Assembly (NCBI GenBank): GCA_964036295.1
Contig: OZ038472.1
Location: forward strand, 14,180,885 to 14,244,884
Source of the DNA: Plumapathes pennacea
Taxonomy: Eukaryota > Cnidaria > Anthozoa > Antipatharia > Myriopathidae
DNA length: 64,000 nucleotides
Direction: 5' to 3'
Under the pieces are notes generated by a model. It was not told where the DNA came from, made no database searches, and worked only from the letters and a program-made list of their open reading frames with translations. Both the position numbers and the translations under genes were made by a program. Of this stretch, positions 1-64,000 are shown in pieces (position 1 is the first letter of the stretch; each line of letters begins with the position of its first letter).

Positions 1-421
1 AACATAAAATTTATTGGTTACAAGGCTCAATGTTTTCTGTGCTGTCATTCTGATAAATTGCACTGCATTGAATTACAGTGCATAGTGTACTGAAGCGTAA
101 GGGGAAATGAATAGTACACCATGGTGTGTTTAAATATATTTTGGTTTTGCTAACCATTTTCTGGTCATTTAAATTCAGTATAACTTATTGTAAGGGAAGA
201 TTGGTATTTGGAGCTGGTTATATTTTAGTTTCAAACTTCTCCATATTGCGCTAAGTGTTATTGACATAGGACTGCAACTACAAAGTTTCAAGTAATAATT
301 AGAGACCACGACCCCTTGTTAAAATCAAATGAACTGTCAAATTGATGGTATCAAAAATAGATATTCCCTAGTAGTATTTTACTGCCGCTGTATGTTTGAT
401 CAAGTTTTTGAAACCATTTGA
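1..421. other. No gene seen
   Basis: AT-rich sequence with frequent stops in all frames. I see no exon with matching splice sites and no obvious repeat. It is probably intron or intergenic DNA 5' of the death-domain relic. Confidence 0.4.
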
Positions 422-541
422 AACCAGGGGAAGTGATGAGCCATCTGTAAAGACCTAGTGAAGGTATTGATAGAGCTTCAGCGTAGTGACATTGTTGAGA
501 ACTGGGACTGGGAAGTCAACAAAGAATCAGGCAATAATTAG
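422..541 (+). pseudogene. Relic of a TNF-receptor death-domain exon (3' half)
   Basis: This stretch matches the second half of the death-domain exons at 13295-13623 and 26571-26881, including the stretch encoding GSDEPSVK and the end encoding ENWDWEVNK. One G is missing just after GSDEPSVK compared with both intact copies, so the frame runs straight into TAG. The first half of the domain cannot be found upstream. It is best read as the tail of a third death-domain receptor that has decayed. A sequencing error could explain the missing base, but not the missing first half. It lies just 5' of receptor-type linker exons at 702 and 819. Confidence 0.75.
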
Positions 542-701
542 CTATGGAAAACTATTCAAAATAAAATTCAAAACCTCCACTCTCATATTTGAGACTTGTG
601 CCCCTTGTTGATTTGCCTGCACTTTGAAAAAATACCAAGTTGGATGGACTTCCTGAGCAGTGTTTTCCTATTACTGTATTAGATAAGTTTCCTTATTTCA
701 G

Positions 702-3700
702 ACCATACCATGCGAATCACAGGTAGACCTGGCTGGCCCTTGATGGTGGAATATTTCTGTAGCAATGTACCAATATTTTGTACTAATCTTTCTTTCATTT
801 TATCCAATCAATGTTTAGACCCATGGACATGCCATAACGGTGGAAAAAGGCGCAATTCCTTAAAAATGGTCACACGTGAGACATCTGATTTCAGTTGCAG
901 CACCATAACTGAAGATTCAGGTAATTTTGCCATCCTCCTACTCTTTGGGTTACTTATAGAAATATCTTCGTGGTAAAGCTTCTACTAAAACAGAATTATT
1001 TCTGAACTTGCCGATCACACACCTTGGTAAAACTAGCCGTGCTTGCAATTACATGAAACCACAAATAGGCCGACATGGTCTTTCCTTGAAATATATTTTT
1101 CTTACACTACATGTGATCAGGTTTTTCTTTTTTATGTGCGCTCGTCACGTTGACTTGCCTGGTCTCTGTCCCGTGCCACTATACCATTATTTTCACCATT
1201 CCCGGCAATGTCTAAATATTGGTGAATAAACCACGTTACACCGTTTCAGGTGATCATGAGCTGGCAGAGGACAGTGCCAGCATGTCCTTCATTGAACACC
1301 AATTTGGGGGAGAAATAGCGTTGACCTCTAATTATTGATGGAATATAGGAATAAAAATTGAATTGCATTGCATAGTGTTGGTTGGGAGTATTTTCATTGG
1401 TGTGTGCGTGTTGTGTCATTTAGGAGAAACCAAGGCGCAGGAACAGAGATGTCAGATCAATAAACTGAGTGAGCGTCTGGTGCCTGATTCCCCTGGTCCT
1501 ACTGATGTACATCTTAAAAATAGTGGCCTCCCAGAAAATGTACCAGGTTTGAAAATCGAAGTACTAATTATACATTTTCCTTAACCACCTGATTAATCAG
1601 TAGCATTTAACCCTTTGCATCGAAATACGAAGGTGTACCTGTAATTGCACCTGAGGCTCTTATATTTTACTTACAAACGAACTGGGGCGAATGGTCGGAG
1701 ACTAAATCGTGTAATGGAGAGCTCGCTTTTTCACAGTATTTTGACTTTGTTAACCATTTTGTTAACCTTTTTTTTTTAACCATGGGGGTACCTGATTTTC
1801 TATGCCCTATTTCAGACCTGACTCCAAAAATGTGTACCCTATTTCAGACCTGACTTCAATTTAGACCTTTTTTTTTAGATTTTTTTTTTTTTTTTTTTTG
1901 TTCTTTTGCAACGATTTCCGCCTTGTGTTTTCTTCCATTTGCCGTGCAATGTCCGTGGCGACAAATTTATGTCAATCATCCCTATCCCAGACCAAAAAGA
2001 CAAAATTGATACTCAATTTGAGACCAAAAAGGCAAAATCGATACCCTATTTCAGACTAAAAATGCTTGAAAATGATACCCTTTGGGGCGGCACATACCTA
2101 TATGGCTTATATATGGAAGTACTCCCCACCCCCCACCTCGGGGGGACCACAGATAAATCTAGCTGAATGGACTTCTTCAGTAATCTTTTACTGTTACTGT
2201 ATATTTGATCCAGTTATCCTAATCACAAGTAGACCTGGTGTTTGATGGTAGCATCATACCGTACTCCAATGTACGATTATTTTCACTGAATTTGTCATTT
2301 TCATATTCAGGCCATTGAACTTAGCCATGCTCAAAAAACATTTGCTTTAGGTATCTCTGCCTAGTGGATTTATACTATGGTACGAAATTAAACTAACCGT
2401 TTGCACGACGATTGTTTTCATGTTTGTTACGAGACATTGCTGACGGCACAAAACTTATTTACGTTGATTTCACAGAGCTAGACGATAAAGACTTCAACCA
2501 GAGTTCAAGTGAAAAAGAAGAACGGTTTGTCATTAGCTGCCTTCATAGTGCACCTCAGATTGTTTTATTCTCTACTAATGATCTTTCTTCTTCTTCCTCT
2601 CGTTTTCAAATATTGACAGTCGGAAGAGACTTGAGCTCAACAGAGGAAAGCTCATGGAATTTCACAGAAGGTTTTGCAGTAATAAAAAGAGGTTAAAGGA
2701 CAGCATCACCAGCAAACTGAAAAGGTACACGCTAACGTAGCTTTTATTTTAGAATTGTCGCTTTGTAATGCAGCTGCTCTGTAGCTTCCGAATTTGTGGA
2801 TGGCAATGTAGTGCGCACTAACGAGAAAATTCTTTTATAACATCTCTTGGTAAGGGTAGTAAAGGGAACACTTCAGTATTCGAAAGGAAATATATTCTTC
2901 AACACTTCCTAAGGGGCCGTTTTAATGAAAGGAGGGTTACCCTCCTAGAAGGGACACCCTTCTCGAAAGGTCAGAAGATAGCTCTCTTTTACATGGGCTA
3001 TCTCGCCAAGGGCAAAAACATTGGCTGGAATTTGAAAGTAAGCAAATAGGGTGATCTATCTAGGGTGATCCTACCTATCATGTAAAACGAAACCGAGAAA
3101 TACAATAGAGAAGGGTGACCCTTTCAGGACGGTGACCGGGCCTTCTAGGAGGGTAACCCTCTTCCCATGTAAACAGCCCTTAATTCGTAATCCTTTATCC
3201 TTTAGATGTTTCCTGACTCTTTTCTCTTTAAATAGCCTTCCGGGTGTTGTGGCTGTGAGGAGAGGAGTAAACACTGAATGCAGTGTTACTTCAAAATACG
3301 CAGGAGCAACCATTAACATTTTTGTAAAGTGTGATCGACAGCAGTTTCTGGCCAAACATCCTGAGTATGACGAAGAGCCATACGTAATTATGAAGCACTC
3401 GGGAGGAAGGATCATTGACCAAGTTTTCGATGGTCAAGTGATATACTGCGCGGAACAATGGAAAGTTCCCCATTTAGATGTGGAGCAAAATTCTGGTACA
3501 GTGGGGTACTGGATCCCAGAACCCAACAAGAAGGACTCATTTATCGGTGTCACGGCTTTTCACGCTTTGGATTATATCACGGAGAATACCGGAATCGACG
3601 ACAAGACAAACTTCAAATCATACGTTGACAACTGCCGAAATAATCTTCTTGAGCATGCAACCTTCCCATTACGAAACGATTACTGCAGTAAGAGTGAATG

Positions 3701-4511
3701 TTCGTATGTTTGTGGAATTTACGACCATTTGTTTGACGTTGGAGTAGTGCGTCACCATGGAGCTAACCAACCAACAATAGGAGGTTCGTTCCAGTGGCCT
3801 TCAATCCTTTATGAACTGGTGGTCGCAGAAGATTATGATTTGATTGATATTCTTCAGGATTACCGGGTCAGGAGTGGAGAAGCAGTGCACGTATTTCACA
3901 ATGGACAGAGTTCGACAGAGGATGAAAGAAAAGTGGGAGAACTAAGTGACGTCTTGTTTGACATTGGATTGGACGAACATGGAAAGACAGTTGAATCTGA
4001 GAGCAGCGTCATCAGCGTGGAGGGTGTTGTGGTTGACCCGAGCGATTTCTCCTTTCTCGAGTTCAAGGTACTTGAACAAATGTACCAGGAGTTCCAAAGT
4101 AAATCAGAAGAGTCTGACACTGACAACGCCGGTGAGGGTGAACTGAACAACAGCTGTGAGAGTCCAACTACGAGCCTCGCAGGGGATTTGAGTACCTCAG
4201 CTGGTTTCAGCGATGAAGGCGCCAATGGCTACCATAGCTCCAGTGATGACATTGTGCAGTTTATGCCGCAGAAAAGGAGCCATGATAGTGGGATAGCCAA
4301 TATGTATTTTACACACCCGGGTGACTCGGGCTGCATTTATTACATTTATATCAAACGAGAAGACCAACTTTGGAAAGCTCCAATTGCAATTCATCGCTGC
4401 CTGTACGAAGGCAATGCAGGCCAAAACTGTTCAGTTGGTTCCTCCATTGGCCAGGCACTAATGAAGATTGAGAGAGAGCACAAAGTCGATGCATGGTTTG
4501 ATATAGTTTAG
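702..4511 (+). CDS. Partial gene: receptor-type linker exons joined to a divergent trypsin-like (PA-clan) protease
   Basis: Proposed coding exons are 702-722, 819-920, 1424-1546, 2434-2524, 2620-2724 and 3236-4511. The first three are phase 1 at both ends, as in TNF-receptor tails; the last junctions are phase 2, and all frames agree. The final exon encodes about 425 residues with chymotrypsin-fold landmarks: His in GVTAFHAL (codon 3561), Asp in LFDVGVV (codon 3735) and Ser in HPGDSG (codon 4326). Between Asp and Ser is an acidic, Ser-rich insertion of roughly 150 residues. No signal peptide or membrane segment is seen in these exons, so an intracellular protease is inferred. Exon 1424-1546 ends in LPENVPG, like the exons before the death domains of the two receptors downstream. 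The 5' end and true start are not seen, and the smallest exons are the least certain. Opening the frame at 3132 would start inside an intronic mobile element, so I reject that start. Confidence 0.6.
1250..1338 (+). other. Possible alternative last exon with a short tail
   Basis: A fair acceptor (CCGTTTCAG) at 1249 opens a phase-1-compatible frame beginning GDHELAEDSASM and stopping at TGA 1336-1338. AATAAA follows at about 1351. No good donor is present. It resembles the start (GDHDSLPK) of the last exon of the minus-strand receptor at 5301. It may be an alternative end or a dead exon. Confidence 0.3.
1770..2150 (+). repeat. Dispersed repeat with CCCTATTTCAGACC units
   Basis: This holds several imperfect copies of a short unit containing CCCTATTTCAGACC, poly-T runs, and an end reading TATATGGAAGTACTCCCC. 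Related copies lie at about 29930-30385, 34190-34430 (inverted) and 62525-63045. Frames open across it, such as 1906-2166, come from the repeat and not from a gene. Confidence 0.75.
2910..3182. mobile_element. MITE-like element in the protease gene intron
   Basis: Inverted ends are visible: TAAGGGGCCGTTTTAATG with AGGAGGGTTACCCTCCTAG on the left, and CTAGGAGGGTAACCCTC with CATGTAAACAGCCCTTA on the right. No coding capacity. It lies in the last intron, between 2724 and 3236, and supplies a spurious upstream extension of the protease frame. Confidence 0.7.
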
Positions 4512-5300
4512 CGTGTATTCTCATTGACGAAGTTATAGCTAATTTGATACGACTTGTTGTCCCTGTCAGGCTTGTCGCCGTGACGTGTTTGAGGTAACCC
4601 CAGAACACAAATAATCTAACATTACCACTTTGGTTTTTAAAAGTTTATTGCAAAAGTTTGCATTTGGGGGTACGCCAGATTAATCCAGCTATATTTGTCC
4701 CTTTGCCCGTCATTCATTTGATTATGAAAGCAGTCAGTTTTAAGAACCTGGAGAGTTTTTCCATAACTTGAAAGGCAGGAAGAGAAAATGAAGGTTACAT
4801 CAGGCAACAATTCATTTATGTCATTTTAAAAACTAGTGTTACGTAACCAAACAAATATTGACAGAAGTGGCTTTTAGGAACAGAAACAACGCTAAACGAA
4901 CGCAACGTTTGCTGCGCAGAATTTTTAGTTATTTTGTGCATTCCATAATTAATCCAAAATTATAGGTTCCTTCTTAGATACTGAAATAGTACCACGTGGA
5001 AATATGACATTTGGTTTTTTATTAGGGGTAAAATAGAAGAGGAATTCTGGGATAATATATAGTGTCCCTTGTTCTTGGTTTACAGCCAACAATAACTTGA
5101 GGTTCAGAAAAAAAAAACATTGCGGCCATGCCAAATTATGAAAGCAAACTTGCTAAATTTTGTCAAAGTTTATCCAACATGGCCGCCGTGACGTCAGTCA
5201 CGTAAAAACCGAGAAACTGGTATTTTGTGGCTTCGCAGGAACCCTCAACGCTGATATTCGTGCAGAAGTTCTCTATGAAACGTAGTAACGTAACGTATAT
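4512..5300. other. 3' flanks of two converging genes
   Basis: No coding exon. It holds the 3' flank of the protease gene and the 3' UTR of the minus-strand receptor. A perfect TGACGTCA (CRE palindrome) lies at 5189-5196 within the motif GTGACGTCAGTCAC, preceded by ATGGCCGCC. A minus-strand AATAAA lies at 5018-5023. Confidence 0.5.
5018..5023 (-). promoter_or_regulatory. Poly(A) signal of the minus-strand TNF receptor
   Basis: TTTATT on the plus strand reads AATAAA on the minus strand, about 280 bases past the proposed stop codon at 5301. Confidence 0.45.
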
Positions 5301-8300
5301 TCACAGTGCAGTACCAATCACTACTTTTGGGAGTGAGTCATGATCTCCTGCAGCTGATGCTGTAAACAGAGAAAACGAATATTATCAGCATCCATAACAA
5401 CAGTAACTAGATTAAAATATGTAAACTACTAGACAAGAACGGTGAATATAATGGCCGTATTAATTCCAACTAAAGTAGAACACAACGGACGAGAGAAGAT
5501 TAACCCGACTTTAAACAGTTTATACATGCAGACTTAATACTGTAAATGTTTTCGGTGTGTTTTTTGCAGATTTATGTACTAATGTAATACGTGTATATAA
5601 GTGTAGCTAGGCCTGAACTGGCTAAAACTTTGAAATGTCCTGTTGTGATCATTATATGGTCGATCTAAACGCTGTCTCAATAATAGTGGACTTAATTGAT
5701 ACGAGTTTAAACTCAACGTCAGGGCCCGGTTGTTCAAGGCTCAAGTGAGGTAACCGAGGATAAAACAAATTCGTTCCTTCTCGCTTTTGTACAAAAAACT
5801 GCAGACTTCTGATCAAAGAGTAGCTAAAAAATATTGCTCTGGCTCAAAGGAAACAAATAAGTCGTTTTGTGATCACAGGTTTTCAGGCTTAGCCTAATCG
5901 TGTTTTGGACAACTGGGTCCCGTGGCTGGTGATACAAACTGAACTCGAAAACAGTTTTAATACTGACTCGATTCAGGAAAATCCAGTCAGCATAACACAT
6001 TTAGTGAATCCCAGTTTTTTTTTAACTCCTTGCTATTAGTCTAGAGGCGCATGTGAATGTAACAGGAATGGTACTAAATGTCCATCTGTACTTGATATAT
6101 ATATATACTTACGCGTGTATTGAACACGTGTGATGTTTGGTGTCACTTGTCCCTGTTGTTGCTCGCACTGGATAAGATTATTTTTCAAAGAAGACTTTGA
6201 AACCGCTTTATGGCAACGGGGCCTCACACATCGACACAGAATGAAAACCCCACAGAGAGCCAGCGCAAGTATCACCACACCACCAAGTACTCCAAACACT
6301 ACAAACAGCTTGAGCATTTCAGAATTTCCAACTTCTCTAGCCACAAAGTCTGGGGATGATTTGCCCCTAGTATCCGTTTTATTGGCCATCGCGCTATCCT
6401 TGCGCGCGCAGCTTATCGTGTCAAGATTGTATCTACAAGATTCTTTGTTAGACAGCCCCTGATTGGTGCATTCTTCGATTACGTCGTCATCATCGCGGCC
6501 GCAGCACTGAGAGCATGGCTGACAATCTCCCGTAACCTCGCGATAAAACCTGAGTATAAAAACAGTGTGCATGTAAAACTCGAGTATAGACTTAAAAAAT
6601 GCAATTAAGTGTCTTCCAGCCTTTCGGACGTGAAAAACGAGACAGCATTTTACAGAGCTGGAACATAAAGAACAACATTAGAAACTGCTTTTCGTAGAGC
6701 TGGCAGGATTGTTTTTACATCCTCGCTAAACTGGCTATTTACAGAGACCTAATGCTCTATATCCGCTCACCCCTTTTTGCACTTTCCGCAGATAGCATTC
6801 TTCGTTGGTGTGCAAGCCTGTAGTGTTTCTTCATTGGGCCCACAAATGCTGCAGGGTCTGCACGACAAAATGTCGTCCACGTCTGAATAACTTACCCCCG
6901 CTGGACATTTCACGCATTCAATTTTAAGACCAGGCTTAACATAAGACCCGCATTGTGGGCTCAAGCCCTGTCCCTCAGGACACTTTAGGCAATCTACGCA
7001 GTTCGTTCCCTCGGGGCTTTGAATCGTTATTTGATTCACGTGACAGGGCGGTCGGGCGATTGCTACGTGTACCTGCAATTATTGAGAAATAACAGAAATG
7101 AGTTGGGAAAGTCCCTACCCACGCGGTGCGGAAACTTGCGAGGAAAGTTTCGTTGCGCAGTTAAACACTGGCAACAGAAAAAAACAGAACCATATTCTAA
7201 TGTCATGAAATTGTCTCACAGCATAAACGTGAGGAAGGAAACCGATTTTGGAATACCGTGCTCTCTGTTTCCATGACCTTTTTACGTATAATAAGTAAAC
7301 ATGGACATTACTTTTAGAATGCACTCACTAATCCTTCAGATTAATTCAACGCCTGTTTAGGCGATGACGACATGTACTCAACAAAAAATAACCCAGTTTT
7401 CTTCTTAAATAATTACACCCCAGAGCATACATTGACCCATAGGCACTTTTGGGACGACAGAGACGAAAAAATTAAGCCTCACCAGTTTTACGCGGCGCGC
7501 CAAGCATTTGTGCACGCCTATGAATTAATTACTTGACAGACACAAGTGCAGGGGCAAGCAGAAGAATCCTTTTTTTTTCTATTCCTTTGCTTGCGTTGCC
7601 CGTGAAAAACAGGCCACAGATCCTCGACGCATTTGCTCTTGTGCGTGCGACAATGCTGAGTCGTTCAGTTTCACTTGACGCCGCATATCTCGTGTTTCGT
7701 CGCGATCGGTTGTGAAAAATTGAAAAACCCAAAAGAGAACATACGTAACACTAGGGTTGCCCCTAAATTATCTCTGAACTGAGATTTAAACTCGGACAAG
7801 GCTAAAGAACTTCTGAGTAGATTCTGTCCGTGGGAACATATTGTATTTAGTTGACATGAAGGGAATTTCCCTTCTTGCTGTTTATAAAGGAAGCGAAGGT
7901 ATTAAACATTGCTGCGGCATAGTTAAGGGAATCCTAAAAATGTGCAACCGTTGCAAATAATTAAAGGCCAGTATCCGAGACATTTGAAGGGCTTTGATCT
8001 AATGCGTCTTTGAAAGGGTCGCTTATAACGGAATTTGTGCTCTGTCAGCGTCTTGCTATACAAAGCTATCGGAAATCCCACGAACAAAGCTTCCTGATAT
8101 CAGTATGAATAATAAACAAGACTTTAAGATACCATATTTATATAGTATGGCTGAGTCACTAAACTTTTCTTCTAAATGTAAAATAACTGACAAATGCTCA
8201 AAAAAAAACGTAATCCTGAAAATGTCTTTCTTTCCTGTGGCTGTTAATTTTGTCGGACATTTACTTCCATTTCCTCTGTTTTAATTATTTCTATTTCCGT

Positions 8301-9355
8301 GTTTTTCTTTTCTTGTTCAATTTTCCGGGTACAGTTTTCTACCCACCGTGAGAGAGACGAAAATTATTGCTCCCTTACAGCAGAACAGAACGTCAAACGA
8401 CGATGAAAACATGACGCGACCCAAGTGACCCTCTACGCTTAGTACAAACCCCTGAAAAAAAAAATCAGAATTAATGGTAAATTTCTACAAGCACATTTAT
8501 GTTTCAAAGCCGCGTTCGACGTTGCGTCAAGGCTTACTCCATTATTTGTAACTACCTTGCTGGTAGTAATTGTATAATTTCGACTGTTTGTTCTCTCCTA
8601 ATTATCGAGAGAGACAGTTTGGTTGTCGTTACATCACCCTTTTCACATAACAGCGTTATTTAGTTTTGTGTTTCAGGGTGACACTTCCAGACTAACGTCT
8701 TCGGATCGCATGGGTGAACTTTGTACTACTTTCCGGCGCCAGCCGAGTATCTCTGCATTTTCTTGAAAGTATTTCTTGAAAGTATCTTTTTTAAATGTTT
8801 GGTTGCGTTAATTAGCCGAAGGTGAACTGTAATTTTCTCGTAACCAAGCACAGTCTTGAATCATTGGGTCTAGCGTTTCATAGATAAAGTTTTGTTTTGT
8901 TTATCGTTATTCAAGGGAGATCAACTTGTCGGCAATCCAAATTTATACCAACTCGACGACTTCGGAAACGACTGGAACAGTTAAGACCAACAATGATCGG
9001 ACAAGGATGAAAATGCATGCGTTGCATATCTACCAACTTGCGTCATTATTGAAAATCCGTGTGGGTCATGTAGTACGCTTTCTACGTAAATTGTACAGAT
9101 AATAATGTAAAGGAAATGCAGCATTTTTTAAGTACTAATACTTACACGAAAAGGAACTACGCTTCCGTGTAAACTGGAGCTTCGGCTTGGTGTGGACTGG
9201 CTCGGTCGTTTGATATATTTATATTGATGATCTAAAATACGTGGGAAACCCCCACGGCCAGCCATGAACAAACAAGAGCTCACCGGTATAGGTCCAGTGT
9301 CACAGATTAATATCAAAATGGAATGCCAAGTTTTTTTTTTTCTATTGCGTTCCAA
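5301..9355 (-). CDS. TNF receptor family membrane protein without a death domain
   Basis: Minus-strand exons: 9355-9284 (proposed first exon, 24 codons), 7072-6771, 6549-6113 and 5359-5301. The phases are 0, 2 and 1 and they match, giving 289 residues. The second exon encodes cysteine-rich TNFR modules (NCVDCLKCPEG, CVKCPAG, CGKCKKG); the third continues FYREVTGDCQPCSQCC and has one membrane segment (FGVLGGVVILALALCGVFI) followed by CRCVRPRC. The tail is short, ends PKVVIGTAL, and has no death domain, so the receptor may be a decoy or a partner of the adjacent death-domain receptors (inference). The first exon is the weakest part: it has a basic start, a short hydrophobic stretch and a GTGAGC donor. 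It lies head-to-head with the receptor at 10300. The introns hold an inverted-repeat element (5722-5921) and otherwise AT-rich DNA. Confidence 0.75.
5722..5921. mobile_element. MITE-like element with GGGCCCGGTTGTTC ends
   Basis: It begins GGGCCCGGTTGTTCAAGG and ends with the imperfect inverse TGGACAACTGGGTCCC. It has no coding capacity. A relative with the same ends lies at 60990-61136. It is in the last intron of the minus-strand receptor. Confidence 0.65.
7073..9283 (-). other. First intron of the minus-strand receptor
   Basis: About 2.2 kb with no exon I can support on either strand. Short frames overlap on both strands at 7529-7732 but lack recognisable content and splice context. Poly-A/T runs are present. 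Confidence 0.4.
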
Positions 9356-10299
9356 GTTAGGGTTTGGCTACATTAGGTTTCCGGCAACATAAAATTCTTC
9401 AGCAGACATTTTTTTTTAAGGTCGCAAGGATGAAAAGGAGTGAAGACGGGACCGTCAAAATGGTGAGGTACTATAGGTCCGTAGATTTTGTTCTCGCTCT
9501 AAAACAATAACACGACGTTAAAAAATATATAATTCTGCACGAAGCACTACATTATTACGCTTCGGCCAGTGTCTGCTTAATGCAAGAGTAAACAATTTGG
9601 CCACCCGCCAGAAAGGGGATTCCCCTGACATAGCTGTACGATAATAAATTCAAAATACGAACCAGCCGTTTCCATGGTAGCATGAAAAACATCGATTGCT
9701 TCGGAAAACTTCGCTCTAACGAAGAGCTATGAAACTCTTTGGCGGAGTTCAGTCTATGCCGAAATAGGAATATCTGCTGGCATAGCTTAGACAATGGAAA
9801 TTTTGTTTCGGCCTACTATATTTATTTCAACTGAAAGATTCCATTGTATAATAGAATACTACAACACTTTGCCCCTTATAGCGAATCGGAGATGTGAAAT
9901 CAGACAGAAAATGTTTGATGCCGTTGGAGGCCGAGGCGGTGAAATTTTCGAGTTTCTAGTCCAAAAAAGCGACCAAAATTTAATCACGAGCCGTTGCAAT
10001 TATACTGATGATGTGTTTCAAAGGAATTTGCTTTAATGCCGAGTCATGATCTTTGCCCATGTGCATGGTAATTTTGTCGAGTTTTGTGCAAGAAAATCAA
10101 AACCCAAAATCTTTTTACCGTCGATCGATTTGCTGCAAGAAAAAAAGATAGTTTTTAATCCTACTGACTCGAAGGGCCGCGAATTTTTTATAGTCACATG
10201 ACCTTATAGGAAGTGACGTTTCACCCCGTTTCACTCATTTCGTCATTCATCGCCTTTGCCGCAGCAGTGAAAAGACTGTCCACGATTCTCCCCTATATT
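9356..10299. promoter_or_regulatory. Shared region between divergent TNF receptors
   Basis: About 0.94 kb separates the proposed first exons of the minus-strand receptor (9355) and the plus-strand receptor (10300), so it is a candidate bidirectional promoter. It holds the motif AGGAAGTGACGTTTC at 10208-10222. The short frames here (9555-9794, 9794-10036) have no recognisable content. Confidence 0.4.
10208..10222 (+). promoter_or_regulatory. ETS-CRE-like composite site upstream of the receptor at 10300
   Basis: AGGAAGTGACGTTTC lies 78 bases before the ATG. It matches the first part of CGGAAGTGACGTCAC upstream of the paralogous receptor at 21874. GGAAGTGACGTCA is the known composite of an ETS core and a CRE; here the second half of the CRE is degenerate. 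Confidence 0.4.
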
Positions 10300-13200
10300 A
10301 TGGCGTGTGGTTTCCCAATGCCTCGATGTTATGTACGGTGGCCTTCGACAGAGCATCTTTTAATCATGATTACAGTGAGTATTCTGTCAAATATTTGCTG
10401 ACTCACATGTTTTATCAGCCTCTCGGTTGTACAATGTATCTAGCAAATTTTACCCTGCTTGCTTGGCTTCCCTTGGTTTATAATAAACCATTGGTTTATA
10501 ATAAACCATTTAGTATCGCCGCAATTAAGTTTTTTGCTGTCTAAAAATATTTGAGTCAGAGATGTCATTTCCAAAATTATATCGTAGCCATTCGACGATC
10601 CTAATTTTACAGTCTGCGTGCGATTTACTCGCGCCTCGGTTAATGGAGCATTTAATAGAGCAGTGTCGATTACCTGCCATTAATATTGTCGTGGCACTGA
10701 ATAAAATTATAGGTTTGCCGTAGTGTTATTTGGCCTACTACCCACGCAAATACTACATTTTACAGCACGCATGTAAATTTCTCCAAATTGAAGACATGTG
10801 ATCAAAACTTGATCTATTGCTTGCAGTATCACTCGGTTTTACTGTATAGTTTCAGCATAGATATCGAATATCGTGCCTATTCGATACCTGTGTGCATAAA
10901 AGCTAATTAACAGTTTATAAAAAAAAAATTGAAAATATCTTGTTGGTTTCAATGAAAAATATCAAAATTGTACTTAACTGCCAGCTGCGGTGAAAATACA
11001 GTACAAATTGTTGGCATTTATTGCAGCTTTTTGCCCAACTTACATATGAAATTATGATCATTTGAAATTTTTTCCTTTTGTTTTTTCATTAATATTGGCC
11101 AACATCCATTTTGAAATCAATAAGTTTTAAATTAAACATGATACATGCAATTTATGTACGTATGTGTGATCCTCTTGCCTAAAGGAATGGTCCAAGATGT
11201 GCCAGCTGACTGGTGTTATGCTTGACCTCTCATGGTAACTACAAAGATTCATGCAGGTTGAATGTTTGTAATTATAATGCCCTATTATATTTTAATTCTT
11301 TCAGGTTCTGTTAACCTTTGCCACTTGTTCCTGTGGGGCACCAGCTGCAAACAATCGCAGTTGTTCACATAAAGAGTATGCTATTTTTGGCAATGGCAAG
11401 TTTATCACTTGCAGAGAGTGCCCTCCATGTACGATAGGAACTGGCCTGATAAAACCATGTGGTACAGACATAGATATTAAAGATGATATAGACTGCAAGC
11501 CTTGCCCAAATGGTACATACAATGATTATGATATGCCCAAGGTAGTGATGTGCAAGGCTTGCAATATACAGGAAAACAAAGAGGTCATAAAAACATGCAC
11601 GTCAGAACGAAACACTGAATACGGTGCCTGTATCAAGGGTTTCTATTTTCGTGAAGGGGAAGATAAGTGTGTCGAGTGTTCCTGCTGCGTCGATGGTAGC
11701 CACACAGATGACTTTGTCAAGAAGTGCAGTGATGATGGTTTGCCAGGGAACATGCAATGCAAGCAATCTGGCCAGTTGTGTCCTCTCATCTCCACCACCC
11801 CGGCCACCACCTTAGCCACCATTCCAGCTGTCACCTTGGTCCCACCAACACAGATCTCACTATCAGAAGCAGCTCCAAACAAGAATTCTGAGTCCAAAAT
11901 GGAAAACAACAAGCAGGCTGGTTTTCCTAGACCATACTGGGCAATTGTCTTCATTCCCATTATGATAGTTCCGGTTGTCCTACTAATAAGGGTGTTGGTG
12001 AAGCATCGGAGGACAAGCAGCTCTGCTGATGGTACCATGATTGAAATGCAGAATAGAGGAAGAAAGAAAGGAAGAAAGAGTAATGTTTTGTTCATGTTCA
12101 TATTTATACATAATATATTGTTGTAGTTTGATGTTTTTGATTGTCCACAGCTCTTGCTGATTTTTATTGCAACTTAGAAGACAAAAAAAGGCTAAAACTC
12201 AATCTATTTCTCAGATTCAGTAAATGGAAGATAAAACAGTCTTTTCTTTTTTGTGCTGAACAGAAAGGACAGCAAATCTCCAACAACAAGATCTGTTGAT
12301 GAATGAAACCAGTTCCTTAGGGTGGACAAGTGTAGAGGACATTTCTGAGCAAGGTACTGTACACTGTCTAGTACATTTCAGAAATCAACACTTTAATTAT
12401 ATACAGCATATACTGCACATCAGTAGGTATAAGTATCATTAACTTATTTTTGTTTATATATTACATATATTGATCACTTAGACTTCAATAAGCACAGCTT
12501 CAAACTGTGGGGCCATTAAGAAAACCAACTAGGTAATTTCCACTTGAAGTATTTCACTGCACCATGGTATACAAAGTGGAGTCTTGTGGAAACAGGTACC
12601 TTTTCAATTTCAAAACTGATTTTACTGCATGTGGAGGTTTCAAAAAGTGAGACAAAATCTGCCAATTAGAAAGAGATAGCTAAAAGCTCACAGCAGCATC
12701 ACTGCTTTGTTTTCTTCCATTGCACAGAAAGGACTGCAGATCCCAAAGAAGTGTCTGCACTGATCAGTAGTGGTGACCCCAGTTCCTCAGAGCAGACAAG
12801 TGTAGAGGATTTGACTGAACAAGGTATGAATTGTACTAACTCATCAGATCAAAGTTGCAGGTCAGTGAAAAGAATATTTGATTATGAGTCAGCAGTGCTT
12901 GATACAGTATCATTGTCAACTGAATGATTGGCAGGTCATCTGCAAGTGCTGCCAGAGGCTTGACTCAATGTCTGTAATATTTTTAGGACAATCTGGCAGT
13001 GGAGAAGTTCTGACACCTGCAGATCACCCTGATACTCCTGCAGATCATAACAGTAAAGGAATCCAGTGGCCACAAATTCCTGGTAAGAAAGAGTAGCAAC
13101 TTCAACTTTATTAAATTTGTTGTGAGCTGTTAAATCAGAGTATTGCATACGAAAAGATCACAAATGTCAATAGGAACAAGAGACAGCCACTACGTAAACA

Positions 13201-13623
13201 AGGGTGATCATAAAGAACAAAAATATAATAATAATATATATATAATACTTATATGCTTCGTAGCTAAAACCAGACATTCATTCATGTTCACCAGATTGTA
13301 AGTTGTCAGCAATGACATTTACTCTCAAAGTCTACTTGTCCTTGCAACTGGATATCCAGAAAGCTTATGTTGCAAATTGGCGTGATGTTGCAAAAGAATT
13401 TAAACTCAACAAGGACCAATTAGAAGTACTAGAAATTGACTGCCAAACACCAAAGGTCAGTCCTACAGAGTCCCTGTTCACAATACTTGAGAGCCGAGGA
13501 AGTGATGAACCATCTGTGAAGGACCTGATGAAGGTATTGATAAAGCTTCAGCGCAGTGACATCATTGAGAACTGGGACTGGGAAGCCAACAAGAGGCGAA
13601 GAGACAAAGAAGACATAACATAA
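10300..13623 (+). CDS. TNF receptor family protein with C-terminal death domain
   Basis: Exons: 10300-10374, 11305-12079, 12264-12353, 12728-12823, 12987-13082 and 13295-13623, giving 486 residues. Intron 1 is phase 0 and splits the signal peptide (HLLIMIT joined to VLLTFATCSC); the other introns are phase 1. Residues about 33-184 hold cysteine-rich TNFR modules (CRECPPC, CKPCPNG, CKACN, CVECSCC). A Thr/Pro-rich stalk follows, then a membrane segment at about 236-258 (WAIVFIPIMIVPVVLLIRV). The tail has three small linker exons; two are tandem duplicates ending TSVEDISEQG and TSVEDLTEQG, and the third ends WPQIPG. The last exon encodes a death domain (NWRDVAKEF, SPTESLFTILE, SVKDLMKVLI). Known death-domain receptors recruit adaptors to trigger apoptosis or NF-kB signalling; that role is inferred here. 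Its closest relative in the window is the receptor at 21874. Confidence 0.88.
10375..11304 (+). other. First intron of the receptor at 10300
   Basis: AT-rich intron with donor ACA|GTGAGT and acceptor TTCTTTCAG|GTT. It holds a small tandem palindrome (GGTTTATAATAAACCA, twice) near 10483. No other feature seen. Confidence 0.55.
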
Positions 13624-14484
13624 TAAAAAGATGTGTTTTGTTTGTTTGTTTTTTCTGTTAACCAACATTTTGGGTAAGTGCATGTAATATTCTGCTGTAG
13701 GATGAAATTCAAAAAAGATGTTAGGAGTGAGATTTATGCTCAATACGGCATATTACAGGCTGTGATGTGTGATAGCCTTCATTTAGATGTGCTTTTGTTT
13801 TGTTTGTTTGTTTGTTTTTGTTTTATTTAATTCTTTTTTCACATTTTAAGCTTTGCTGAGAATATATTACATCATTATAAAACCTGATCTGACTTTTAGA
13901 ACTCCTTTACTGGAAACAGTATATTCTCTTCAAGTTAGCTACCACGAAGCTTTGTGTGCACTGTAAATTTCCATTCCGATGTCTGTGAATCTCACCCCCA
14001 ATATATTTTTAGGATCTCATTTTATAATGTTAAAACTTCTGAAAATGCTGGTTTCTAATGGAGTCTTCTAGATGGTAGATTTTTATGGTCATACACTCCA
14101 GTTTGCTACATGGCCCTAAATGTATCTTGATTCACACCTTAGAAGGAAATTGGTAAAAAGTATGGCATATGTCTGTATGTTGTTTTTGTAGTTCAGTAAA
14201 GTCATTTTTTGCATAATTTATAGCCTGCTGGGTCAGGGTTTTATCAGGGGTGCATAACATTATGGTGCCACAATTTTCAACATTATACTGTAGCATGAAA
14301 TGTTTTTTTTTTTACATATCTTGATGGTTGAACATCTATTAATTTTGATTAGAATTGTTCACATAGATGAACAGACAAAAAGTAAGAAAACTAAAATAAT
14401 TACATGTAGCTGGTGAATTCAGATTCTTTGGTGATTTGAATTTAGCTTTTAATACAGTTTTATTAGTATTATCAATAGGAAGTA
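13624..14484 (+). other. 3' flank of the receptor at 10300
   Basis: No gene seen. The first few hundred bases resemble the 3' flank of the receptor at 21874 (for example AACATTTTGG, then AGTGCATGT, GATAGCCTTCATTTAGATGTG), so the duplication that made the two receptors extends past the stop codon. Confidence 0.55.
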
Positions 14485-14850
14485 TGAGTTTTTATTACAC
14501 GACTTCACATTTTCGAGTGCAAATACGGACCAAAACGAGTGCAAAGATGGGAGCGTATTGCACTCGTCAGGAACCAGATCAACTGGTTTATTAGCTTACG
14601 TGATCATTTTTCGTAAGCAAAGTTTACAAACTCGTCACTTTTTTGTTCCATTTTGCGCGTGGCGAGAACATTTGCCCTGCTTCGTTTGTCGTATAATAAA
14701 CAATTTATTACACAAAAAGTCGTGCAATACGGCTGTATTTTTACTCGTCAATTTTATTTTTTCTCGCCTGAAGCAGGCTCGAAAAAATAAAACCGACTCG
14801 TAAATATACTCCGCCGTATTGCACTCCTTCCCGTGTAATAACCTCTTTTT
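14485..14850. mobile_element. Probable inverted-repeat element
   Basis: It starts TTTTTATTACACGAC with TTTCGAGTGCAAATACGG, and ends CCGTATTGCACTCCTTC with CGTGTAATAAC, so the ends are roughly inverted. The frame at 14558-14803 belongs to this repeat. Confidence 0.5.
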
Positions 14851-14994
14851 AAACCAATCTAAAAGTGTAGCAAATGCAACAATAACACGATCAAAATCTA
14901 TCGATGTAATTTTAGGTATAAACTATAGCCTTAGAAATTAGTTTGGCAAACCTAGATTTTGGCACTGTAAAACACACAAAATGCAAGGAGGAAA

Positions 14995-15200
14995 AAGCAG
15001 GAAAAAAAAAACAAAAACAAAAACAAAAACAAAAACAAAAATGAAACAAAAAAAAAACTTAAGCTCTGACTCCCCAAACCAGGAGAAAGAAAATGAAGAA
15101 CAAAGTAACAAAAACAAAAACAAAAACAAAAACGACAGCGAGTTCATAGTGTCTTCCAGCCTTCGCAGGCGTTTTTTTTTTTTTTTTTTTTTTTTTTTTT
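14995..15200. repeat. AAAAAC microsatellite and poly-T tract
   Basis: Runs of AAAAAC at about 15003-15040 and 15108-15135, then about 25 Ts at 15172-15200. Lys/Asn-rich frames here are repeat artefacts. Confidence 0.85.
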
Positions 15201-15660
15201 GTCATGGTAATCCTCTAACTTGAAGATATTTATAACGCCTGGTTATATACTTCGTTTCATAAAAGTTCTTTAGACACAAATTTTAGTTTAAAGAGAGAGA
15301 AAGAGCGCAAAATCGAATTAGGTATTACTATCATTAGCCTAAAAGTTCTTTTTGGTGATTTGGATAACAATTTTTTCGTAACCAGGTTGTTAAATTTTAT
15401 CTTTGTTTGGAGGAATACTACCATGTTTTAGAATTCAATCACAATTTAGGTATAGTTATTAGTGATTTCATGAACATTTTAAAATACTAAATGATGCAAA
15501 TAGGGAAATGAAAGTTTGACTAGAACTTGGAAACGATAGAGCATCGAAATATCATCGGCGTATTTTTGGGACTTAGATTCGCCGGCCGTCATTATTTTCG
15601 GGTGACTGTGCTTAGCGTGATCACGAACTTTTGTAAATAGAATTAAATGAGTATGATGAA
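15201..15660. repeat. Copy 1 of a triplicated receptor 3'-flank segment
   Basis: It is similar to about 28107-28590 and 36235-36655. Shared stretches include GTCATGGTAAT, AAGATATTTATAA, TTTCATAAAAGTTCT and a GA-rich run. It lies downstream of the receptor at 10300, as copy 2 lies downstream of the receptor at 21874. Confidence 0.7.
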
Positions 15661-15662
15661 GA

Positions 15663-15975
15663 CTGGGGGGGGGGGGGGGGGACTCCCTCATAAAAATGAC
15701 GGGATACTAGAGTGGGCGTGGCTCGAGGTTGCTTTGAACCCTAAAAGGTAACAATAATAACATGCCAAGAATTTAAAGTTTCAATGCTTTTAGGAGAATA
15801 TCATCAAACACTTTATCCTTGCTGTTTTCAAACAAAAAAGTTCATTCGACTGACAACCGACTCCTAAATGGTACTGCGTCACATAAAAATGTCGTGGTAC
15901 CAAACCGTAATTTAGACCCCTGAGCGGTACGACGAGCATCCCTGTCCTTTCTTATATGGGAGTCCCCCCCTCGAT
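15663..15975. mobile_element. Element with GGGGACTCCC ends
   Basis: It begins with a G run, then ACTCCCTCATAAAAATGACG, and ends TTATATGGGAGTCCCCCCC, an imperfect inverse. Pieces of the same family lie near 43722 and 63000-63290 (GACGAGCATCCC, GTGGCTCGAG). No coding capacity. Confidence 0.6.
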
Positions 15976-16471
15976 GAAGACGAGTTTTCTCAAAAACCGA
16001 CAGATCTAAAGCTGTGGGTCCAAGAAAATTAAACCAACACTGAAACAGTTGATTTTGTGATGAAAAGTAGTCTTCAAACTAATAAAACTAATTGAATCAA
16101 TTTCCTTATTCTACTATTTTGTATGATTTTCATGGAGAACTTCAAATGCTACATGCACTGATACGCCGAGACAGCTCCGACTTTTCGATATCGGCCTTAC
16201 AGTACGGAACTGACTGTTGCCTTGGTTAATGATGATGTGTCCGTAAGTTTGTCACAAAACGTACGTAGAAGAAAGCGTCTTTTTCGTTCTGATTGAAGTG
16301 AAGATGTGGAAACGATCCACAGTGCTGTCAAATAGAGGCGTTGAAGCTGGCTCGTTTCTAGTGGTGTCCAACAGATTGAAGACACAATAATGAGCATGGC
16401 CATAATCTTTTGGGACGCCCTTGCTTACGTCAATACACTGACATACGCAAAGCTCAAATTTGCAAGCTCTG
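15976..16471. other. No gene seen
   Basis: This lies 3' (on the minus strand) of the receptor exon relic. I could not find a match to the membrane exon of the minus-strand receptor. The minus-strand frame at 16197-16403 has no recognisable content. Confidence 0.4.
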
Positions 16472-16759
16472 TCCTTTTACACTTTCCGCAGATAGCATTC
16501 TTCGTTGGTGTGCAAGTCTGTAGCGTTTCTTCTGCAGGGTGTGCACGACAAACTATCATCCACGTCTGAATAACTAGCCCCCGCTGGACATTTCACACAT
16601 TCAATTTTAAGTCCAGGCTTAACGTATGACCCGCACTGCGGGCTCAAACCCTGTCCCTCAGGAAACTTCAGGCAATCTACGCACTGAGCTCGTCCCCTCA
16701 GGGCTTTGAATTGTTATTTGATTCACATGGCAGGGGGGTCGGGCGATTGCTACCTGTAC
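16472..16759 (-). pseudogene. Broken copy of the cysteine-rich exon of the minus-strand TNF receptor
   Basis: It is closely similar to 6771-7072 over nearly the whole exon and in the same orientation. It has lost 17 bases around the CSICG segment and gained a few bases near the NCVDC codons, so the frame is broken. The splice donor (GTGAGC in the intact copy) is gone. The acceptor-side CTGCAG is kept. It is a duplicated and decayed exon lying about 9.7 kb from its source. Confidence 0.88.
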
Positions 16760-18667
16760 CTGCAGAAATTAAGAAATATCAGAAATTAGTTGGGGAAGTC
16801 CCCCCATTCACCTTGGTGCTATGTAATCCACTTTCACAGTAATGCGCAGCAGCTAACTACTTTTTCTTCCGGTATAATAATATTAATAATAACAATATGC
16901 TAATATGTAATATATGATAGTGTAGGATAATAATTGGAGTGTCATACAAAGTCAGTTTAAAAATAGGCACCTGAGAGGTGCATGTGTGTCTACTGCATTT
17001 CCTTTTTTATTTATTTATTTATTTATTTATTTTTTTGCGTGAAGGAATGGCATTTGCAATTAGATAATTGCAATTAGATAGTTTCTGATTCAACAAATGC
17101 TCGCGTACTCATATCTGATGACTTCAATTCGAACTGAATCGCCGGCACAAGCAAACTTAGAAATCCTCTTGACCGTTGCCTTTCAACCAAGTCGAGGACG
17201 CGACTATTGAAGCTGCAAGCGAGGCGAAAAAAGCGCTGATACGACATGTCAGGTTCGTTGCTACGGGTTTTGCAAGCGTTCTTTGTGATTGGTTAAATGT
17301 TCAGTTTCCAACGTCTTTTATTCGGGCTACGAACAGGCCCGACGCGCCGTTATCGATCAGTCCAATTTTGTATCGACTAGTTAACACGTACTGACATGTG
17401 TCTGCTGCGCATACGCAGTAGACACAAAAACCTAATAGATTCTATAAGTCCGGGACCTCTAAGTGAACACTGTTATATAATTTGCTGTTAGAATGTGTTA
17501 TTGACAGCTTTCATTTAAGTGCATGTTTAAAATTTGGAAATGTTTCTGGTCAAGTCAAAATGAAACAGATGAGGGACCCTGGGTACCATTCTTTTTCGTC
17601 GACGGAAATAACTCGCTCGAACTTTCGGTGTCGAGTCGGTGGCACGCGCAGACGTTCTGGCGGGCCACCTGAAAAATAGAACTTGGCGAGCAGAGTGTGC
17701 AACTTATTCTATCGTTATAATGCAGTTATACAGACACAAAACCGAGCTTAGCAGAGAATTTTTTTTTAACAGACATTCCTTTGTTACCTTGCCCTGTTCA
17801 AGGATTGTTTGAACTGACATTTTTGGGTGAAGGGAACTTCCCGCTTTATTCTGCCACTTGTGTGAATATGGCAGCTCGTTTTCGCTACAACTCGCGCTTC
17901 CCAACACATTTTATGCCAAATAATTTGTGAAATGCAAGCTCACTCGAATGATAAAACAATTATTAAACTCAATTATCGCAAAATATTGTGATTTGCCAGT
18001 GTCTCGCCGATGAATTATTTGCCTCTGCCTCCGGCATCGGCAAATAATTGATGGTCGCCACTGGCAAATGACGATATTTTTCTCAACCTCGTCCAATAAT
18101 TGCTTATTATTTAAATATATTAATGACTGAGTAATCCGGGGGAAACCCCAATCTGTGTCACATTGCATTCCGTAATACTGAAACACGATACTAGCTGTTA
18201 CCTTGCCATGTTCAGGGATTGTGCTACAGTAATGATCGTTTTTGGACAGTCATTTATGATGTTGATAGTATCCAGAAGAATGAAAATCACAGAAGATGAG
18301 CCGCTTTCGCGACGTCAATATTTTCGTTTGCGTTCAGTAATCTAAATAAACTATACTTCAAAGAATATTGGTGAAGTTGACCGTATTCTTGGTCGACTTA
18401 GAATTCATCGGAATGCATAGCTTCGACGAATTTTGGACACATTTTGTCGTCGTCACTCATGCAAACTTGTACTCTATATATAAAATGATGGGGTTTCCTG
18501 CCCACGCAAAACGTCATCGAGGTAATTTAAAAGAACACATCCAGAGAGTTCTACAACTCGGCTGCCGTTTTTTCTTACTCCTTACGGGTACCACTGTTCA
18601 GTATACGAGCTTTGCCAGCTTTCGCATGAGTTTTCGGGTTAGCAGGGCTGCACGAATATGTTCTGTA
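16760..18667. other. No gene seen; small hairpin near 18000
   Basis: AT-rich DNA with a TTTA run near 17010. A palindrome-like segment at about 17990-18075 pairs TTGCCAGTG and AATTATTTGCC with GGCAAATAATT and CACTGGCAAA, and is probably a tiny MITE. The frames at 17176, 17482 and 18368 have no recognisable content. Confidence 0.4.
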
Positions 18668-18676
18668 GGAGCAAAC

Positions 18677-19259
18677 GGCTTATGGTAATTTGCGAAACGA
18701 AACAAACGAAACGAAACAACGAAACAACGAAACAACGAAACAAAAAGTGGTAATTTGCGAAACAACGAAACAACGAAACAAAAATTGGTAATTTGCGAAA
18801 CAACGAAACAAGATATGCTAATTTGCCAGACAGGCGGCAGGGGGGATGGAAGCTTCCGACAAACGTAAAGAACTCTCGATTGTCCCGTGGGACAGCGGCA
18901 GTTTCGTAATGTTTCGTAATGCCTTTCTTATCGTCTCATCACCTGGATTCTGTTGACATTTGTTCATATCTCGCCGCGCTTTTCGCTTGGCCGAGGAGGC
19001 TGTTCAGAGAAGTGAAGAAGAACCAGGCCTGCTACCTCTCTATAATTCTGCCATGACTTCAAACAAATCTTTGTTAAATTCCCGCCGTGCTCTTATTGCT
19101 CACTGAATGTAATTCGACCGGAAACATCTTGGGCACCATTCAAAACTGACTCGTTGTTTGTAACCGCCGCTATCAACACCTTCGTAAAAACCTTGGGATG
19201 TGGCCTGTCACCGCTTTCTATAATCGGCGATCAATCAAGGTGCCGGTGCGTGTGTGTGT

Positions 19260-19290
<31 letters not shown>

Positions 19291-20891
19291 GGGGGGGGAG
19301 GGGGAGGGGTGGGGATTGGACCTCTCCTAACGCTCACGTTAGTGCAGCGCTCATTTTAGTGCCTGGCTTTAGTTTGGAATATCTTCAGCATCGTTGTGTC
19401 GAAATATAATCTCGTTTAGCCGTTTATTTGCCGAAATATAATCTCGTTTAGCCGTTTATTTGCCGTAATATAATCTCGTTTGTTTCGCCAATCTAGGCAG
19501 ATTATGGTGATTTAAAGACTGCAAAATGTTTCCCGACAGCAACGGGTCTAACACGTAATTTATAAACTTTAATTTAAAAAAATTGCAATGCTGGTTCTGG
19601 TGTCTAGAGGACAGTTGTCAAAAATCCCGGCAAAATACGTGTAGTGAGCGTCAACTCTGAGTCTGTTGATACAGCAAACGAAACAAAAAAGAACTGGTAA
19701 ATGTGAAATTTTGAAAAATTACGTTCCGCAATCTCTCATGGCTGTCTTTTTCAGCCTGTTGCTTACACCTGGCTGGAGCTGAATCAGGCCTTTCAAGAAT
19801 GTGTATGCTTGCGAAGAACGCCCTCTTTACGGAGGCAATAGAACTTCCTGGCCTTTGTTTTTCGTGGTAAACTTCATCTCAACTGCACCCTTGTCACTTT
19901 AAGGCTGATGAAACTCTGCTGGATGTCCGGCGAGCAAGTGGCGCGAAGTTGTTTTATACGAAAAGTCGCGTGGGAACCGCATGAGAAAGGCTTGTTCCGA
20001 GACACGAACCGACAGACAAACGTGAGAAAATGTCTGACATTTCCCAAAACTGCTGGCCGGAACAAATCTCAAAAAAGATCGAGATTTTTATTAAGAAAAG
20101 GTGGAGAATATTTACGTTGCAGACCGTATACAACGAAGTAGAAAATAATTGGGATATTTTAACTTTCCCAAGAAAGAATAGCGCTAAGTATTGGGTTTTC
20201 CTTTATATTCAAGTTTCAACAAAAAGTAGAATTGCCGGAAATTGCCACTGACTCTCAAGTTAACAAAAAGGGTCATAATTTGACACATCGCACATTTGAC
20301 AGAACAATTTCTCTTTTGAAATTACCGGAAAAATTGAAATGAGGCCTGTCGCTGGTAAGTATTCATCTCTTGCAACCATAGACTAAATCAAGGCAGATAA
20401 ACACAACAGCCCAAGTTTCATTTCCTTTATTCAAATAGGCCTGAGTTGCGTGTGGTCTCTTGTCTCGACAGTTGTTGTCGCGAAAATTCGAACGAATCCC
20501 ACGGGAATATCAGCGATTAGAGAGCTCACATGCAAATTTGCGAATCTCGCAGTCACCCGAAGCGAAGTCGCGTAGTGTAGGACAACTTTAAGAGCAGGTT
20601 TAACTGCTGGTGTGACGGTAAGAAAGTAATCTGAAGGACATACTTGCTCGCACGTCAATGTAACCATGGCTTTTTACAATAGAGGACTTAGGGGTGAGGG
20701 GTGGGGGTCGGAAGCTTCCATCCCCCCCTGCCGCCTGTCTGGCAAATTAGCATATCTTGTTTCGTTGTTTCGCAAATTACCAATTTTTGTTTCGTTGTTT
20801 CGTTGTTTCGCAAATTACCACTTTTTGTTTCGTTGTTTCGTTGTTTCGTTGTTTCGTTTCGTTTGTTTCGTTTCGCAAATTACCATAAGCC
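18677..20891. mobile_element. 2.2 kb DNA transposon, Mutator-like by structure, probably non-autonomous
   Basis: Terminal inverted repeats of 184 bp (18677-18860) and 185 bp (20707-20891) are almost identical, differing by one base in a G run. Both start GGCTTATGGTAATTTGCG and contain repeated CGAAACAA units. The flanks carry a perfect 9 bp target duplication, GGAGCAAAC, at 18668-18676 and 20892-20900. Long terminal repeats with a 9 bp duplication are typical of Mutator-like elements. The inside holds a GT microsatellite with a G run (19249-19310), about 2.6 copies of a 33 bp repeat (19400-19485), and short overlapping frames at 19908-20251 that I cannot recognise as transposase. The near-identical ends suggest recent insertion. 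Confidence 0.85.
19249..19310. repeat. GT microsatellite followed by a long G run
   Basis: (GT)n runs directly into a tract of more than 20 Gs inside the transposon. Read accuracy is likely to be poor here. Confidence 0.9.
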
Positions 20892-20900
20892 GGAGCAAAC

Positions 20901-21662
20901 ACAAAACTGGGTTTTTCCCAAGGCACTGGGGGACCAATTAGAACAATGGTAAGAAGTTAACATGTTTTTTAAAATGTTGACCGCCTTTTCAACATTACAC
21001 ATATACAGATCGGCTCACTTGTCGTTTTTGTTTCAATGTCTTCATAACAGACTTTTAGTCTGCTCCGAAGTTCTACTTCAGGTAAGTGGCTGTATTTTAT
21101 CATATCAGTACATGCTTTTACGAGCGATCGTGAGCGCGTTTGTTTTCAGTTTAATACCGAGATAATGCGCCGATCAATTTGTACTGTTAACATAAAAAAA
21201 TGTAGCCTAAGGAGCTAAAATTGCTGCTTCAGAATCTAAATAAATTGGGTGGCGAATGGGAGGTTTAAATAGACCGTTCCAGTTTCTCCTTCGTAAATAA
21301 ACACCGAATTTTTAAGCCGAGCTACACCTCCGCTCGGCCTCCAGCGTCGAGCGTTTGTTTACGATCTTTGGAGGGAAAAGAAGTGACTGGAAGACACCGT
21401 GGAAATACGTTTTTCGGCCGTGCGGTCACACTTTGCTTTTGAGTCAGCGTTTATTGCAAAATTGTTGTTAAATGTAATGATCGTAAAACCTCAAGACGTA
21501 GCCAAGAAATTCAATACTAGGACTCGATACTCAACTGTAAGTCAGTTCAACGCATTTTCCATAACATAAGTTGTGCACAAGAAAAACGAGGCTTGCACAC
21601 GATGCGAAATTTTAACTCGAATAACGAGAAGTTAGGTAGCCATGGCGACGAACGCTGACCAA
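20901..21662. other. Upstream flank of the receptor at 21874
   Basis: No exon seen. A short stretch (AAAAATGTAGCCTAAGGAG, near 21193) is repeated near 22118. Confidence 0.4.
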
Positions 21663-21677
21663 CGGAAGTGACGTCAC
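21663..21677 (+). promoter_or_regulatory. ETS-CRE composite site upstream of the receptor at 21874
   Basis: CGGAAGTGACGTCAC is a full match to the known ETS plus CRE composite. It lies 197 bases before the proposed start codon. A weaker version precedes the paralogous receptor at 10300. Confidence 0.5.
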
Positions 21678-21873
21678 GAACGTGTCTAGTCTTGAGGCAT
21701 AGGCCAATTACGTCACACTCCGGATAAAGCCGCCGGCGTAGTTAAAATTTCCGCAGTATTCTTGTTTTTTTAGTTGCAAACAACGCACTGTCCAATTCAA
21801 GTGCGGTTTTCGAGTGGGGCTTAAATCTGGCTGCAATCTCTTAATTTATAGCGGAAAATATTGATCCTGAGCT

Positions 21874-24800
21874 ATGATCATGTTCACGCACCCATGTTTT
21901 AGCGCGGTGAGTGCATTCAACTTTTTGTCAATTTTATTGTATTTTACCTGTGTAAACTGTATGACGACGGCTGGCTTGCGGTCGATTTGATTCGTTTTGA
22001 ATATTGCGGTCCAATTTTACGGCCAACGAGTCGAGTCAGATATGTGGTATAGTACGTGTTGATATGGCCGGGACGGTACTTTGAATACTTGGGCTAACTT
22101 TTCTCCGAAGACATAAAAAATGTAGTCTAAGGAGCTAAAATTGCCTCGAATTGCTGCTGCAGACGAAATCGATCGCTTTCGGGCCATGCTGATACGTTTT
22201 GTTGACCGGTTTTTCGTGAAATAATGATATGGCTGCGCGGAGCGAGCAAATTTTCAGATTTACAATTTCCCCTTTCCGAAATCTGTTTACCTGCACGTAT
22301 ATGAGTCCCGCACATGCATGTTGTTACGTTTACATGTAGAGTGGATTTATGTTCTCGTTTCGAAAGATTTAAAAGTTCAGTTCGATGTGAATCCCGCTTG
22401 TTCAGCATATTTTTGTACATATTAAATGTATTAAGATTTCAAAAATATTTTTATTGCATTTTTACCACAAACTTACCACAACTGTCCAAAGAAGTCACAA
22501 TTTTGAGTTGAATGCTAGCGTTTTGTGGCAATTTATGGTACGTATACTGATGGACACACTCAAAAATGATATCATTTTGTTGTGAACTTAATTTGCATAA
22601 AATGTTCGTGCCCCCATGCACGTTTCGTTGTTGGATAAAAGTTATCATTAGCGTCCTGTCTACATTGTAGAGATCGGCTAGCTCTATTTTGTATATTGTA
22701 TCACAGCACACTGCAATTAATCATCACATCAAGAGGTCTTTTTAAATTGCTGCAATAATATTCTTAGTCTATAAGCTTTGTATTTTATACCTGTATTTTT
22801 AGCATTTTTTACATTGTATTTAGTATTTTAGTATAATTCTAACACTTGTATTTTAGCGTTTTAATGTGTTGTAGTTTTAGCATTTCAATTTATTAGTTGG
22901 ACTAGGGTAGGTTTATTATAATAGTGACCCCAATTAGTTTGTCAAAGCTAAATGATTCAGACACTTAAATAGAGTCATTAATGTTATATTATATTACTTA
23001 CAGGTTTTCACTCTGCTCATCTGCTCCATCAGTATCTTGGCTGGTCCAACTTGTGAACCAAAACATGTTTGTGATCATGACCAAAACACCATGGTATTTA
23101 GAAATTGTTCATTCAGCAACTGTAGGGACTGTCCAACTTGTCACATTGGAATGGGCTTAAAGGAGGAGTGCAATAAAGCTATCTTCATTGGGAGTTCCAT
23201 TGAATGCGTTGACTGTATCAATGGGAAAACCTACAATGATGTTGATGCAGAGCGAATAGTGTCTTGCAAATCCTGTAACTTTGAAGAACACCGAAAAGTG
23301 ATTTACCCTTGTAATAGAACACACAACACAAGATATGCAGATGATTGTGATGCAGGCTACTGGTTTTCCAAGCATCCAACTCTGGGTCCCTGCATTAAAT
23401 GCTCTTGCTGTAACAATGATAAGGATCAGGTGGAGAGGAGGTGCCTTGAAGTTGGTGGAAATGTACCAGTGAATACGTCATGCATATGTCCAGTTGGCAA
23501 TGTGGATTCCACACAGCAAAGCAGGACCAATGACAGGACAGTGTCAACACCTTCAAGTACTAGTACTGAAACAGAACCTGCAGCTCCTAAAGATCCAATT
23601 AATATGAGCAGAAGTATAACGTTGAGTACCTTCGAAATTACAGGATCAAGATCTTCAACAACACATGTGTCAAATTGGAAACTTCTTCTAGCTATAACAA
23701 CCGGTGTTACAATTATAATTATTGCTTTGATTATTGTAAGTATCTGTGTTGTGATCCACTACTGCAAAAAGAAAAATGCAACTGGTGGGAACGGATCTGT
23801 GCAGTCTAATTCAGAAGGTTATCAGCTGACAGGAGGTATGCTTACTTACTTTTATATATTATTTTGTAGTCATTTTTTTTATTAACTGTTCAGACTACAG
23901 TATAGAGAACTGTCTTCATTCATATAACGTCACTTACAAATTCTATATATATTACATATTAAGAGAATTTTTGCTGTAAAGTTGAATAATGATCATGGTA
24001 AAAGGAAACAAATCCTTGTACCAACACAATTTATTTGTGATTGAGAATTTTTTCCCACAACCTTGATGCCAGTATCTTTCACTGTAGCCAAGAGATAATT
24101 CACAAATCTCTCTAAGAAACAGGAGAACAAATATTTCTATCAAACTCTTACTTTGTGATGATGACACACGTGCTATTGCATATTTTGAGCTACAAAAGGC
24201 AACCAAAATCCCTTTAGTTGATAGCCAAATAGTCAAACTAGGAAATTAAAACAAATCACAGAAGAGTGCTTCTTTTTTTGGTACAGAATTTTTGCATGCA
24301 TTGCTTGTATTTATAGTGTAAAAACCTCTTAAATGTTATTTTTAATTTGTAAATTTATTTGGTTTATATTATTTTTTACATGATTTTAAATTTCATTTTT
24401 TACTGTATGTTGAAATTCATTTTTAATATCATTTCTTTATAGATCTCCATTAGCTCAGTCATATGTCAAATTGTTTCTACATGACTTTTATCAATCACTT
24501 TTAAAATACAGACAATCTGATTTTTTTATCTATTTTGAGCACTGTACTACTACAGCTTGGTGCACAGTTTTAGCATGAAACCTGTCCAATATGCTACTGT
24601 ACTCAACTAAAAATTGAACATTGTAATAATTAAATTATTAAAGGCCTCCAAAATAATTGTCACCACAGACTATTCTTTTGACATTTTCACTGTAGACAAT
24701 AGCAGTCATTTAGGGCAACAGAGGGGCTGTATTCACTAAACTTGCATACGAACAAATATGTTTAATAATATTATTATGACTTTTTTTACTCATCATAAGT

Positions 24801-26881
24801 TTGACTTTCACATTCTGCATCTTTAATTGCTGAATTAAGATAGTATGCATAAGTCATACTTAAGGAACATTTTTGTTTGTACATATGCAAATTTGGTGAA
24901 TTACAACCCCTGAGATCTTGAATTAATGTTTAATGCTGATCACTTTGTTGCTTAATTCTTCAGTCACTTTAAATGATGGTAGTATAGAAGCTGATGTTGG
25001 GAGAGGAGTTTGCATGCTATGCTGTCCTTGGAGGGATGCACAGTCTTCTGACAGTGTGGAACAACTTTTGTCAGGTATATACTTTAAGAGCCAAAAGTAC
25101 AGTACAAAAATATATATACTAGCCATATAAAAGAAAGGAATGGGTTAAAACTATATTTTTCTAAAATGTTTATAATAACTTAATATCTCTGATTCATAGG
25201 AAAGCAGCCAAAAATTAACAATGTCCAGCTCCCACAAGTCCCAGGTGAGAAGGCTATGGGTAAATGTTGCACACTCTCTTTGGGTTATCTGCATGAGCTC
25301 CAGAAATTAGTAAAGTCATTGTTCTCTAGCTATTTCTTTGCAGATGGTATGATGGCCATGTTGGCATGAAAATATAATAAACTATGTAAAACTATGTATG
25401 ATTCAAATAGTTTGATGTGCACTAGCTAAGCTATTTCTTTTCATGGCTCAGTACAGATAAGCTTTCATTTAAATGTAAGAAAACAGGTATCAAATGTATC
25501 CTGTTCTAACCAAAGAGAAGGCATTATAGAAGTAGAATACAAGTTGAGGGCAATAATGCAAAATAAGTGCAGGATCAAAATAATATTACTTTGAAGGAAA
25601 CAATCTTTACTCTTTTTATTTATACGAGGGGCATAATAAAAATCTACCACAGACTCGCAGGGAAACCAAAACATTTTTTGGTCAGGCAGGTAAACTCAGT
25701 GCCGGCAAGTACCAGAAATGATGAAACATCTAATAAAAATAAAAATTATAATAATAACAGTAATAGTAATAGAATAATAGAATAATAATCAGAATAATGT
25801 GTGTACAGGTTCGCCATCTCCTTTTTAACACACTGTTTTCAGGTGACACATGGGGTTGTTATATCCAGGCATTAATTTCCTCACCAAAAGTTGTAATAGT
25901 TCATTACTTGTTATATTTATACAACATTGTCCCTTACTTGTAGGCCAATGGACAAATTCAGTTCAGGATAATCAGCAGGGACCAAGAATCCCACAAAATG
26001 TTCCAGGTGAGAAATGTACAAGGCTGATCATGATATGCTGTTGTACAATATACTGTATACACCTATTTGTAGTTATTGAGATTTATTGAGATTAAGAAAT
26101 ATTGCAGTCATCACACCTCAAGCTAAATATTGTGAATTTGCACTCCTGCTTGTGTGGAGTAGTCCCATTAAATTATTGCAGTAGTAGGACAATTAATATC
26201 TTGAACAATGATGACGTACAATGTTACAAATATATAGTATGCTTTAATGAATCATTGTTCACAGCTAATTTTTGCAGAGTGTAAAATAACTTGTATGTGC
26301 ATCAATCTCTGATACTACCCAAGTCTCCCTTTCACAGTGCATAGTTTACATGGATGATTATTGGCTTCCTAAATGCCTTTTATACTGCAACATTATAGTA
26401 CAATGCATTTATATAATATCTGCTGTTGCAGAGTACATTATTTTGTGTGGATTGGAGCATCAGCAATCACAGACTTTAATTCTTTCTAGTTAACCACCAG
26501 TGGACACTGTATTTATAAACTACTATATGAGCTGCCGAAGCTAAAGCTTGGTTTTCCTTTGTGTTCACAGACTGCAAAGTGTCGGAAATGCCATTTTGTT
26601 TAAAATCCTACTTATCCTTGGAACTGGATCTAAAAGGATCTTACACGGCAAACTGGCGCGATGTTGGGAAATCATTAAAACTCACCAAGGAGCAGTTGAA
26701 AGGACTAGAAATTGTTTGCCAAACACCAGGTGACAGTCCTACAGAGTCCCTGTTTGCAATACTTGAGAGCCAGGGAAGTGATGAGCCATCTGTAAAGGAC
26801 CTGGTAATGGTATTGATAGAGAATGGGCGTAGTGACATCATTGAGAACTGGGACTGGGAAGTCAACAAGAGAAAGACATAA
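21874..26881 (+). CDS. TNF receptor family protein with C-terminal death domain
   Basis: Exons: 21874-21906, 23004-23835, 24964-25074, 25200-25244, 25944-26006 and 26571-26881, giving 464 residues. The start is set by a TGA directly before ATG 21874. Intron 1 is phase 0 and splits the signal peptide (MIMFTHPCFSA joined to VFTLLICSISILAG); the rest are phase 1. Cysteine-rich TNFR modules (CRDCPTC, CVDCINGKTYND, CKSCN, CIKCSCC) fill residues about 27-170, with likely N-glycosylation sites (NCS, NRT, NTS). A Ser/Thr-rich stalk leads to a membrane segment (ITTGVTIIIIALIIVSICV) and then CKKKN. Three small linker exons follow; the last two end LPQVPG and IPQNVPG. The final exon is a death domain (NWRDVGKSL, SPTESLFAILE, SVKDLVMVLI) ending in basic residues. 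It is paralogous to the receptor at 10300 with the same exon plan. A role in death or NF-kB signalling is inferred from the family. Confidence 0.88.
21907..23003 (+). other. First intron of the receptor at 21874
   Basis: Donor GCG|GTGAGT, acceptor TTACTTACAG|GTT. AT-rich. No other exon supported; the minus-strand frames at 22127-22711 lack recognisable content. Confidence 0.55.
24723..24910. mobile_element. MITE-like element in the receptor intron
   Basis: It begins GGGGCTGTATTCACTAAAC with TTGCATACGAAC, and ends GTACATATGCAAATTTGG with TGAATTACAACCCC, roughly inverted. A better-preserved relative lies at 48202-48357. Confidence 0.55.
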
Positions 26882-28106
26882 CAAGACGAAATGAGGTGTG
26901 ATTTTTTTTCCTGTAAGCTAACATTTTGGTTGAGTGCATGTTCATTGTAGTCTAGGATGAAAAAGATTCTGTATGGATAGTTACACGCTGTGATGTATGA
27001 TAGCCTTCATTTAGATGTGTTTTTGTGTTGTTTTGTTTGTTGTTGATTTGTTTTGTTCTTTTTTCACAATTAAAACTTTGCAGAGAAATGTCATTTTAAA
27101 GCCTCTGACTTTAAGTACTTTATTGGAAATCAGTCTATTTTTGAATTTATTATTATGAAGTTTTGCATTGCACTGTCAGTAATTCTTATTCCAATGTCTA
27201 TAAGTCTAATCCCCAGTTGTGTATTTTTAGGATCTCTTTGAATTTATACATTTCTAAAAAATTTGAAAATGTAAGAAAATGATTTTAACCATTAACCATT
27301 TTCACTGCTTGTGTGAGCAGTTTCTGATTGGCTGAGAATGCTGCCACAACACAATATTTTATTATTTTATAGGATCATAATAATTTGTGTGCTAGTTATT
27401 TATTAGAGATCATCTTTAAACAATCAGTCTTGGAGTTTCACCTCCATATGTTTAGACTGACAAGGAATATCAATTGTGCCAAATTTGCTTAGTGACAGAG
27501 TGCTGAGTTGGCACATATTTCTATATTTGTATTGTGACTCTAAATATAGGCTCAGGGATGTTCGTAATATGAACTGTTATTCAAGTGTTACAACAAGTGA
27601 CAATACTTCAGTGGTGGCTGAAGATTGCTATACTATAATTTGAAATTTGTAAATCAATAAAGCAACTTGATTTAAAAGAGAGAATGAAAGTGAACATTGG
27701 GAAGTGAATACAAGTGCAAACTTTTTTTTTTTTGCTTTTACATGGAGACAACCATGCTTTCATGACCTGAGCTCACATGGCTTAAAGGAATGGCACAATA
27801 TTGTGATCACAGCTTCTTAATATGAGGAACTTTTCATTGCTTTTAAAGTGAAAGAATTATCTGATTTTATACTTATGTCTAATCCTAAATTATCAATAAT
27901 TTATTGTAAGGTCAGCATGAGACAGTAGAACAATTATTGTTCTACTGTCTCAGTTCTCTGAGGCAGCAATTATTCATTTATTATGCTCTTTTTCAATCCA
28001 ACCATTTTTTTGCAACTGTTTTCACTTCCTATTTACTTTCAATATTGATATATGATTTAAAATCCAATCCCGTATTTGTTGCAGTTTCAGCCTTCAGACG
28101 TATGTC
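26882..28106 (+). other. 3' flank of the receptor at 21874
   Basis: No gene. The first part resembles the flank of the receptor at 10300. The part from about 27690 (ACATTGGGAAGTGAA) resembles 35840-36230, showing a further duplication. Confidence 0.55.
27656..27661 (+). promoter_or_regulatory. Candidate poly(A) signal of the receptor at 21874
   Basis: AATAAA in the 3' flank, about 775 bases after the stop codon. No transcript evidence. Confidence 0.3.
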
Positions 28107-28590
28107 ATGGTAATTAACCTCCAACTCCAAGATATTTATAAAGCCTGGTTTTATATTTTGTTTCATAAAAGTTCTCTGAGATACCCATTTTAGTCTAAAG
28201 AAAGAGAGAGAGAGCATGAAATTAAATTCAGTATTAAATTAACCCAAACAAAAAGAAAGGTTTTTTTTTTTTGGTGATTCAGATAGCACTTTTTTTTAAC
28301 CAGGTAATGTTAAATTTTATCCTTGTGTGGAGGAATACTACCATGTTTTATACTTCAATAATAATTGGTAAGTCATTGGTTATTTTATGAACATTTTAAA
28401 ATTCTATTTTAATGCAAGTAGGAAACAGAAAATTTGACGAGAACTTAGAAATGATAGAGCATTGAAAATATAGCTTGCTTGGCGTATTTTTGGGACATAG
28501 CACTTGCTGGCAGCTAGTATTTTTGTGTGACTCAGTTCTTAGAAAATATGGCTTGACCAGCTGTACAGTATGATAGTGTTGAAATTTTGT
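28107..28590. repeat. Copy 2 of the triplicated receptor 3'-flank segment
   Basis: It matches 15201-15660 and 36235-36655 in order and orientation, including GTCATGGTAATTAACCTCC, TTTGTTTCATAAAAGTTC and AGAGAGAGAGAGCATGAAAT. Confidence 0.7.
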
Positions 28591-28699
28591 AATATATGAA
28601 AAGAGTGTGATCGATGTATTGTAGTGTTTGGCTACACACCTCGATATATATTTGGGACTTACTTGAGTCCATAAATATTTTATTAAATGGGATGATACT

Positions 28700-31200
28700 A
28701 GCTATGTATGCTTTGATTGGCTAAAAAAAAACATAAGTACAAAGACATGCATGGTTTCTAAAGCCGTTTGTGAATTGTTTAGTTAGTATTTTTATATTAT
28801 CAATATGACATGGTTGCAGTTTCCATGTTTGTATTGTTGTATAAACACTTGGTGATGTTGTGAAAACACGAAAAAAATTCAAAATCTCAATTCGGTTCAT
28901 GATTTTGAAGTTTGTCTTGTGTTCTCACAACACCCCACATGCCTATATAAAAGTACAAAGACATGGAAACACATCTTAATGTATTGCTTAAATACAGTTT
29001 TTGTCATACATGTCATTATTCTAGCAAGAATATTATATAGATATACAATGTAATATCATTATTTTAATTTGCCTTTATTGTTCACACTGCTAGATCATTT
29101 TACTTGTGGATTGAATATTTACTGTAAAGCAGAAAAATGTAGTTTATAGGGGACTAGATTTTATCCCAGTATGTTTTCACATTGTCTTTGGCCATCTTGA
29201 TTATGTGAAATAAATGTCCCTTAAAATATAGAATAGTATTATAGTATTTAACATTGTGAAGTGTGATACATGATTATGTATTTTATAAGAATAAAGTGTA
29301 CAATACTCTATGGCATTGTTTATATAACTTATGTTTAATTTTTTTGTTACGTGCAAGGATTCAAATAATTTATTCTCTGTCTCACTCGATAAAAAGGAAT
29401 ATATCATTGCACACCATTCCATCAAGGGTCTGGTGTCAAATACTGAACTCAGAGCCCCATTGTTACAGTAATTAATGTTCGAAGTCTCGCATTTAGGCTG
29501 TGTTGTTTACACAGATGTGTTTTTTGTTATAATAACACATCGAATTTGATCAAATTTTGTGCATTTGCGGCCATACAGCCCCGCCACCAAAATGCATGGC
29601 TGGCATCCCACTTAAAGCCTTTGTTATCTTCCAAAACTCCACTTTCAGTCAGGTTAATAAAAAAAAAAAAAAAAAAAAAAAAAAAACTAAAGGTACAGCA
29701 AACAATCTTAAGTACAAAACACTCACAATTTGAAGTTCATTAATTTTTTAATTACTGACCCTTTGCACCACCTACTTTGGTGCTTAATTGCACCAAAGGT
29801 GAAAATTATGAACAAAGCTTGTGCTGTTTGAGAGAGCAGCGTTTCTTCGCCGAGGAGGTAGAGGCGATCATAGCTTTGCCTATAAATGTACGGAAAATAA
29901 AATTGTATTCAGGAAACAGCCAGAACCCCCCTCCCCTGGGGGGGATTCCCATATAATAAAAGACGGGATGCTCGTCATACCTCTTAGGGGTCAAAATGGC
30001 GGGTTTAGCCCGGGGCACTCATTATAATTTTGGGTGGGGGTGTGCCGCCCGGTCCTGAAAACCCTTACCCTATTTCAGACCAAAATACCTGATTTCAGAC
30101 CTGACTCCAAAAATGTATACCCTATTTCAGACCTTTGCTTAGAGATTTTTTGTTCTTTTGCAACAATTTCCACCCTGTTTTCTTCCATTTGCTGTGCTAT
30201 GTCCGCAGCGACATATTTCTGTTAAAATCATACCAAAGAGACAAAATAGATACCCTATTTCAGACCAAAAAGGCAAAATTGATACCCTATTTCAGACTAA
30301 AAATGCTTGAAAACGATACCCTTTGGGGCGGCACATACCTATATGGCTTATATATGGGAGTACCCCCCCCCCCCCCGGGGATTTGGGTACCGCTGATGGT
30401 GCTCAACATCATCAAACGCTGACATTGGCGTCCCCGCCAATTTAATGTAAGAGTCCACCCCCCCCCACCCCCCCCCACCCCCCCCCCCCGGGCAGAACCC
30501 AGGAATGCAAAATGCGTTTGTCAGTTGTTGCAGAATTTTCCCTTACCCCTCCACCCCCCGCCCAGCTTTTGCCTCGCCTCATTCTTACTCGTGGGGGAGA
30601 ACTGCATCATGGGTAATCAGTGTGCATCTTGGGTAATCAGAGGGAGTTTTGACGCGAGTTCGTTGAACAACGGACTGAACAACGTTGTCTCTGTTATTCA
30701 CAAGAATTTCACGCTTCCCCAAGTTCGGAATGGCTTACAGTAGGAAAGAAACCTTCACACTCCACTCAGAAACTCAGAGGAAACGTCGATCGCCAAACGC
30801 TTTTGCCCTCCGGACTCCTCTCAGCAAGGTCATCCACCTCGCTCGCAACTGAAGAACACTACAGCCCAAGGCGGCCCGAAGCGTCCGGCTCCACACCTAA
30901 AACGAAGCTCCTTTGCACAGGTGATTTAGTTTTGAATTCTGTCGTTATTGTTTGTCGCTTCTCCCCGTTTCTTTGATCTATTTCATCTCGCCTTCTCGGG
31001 CCATGTGCGAGCTCAAGTTTCCTTCCCGCGTCTTTTATGCAAAACGCATTTCTGTCACCTTTTGATCACGCCCTCGTGTTAAATTGTTTGGCCTTCACTC
31101 GTTTCTTCCATGTCGCATATCCCTTCGCTGCACTCTCATGTTATTTCCTGCGTTTTTAGTTTTTCATGAACTGGTCCACTTTATTTTCTCCATATATTTT
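28700..31200. repeat. Segmental duplication, copy 1
   Basis: It is collinear with 61335-64000, where copy 2 runs off the window. Shared landmarks: CACAACACCCCACATGCC (28927/61506), GGAATATATCATTGCACACC (29396/61971, one base differing), the TTTGGTGCTTAATTGCACC stretch (29777/62369), the CCCTATTTCAGACC element, and GGGGGAGAACTGCATCATGG (30593/63391). No gene is supported in either copy; frames such as 30525-30743 occur in both only because the DNA is duplicated. Confidence 0.8.
29930..30385. mobile_element. Element with inverted TATATGGGAGTACCCCC ends and CCCTATTTCAGACC units
   Basis: The left end reads GGGGGATTCCCATATAATAA and the right end TTATATATGGGAGTACCCCC. Inside are several imperfect CCCTATTTCAGACC units. 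Another copy lies at about 62525-63045. No coding capacity, so it is probably a non-autonomous DNA element. Confidence 0.65.
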
Positions 31201-32802
31201 GTTTCCTTTTACCTTTCGCAATGCATGCTTTTTGCATACTCTCTGCTTGCACAACTTCCCCTGTTTTATGGTCGCTTCGTAGCATTAGTTTGTATCATTT
31301 CGTTTTTCCCTTCATACCACCAATCTTCTATTAAATATTTTTTCCCCTGCTTTTCTTGTTTTGTTGCTCTCCGTGAGTCACTTGCATTTTTTTCTTCTCC
31401 TGTATTTTCACTTCCGTTCCTGGGACCAATTCAATAAACATTTACACTTGTACAACTTTACAAATTTGACCATTATTCAAACACCACAAAATGGACTCTT
31501 ATCAAGCAAAAGTCTGCAAAATATTACAGACACCGGTCTCACATCCAACTTGTAAAATACACTTATAAATGCTTTATTGAATTGGCCCCTGGTAACTTTA
31601 CTCTGTTTCACCTCCTGGTTTTTCTATCTTATTCGTTAACCTATTTATATAGTTATTTATTTTTGATGCTTGCCTTACATTTTTGTTGTTCTATTGCTAT
31701 CTGTGTGTATGTTGGTTTTGCACCCTAATAGATGACTTTCATAACAAAGCACTTTATTTACATATGTTTAGAGGGTTAACTTAGGGAAGAAATCTTCGAT
31801 CACACAGGAAAGGGCATGCTTTAAATAACAACTCTGTGTAATTCGAACGGTGTATCTTAAATTGAAGCGAAGATATTCGAATATAAAGTGTAGTAACTGC
31901 ATTAAAATGAGAGCAGTAAGGCCAGATTGACTTTCTCCATACAAATCTATACAAACTGAAACAGTTGTAACTCAGCAGAGTCTCACAACAAGATGCTGAA
32001 ATTTCTCAAGATCACTAATTTTGGTATGCACTTCCAAGTGATAACCATATTTTTTTCACTTGTGCAGCAATATTAAAAAAGAGGCCATGCTTTTATGAAA
32101 GAGATGTGTTGGGGCTTTTATGTTCCCGATCCAGCCCAACACTGGGCAAGCAGTTTCCTTGCGATTCACTGCAGTGGAAGTTCGAACTCCTTAAATTCAA
32201 AAATGTGCGTTTCTTTATAATTTTGTGATACAGTGCTTTTTTTTTTTTCTGCTAATTGGAAATGTTTTCCAATTCAGGTGAACTATTTGATAAACTTGTT
32301 TATGTGTAGGTTCTAAATATACTGTAGCATGATGTGCATAAAAGGTATTTTTATCTCTTCAGAGTTGAGGTCACCTAATTAGCATCTTTCTTTTCACTGT
32401 CAATGGGCTTTATCATAGACAGCAAAAAGATACGTAATGTAGTTCTCCCCTATTATATTCTATTTTTGTAAGTACCCATGCTCAATTTTCATCCATTACA
32501 ATATTATTTTATACCGTTTTCTTACCCCAAGTTTCCTGTTCTCCCAACTATAGTCAGATGTTCTCCTCCAGCTGCTGCAGACTGTTCCAGGCTGACTTCC
32601 TCCAGACTGTTGTGGACAGACTCTTCTGGGCTGACTTCCTGCAGACCATTGTGGACATTCCTCCAGCATGCTGTTCCAGGCTCCATTCCAATATCATCAT
32701 CCATTGTTCTCTTCCTAACTATAATGTCCCCTCAAGTCCCTCGTCCCCTGTATGATCATTGTGTGCCTTCCATCAACCTGATGATGACCATCATTCAACT
32801 CT
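31201..32802. other. No gene seen
   Basis: T-rich then AT-rich sequence. Short frames at 31084-31437 and 32478-32807 have no recognisable domain or splice context. Confidence 0.4.
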
Positions 32803-33382
32803 GCTGAAGGAGGAAGGGTGCAGATGAATGTTAGCAAAGGGATAGGCAGGAAGAGGTTTGAAACAGGACTCTAAGGAGACCGTGGGCGCATTGTTTTCCC
32901 TCTGGTGAGTTGTAGGAGTTAGGTGGGAGAGTTAGGACTAGAATGGGGAGAATTGGCCAAAGCAGTGGTACGCATTTCAATCCTCAAAATGAGAAGAATG
33001 GGCAGGTGACTCGAGACTGGTCGGCTTACAGGCAACATAGACCTCAACGACATTGATGGCACCTCTGTACGGGGGGGTCTCTGCCGCCAAGTCGCATTTG
33101 CATGTACTCCGGATGGAGGGTGCCATCCTCTACAAAGGACTACTTGCAGCTCCAGATCTCGTCGCCGAGGGGTGGTCCACCCATTTAACTTGTCGAGAGG
33201 GTTGTTATGCGTACCACTGCTTTGGCCAATTCTCCCCATTCTAGCCCTAACTTTCTCATCTTACTCCTACAACTCATCAGAGGGGAGGCAATGCACCCAC
33301 GGCCCCCTCAGGGCCCTGTTTTGACTCTCTTCCTGTCTATCTCCTCGCTGATATTCATCTGCATTCTTCCTCCTTCAGTGGG
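32803..33382. repeat. Long inverted repeat of about 0.58 kb
   Basis: The left arm (about 32803-32975) starts GCTGAAGGAGGAAGGGTGCA and contains GGCCAAAGCAGTGGTACGCA. The right arm (about 33205-33382) contains TGCGTACCACTGCTTTGGCC and ends GCATTCTTCCTCCTTCAG. The arms are imperfect but clearly inverse over their full length. It is probably a foldback or MITE-like element; the frames inside are artefacts. Confidence 0.8.
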
Positions 33383-33549
33383 GTTGGCTGTTGGTCGGAG
33401 GGTAGGTGGATAGGGACTGGATTGTACAGGTGATTTGGGAGGGATGGGATTTGAGGGGAGGGGTGGGAGAGGGGGCCTGGGATGACCGTGAACGTGGTTG
33501 TGCAACCGTTACCTCCCTTGGTGTACTTCCACCATCCCAGGCCCCCTCC

Positions 33550-34030
33550 CCCGATAGGATGCCCCATTTCTAACCCATAACCCATAACCATAACCCTAAG
33601 TAACTGTAACGCTGACCCTAACACTACTTGACCCTAACCATGGCGCCATAACCTAACCCAACACACCCAATGAATAAAACTTATTTATTTTATTTTATTT
33701 ATTTATTTATTTATTTTATTCTTTAATGTATGAATAAAAGAATAAAGAATAACAAGTAAAGAAATGAACAAAAGAATAAACGATAAAATGAACAAAAGAA
33801 TAAATAAATGATTAAATAATGTATAAGTGAATGAATTAATTTATTCAAATCCAAATTTCAAATTACCATACACCCATAATTCCATTGGGCCAGTCAGAAT
33901 TGATTCATTCATGCATGCATTTATTTAATTATTCATTTATTCATATAATGAATAAATGAATTGATTAATTATTCATATAATGAATAAATTAATTACTAAA
34001 TTAAATAAATTGAAGGAATGAATAAATAAG
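33550..34030. repeat. Telomere-like and AT-rich simple sequence
   Basis: Degenerate CCATAACCC and CCCTAA units at about 33570-33660 are followed by TTTATTTATT and AATGAATAAA runs. Low complexity with no gene. Confidence 0.7.
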
Positions 34031-34189
34031 GGACAAGTTCCCAAAAGAGAGAATTTCTATTTAAACAGAGATGCTGTTGAAAGTTGTGTTGGCCTTGCCC
34101 TTCAGATGATGGTTAAAGGATAGGAACTGATGCAAGGAAGGTAAGTCTAAATTTCAAACTACCATACACAAAAAATTAGTGGCATGACC

Positions 34190-34460
34190 CAAGAGGCCAT
34201 ATAGGTATGTGCCACCCCAAAGGGTATCATTTTCAACATTTTAATCTGAAATAGGGTATCGATTTCAATCTTTGTTCTGGAATAGGGTCAGAGATTTTGA
34301 TTGTTCTGAAATAGGGTTGAAACTTGCACATTTTGGTCTGAAATTGGTCAAACTTTGTCTGAAATAAGGTAAGGGTAATCAGTCCAGGCGGCACACTCTG
34401 ACCTAAAATTTTGAGGAGTAACCCTCCGGGAGAGGGGGGGGGGGGGGGGGGGGAGGGTGG
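34190..34460 (-). repeat. Inverted copy of the CCCTATTTCAGACC repeat with a G run
   Basis: It contains GGTCTGAAAT and several GAAATAGGGT units, the reverse complement of the family at 1770, 29930 and 62525. A G run lies at about 34434-34453. Confidence 0.7.
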
Positions 34461-34645
34461 TTTGTGAAATAAGTCACTTTCAGAGTTGGCCCATTTGCTG
34501 AGGAGTGTAATGGATCTCTGATAGGTTTTTAATGCATGCTGAGAAGGCTGGTACCTATGGAGCTCTTAAATTTTTGTTGAGGTATTTGCAAATACCTCGC
34601 ATAGTTATAAAATCTACTTGACTAGTCCATTATTTTATTCCACAG

Positions 34646-34723
34646 GCTTCAGAGTTTTTCAAACAGTTGCTTCTTGAGCACAAGGCTTCAGTGACTTCCT
34701 ACTTTCCTGGAGTTTTGTATCCG
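34646..34723 (+). other. Possible orphan exon
   Basis: A 78-base open segment has a good acceptor (TTTTATTCCACAG) and donor (CCG|GTAGGT), phase 0 at both ends. It encodes ASEFFKQLLLEHKASVTSYF and six more residues. I find no partner exon in phase nearby. It may be the relic of a lost gene or chance. Confidence 0.25.
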
Positions 34724-35829
34724 GTAGGTGATGTTATAGGTAATGTTATAAACAAAATAAAAATCACTACAAGATCAAATTGCTAGTAGAAATAATTAAA
34801 TCACTGATATGCAGGACGGACCTGCCAAGTTATCCACTTTGCCCTAGTTGCTATAATTTTTTGAAAGATACATTTAGTGCTTAAGATTTCTATTTCTGAT
34901 AATTAATAGTGTATTTTTCATTTTTTGTCAAGGCTAGGTGGGCAGATTCCAGAGTTTGCACTGGGCTTGTGTGCTGCAAAAAAAGCTGGCTCTTCCATAC
35001 TTCCTGGTGAAGAAAAATATTACAAAAGAGAGCATCTGTTTTTAGTTGGACATTGTTACAAGGCCAATCTTGGATAGTGACTGTGGACAAGTGCATTAAC
35101 CAAACAGGTAAACAAATACAGAAAATCCTACAATAAGTTCAAATTTATGATAAAATGGCGGAAGGGAAGCGAGGCACTTATTTAATTATTTGCAAGCCAT
35201 GGCCAGTTGGCCATTTATTTCAATTTGCAATGTATGACGTTTGTACATGAACAACATAGTGTTAGTATGGTACAACAGGTGTTTGCTGTATAGTTCTAAT
35301 AGCGACACCTAGTGAGAAACTTTAGGTTCAGTTTTGTGTTTGTTAAAAATGCATGTTTCATGTTTCATGGTTGTGCCTTGATGCAATGACCCCTTTTTAT
35401 TTAGGGAGCTTAATGCAAGGATGGAAAGACAGTGGTGTCTGTGTATCAGTCAATCAGCCAGCCAGAAGATAAGAACTACTTCACCAACTCAAGTGTCCAG
35501 TTAAATTACCGACACTGCCTTGGCACACCCTCTAGGCATGTAGGAACTGTTAGTGATATATTAGTCATAGTGTCAGCAAACTTAAAATGTATAAAGCAGG
35601 ATTATTTTATTGTTGCAAATAATTATTATAGAGCTGATTTGTGATGACTGCCAAAAACCAAAGCAAGTACCTGACCACACAAGGTCGTCTGTGTTGTTTT
35701 ATGTTGAAGAAGAACCAATCGGCATGTGAGAACAATATTATTGCTTTCTTGTGTGAGAATATTGTAATCATGTTTTGTTTTTGCTTTTGATTGGCGAAGA
35801 TTGCTGCTGCTCAGTAAACTTGTCTTTGT

Positions 35830-36655
35830 CCAAATTTGAACATTGGGAAGTGAACACAAGTGTGAACTATTTTTTTGATTTTAACAACAGGCACGCTAGC
35901 TATAACCAGCTCACATGGCTAAAGAATGGCTGATTCACATGATCTAGTGATCAGAGCTTGTTAACATGATGATGAACATTTCATTAGATTTTAAAGTGAA
36001 GGAATTATCTGATTTACTTATGTCTTAATCCTAAATTATTAACAATGTTTAGTATTAAGGTCAGCATAATATTGTTCTACTGTCTCAGTTCTCTGGGGCA
36101 GCAATTCTTTTATATTACTCTTTTTCAACTCGACCATTTTTTGCAAATGTTTTCACTTCCTATTTACTTTGATATAATTATTTGAATAAGATTTGAAATC
36201 CAATCCCATATTTGCTGCAGTTGCAGCCTTTGAACATATGTAATGGTAATTATCCTCCAACTCCAAGATATTTATAAATCCTGGTTCTATATTTTGTTTC
36301 ATAAAAGTTCTCTAAGATACAAATTGTAGTCCAAAGAGAGAGAGCATGAAATTGAATTGGTATTACTATTATTAACCCAAACAAAAAGAAAGAGTTAATA
36401 ATTACAACGTAAATTAGTTATTGGTATTTTATGAACATTTTAAAATTCCATATGATGCAAGTAGGAAAAAGAAAATTTGACGGGACCTTGGAAACGATAG
36501 AGCATCGAAAATATAGCTTGCTTGGCATATTAGTATTTTCACTTGACTGCTTTAGAAAATATGGGTCAACCAGCTGTGCTATTTTTATAATGATGAACTT
36601 TTGTAATAAAATGAAAGAGTATGATGAAGGAGAGTTTTCTTAAAAACCTACATAA
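35830..36655. repeat. Copy 3 of the receptor 3'-flank segment
   Basis: It matches 27690-28590 (GAACATTGGGAAGTGAA, TTTTAAAGTGAA, TCCAACTCCAAGATATTTAT) and in part 15201-15660. No death-domain exon is left upstream of it, so it is a dispersed copy or the remnant of another receptor. Confidence 0.7.
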
Positions 36656-37387
36656 CAAAAAAAACTTAGGTGTCTTATCGTTTTTGACGATTTTTCATGT
36701 ACTTTAACAATCAAGAACACACGAGAAAATCTCGCTAAAACAGCGACAAATCGCCTCGAAACTCGTTAGTGGTATCAGGACTGTTATATGACCGCTTTTT
36801 GGAGTAACACGTGATTTGAAAGTCCCCATACAAATCCGTGTTCAGGACCTGGGATCAAACCGAGGGGGGAAGAGCCTGGGAACGAGAGTCCTGTCAAGCC
36901 CTGGATGATGTCATCCGAAGCCAAAACGGGTATTCCCCTAACTGAATCGTAACTGTCATGCGCAGTCCAATGTCATGCGCAGCCCCGCGCATGCACAGTC
37001 TGGTCATGTATTCGCGAACTGGGAGAAGAAAGAAGATGTAGGTTTGAGTGTAGTTTGTTAGAACTACAGGATATTCCCTGTAGAGTCATGTACACGTAAA
37101 CGGTGAGTGCATTGTTTAAGTGTAAATTGGAGATTGACAATTTTTCTAGCGACTTCTGCGCGTTCGTTTGGAGTCCACAAATCTAGCCTACAAATCTACG
37201 CAGTGGCTATCCGTACGGCACCCGTACGGCGACTTGTATTTCCTATTCGTACGGGAGTCCGGTATTTTTGTCGAATTTCTATTGAACTAACTTATTCTTG
37301 CCGCTCCAAAGTTATATATGTTTGTTTAGATGTATTAAGCGATTCCAGTGAGCGCCGTTTATTTGAATCAGACGAATTTGCTCAGGC
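36656..37387. other. Upstream flank of HEPN gene A
   Basis: No coding exon supported. A possible 5' untranslated exon ends at ACGTAAACG|GTGAGT near 37101. Confidence 0.3.
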
Positions 37388-37797
37388 GCGCCTGGTTTAT
37401 ACGTCGCACAATTGTCGAATTTAATTCACACGAATTTAATTCCAGCAATTAAATTCGACGTTGCGGCGACGTCTAAATCGAATTGTATTCGTCTAAGGAA
37501 TTAAATTCGTCCAACACGCAGTATCCGTCATGGCCACACGGATACAACGTCTGAAATGCGTGTTCGATTTAGACGTCGCAGCAACGACGCATCGAATGAA
37601 ATGCATAAACTACACAAATTATTTTAGCCGATAACATTGAGAATGAAGGAGGATTCACACATGGGGTTTAAATTCGTCTGCATTAAATCCGTCGTATGAA
37701 TCGGAGCGACATTTACGTCGTCTGATCGACGAAGTTAATATGAATTAAATTCGTGTGAATTAAATGCGACGATCGTGCGACGTATAAACCAGGCCTA
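37388..37797. mobile_element. Inverted-repeat element with GCCTGGTTTATACGTCGCAC ends
   Basis: The left end (37388-37442) reads GCCTGGTTTATACGTCGCAC and continues with TTTAATTCACACG; the right end (37743-37797) is the inverse. The inside is rich in CGACG and AATTAAATTCG. It is probably a MITE. Its right part doubles as the left arm of the palindrome at 37650-37985. Confidence 0.65.
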
Positions 37798-37985
37798 AGT
37801 CTCTTCATACTATGCAAACAGCTCACTTCGCGACACTTAGGCCTGGTTTATACGTCGCACAATCGTCGCATTTAATTCACACGAATTTAATTCATATTAA
37901 CTTCGTCGATCAGACGACGTAAATGTCGCTCCGATTCATACGACGGATTTAATGCAGACGAATTTAAACCCCATGTGTGAATCCT
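37650..37985. repeat. Large palindrome: 151 bp arms, 34 bp spacer
   Basis: Arm 37650-37800 is the reverse complement of 37835-37985. The only difference I found when reading is CACGATCG against CACAATCG. Both arms carry the end sequence of the element at 37388, so it likely arose by an inverted insertion or a partial second copy. It can form a long hairpin. Confidence 0.85.
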
Positions 37986-38240
37986 AATGTCTCAGGCACA
38001 GTTACACATTTCCTTCAAAATCATCATGTTGTTTTCGGTTGCAAATTGGTCTTGTGCAAGAATCAGTAAATCGACTTTTTGCCCATAGTTTGTCAGAAAA
38101 TAGAGAAAATGGGAGGCTGGCTACTAAACTTGTGTTGTATCTGAACAAATTAATATTCTCCTCAGTGTCAGTGAATAGTGATGGCCACTTACCTTGCCAA
38201 AGCGGCTCGGCAAATACTTAGCACTAATAATGGTTACTGT

Positions 38241-38447
38241 AACTCTTTCACTTCCTAGAGTGATCAACTTCCATTTTCTCCTTTGGTCTTTCACCAGAGA
38301 TATATCATACAGTGTGGAGAACTTGCCACTTGATAGTTCACTCAGGCAAAAGTTGATTCAGCTGTCAATTCTCACTACACCGCTAATTGTATATTTTCTT
38401 AAAAGGTTGGGAGAATCTGTACTTTGAGCTTGGGAGTGAAAGTGTTA
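38241..38447. mobile_element. MITE-like element with CTTTCACTCC-type ends
   Basis: It begins AACTCTTTCACTTCC and ends TTGGGAGTGAAAGTGTT. The same family lies at 60685-60890 (AACCCTTTCACTCC..GGGAGTGAAAGGGTT). It lies just upstream of gene A. Confidence 0.65.
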
Positions 38448-38637
38448 AGTATGCAAGGAGGTTGTAAAGATCGTATGCTGTAGCAGGAATGCATTCTTGG
38501 GTGACAAATATACTGTATGATGCTCTGAATTTTACTATAATTATTATGCTATAATTATTATAATAAATAATTATAGCATGGAACATATATATATATTCAC
38601 TCTTGCAGCCTTCAAAAAGACTTCCTCTCCATTAGAT

Positions 38638-41093
38638 ATGGCCGCTGCCTTCAGGAGCTCCCCTGAAAAAACCAACTATGCCAAACTATGTCAGCTCATC
38701 ATTGATGGTGGAAGATTAGCACTTAAAAAAGTATTTGATGGCTTCCATGCTCCAGCCAACTTGCAGACTGCCCTCAATAACAACATCACTTCTCTCCGCC
38801 GGTTACAGCGGATGAGGGTTTTAAGAACAGATCAGTGGGACCTTCTGTTTCCTTCATCAGTTGGAGTAGTTCCTGACTCTAATACCTTTGATATTACGCT
38901 GCTGTTTACTCTTCTTCGAGAAATCTGTGGATTGCACGAACCAGCATCAGGATGGAATAACAAGCCACCTCTGAGTGACATATCCCTTGAAGCAAACTTG
39001 GTGCGGATAAAGTGTTTTCGGAATGAGCTTGCTCATAAACCCACTACAGAATTTGATGAGGCAACTTTCAACAATTACTGGGCAGAGCTCTCAGTCACAC
39101 TGGTTCAGCTTGGTCTTGACCAATCAGCAATTGATGGGCTTAAGAGAAGCATAACTGTTGATGAAGACCAGTACATAAAGCTTCTGGCTGAGTGGAAGCG
39201 GGAGGAGGACAGCATCAGAGAGCAGCTTGAGACTGTGATTAAGAATCAAGGGGATATTCAAGAGAAGCTTGAGCTGGTACATCAAACTCAAGAATGTCAT
39301 CTTTCAAAGGTACAATACTGTTAGTAATTTTGTGCAGAAAACAATACTACCCATACTAAGTTTAGTAGATGATTTGTACTACAGATAAATAAAACCATTT
39401 AGATACATGCACTTTTTTTTTTGTAATAAATAATGTCACCCCTCTTCTTGTACCAGATCAACATGATCATAAAGGTACAGTATATCTGACCTAATGTTTC
39501 ATCCTGCTTTGGTCAACAAGTAACTCAGTAATTTCTGCATTTGGACCCTCCTTGGTCTTTACTGTATGTGACTGTCCTCAGGTCATCATTGACAATATTT
39601 TCCAATAGTTTTCAATAGTTTCAACCTTGAAAACTGAATAAAGTAATTTTTTAAGGGGCCCTCTCAACCACAGGCCTTTGCATGCCAAATTCCTTGGTTC
39701 TACTATTTTTGGGGCCCCCAAAAGTTGAAAAATGAATAGCAATCCACTTCCATCTGACTTGTTTGAGGAAAAGATGAGTTTTTTTAATCTAAAGTGCTAC
39801 TAAGTAACCTATTTTTCTTTTGATTAATTACATTCTTTTGTGTTGGGAAGCAAATTCAGCCTTGGATTTTCCAGATGTAAGCAAAAACATTGAAAAGGCT
39901 GAGAGCGCCCTTTAATATTCGAAACATTAGAGAGTTTAAGATTGCTCTATTCCACAGCTCACAAACTTTAAACCTCAAACCACAAGAAGTCACACATCAT
40001 GTCTGCCATAGTTCTGTTATGTTTTCAATGGGCATTTCCTGGATGAGGCAAATACTGCAGCAATAAGCTCATGTTATTTCATAATTTGCTGCCTTTAGTG
40101 ATTTTTTTGCAGTTTGTGAGCTGCAGTATACAGCGATCCTTAACTGCATAATACATTTAACTTACAAACATCTGCAGGAAGTGTGGCTGCCAGATTTTTT
40201 CTAGTTGAGGACTGTTATGTGTATTTCCTGACAACTGCAGCATTTTCTTGTGTTTGCTTTACTTTGCAGCATGAAGAAGGTGATGAAGTAGTTGTTGGTG
40301 ACATCAGGTACATTCACAATGATGTACATCTGCTTGGCAGAGGCAGCATAGGTACTAGGGTGTACTCAGGAACTCTTGTTTCATCTGGGCAGAGAATTGC
40401 TGTGAAGAGGATTAATGCTGATTCATTTGACCTGAGTGAAGCTGTGCGCCTAAAACAACTGAAACACTCAAACATAATAAAGTGTTTTGCGGTTGAGAAG
40501 AAAGGGGATTGGATATATTTGGCATTGGAGCTTGGCAGGAAAACCCTGAGAAAATGCATCGAAGAGAATGACTTTGGAGAGAAGAAAGTGGTGTCAAGAG
40601 AATTGGCTGCCTGAAGGAAGTCACCAGAGCAGTTGTGTACCTGCATGATTGCAACATATGTCATCGAGACATAAAGCCTGACAACATACTGTTGTTTAAC
40701 TCAGTTTCCCCAAGGTTTGTTCTTGCTGATTTCAATACAGCACGAGAATCTGGCTCCAACGAGTCCTCCTCAACACAGCATGGCTGCAGTGCTGTTGGAT
40801 CCTATGGTTACATGGCCCCAGAAGTATACAACCTTGGTAAAAGAACAAGGAAACAGGACATTTTCTCTCTGGGCTGTGTTGCTTACTACACCCTGACCAA
40901 CAAAGGCCACCCTTTTGGGACAATCCAACACCTGAGGATATGCCAAAGTAACATCAATCGTGGCAAGGAGCCATCCTTAGAAGATGATTTCCTTGATGGT
41001 GTCTGGATGAAGTCAACGATAAAAAAAATGATTTCATCCCTTCCTGAACAGAGGCCAACTGCAGAGGAAGTTCTTTTATCTCTAGAGGTATAG
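38638..41093 (+). CDS. Gene A: DZIP3-type HEPN domain fused to an IRE1-like kinase, frameshifted
   Basis: Exon 1 is 38638-39309 (224 codons), preceded by acceptor CTCTTGCAG in the 5' UTR. Exon 2 starts at 40270 after TTTGCAG; both junctions are phase 0. Exon 1 is a HEPN domain with the R-x4-H motif (R128 to H133 in FRNELAH) and a charged C-terminal helix. Exon 2 is a kinase resembling IRE1: Gly loop GRGSIG, lysine in IAVKRI, HRDIKPDN, DFN in place of DFG, and YMAPEVY. One base is missing near 40597 (FGEKKVVS shifts to RIGCLKEV), so the kinase frame breaks. The gene is a pseudogene, or the base is a sequencing error. Where gene B has donor GTAAGT, A reads GTATAG, giving a stop at 41091-41093 with AATAAA at 41222. 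A therefore probably lacks gene B's Ser/Thr tail. Confidence 0.72.
39310..40269 (+). other. Gene A intron
   Basis: The first roughly 40 bases (GTACAATACTGTTAGTAAT) match the start of the gene C intron at 57856, so the A/C duplication extends into it; beyond that the two diverge. No exon seen inside. Confidence 0.5.
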
Positions 41094-41221
41094 TAGTGGC
41101 ATTACATTTGCTGCAAATTACACCTTTATACATGTAATTGCTGAAGAGTAGATGATACTGTAAATTGGCAAATTTCACACATCAAAAATGTGCTCAGTTT
41201 TAATACACAGATGTCAACCTC

Positions 41222-41227
41222 AATAAA
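41222..41227 (+). promoter_or_regulatory. Candidate poly(A) signal of gene A
   Basis: AATAAA lies about 130 bases after the TAG that ends gene A if its last donor is not used. Confidence 0.35.
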
Positions 41228-41869
41228 TAATTTTTAAGCAGGAGATTAAGGTCAGGGATCTAGGTTTCACTTGGTTGAGAGGCAGAGTTCCCTTGCATTG
41301 GGTTGGAGTGACTTTGCTAAAACGTACTTGTAGTTAATATCATTGTTTTGTTTTGTTTTGTTTCTTTTTTGTTTTTTGTTTTTGTTTTTTTCTGGGTCTT
41401 CCATGTACTGCTTTCTTAAGGAATATATGTTAATCAGCAGATTGACGTGAGATCTTCGTAGATGAGGCAAGAGGCAGGAAATTCATATGATTATTATAAA
41501 ACAAACATTTTTGCGAGGCGTGAGCCTGTACTTGGCAATAGCTTACACTTGAATGATCACACCTGTATTTCTCCATTTCTCTTTTATTTATTGGCTGATG
41601 AGGCAAAAAGTTCTGGCTAGAAGCTTTTCGCAGGTAGAGGTCGCATGGTAGAAAGAGAGCCAAATGATCCTGTTGACGCAACTGCAGAATCTAGTTTTGT
41701 TAATTTATCTCCAGTGGCAGCAGCAATACATCACTAGCCCGGATAGCTGGCTCCGGTGGAAAGTCGAGGAGGAATGCAGACTGGAACGAGTGAACGCAGG
41801 TGAAGGATTGGGGTGGGGAGGAGAAGGGGGACCTCTATCCCCATTCCACGTTTCCAGACAAAATGGAGT

Positions 41870-42320
41870 TTTCCCGTTGGACCAGCTGCAGTTGCAGGGG
41901 CAGAAGCGGCTGCAGGAGGAGCAGCGGCAGAAGAAGTGGCAGGAGCATCAGAAGAAGCGGCAGGAGGAGCGGAAGAAGCGGCAGGAGAAGCAGAAGAAGC
42001 AGCATGAGGTACAGAAGAAGCAGCGGGAACTGCAGAAGAAGCAGCAGGAACTGCAGAAGAAGCGGCTGGAACTGCTGGAGCGGCAGGACGAGCAGCAGAA
42101 CTGGCAGGAACTGTAGGAACTGCTGGAGCGTCAGGAGGAGCAGAAGAAGCGGCAGGAACTGCTGGAGCTGCAGGACGAGCAGCAGATGTGGCAGGAGCTG
42201 CTGGAGCACTAGGAGTAGCGGCAGAAGAAGCGGCAGGAGCAGCAGAAGAAGTGGTAGGAACTGCAGGAGCTGCAGAAGAAGCGGCGGCAGCAGCTGCTGA
42301 AGCAGTATCGTCAGCAGCTC
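41870..42320 (+). repeat. Purine-rich minisatellite, open in several frames
   Basis: Imperfect tandem units such as GCAGAAGAAGCGGCAGGA and AACTGCTGGAGC. The plus strand is almost free of pyrimidine runs. Frames stay open on the plus strand as Gln/Lys/Glu-rich, Arg/Ser-rich and Ala/Glu-rich peptides, and on the minus strand as Leu-rich. That pattern is expected of a repeat and not of a conserved gene. The Gln/Lys/Glu frame (41664-42116) would form a coiled coil if translated. Confidence 0.7.
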
Positions 42321-42792
42321 ATGCCGCGTCTCAGCATTTACCAGCAAAATACGCCCAAGTGAGCCAGGCCCAGTCTGCCACAGCACCGTCACGAGAGATC
42401 GCGCTTCTCCCTCCGCTTAACACACCAATACATTTGAACAGCCACCGACAGACAGAAGTTTGAGTTTTCCCGGCAAATCAGCAGCAGGAAACCTTGAAAA
42501 AGAGTGAGCCTGGCCCAGCTGCCACACGGGCGCAAGATGGAGTTTTCCCGTCAAACCAGCAGCTGCAGAGATGGCCAATCATGTGAACGCCAAGCCGTTT
42601 GAGCCTTCCAAGTGGCTTTCAACTCCATCCTTGGTTCCCAGCAGTAGCCCCGGCTCCTCCGCGTCACTTATTAATCAAACCCAAATGTTGCCGGTGAATG
42701 TGGTGTCTGTCAGGCCAAGTACACAAATACGGGGCTAAGTTTTCTTACATTGGGCAGGAGAGAACTGGGCTAAAAATAGAGCAAAGTTTGCT

Positions 42793-45397
42793 AAAAAGTA
42801 GGTTAAATGATTTTCATTTAAGTATAATGTATAATGTCATCTAAGAAATCCTTACTATTAAGCGAAATATTGACGCGAGTCCTTGACGGATGAGGCAAGG
42901 GGCAAGAGATTGACCTGAATTCATTGGAGAGTGGGAGATGAGGTGTGGATTTGGGAGACAGGAGTGAATCCTAGCACAACAGAATGTAGTTGTACTTGAC
43001 TTTTTACCAGTCCTCGCATGTACAGTATATTAGTCATCTATTTTCAAAAGCAGGCCTCAAGGCATTAGCAGAAGCTATTACAGAAGCTATTACCCACTGT
43101 ATAACTTTAGACAGATAAATTTAACGGTAAATGTACTATACTACTTGAAAAGGTTGGAAAGCCCGGTAAGCTTGGTAAGTTTGGTAGTCAATTTTAGATG
43201 TTACAGTAAATTAGGAGTTATTTAAAAATCTTTTTCTGTGATATGGGTGAATAATCAATAGAATAAAGTCGAGGGTTTAGTGATAATCACACGGCATTGA
43301 AAATCATTAACTATACTTTCCCAGTGTTGGGATGGGCGCAACAGACGCTAGAAGCCATATCGTCAGCCTTGTGCCGTTAAATCGAGCACTGTGACTCCCT
43401 GTTTATATTGCATCGCTGTAACCCACTTGGGTTGTTGTAGAATTGTGCCAAGTTTTATTATAAAACTATTACAGATTCTTTTTCTAGGGAATCACCTTAA
43501 AATTGCCACCAGGATCATATTCCCTTACTTGAGGGGCCCAGTTTAGGTTTTTCAGGATATGTGGTTATTTTGGCAGAAGTTATGGTGGGGACGCATGATT
43601 AATTATGTGATTTACGATTTACACGGCTTTCATATGTCCCTTGGCATGTTGATGGACAGCAGAACAGAGCTAGAAAGGTTGGTCTTGAACCCGCATCCTT
43701 AGCATTAAAATTAACTATGCCAGGGGGTACTCCCATATAAAAAAGGGTAGGGATGCTCGTCGGGAATTTCCTTTTTAACCCTCGGGCGGTACCAAAATGG
43801 ACGTGGCTCGAGCTTATTTTAACCCCTAAAAAGTACCTAACTGTATGACATTAAATTACATTTCAAGGTCGGTGCAAGGAGTGATTCTCACCACGTCTGT
43901 CGGGAAAGAATCGTCCATGCATTCATTGTTGTTCCCGGGCCTGGAGCCTCTCGTAAGACCCGAGTTAGAAAAGAAATTCAACGTTCTATTTGATGAATTG
44001 CTTTCTTTGCTTGTCACCAGAATTTTACGCTGTCAAAACAGGGTCGTAAATTAAAGCACTTTTTTATAGACAGGGTAGTGAAAGTTTGCATTACAAACTT
44101 GTGGTTAAACAGAGTCAGGGTTTGAGGGCATTAGCGAAACTCTATCTTCACCCCCACCCTATCCGATCCTGTTGAGTTGTCAAGGAGGGGGAAACCCCTC
44201 GCAAACAATAAATGTGAAAGTATTTTTTCCTAAAAATCACTGAGCCTTTTCGTTTAATTCTTAGTAAAGGTGTGTATACCGATAGTGTATGCATGCTGTC
44301 GATTCTGCACTGGCTAAGCCGAAGGAACCTTGACGCGGAAGAAACTGTTGAAGGAAGTCGGCCAGACTGGTACACGATCTGATCATCAATGCTTTTCACC
44401 AACCACTCTGTCTGTTATGAAGACTACTCCCACCTGGACGAGTCAGAGCAACTGATACTCCTGGGCTAAAACCATTCGTCATTTCACCATCCTGACTCAG
44501 CATGTAAGTGACGCTTAGGCTAGTGTATACGTATTCCGTTTGCAGCAATGATTCTTACTTTGCATTCAGCAGAATTACTAATTAGCATGACAGAAGTCAG
44601 TCTCTTTACTCGAAGCTGATTCCGTGCGACGCTAGTCTACCTGTCTGTTTTTGCCTACTGTAACACAGTTCATTAGCTAGGAAAGAATATAATTTTAGTG
44701 CCAGACGGAAAAAGGGAACTGATCCTTCGGCAATCATTTTCTTAGTTGAAGAAAAGAAATTATAAAAGATATTAATATGACTTAGCACATAGCACGGTTT
44801 ATAACAATATTTTATCATTGCATGTACACATGGTTCGATTTATCACACCACAGCAACCTGATATATGAAATATTTCAGTTATTGACTTCCCGTCCACCTC
44901 CGCTACACCTTCACCATGGCAACCAAACTATACAAACAACACTTGAATCACGTGAATCACTATTTGCGTCATCATAAGATACTATGGTTACAGTGGACAA
45001 AAGATCAGTCGTGCCTAATGACTAAATTCGGCAAACAATAGTGCTAAAGACTATAATAAGCACACAGACTCAGTCAGCGTTCTTGGTTCAATGCTTTCCT
45101 TTGGTCATTAGGCGGAAACAGTGCAAGGCCTATGCATGCGTGTCCTTCCTGAGGAAGATGTTAAACAAGCAAGCCTGCATAACAACGATTCGAACGGTCT
45201 GGCTGTAATTTTGATAATAGGCCAGAGTATACAACTACCTACAGTGATCAGAAACTGTGCCAAAAAAACCTTTCTATTTTTTTTCTCAAAACTACCGTAA
45301 GGAAATATCATTTAAACGAGACGAGATTTCAAAATATTTCGGGGGGGGGGGAGGGGGGTGGAAGGGAGGGGGGCATGCCACTGGACCCCTCTAACGG
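42793..45397. repeat. Tandem duplication, copy 1
   Basis: It starts AAAAAGTAGGTTAAATGA and ends ACCCCTCTAACGG. It matches 45464-47184, but holds about 880 extra bases (roughly 43160-44039), including a piece of the GGGGGTACTCCCATATAA element near 43722. No gene is supported; the frames at 43845 and 44148 lack recognisable content. Confidence 0.8.
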
Positions 45398-45447
45398 CTT
45401 GCGCTTTGAGCGCTCGTCCCTCCCCCCCCCCCCCCCCCCCCCCCCCG
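45340..45447. repeat. G run and C run between the duplicate copies
   Basis: A run of Gs near 45341-45370 is followed by a long run of Cs at about 45424-45446. It marks the join of the tandem copies and could fold back or be misassembled. Confidence 0.7.
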
Positions 45448-45463
45448 GCTTAAAAGGATAAAA

Positions 45464-47184
45464 AAAAGTAGGTTAAATGATTTTTATTTAAGTATAATGT
45501 ATAATGTCATCTGAAGAAATCCTTACTATTAAGCGAAATATTGACGCGAGTCCTTGACGGATGAGGCAAGGGGCAAGAGATTGACCTGAATTCATTGGAG
45601 AGTGGGAGATGAGGTGTGGATTTGGGAGACAGGAGTGAATCCTAGCACAACAGAATGTAGGTGTACTTGACTTTTTACCAGTCCTCGCATGCACAGTATA
45701 TTAGTCATCTATTTTCAAAAGCAGGCCTCAAAGGCATTAGCTATATATATATATATATACAGAAGCTATTACCCACTGTATAACTTTAGACAGATAAATT
45801 TAACGGTAAATGTACTATACTACTTGAAAAGCTTGGAGGGTCGTAAATTAAAGCACTTTTTATAGACAGGGTAGTGAAAGTTTGCATTACAAACTTGTGC
45901 TTGAACAGGGTCAGGGTTTGAGGGCATTAGCAAAACTCTATCTTCACCCCCACCCTATCCGATCCTGTTGAGTTGTCAAGGAGGGGGAAACCCCTCGCAA
46001 ACAATAAATGTGAAAGCAATTTTTCCTAAAAATCACTGAGCCTTTTCGTTTAATTCTTAGTAAAGGTGTGTATACCGATAGTGTATGCATGCTGTCGATT
46101 CTGCTCTGGCTAAGCCGAAGGAACCTTGACGGAAGAAACTGTTGAAGGAAGTCCGCCAGACTGGTACACGATCTGATCATCGTTGCTTTTCGCCAACAAC
46201 CCGGTCTTCTAAAGACTACTCCCACCTGGACGAGTCAGAGCAACTGATACTCCTGGGCTAAAACCATTCGTCATTTCACCATCCTGACTCAGCATGTAAG
46301 TGACGCTTAGGCTAGTGTATACGTATTCCGTTTGCAGCAATGATTCTTACTTTGCATTCAGCAGAATTACTAATTAGCTTGACAGAAGTCAATCTCTTTA
46401 CTCGAAGCTGATTCCGTGCGACGCTAGTCTACCTGTCTGTTTTTGCCTACTGTAACACAGTTCATTAGCTAGGAAGGAATATAATTTTAGCGCCAGACGG
46501 AAAAAGAGAACTGATCCTTCGGCAATCATTTTCTTAGTTGAAAAAAAGAAATTATAAAAAATATTAATATGACTTAGCACATAGCACGGTTTATAACAAT
46601 ATTTTATTGCATGTACACATGGTTCGATTTATCACACCACAGCAACCTGATATATCAAATATTTCAGTTATTGACTTCCCGTCCACCTCCGCTACACCTT
46701 CACCATGGCAACCAAACTATACAAACAATAACACTTGAAGCACGTGAATCAATATTTGCGTCATCATAAGATACTATGGTTACAGTGGACAAAAGATCAG
46801 TCGTGCCTAATGACTAAATTCGGCAAAACAATAGTGCCAAAGACTATAATAAGCACACAGACTCAGTCAGCGTTCTTGGTTCAATGCTTTCCTTTGGTCA
46901 TTAGGCGGAAACAGTGCAAGGCCTATGCATGCGTGTCCTTCCTGAGGAAGATGTTAAACAAGCAAGCCTGCATAACAACGATTCGAACGGTCTGGCTGTA
47001 ATTTTGATAATAGGCCAGAGTATACAACTACCTACAGTGATCAGAAACTGTGTCGAAAAAACCTTTCTATTTTTTCTCAAAACTACCGTAAGGAAATATC
47101 ATTTAAGCGAGACGAGATTTCAAAATATTTCGGGGGGGGGGGGGGGTGGAAGGGAGGGGGGCACGCCACTGGACCCCTCTAACG
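45464..47184. repeat. Tandem duplication, copy 2
   Basis: It is collinear with 42793-45397 apart from the missing roughly 880 bases; the junction lies at GCTTGGAGGGTCGTAAATT (about 45832). A TA microsatellite lies at about 45741-45760. It ends about 200 bases before gene B. The frame at 46735-47001 is intact only in this copy and is not recognised. Confidence 0.8.
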
Positions 47185-47390
47185 GTCATGGTCTCGCTGA
47201 GCTTTCACGCGGCACGGCTTTGCGGCTGAAACGAGACGAAGCCTGACGAGCACTTGACGCAGCCTGTTGTGAATTGCTTTTGTCGGTGATTGTCTGCTAT
47301 TTCAAACCCACTTTTCAAGTTAAAAAACTATGATTGTAAACTACTTTACCTTTTTTTTTTTCAGCTTGAGTCCCTCTAAATCTGTCGGAC

Positions 47391-50300
47391 ATGTCGGACT
47401 TCAAAAATTCTGAGCGGACAAATTTCGCCAATTTGAGCCGCCTGATTGTAGATGGGGGAAGATCAGCTCTGCAGAAAGTGTTTGATCGTATTCATCCACC
47501 AGGCACATTAAAAACTGCGTTCAACACAAATGTCGCCGTGCTTAAACAACTTTTGGTGAAGAAAGTCCTGTTTCAGCCGGAATGGAACCTACTTTTTCCT
47601 TCAAATAAATCAGTGCCCAAATCTGCCAATTTCGACATAACGTTGCTGTTTGTCCTTCTTCGTAACATCTGTGGATTGCGCCCACCAGCGTCTGGATGGG
47701 ACAGTGATCCACCAAAATGTGACGAATCACTTGAAGCAAACCTCATACGAATCAAGCGGTTTAGAAACAAACTTGCGCATGCAACTTCAACAAAGATTGA
47801 CGAAACAAGCTTCAACACATACTGGGAAGAGTTGTCGCACACCTTGGTACAACTTGGACTCGACGAAGAAGAAATTGATACCTTAAGGGTTGGTTCCCTT
47901 GACGATTTGCTGTTCAAGTGGAAGTGTGCAGATGATGAGCTTAAAAAGAAGATTGAGGAGATCAGACAAAATCAAGTACATCTGTTGGATGTCGTTACTC
48001 AAGGGCAATTCTCAAAGGTTGGTGATTGTTCTCATTGCAATATTGACAGCCCTATTGGCGTCTGCCTTGTCGCTTTACATTATCCGTCGGTATTTAAAGA
48101 GCAGCTTACATCACTTCAAAGCATTTCAAATCTACGGGACATTAAGATAAGTGTTGTCTAACTGATGCACTCCGGCGTAATATTTTATGATGTTGAAAAC
48201 TGGGGCCGGATTTAAAAAATATGCGTACGAACGAAAATGTTCGTAAGTATGACTTACGCATCAGAACAATGACTTTCGCATACTATCTTGCGCAAAGTAG
48301 TATGCGTCAGTCATACTTACGAACATTGTTGTAAGCAAGTTTTGTGAATCCGGCCCCTGGTCTCCCGACTGTGCTGCCGAATATCCAGGCAACGCCGGGT
48401 ACAGAAAACCGAAATTTGCTAGTAGAGTAACAAGTATGCTATAATCTAACCAGTTACAATACAGGCTGTAGTGTAGTTTAAGATTGGTTTATTATATATG
48501 GACTCACGCCGCCGGAACAGTTTCAGGTTTCCTTAAAGTTCGTAATGTTTAGTATACTATATAGTGATCAATCACCGCGAAAAAGATTGTCTCTGGAAAG
48601 CTGCAATTCTGGTCAAAAGTATGTGGGACAATCTGCAAAAACGCTATTTTTCGCCATCACTCCTTGTTCCACAACAAAAGCGGCTCCACCCTCCCCCCAT
48701 GCAATGTTGCTTGAAAGGGAGTGCACTTTGAGCACATTCAGTCAACATTGTAAGGGGGGAGGGGAACGGGAAGAGTGAAAGTGTCTTAATTTTCAGATAA
48801 AAGGCTAAGTGTCCCATTGACTTTTGACCAGGATTGTAGTTAGTAACTCACTCACGACCACTTTTGCTCTTTTGCAGAAGAAGACTATAGGGAACATGAA
48901 GTTCTGTCAGGACGAAGCCCATATACTTGGTAAAGGGTGTAGAGGCACTGAAGTTTACAGTGGAATACTTTTGCCTTCTGAGGAGCCCATAGCAGTGAAG
49001 AGGATGTACTCCGGGATATTTAACATAGACGAAGCTCTGAAGTTGAGAGCTATGGACCACCCAAATATAATTAAGTGCCTTGCAGTGGAGAAAAATGACG
49101 TATTTATTTATTTGGGACTACAGTTGTGTACTAAGACACTAAGGAGATGCGTGGAGATGAATGAATTTGGCATACAATGCAGCCCTGTTGACAGATTGGG
49201 ATGCCTGAGGAATGTCAGTGAAGCAGTTGAGTACCTTCATGAGCGTAATATCCGTCACAGGGACATCAAACCCGACAACATACTGTTGTCTTCCACATCT
49301 CCTCCACACTTTGTCTTGGCAGACTTCAATCTTGCGCGAGAGTCAAGTGCAAACGAGTCAACCCAGTTCGGCAGCATTGTTGGGACGTATGGCTACATGG
49401 CACCAGAAGTATACAATCTCTGCGAAAGAACGACCGTTAAAACGGACATATTTTCCCTGGGCTGTGTATTTTACTACGTTCTCACTGACAAAGGCCATCC
49501 ATTTGGATCGGTAGAATGCATTAAAAGATGTCAAGCCAACATCAATAAGCGCAAGAAACCATCCCTGTGTGAAAACGTCTTCATTGAGTGCGCTTGGATG
49601 AAACCGTTGATCGAACATATGATTTCCTTCGAAGTGATGCAACGACCAACAGCTGCAGAAGTTGTAAACAGTATCAAGGAGGTAAGTGAAGGAAGACCTA
49701 TTTGACGAAGTGTAAAGAAGGCATAACTCTATATGCGACTAATTACTTGGTTTGTATTTGCTTATTAACTGAAGTATTTGACTCGTCTGCAGTAACTTGT
49801 TAACGTTGATCATTAAGTATTAACCGAATGTGGCAATTAAAACGACCGCAACTTTAGACGTTCCCTGAAGCAAGTTTCTTTTTTCCCTCTTTTCTATTTT
49901 TTTTTCTACGTACCAGTAGCAAATCTTTCCATTGTTTTATTTATTTATTTATTTATTTATTGTTTTCCTTGACAGTAAATTAAAGTGGTGACTTTATAAC
50001 GGAATACGGATAACGGAAGCTTGATTACAGTAAACTAATGACCACTTTTCTTTGTTTGTATGCAGCCGCCCCTGCCATCAGTTCACACAGACCAGCACAG
50101 GTACATGTTTTTAGACAATTTTGCGTAAATCTTCTTTTTTTTTTTTTTTTTTTTTTTTTCTTCTTCTTTCATGTCCTGCATCTATTGTTTTTAGTTGCCG
50201 CTTCCTTTTTGTTGTTATTTGTTGTGTCAGTATTTTCAAGTGGGAGTTTACTTGTGCTTCTCATTATTTTGAGAAGAATAGGCGGCCTCCCTATTACTGT

Positions 50301-53300
50301 AAGTTACACCTGATCTCGAACACGAAATGGGGAATTAATCCTCAACTCAGTATGTTTACTGTATTAATCCTTTGAAAGCCAAATCTATTTTTACAATTTC
50401 TAGAACTTTATACTTACAATACCAAAAATTTCGATAGCAAATAATATTTTTCAGATATCGATCTGAAACTTGCATGTGATGGGGCGATGAAGTAGGTGAA
50501 CTATGTTATTAGGGGATTTGAAAAAAAAAAAGACGTTTATTGACACATATCACGTGTCTGAAGTTAATCTTGTCTATTTGTCGTGATCATTGTAAGGCCT
50601 AAAAGATCACGTATTCTATTGACATGCGCCAAACAGAGCGTATTTGATTATAATTCACGTGTTCCTTCAATACCTTATCTCTTACACTTCTCTTTAGGGT
50701 GCTGGATGATTAAGAGAAAGGTTTTTATAAGTGCACCATTACTAGTTTTATTAATTCTGAACTTTAACTGAAACTTAACGCTTCAAAGTTACTGCATGCG
50801 GGGCAGGTCTTTAGGCGTTGAAAAATAGGTGATGATACACGATGGCAACAACAATTTTTATTTTCGATGTATTTCACAGAAGCAGTACTTACTGACTATT
50901 CAATTAGAAATTTATACCACGATTATATTTCTATCTGTTCACAGCTTTAACTCTGTATTCAAAGACTCTGGGTGTACTGCCTCAACACCTGAGATGGCGA
51001 CAGCAACAACCTCAGGCGGTGAGTTCAGTCTGTCGTCAGTTAAAGCCTGTGACAAAACGTCCACACCCGGAACGTTGACCCCATCAGGTGTTTATTCTGG
51101 GTTTAGACCATCAAAAGAAAGATGTTCCACTGCAAAAGCAATGTCTATCTCATTGACCGCTAAGACACCAAGTGGTTGCACTGAAAGAGAAACGTCTTCA
51201 CCTTCTGTACCCGTACCAAGACCTATGACGGCTTGTGCAGCTCCGTTACCTGAGTCATGCTGGTCGTCGAGTGTTAGTTGCGACAAAACAAGCTCAGAAT
51301 CAACAGAAAAGTCATCAAGAGCTCGCACTTCTGGTGAAACCTTGCCGGCACCTCTTCCGTCAGGTGTAAGACCTATGACGACTTCTGCAGCCTTATCGTC
51401 TTCGATGTTTAGGCCGGTGATTGTAGGCAGTGGCACAAGAAAGATGACAGCTAATGATGCAACCCAAAGTGAATCGAGCACTCGAAGTGGAAGCTCGGCA
51501 TCTACGACACGATTATCAAGACCTGTTACAGCTCCTGCAGGCTCGTCCCGTTCTAAGCTGTCAAATGTAGGCAGTGGTATTGAAAAGGTTACCTCCAACC
51601 AGTCGACCAAAGAAGTACAATCACGTACTCACAGTGCAGATGGAAACCCCACATCTACATTGGTAACCTCAAGTTCTGCGCCAACAACTGGGTCTGGATC
51701 AAGCACGTTGGCCTCAAGTAGTGATCACACTACAGGCGGAAACTTGGCAACAACACTTCCATCAACTAAGACGGCACCAAGATGTTCAACAGTATCCGCC
51801 GCAGACTTGCAGTCCAGCTCTTTGTCCACGAGAAAGCCATCAAGTGCTTGTTCTTCAAGTGAACCATATGCAGATGCTGATTCAATTGTAAACTTTATGG
51901 TAACATCTCCAGCCCCGTATTTCAAAATTACACCAAATATAAGCAGCGCAGTGACATCCGGGTCGTCACTTAGTGTAAACGGTGTCATGACGGAAATGAC
52001 ACCAAGTGAACCGGTTCCACCTACAAGCTCCTCGTCTATATATGACATGCCTACTACGAGTTCTACAACTGAGAACTTACTCCCCAGTGTTTCAAACCCA
52101 GTGGCAATGACAAATGATGGAGTATCTTTACCTTTATCAAAGGCGTCAAACAGCAGCTATACAGGGCTAACGTCAGCCGAGTCAGCCTTAACAAGTACGC
52201 CTGTTCCTGAGACGTCTTTGCAACGGCCGAGTACATCAGGCCCATCAGGGAATAACCGTTGCACCGAATTCCCAACATCTTGCTCGGAGCTAACAGGTAA
52301 CATCAATTCACGTTGGTCTAAAACCAGAGAAAGGACCTCTTCCATTGGGGAAATAACTGATATCAGCCACGCAACGAAAGACAGAAGCCATTTAATGAGG
52401 TCCAATAGCTATGCTGGTACTGGGGACGTGGTACGTAAAACCCCGTTGTCTTTGTTAAGGCGGTCGAACGTGAAAGCCAATGACTCACCAGCGACCTGTA
52501 AAATCTTGACGACTGAGAAGACAGCATTGCAATATTCCAGGCATTTCAAAGATTTAACGACAACAGCACCTGTATCTTCTCCAAGTTTGGAATCGGATAT
52601 AGGTGACTGTGCGTTGACGAAACACCTGAAATCCATGATGCCGTCCGAGGAATCCCCCAGTTCAGTCGTGACGAGTGAAGATCCATCACCTGCAGGTCGA
52701 AAAAGAAGCTTCTTGATGGGAGACCTTAATATGACTACTACAAACGTGGAGCGTGCCTGTGACTTTGGAAGACGGATGTCCATCAGTTCATCTGAATCTG
52801 CAGCGACGATGCATGACAAATTGTCATCAAGCTCGGTACCCAGCAGTGGCTCCACAACAGAACACGTGACATCCATGATGCCTTCCCAGAAATCGTCTGT
52901 AGAGTCCATTGCATGCGTGGCAAGTGAAGATTCATGCCCTTGGCCAAAGCTGTCAGAAACAAACGAAGCAGTTGAGGTAGCTCCGGCAACTGTTACAAAA
53001 TCAGACTTTCCTTCAGTTTGCTCATCGAGCACTGCTACTGTTGATATAAACCTGACTTCTAGTGAAACTGGTACAAATACAAATGGAGCCATTTCCAACT
53101 TATCTCAGGCCCGAAACAGGACTTCTTTCGTTGGCAAAGTGACCAAGAGTACTCGGCCAATGAGTGCTACAAGCCAGGGCAATAAATGCTCATCCAGGCC
53201 AAGACCTTCCAGCGCTACCTGTACGTTTGGGGAAAAGCCACACAATCTGCTAAAATCAATTCCTAGTCTTGGTTCAGGGAATGTGAAGCCTAGCGGTTGT

Positions 53301-55199
53301 ACTACTGAAAATTCACCAACAGAGTCAAGACCATCAAGTGATATCTCTATAACAGATGCAAGGTCAGCATCAACAAACAGTGTGGAATCTAGGGTTAGCG
53401 TTTATGAAGCACCTCTACCATTGTCTTTCCCTGTCGCTGCTGAATACAAGACATCCGAAATACCAGCCATTAAAGGTCTGTCCATAACATTTTCATATGC
53501 ATGTGCAGGTCGAAAAAGAAGCTCCTCGATGGGAGACCTTACCATGACTACTACAAGTTTGGAATCGGATATAGGTGACTGTTTGGCGACGAAAAACCTG
53601 ACATTGATGATGCCGTCCAAGGAATCACCTAGTTCAGTCGTGGCGGGTAAAGATCCATCGCCCGCAGGTCGAAAAAGAAGCTTCTTGATGGGAGACCTTA
53701 CCATGACTACTACAAAAATGGAGGGTGCCTGTGATCTTGGAAGACAGATGTCCATCAGTTCATCTGAATCTGCAGTGACGGTACATGACATATCGTTATC
53801 AAGTTCATTACCCAGCAGTGATGGCTCTATGACAGAACACGTGACATCCATGATGCCTCCCCAGGAATCGTCTTTAGAGTCCATTGCATACGTGGCAAGT
53901 GAAGATTCATGCCCTCGGCTAAAGATGTCAGAAACAAACGATGCGGTTGAGGTAGGTCCGACAACTGTTACAGAACCAGACGTTCCTTGCGTATCGGGAA
54001 CCGTTACCAGTTCCTTACCGTCATTTGGAGTCTTTTGTAATGTTCCTCAGACCCAAGACAGAAGTTCTTCCACTGGCGAACTGACCGAGACTATCCGGCT
54101 AATAAGTGATACAGGTCAGGCCACTACGCTTTCAGAAACAAACGATACTGCTGAGTCGATATCATCAGCTATAACAGATGCAGACACTTCTTCAGCTGGA
54201 GCATTGGGCACTGTCTCTTCAGCAAGTTTGAGATCGAGCATTAATGGTTCTGAAGCAAATTATCTGCTACCTAGCGTGCCAGTATCAACAGAAGCTGTGG
54301 AAGCTAGCGGTTCATCAAAAAGACCTATTGCGTCACTCTCAAGCTCTATACCGCCGTATGAACATGGTCAAAGTCCAATGCTCTCTACTAAAGTTAAAAG
54401 TAGTTATGGGTCAATACCTTCAACTGCCAGGAACTTGGAATGTGGAAGCATGATTGATACAATGCAAATATCTTTGTTGAAGCAATCTAACATGCAAGAT
54501 GGGAAACGTGAATTTTCTGACGAACTTCCGCCGAAAACTAAGATTACGCATCCGTTATCTTATTCAAAGCATTGTTCTGATTTTACAATGAAATCATCCT
54601 CTACCTCACAGCTTTCAAATGTGGCTGGGTATTCCAAATTACAGCGAAGAGCAGCCAGTGCCGGTGCCAGTGTTTTATGTGGAAACTGTGCATCTGCTGT
54701 GTCTCCTAAAAGACCAGTAACAGCCACAGGGAGCCAAAGGTCTGACTCTTCGGATTGCCCAAAACTATCGAAGACTCTCTCTGGGAATAAGGGCTCAGCG
54801 TCTCGTACGTCGTCAACCCCTCGCTCTGCATATGAAGATCTAAAGTCGGAACACAAATCCCGTCCCCGCCCTTGTCCAAGGTCATTGAGTGCTGGCAGTA
54901 CAACTAGAAATCCAGCAGGTATTGCATCGAAGTCAACACAATCTTCCAGAAGTGGTTCATCAAGTAAGAACTTGTCGAATGAACAGTCTTTCTCTGGCCA
55001 ACGGAATCCTAGACTAGCAGTGAGTGACGAAGGCTGTTCACATTGGTGTGAACTATCTGAAAGTGACAGACACAGACGCATGCAGTCTCCAACGTTCATG
55101 ACAACGCTAGAAAATCCAAGATTACCTTTTATCAGACACGGCAACCTGGCATATCAAAAACAAACATCGCAAAAAAGCAGAATTTGCCTTATTTTATAA
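47391..55199 (+). CDS. Gene B: HEPN (DZIP3-type) - IRE1-like kinase - long Ser/Thr-rich tail
   Basis: Exons: 47391-48017, 48878-49681, 50066-50100 and 50945-55199, giving 1906 residues; phases 0, 0 and 2 all match. A 5' UTR acceptor (poly-T then CAG) ends at 47364. Residues 1-209: HEPN domain with R-x4-H (R125 to H130, FRNKLAH), the motif that catalyses RNA cleavage in active HEPN nucleases. Residues 210-477: kinase most like IRE1/RNase L, with GKGCRG loop, K250 (IAVK), HRD at 336-338, DFN at 358-360, YMAPEVY and DIFSLGC. Residues 490-1906: one exon of Ser/Thr-rich low-complexity sequence with internal duplications and repeated GRKRS..MGDL sites. The last residues SRICLIL end in a CaaX-like box with Leu last, which would predict geranylgeranylation and membrane attachment. 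No signal peptide or membrane segment is seen. The joining of tail to kinase rests on splice phase only. Confidence 0.78.
48202..48357. mobile_element. MITE in the HEPN-kinase intron of gene B
   Basis: It begins GGGGCCGGATTTAAAAAATA and ends TTTTGTGAATCCGGCCCC, with inner inverted parts TGCGTACGAACG and ACTTACGAACATTG. It belongs to the same family as 24723-24910. Confidence 0.75.
49682..50944 (+). other. Gene B introns 2 and 3 with one 35-base exon
   Basis: These hold the small exon 50066-50100 (TATGCAG acceptor, donor GTACAT), a TTTA microsatellite near 49940 and a poly-T tract at 50132-50158. Nothing else seen. Confidence 0.45.
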
Positions 55200-56580
55200 A
55201 CTGCATGCCAGGTCAAGAGGATTGGCCCCGCCTTTTTTTTTTTTTTTTCTTCTTCTTCTTCTTCTGCTTTCTTTTTGTGTCTTTCAAAGTGTTTACAGGA
55301 CGACGTTCTTCTCTAGCGGATGAACCAGAGTCATCGGTGAGGTATTGTGCGGGTGTGTGCAACAAGAATATTTCATCTGTCACGTTGCGGTGAACTCCCT
55401 TAGCCGGACGATGTTTCATCCAGGAAAGAATGAACTAGGCATTGTCAAGACCTTCAAACTTTTCTCACCAGTTGACATTTTAGCAATCTGATTTATGTAC
55501 CTTCTAAATGAATTATTTATTACTAGTGTAGTTATTTTTTTATTACTTTTCTAGAGATTTGAGTGGAGAATGTTAGTTCTAATGTAGTTTAGTTTAGAAG
55601 GAGGGTGGTGTATCAGAGAAACTGCTAGCAACCATTGCTAACTATTATTGTCATAATTACGGTAGTATACATTAAAAAGATATGCTGTAGACTGACTAAA
55701 AACACTATACCTGCATGTTAGAGTATTCTATGGAGTATCCCTTGTTAGTATATACCACACAAGTGAATAGTACTTTTCGCGCGCTCTGATTGGCTCCTCA
55801 ATCTCGGAATATCAAGTACTATTCACCTCCCGGCGGCTTCCGGTAAAACAAAATGGCGAACCCAATTTTTGCCCACTTTCGTCGGAAATAAAATAGCTAT
55901 TTGGGAGTTGGCTATTAAACTTGTGTGGTATATACTAAAACAATTATAATTTACCTCCAGAAAGTTGTGTCCCCTTTAATGGGCTACAGTTAGAAGATGA
56001 CGAAAATGATACATGGATTCCCCTGGGTTAGAACATAAATTATGCAGTCCGGAAGTCTATATATATATATATCATATATTGAACTTTCCGTCAGTATACC
56101 TACTTTGATGTTTAGAATTTAATAGTTATTTTTATGGTATGATTTTGTGCTTAGACGTTGCTATACATAACCATGGATATATAGGAGTTTAAAAGAGTCA
56201 CAGCAGTCTCAGATGAATATTTTGGTACAGTAGGTCCTTGCTACTCAAAAATATAAATGGTAACTAAGAACCTAGTGAGCCCAACACGGTGAACATAGTT
56301 GCAGTACACTTGTTATAAAAACCAAATTAATCTAAAGATGTCACTGTTGTTGCGTTTGACAAAGTTGGGGACCTAGCTTATTCACTACTGTATAAGAAAA
56401 ACTTATAATGAGATCGGAAAGGTGTCAAATCTGTTTTTATAAGTTTTGCTTCAAGTGCCCCAGTCACCAGAAAGGCGAGGTGTGGCCAGCAATAACCCCC
56501 ACAATGCAATGCGAAGATATCCCGTGACCATAATTCCGTGAACGCGCCCAGTTCAAGTTTTGGTTTCTCTGAAGACGCGA
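55200..56580. other. Gene B 3' flank and gene C upstream flank
   Basis: No gene. A poly-T/TTC run lies at 55232-55265. A segment at about 55740-56000 (TTTTCGCGCGCTCTGATTGG, then TTGGCTATTAAACTTGTGTG) resembles part of 38050-38200 and looks like a dispersed repeat. Confidence 0.4.
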
Positions 56581-57174
56581 TCGTCCGCCTCCCTGTATTT
56601 CATAGATTCCTTGTGCAACATTTTTACCGTTAAGAGGTAAGGAATCATGCTGTATATGATAAGTTCTTTGGTTTTTGCTTTGGATTGTTAAGATTGTCTT
56701 TGTCCTTGCACTGATTTGTCTCCTGCGAATCTTTCATGTTATCTCGACGGTTAGAAATTCGCTGCAAAACATTGTATCGGACATTGCCGTTGTTTTGTAA
56801 ACTTTCATGAGACGTATCAGCAGATTTGCGTGACACTTTCCGTTTTCAACATGTGCATGAAAGATCTGGTGGTGTTATAGCGGTCTTCTGGTGGATGCGG
56901 GTAATAATACAGATTCGGTCGCAACGCCGCCATTTTGCATTTCGACAGAGAGACTGACCGGCAAATGCTCGTTTATCGAGGGAAGAAAACCTCTGAGGCG
57001 AGGGTTAAATGTTAATTATATGATTTAGAGCTATTCAGGTTAGGCTGGCAATAAGAATAATGATATTTTTCGAAGATAGAATTGAAGGTTGGTAGTAATG
57101 ACGTAGTCACGACTGATCGATCCACTATTAACATATTTTTACTCGATCTTGCAGCCTAAAAAAACTTCTTCTTT
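56581..57174 (+). other. Gene C 5' region
   Basis: A possible 5' untranslated exon ends at TTAAGAG|GTAAGG (about 56636), which would splice to the acceptor at 57154 just before the start codon. No coding exon. Confidence 0.3.
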
Positions 57175-60100
57175 ATGGGAGATCTGGCCACTGCCTTCAG
57201 GAGCTCCCCTGAAAAAACCAACTATGCTAAACTATGTCAGCTAATCATTGATGGTGGGAGATTAGCACTTAAAAAAGTGTTTGATGGCTTCCATGCTCCA
57301 GCCAACTTGCAGACTGCCCTCAATAACAACATCACTACTCTCCGCCGGTTGCAGCGGGATAGGATTTTAAGAAAAAATCAATGGGACCTCCTGTTTCCTT
57401 CAGCTGGAGTAGTTCCAGCCTCTAATACCTTTGATATTACACTGCTGTACACTCTTCTTCGAGAAATCTGTGGATTGCACCCACCAGCATCAGGTTGGAG
57501 TAACAAGCCACCTCTGAGCGACATATCCCTTGAAGCAAACATAGTGCGGATAAGGTGTTTTCGGAATGAGCTTGCTCATAAACCCACTACAGAATTTGAC
57601 GAGGCAACTTTCAACAATCACTGGGCAGAGCTGTCAGTCACACTGGTTCGGCTTGGTCTCGACCAATCAGCAATTGATTGGCTTAAGAGGAGCATAACTG
57701 TTGATGAAGACCAGTACATAAAGCTTCTGGCTGAGTGGAAGCGGGAGGAGGACAGCATCAGAGAGCAGCTGGATACTGTGATTAAGAATCAAGGGGATAT
57801 GCAAGAGAAGCTTGATGAGCTGGTACATCAAACTCAACCACATCATCTTTCAAAGGTACAATACTGTTAGTAATATTGTGCAAAAAACAATATACTAACA
57901 CTATGAAAACTTGAAAATGCATCACTGTGCAGGTGGTCTGAACTAAACCAGACTTTGCTGTGTGACAAACAGTTTTTTTTTTGTTGTTGTTGCAGCCAGC
58001 CTACTGGTGACATTGCACTACACAACCATGATTTGCAAATGATTATTATATAATATCACCTAGCGGAACATTGAGAAGAATCCTGCATCTTGTAGATAAT
58101 CAAATGTGTTTTACTGTAGATTATAGGCATGCATGCACTTGTAAATATGTGCTAAAACTAAAGAATTGTACTATATTACAAAATGCAGTGTCTAATCTAT
58201 AGCAGTATAAGCTGATGTATGGTATATAGGAATAATATAATTTTACAATAATTTGTAGATCTGAACCCAGTTTTCTTTTGCAGAAAAGAAGATCTTCCAA
58301 GCGGTCCCAAGCAAATGCTTCTGGGCTTAGTGCAGTACCAAGGAAACAGTAAGATATGATTTTGTTGATAATCTTTTCAGTACCGACAGGTGATTGATAA
58401 AAGCATAAGAAGTTGTAATCATAGATCCATTCCTGGATGTTTATGCTTATTACATTACTAATAACATGCATACAATAATTTCTGCATTCTGACTGGCTGA
58501 GCGCACGTCAATTTATCCCAAACAGTGCAGAAATGTGAAATTTAAAGAGTGCAGAAATTTGAAATTAAAAATTGCCAACAGTTGGCACGTGTATATGCAA
58601 AGGCAAACAAAACAAAAGGGCATGTTTTCATTCCTCAGGAAGTTCTTGAGATACTTTGTGAATTGTAACAAAATTGAAAAAAATTGTGCAACATAAATTT
58701 ATTATTGTATGCATGTTATTAACAAGTGATCACATGATTTCTTGTGCAATTTTGGAATAAATTAGCACTAATAAATTTTTCACAGATCACAAATTGCACT
58801 CATGCAATTTTGTCATCTTTAAAAAATTTACTCATGCTAATTTATTCCAAATTGCACTCGAAATTATGCGATTACCTATACTTACTGACCTCACTGGTGC
58901 TCTATTGTTCCTTCTGACAATTGCTTCTGCTTATGTTGCTACTGAAAACCATAAGCCTCTAGCAAACAACTGTGTTTACAGAGTTTATTTTCATATTATG
59001 TTTTCTTATTCTTAATACAGCCATGCACTCTTATAGTTGACATACACATCATATTTTTTTTAGATCAGTACAGTATATATAATATTATACAATAAATATA
59101 ATGATTTAAGGGAACAAATTGCTTCAGGCATATGAAGGATACTCTGCATAATCAAACTATAACAGATATGACAGTAATGCCAATGCATTGATCAGTACAG
59201 TAGTATGGTAATATGGATTTTATAAGAGCATTTATTATATTAGGCACGAGTGTTTTACTGTAAAGTATAATGTGTGTAAAATCCATACAAAACTACATCC
59301 GGGTCCCAAGTGGTATATTTTTAATATCCTGAGAACATCGATGGCATCATTTCTCACTTTTGTTTGTGCATTTTCTCTTAAAACACTCATGTCTATATGA
59401 TAAAAAGAAAATTACACGGTGGCTTAAAGGTACGGATTTTATTTTCTTGTGGTAAAAACAATATTTTTACTCACTCGCGCAGTGCTCATTCGTAAAACAT
59501 TGTTTTTACCACTCGAAAATAAAATTCATATCTTCGCGCTGCTTTGTAATATCCTCTATTTATTATACAGACACGAGTGTTTTACTGCAAAATATACCGT
59601 GCGTAAAATCCATACGAAACTACATCCGTGACCCGAGTGGCATATTTTCCATATCCTCACTAGTGAGGATATCGTTGGAATCATTTCCCGCTTTTGCATG
59701 GTTGTTTGTCATAAAAGACTCATGTGAAATATAATAAAAAGAAAATTACATGGAGGCTTGAAGATATGGATTTTATTTTCTCATGGTAAAAACAATGTTT
59801 TACTCACTCGTGAAGCGCTCATTTGTAAAATATTGTTTTTACCATTCAAAAATGAAATTCATATCTTCATGCCACCGCGTAATATCCTCTATATATAATA
59901 TGTTAGTGCATGAATCTGGGTGACAGTGCACTAGACCATAATTACTCAACTAATATTAAAGTACAGTTACCTTGCAAGTCACTGTAGTCATTGTAGTCAT
60001 GTAGTCATTGTAGTCACACTAGATTCCACTTCTTCATTCAGTTTAGTGTTGTTGTGACAATGTTCAGAAGTTGTTTTTGAAGTTTTTTCTTGTGTTGTAG

Positions 60101-60542
60101 GAAGTGCAAGAGGACTCCTTTTGCAGAAATCAATGTAGGGGCTGGACCCTCAGGCTCTGCTGAAAGATCACAAGTTCAAAAGCTTGTGAAACCAAAGCAG
60201 CCTAGTCCTGATTTAGGCTGCTATGAGTTGGGAATGATCAACTATATGAATGCCAACATAAAAAAATGTTATGGGTGTGCAAGACAATTTAGATCCAAAT
60301 TAGCCCCTCACAATTTGGTAATAGCTACCAGAGGGAATCGAGAGTACAAAACTCCTAACCATACCACCAGCTCTTCAGTTAAGAACATGTATTTTTGTAT
60401 GAAGAGATCTTGTATTGAGTTTAATTATGATAAACAATTTTCCCCGGCTGATGTAAAGATACCTACTGATCTAAAACCACATCTCGAGCGAGAGCACATT
60501 TTATTACTCGAGGAGTTTGGTACTAAATTCCATCCAGCTTAA
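57175..60542 (+). CDS. Gene C: DZIP3-type HEPN domain with basic linker and Cys-containing C-terminal domain
   Basis: Exons: 57175-57855, 58284-58348 and 60101-60542; phases 0 and 2 match, giving 395 residues. Start ATG 57175 follows a 5' UTR acceptor (GATCTTGCAG). Residues 1-227: HEPN domain, nearly identical to gene A, with R-x4-H (R130 to H135, FRNELAH) and a charged helix. Residues 228-255 are basic (KRRSSKRSQ, KCKR) and could be a nuclear localisation signal. The C-terminal domain has C305-x2-C308 and C348-x4-C353, with LAPHNLVIATRGNREY between them and LKPHLEREHILLLEEFG after. From memory this resembles an unnamed domain common in cnidarian and transposon-related proteins; zinc or nucleic-acid binding is inferred. 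It has no kinase, unlike genes A and B. Introns of 0.43 and 1.75 kb hold repeats. Confidence 0.82.
59230..59890. repeat. Two tandem copies of a roughly 320 bp repeat in the gene C intron
   Basis: CACGAGTGTTTTACTG occurs near 59244 and 59572. In each copy the unit runs on through CATACAAAACTACATCC or a variant, then GGATTTTATTTTCT and TACTCACTCG. AT-rich and noncoding. Confidence 0.75.
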
Positions 60543-60684
60543 GGTAATTGTACCTAAAAAGATTTTTTTGCATCACTGTTTACATTATATCAGCTGACCC
60601 CCTTTTTTATGTAAGGTGCTTACACGGGATGTTTTTGAAGGATGTACAGTTTGTGTGATGTAAATTGTTTTTTATTGCTTGTTT

Positions 60685-60890
60685 AACCCTTTCACTCCTG
60701 AGAGTGGTCAAGTTCAATTTTCTCCCTCAGTTTTGGCAGTACAAAATATATCATACAGTAAGGAGAACTTGGCTTTTGGTACCTTGCTCAGATGATAGCT
60801 GATTAAACTATCAATTCTCACTACATCACTCATAGTTTCCTGTCAAAAAATTGGGAGAATCTGCACTTTGAACTTGGGAGTGAAAGGGTT
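60685..60890. mobile_element. MITE-like element downstream of gene C
   Basis: Inverted ends AACCCTTTCACTCC and GGGAGTGAAAGGGTT. Same family as 38241-38447 upstream of gene A. Confidence 0.75.
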
Positions 60891-60989
60891 AAATGTGCTT
60901 AAGTTATATATACTCAAGAGTGTTTCCTCTTACATTGTAATCAGTCCCTGTGCAGTGAAGTTGTAAAGTGTGTTGTAGCTTTCAGATTA

Positions 60990-61136
60990 GGACCCAGTTG
61001 TTCAAAGAGTGGATAGCACTATCCACAGGATAAATTCTTATCCAGTTGACTGAATTAAGCTTAATGGTTAATACTATCCCCTGGATATTTACTTATTTGT
61101 CCGATAGCACTATACACTCTTTGAACAACCGGGCCC
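60990..61136. mobile_element. MITE with GGGCCCGGTTGTTCAAAG ends
   Basis: The left end GGACCCAGTTGTTCAAAGAG is the inverse of the right end CTCTTTGAACAACCGGGCCC. Inner inverted parts surround ATAGCACTATCCAC. No coding capacity. Confidence 0.8.
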
Positions 61137-61334
61137 AGATTACTATATATACAATGTAGTATGCTTTAACTGTTTAAATGATTTATTCCCATTGTACATG
61201 CAATATTGAAACTAAGTGAGGAAGTTCACTGTTACTTGTGCTTTCCTGTTTTACTACACACTTTGATATTTGGTTTGGACTTCATGTCAGTTTTTGTTGG
61301 TGAGACTTCATAAAAAGTTTACAAAATAACAAGG

Positions 61335-64000
61335 ATGCATGCTTTGATTGGAATTAACGTTTAGCTTTTTTTTATATAATCAATATGACATGATTTTCCA
61401 TGTCTGTATTATTACACAAACACTTGGGATGTTGTGAGAACACGAAAAAAGTTAAAAACTTTTTGTCATAGCAGTTCATGATTTTGAAGTTTGTCATGTG
61501 TTCTCACAACACCCCACATGCCTATATAAGAGAACAAAGACATGGAAATCCATGTTGTATTGCTTAAATATAGTTTTTGGTCATACATGTCATTATTCTA
61601 GCGAGAAGATAATATAGATAATATATAATAAAAAACAGTGTAATATTATCATTATTTTAATCTGCCTTTATTGTTCACAGTGCTAGATCATTTTACTTGT
61701 GGATTGAATATTTTATTGTAAAGGGGAAGAAAAATGTAGTTTGGGGGACTAGATTTTATCCCAGTATTTTTTGCAATTTTATTGACCATCTTGATTATGT
61801 GAAATAAATGTCCCTTAAAATATAGAATAGTATTTAACATTGTGAAGTGTGATACAATTGATTATATATTTTATAAGAATAAAGTGTACATAATCTGTGT
61901 CATTAACAATGTTTAATTTTTTATGCCCAAGGATTCAAATAATTCATTCTCTTGTCTCACTCGATAAAAAGGAATGTATCATCGCACACCATTCCATCAA
62001 GGGTCTAACAGTGTCAAATACTGAACTCGGAGCCCCATTATTACAGTAATTAATGTTCGAAGTCTGGCATTTAGGCTGTGCTGTTTACACAGATGTGTTT
62101 TTTGTTTATAATAACACATTAAATTTGATGCGTTTTCAAAGTTAGCATTTACCCATACACACACCACGGCATTTGCAGCCATACAGCCCCACCAAAATTC
62201 ATGGCTGGCATCCCACTCAAAGCCTTTGTTATCTTCCAAAACTCAACTTTCAGTTAGGTTAAAAAAAAAAAACTTAATTAAGGCACAGCAAACAATCTTA
62301 AGTACAAAACACTCACAATAATTTGAAGTTCATTAATTTTTTAATTACTGACCCTTTGCACCACCTACTTTGGTGCTTAATTGCACCAAAGGTGAAAATT
62401 ATGAACAAAGCTTGTGCTGTTTGAGAGAGCAGCGTTTCTTCGCCAAGGAGGTAAAGAGGCGATCATAGCTTTGCCTATATAAATGTACGGATAATGAAAT
62501 TATATTCAGGAAATGAGACTGCCTGAACTCCCCCCCTCCCCTGGGGAGAATTCCCATATAATAAAAGACGGGATGCTCGTCGTACCTCTTACGGGTCAAA
62601 ATGACGGGGGGGGGGGCACTCATTATAATTTTGAAAACCCTTACCCTATTTCAGACTAAAATACCTGATTTCAGACCTGACTCCAAAAATGTATACCCTA
62701 TTTCAGACCTGACTCCAAAATGTATACCCTATTTCAGACCTTTGCTCAGAGATTCTTTGTTCTTTTGCAGCGAGACAAAGTGCTCTAATTTGATACCCTG
62801 TTCAAGACTAAGTTTAGATAAGTTAGCCTGCGTTGCACGCGTTTCCACTAGAGCATATGAAAAAATCACGCGACAATGGAGAGAGAAAAAATGTGGTTGA
62901 GGGGAAGAGGAGAAAATCTTCGGAAAATAGCCCTGTTTAAGACACGAAAATGTAAAGTTTGATACCCTGTTTAAGACAGAAGACCCTGAAAATGATACCC
63001 TATCGGGCGGAACGCCCCTATATAGGAAATATATGGGAGTACCCCCCGGGGGGTTTGGGTACCACTTAGGGTGCTTCCAAACGCTGACATTTCTATGTGA
63101 CGTGGTACCGTTTAGGGGTCGGTTGTCAGTTGAGTGAACTTTTTTTGTTTGAATACAGCGAGGGATAAAGTGCTACATGATATCATCTTTATAGCAATGC
63201 CACGCCCGTTTTAGTACCTCTTTGGGGTCAAAACAAAAATTCCCGACGAGCATCCCCGTCGTTTTAATGTGGGAGTCCATCCCCCGGGCAGAACCCAGGA
63301 ATGCAAAATGCATTTGTCAGTTGTTGCAGAATTTTCCCCTACCCCTCCCCCGCCGCTGCCCAGCTTGTGCCTCGCCTCATTCTTACTCGTGGGGGAGAAC
63401 TGCATCATGGATAATCAGTGTGCATCTTGGGTAATCAGCGGGACTTTTGACGCGAGTTCGTTGAACAACGGACTGAACAACGTTGTCTCTGTTATTCACA
63501 AGAATTTCACGCTTCCCCAAGTTCGGAATGGCTTTCAGTAGGAAAGAAACCTTCAAACTCCACTCAGAAACTCAGAGGAAACGTCGATCGCCAAACGCCT
63601 TTGCCCTCCGGACTCCTCTCAGCAAGGTCATCCACCTCGCTCGCAACTGAAGAACACTACAGCCCAAGGCGGCCCGAAGCGTCCGGCTCCACGCCTAAAA
63701 CGAAGCTCCTTTTCACAGGTGATTTAGTTTTGAATTCTGTCGTTATTGTTTGTCGCTTCTCCCCGTTTCTTTGATCTATTTTATCTCGCCTTCTCGGGCC
63801 ATGTGCGAGCTCAAGTTTCCTTCCCGCGTCTTTTATGCAAAACGCATTTCTGTCACCTTTTGATCACACCCTCGTGTTAAATTGTTTGGCCTTCACTCGT
63901 TTCTTCCTTGTCGCATATCCTTGCATAAACCATATTTCCTGCGTCTTTAGTTTTTCATGAACTGGTCCACTTTATATTCCCCATATATTTTGTTCCGTTT
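61335..64000. repeat. Segmental duplication, copy 2 (runs off the window)
   Basis: It is collinear with 28700-31200. It contains its own CCCTATTTCAGACC element (about 62525-63045) plus an extra GGGGACTCCC-family piece (about 63000-63290) that copy 1 lacks or has in shorter form. No gene supported; small frames at 62601 and 63269 are repeat-derived. Confidence 0.8.

What the first reader, a model, noticed from the sequence alone, without database searches (positions are those of the whole stretch)
47391..55199. HEPN domain placed before an IRE1/RNase L-like kinase: a reversed-order RNase-kinase protein
Seen: exon 1 has a DZIP3-type HEPN domain with an intact R-x4-H motif; exon 2 has an IRE1-like kinase; both junctions are phase 0. 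Established: IRE1 and RNase L carry kinase then KEN ribonuclease, KEN has been placed in the HEPN superfamily, and kinase dimerisation switches the RNase on. Inference: gene B keeps both parts in the opposite order with a different HEPN family, so it may be an independent kinase-gated RNase used in stress or antiviral defence.
Basis: partly seen in the sequence, partly recalled or inferred. Interest (0 to 1): 0.87.

Follow-up and report, generated by a model that had tools for sequence, protein, structure and literature searches.

The report
HEPN RNase joined to IRE1-like pseudokinase
A genome, probably of an animal, carries a family of genes that appear to join a predicted RNA-cutting domain to a kinase related to the stress and antiviral sensors IRE1 and RNase L, in the reverse order and with a different cutting domain, which looks like a separately assembled RNA-cutting immune switch.

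Summary
Exon 47391-48017 is a DZIP3-type HEPN domain (Pfam E=8e-46) with R125-N126-x3-H130. Exon 48878-49681 is a kinase whose 16 best PDB sequences are all IRE1 (E=6e-36; next kinase 5e-21). Gene B belongs to a family: 38 such kinases on five contigs, 23 with a HEPN_DZIP3 match as nearest HEPN, upstream on the same strand. Phase-0 GT/AG junctions can be read in 9 of 10 pairs held whole (the exception, L016, has a phase-1 donor); one intron is only 205 bp, and 9 of 10 kinase exons have no Met before the beta-3 lysine, so fusion is likelier than neighbouring genes. The next-closest kinases in this genome are KEN-linked (18 of the next 20), and no KEN match lies near the HEPN-kinase loci. The DFG glycine is Asn in 10 of 10 aligned, where RNase L, a pseudokinase, has Asp. 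One copy continues in phase into a RIG-I-like helicase, another is followed by an OTU domain; gene B probably continues into a Ser/Thr-rich tail. Likely mechanism, inferred: the kinase is a nucleotide-bound dimer scaffold that pairs HEPN domains into an RNase. RNase activity, dimerisation and transcripts are untested. New variant of a known kind.

The parts
47391..48017 (+). gene B exon 1: DZIP3-type HEPN domain, residues 1-209, R125-N126-x3-H130
   Evidence: Pfam PF18738 E=8e-46; motif invariant in 10 of 10 aligned copies; in-frame stop 21 bases before the ATG
48018..48877 (+). intron 1, 860 bp, phase 0, GT...TTTTGCAG
   Evidence: a phase-0 junction can be read in 8 further pairs
48878..49681 (+). 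gene B exon 2: IRE1-like kinase domain, residues 210-477; HRD intact, DFG is DFN; a symmetric 0-0 exon if the donor GAG|GTAAGT is used
   Evidence: Pfam PF00069 2.5e-37; IRE1 best PDB relatives; alignment
50066..50100 (+). probable exon 3 (35 bp linker)
   Evidence: acceptor and donor read in sequence, phase fits exon 4; inferred only
50945..55199 (+). probable exon 4: Ser/Thr-rich tail, about 1418 residues, no Pfam domain found, with an internal duplication of about 975 nt
   Evidence: open frame of 1456 codons, no Pfam match, repeats D4 and D7
38638..39309 (+). gene A HEPN exon (paralogue)
   Evidence: Pfam 1.9e-43 on the open frame; tblastn; donor AAG|GTACAA
40270..41087 (+). gene A kinase exon, reading frame broken near 40578-40587
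   Evidence: tblastn in two frames; Pfam on both pieces; acceptor
57175..57855 (+). gene C HEPN exon, no kinase found after it in the window
   Evidence: Pfam 1.2e-44 on 57175-57867; donor AAG|GTACAA; kinase tblastn hits only at A and B

Best explanation
Gene B encodes one protein: an N-terminal DZIP3-family HEPN domain, an IRE1-family kinase that has probably become a pseudokinase, and probably a long Ser/Thr-rich tail. It belongs to an expanded family in which a HEPN-kinase core is followed by different C-terminal parts (RIG-I-like helicase in L017, perhaps OTU in L018, Ser/Thr-rich in B). Mechanism, inferred: the kinase domain, with nucleotide bound, pairs two chains as the IRE1 and RNase L kinases do, bringing two HEPN domains together so that their R-N-x3/4-H motifs form one metal-independent RNase site; the C-terminal part senses or localises. 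Shown here: domains, conserved motifs, readable conserved junctions, purifying selection, kinship with KEN kinases, no KEN match nearby. Inferred: splicing in vivo, nucleotide binding, dimerisation, RNase activity, the defence role.
For: Domains. Active-site motif invariant in 10 of 10 aligned HEPNs and seen in 27 of 30 further fetched HEPN loci, the other 3 not having been extracted by my pattern. 23 of 38 family kinases have their nearest HEPN upstream on the same strand within 12 kb, on 5 contigs. Phase-0 junctions in 9 of 10 pairs held whole, one intron 205 bp; in 9 of 10 aligned kinase exons the first Met lies after the beta-3 Lys. Next-closest kinases are KEN-linked in 18 of 20; a tree puts the family with KEN kinases apart from three of four other kinases (97/86). 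DFG glycine is Asn in 10 of 10 aligned; RNase L, described as an inactive kinase thought to scaffold dimers, has Asp there (PMC4718504 passages). HEPN dimers form a composite site in Csm6, likened there to Ire1 and RNase L (PMC4748810 passages). dN/dS 0.10-0.30 in 21 of 21 kinase pairs; 0.08-0.41 in the 17 of 28 HEPN pairs where dS could be estimated. One copy continues in phase into a RIG-I-like helicase.
Against: No transcript, no structure model, no assay. 15 of 38 kinases have no HEPN within 12 kb; L010, one of these, matches L009 and L014 only from 160-180 bp before its kinase exon onward, apart from one 196-base piece, so the pair is not obligatory. In L016 the upstream HEPN is divergent, its nearest matching HEPN-to-kinase gap is 4 kb and its best donor is phase 1, out of phase with the kinase acceptor, so at least one of the 23 pairs may not be a fusion. 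Gene B's tail has no recognisable sensor. No solved structure matches this HEPN, so its dimer geometry is unknown; in IRE1 and RNase L the nuclease follows the kinase, here it precedes it. HRD, beta-3 Lys and DFG Asp are intact in B, so phosphotransfer is not excluded.
Confidence: 0.6

Rival explanations
1. HEPN and kinase are one protein, but the HEPN is an RNA-binding or targeting domain without RNase activity, and the kinase is an ordinary active kinase that signals.
For: HRD, beta-3 Lys, the catalytic-loop Asn and the DFG Asp are intact in gene B; a coral genome paper calls DZIP3-like HEPN domains RNA-binding (PMC10236652 passage); some HEPN families that lack the motif are proposed as non-catalytic binders (PMC3710099 abstract passage).
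Against: R-N-x3/4-H is invariant in 10 of 10 aligned copies; the DFG glycine is replaced in 10 of 10, and the three C10 copies also have HRDIN and DCN, which argues against a conserved phosphotransfer role.
Confidence: 0.22
2. HEPN and kinase are separate neighbouring genes that merely travel together in tandem arrays.
For: Both are exon-sized open frames; HEPN matches without a family kinase exist (31 of 54 unpaired, gene C among them) and so do kinases without HEPN (15 of 38). AATAAA occurs in the intron of 4 of 7 modelled copies. In L016 the best HEPN donor is out of phase with the kinase.
Against: Phase-0 donor and acceptor in 9 of 10 pairs held whole, 205-bp intron on C2, no Met before the beta-3 lysine in 9 of 10 kinase exons, gene B being the exception; nearest HEPN upstream on the same strand in 23 of 23 pairs under 12 kb.
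Confidence: 0.06
3. Decaying duplicates of an immune gene array with no present function.
For: Gene A's kinase frame is broken; C3:14040587 has a stop inside its match; 15 of 38 kinases have no HEPN within 12 kb.
Against: Gene B is open through both exons; dN/dS is below 1 in every pair that could be estimated; 36 of 38 kinase loci show no stop within the match (gene A and C3:14040587 excepted).
Confidence: 0.07

Closest known systems
IRE1 / RNase L (kinase-KEN ribonucleases)
   Same: Kinase domain of the IRE1 family; partner is a domain of the HEPN superfamily with the R-x4-6-H motif; non-Gly at the DFG third position as in RNase L
   Different: No KEN domain found; nuclease before the kinase and from the DZIP3 HEPN family; no ER-lumenal or ankyrin sensor in gene B
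DZIP3/hRUL138 HEPN proteins of animals (fused to NACHT, DEATH, CARD, TPR, RING and others)
   Same: PF18738 HEPN at the N-terminus, lineage-specific expansion, immune-type partners
   Different: Partner is an IRE1-like kinase, which is not in the partner list of the DZIP3 row of the PMC3710099 table (passage) nor among the partners named in the passages I saw of PMC8260672, which surveyed NACHT proteins
RIG-I-like receptors (relative at L017 only)
   Same: DEAD/ResIII helicase and RIG-I_C pieces in order
   Different: Preceded by HEPN and kinase exons with no CARD match near it; anthozoan RLRs are described as mostly single-CARD (PMC8998645 passage)
Csm6 and other dimeric HEPN RNases
   Same: Composite two-chain active site expected from the same motif
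   Different: The Csm6 dimer is held by CARF and by 6H/HEPN interfaces, with no kinase (PMC4748810 passages)

Membership tests
IRE1/RNase L family | IRE1-type kinase domain | tested here: met
   PDB sequence searches; own-genome ranking and tree
IRE1/RNase L family | C-terminal KEN domain (PF06479) | tested here: not met
   23 KEN matches in the genome, none near the HEPN-kinase loci; gene B's tail has no Pfam match
IRE1/RNase L family | Kinase dimerisation switches on the RNase | not testable with these tools
   structure prediction switched off; no bench data
IRE1/RNase L family | ER-lumenal/TM (IRE1) or ankyrin (RNase L) N-terminal sensor | tested here: not met
   N-terminus is the HEPN exon starting at its own ATG after an in-frame stop
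DZIP3-type HEPN family | PF18738 match above gathering score | tested here: met
   155.8 bits against 27
DZIP3-type HEPN family | R-x4-6-H motif | tested here: met
   10 of 10 aligned; x4 in the C11 and C2 rows, x5 in the C3 and C10 rows
DZIP3-type HEPN family | RNase activity | not testable with these tools
   no assay; no solved relative
RIG-I-like receptor (relative L017, not gene B) | DEAD helicase plus RIG-I_C in order | tested here: met
   Pfam, order and Walker A exon; the C-terminal end was not fetched
RIG-I-like receptor (relative L017, not gene B) | N-terminal CARD | tested here: not met
   39 CARD matches in the genome, none near C10:13.8-14.1 Mb; a divergent or split CARD could be missed

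The most novel reading that the evidence does not exclude
An animal lineage has built a second, independent RNase L: an IRE1-family pseudokinase freed from KEN and recombined, as a symmetric phase 0-0 exon, with DZIP3 HEPN RNases, then coupled to exchangeable C-terminal sensors, among them a RIG-I-like helicase, so that an RNA sensor and an RNA-destroying effector sit in one polypeptide with no CARD, no MAVS and no 2-5A messenger.
Probability: 0.4. Interest if true: 0.87.

Novelty: new variant of a known kind. Interest (0 to 1): 0.72.

Why it matters
RNase L and IRE1 are the textbook case of a kinase fold used to switch an RNase. A family that uses the same kinase lineage with another HEPN RNase on the other side would test whether kinase pairing is a general way to switch HEPN RNases. 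The helicase-bearing relative suggests a one-protein sensor-effector for foreign RNA, which bears on how animals without interferon answer RNA viruses.

Tried and rejected
Rejected: two separate genes (junctions, 205-bp intron, no Met before the lysine in 9 of 10), with L016 as an exception that may really be two genes. Rejected: a KEN hidden downstream of gene B (no Pfam match in the frame of 1456 codons; KEN search). Led nowhere: Rfam scan of the window, no match; HEPN against PDB sequences, single and profile, nothing significant; GFP family search as a hint to the host, nothing, and the tool said this does not show absence; looking for a shared exon after the kinase among distant copies, none convincing, only the linker exon of L017 read by eye. 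The NACHT search did not complete. The host was not identified; that it is an animal is inferred from its TNFR-, CARD-, Death- and RIG-I-type domains, and 'probably a cnidarian' would be a guess. Rows dropped: the kinase tree used 10 of 38 family kinases, 18 of 20 KEN loci (L051 and L068 gave no long kinase frame) and 4 others. Papers: PMC3710099 was seen as passages and section 9; PMC8260672, PMC8195603, PMC10236652, PMC8998645, PMC9334734, PMC13319465, PMC4718504 and PMC4748810 as passages only. Library searches listed no paper whose title or abstract start reports a HEPN-IRE1-kinase fusion; several listings were cut at the number of rows asked for, and subscription papers, preprints and protein databases were not searched, so prior annotation of this architecture is quite possible. 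The identities of the beta-3 Lys, alpha-C Glu and Walker A motif are my own reading of the sequence, recalled motifs.
Full report
WHAT IS THERE. The window lies in a genome of 290 Mb in 24 contigs, at C11:14180885-14244884. Exon 47391-48017 (209 aa) matches HEPN_DZIP3 at E=8e-46 and exon 48878-49681 (268 aa) matches a protein kinase at 2.5e-37. The kinase's best 16 PDB sequences are all IRE1 (6.1e-36 to 6.7e-29); the first other kinase is at 4.9e-21. A profile of 10 family kinases finds 16 PDB sequences at E up to 1e-38, 16 of 16 IRE1, and the C10 relative L018 also ranks IRE1 first, 6.9e-41 against 2e-25 for the first other kinase. The HEPN motif is R125-N126-K-L-A-H130. After the kinase, a 35-base exon (50066-50100) and a long Ser/Thr-rich frame (50945-55199) can be joined in phase, giving about 1906 residues by my count; this last part is a model without independent support.

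IT IS ONE OF A FAMILY. Kinase searches of the whole genome with two different family members gave the same 38 loci (gene A appears as two pieces and is counted once; the tool calls such counts lower bounds). They are separated from the other kinases by a gap in score: 154 down to 109 bits, 199 down to 97, the small N-terminal piece of gene A apart. There are 54 HEPN_DZIP3 matches. For 23 of the 38 kinases the nearest HEPN is upstream, on the same strand, 0.4-9.8 kb away; for 15 there is none within 12 kb, all 15 of them on C3. The pairs lie on C2 (1), C3 (14), C5 (1), C10 (5) and C11 (2). The C3 kinases lie over about 1.9 Mb (14.04-15.95 Mb), and the C3 loci that I compared are mostly 89-98% alike over several kb, so the 23 are not independent. 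L010, a kinase without a HEPN nearby, matches L009 and L014 at 93-94% from 160-180 bp before its kinase exon onward, but not upstream apart from one 196-base piece; L011 is 98% like L010 throughout. So some copies have lost their HEPN or exchanged what precedes the kinase.

WHY ONE PROTEIN. Ten pairs are held with both exons (B, A, L009, L012, L013, L014, L016, L017, L018, L035). In 9 of 10 a GT donor after the HEPN exon and an AG acceptor before the kinase exon keep phase 0; the 7 introns measured run from 205 to 2834 bp. The exception is L016, whose HEPN is divergent (29-37% identity to A and B), 4 kb away, and has its best donor in phase 1, so it may be spliced to something else. The C10:13907490 HEPN was not seen. 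In 9 of 10 aligned kinase exons the first Met lies after the beta-3 lysine, so these exons can hardly start a working kinase themselves; gene B is the exception, with a Met at residue 7. AATAAA occurs in the introns of A, L013, L014 and L017 and not in those of B, L012 and L018. Purifying selection acts on both exons: dN/dS 0.10-0.30 in 21 of 21 kinase pairs and 0.08-0.41 in 17 of 28 HEPN pairs, the other 11 being saturated; many of the estimated pairs have dS above 1.5 and are rough, but the recent pairs (dS 0.08-0.4) give 0.20-0.41.

ORIGIN OF THE KINASE. Of the 20 best-scoring kinases outside the family, 18 lie directly before a KEN domain on the same strand (40-202 bases away), and 20 of all 41 listed. 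These include ankyrin-kinase-KEN genes (for example L057) and an LRR-kinase-KEN gene (L049). In a tree of 32 kinases (10 family, 18 KEN-linked, 4 others) the family is one clade (100/99) and groups with the KEN kinases apart from three of the four others (97/86); the fourth falls among KEN kinases. The tree is rooted at its midpoint, the branches are long and the tool warned about long-branch joins. No KEN match lies near the HEPN-kinase loci. So the most economical reading is that a kinase of the IRE1/RNase L lineage was parted from KEN and placed behind a HEPN of another family.

STATE OF THE TWO CENTRES. R120, I121, R125, N126 and H130 are invariant in 10 of 10 aligned HEPNs; spacing is x4 in the C11 and C2 rows and x5 in the C3 and C10 rows. 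Of 30 further fetched HEPN loci (some of them the same genes) 27 show the motif; 3 were not extracted by my pattern. In the kinase the beta-3 Lys, a Glu in the place of the alpha-C Glu, HRD, the catalytic-loop Asn and the DFG Asp are invariant in 10 of 10, but the DFG glycine is Asn in 10 of 10, and the three C10 copies also have HRDIN for HRDIK and DCN. RNase L is held to be an inactive pseudokinase thought to scaffold homodimers, with Asp505 at the DFG glycine position (PMC4718504 passages). KEN kinase L049, the best outsider, reads DFD at this place.

SURROUNDINGS OF RELATIVES. L017 (C10): after the kinase exon comes a short in-phase exon and then an exon with a Walker A motif and no Met before it in its frame, followed by DEAD/ResIII (1.1e-12, 4.5e-14) and RIG-I_C (6.8e-16) pieces in order. 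Read by eye, the codon across the last junction is ATG, so an independent start there would need the same splice. L018 is followed by an OTU domain (6.8e-17), and OTU also lies about 1.2 kb after another C10 kinase; the OTU exon does hold a Met before the domain and could be a separate gene. L016 has a Death domain 4 kb downstream (4.8e-10), not tied to the gene by any junction. Of 5 RIG-I_C matches in the genome 4 are on C10, each with a HEPN upstream on the same strand 4-9 kb away, one with the kinase between; two of these four, and the fifth on C11, have a stop inside the match. None of 39 CARD matches lies near them.

MECHANISM. HEPN RNases act as dimers with one composite active site, shown for Csm6 and likened there to Ire1 and RNase L (PMC4748810 passages). 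My reading is that the kinase domain, nucleotide-bound, pairs two chains and so pairs two HEPN domains; the C-terminal part decides when and where. Only the anatomy is shown; dimerisation, cleavage and immune role are inferred.

WHAT IS KNOWN. The HEPN survey's row for DZIP3-type HEPN lists TPR, Zn-ribbon, RING, ankyrin, CARD, NACHT, DEATH and LRR as partners and no kinase; its KEN row lists kinases (PMC3710099 table passage; I saw 12 of 32 places and section 9, not the whole text). Cnidarian surveys report HEPN-NACHT expansions (PMC8260672; PMC10236652), TRADD-N proteins with HEPN or RLR parts (PMC8195603), and cnidarian RLRs mostly with one CARD (PMC8998645), all seen as passages. I found no report of HEPN with an IRE1-like kinase in the library searches, but annotation in protein databases, which I could not search, is likely.

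Noticed in passing
L017 (G000:C10:14021500-14031400, minus strand): HEPN, IRE1-like kinase, linker exon and RIG-I-like helicase exons follow one another in phase: a possible RNA sensor with an RNase module in place of CARDs.
   Followed up: partly
G000:C10:13.83-14.11 Mb: Three further RIG-I_C matches, two of them with a stop inside, have a HEPN_DZIP3 match 7-9 kb upstream on the same strand but no family kinase between; no CARD match lies nearby.
   Followed up: partly
L018, and G000:C10:14039926-14040318: OTU domains follow two HEPN-kinase loci on C10; a third locus (L016) lacks the middle of the matching OTU stretch.
   Followed up: partly
L049-L068 (several contigs): The genome carries about 20 kinase-KEN loci; of two checked with Pfam one has ankyrin repeats and one has LRRs and a DFD motif: an expansion of RNase L-type genes beside the HEPN-kinase expansion.
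   Followed up: partly
window 40270-41087: Gene A's kinase exon has its reading frame broken near 40578-40587, so this copy may be a pseudogene or the assembly may hold an error.
   Followed up: no
window 44061-47149: A tandem duplication of about 1.79 kb, 91-98% identical in its pieces, ends just upstream of gene B.
   Followed up: no
window 52576-53988: The Ser/Thr-rich exon holds an internal duplication with about 975-base spacing, 87-90% identical, both copies in the open frame.
   Followed up: no
window 11296-12123 and 22956-23882: Cysteine-rich frames that look like TNF-receptor-type membrane proteins; the first has a sub-threshold TNFR_c6 match (8.2e-6), the second none.
   Followed up: partly
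window 59242-59900: Direct and inverted repeats of about 70-100 bases with about 330-base spacing, perhaps a small mobile element.
   Followed up: no
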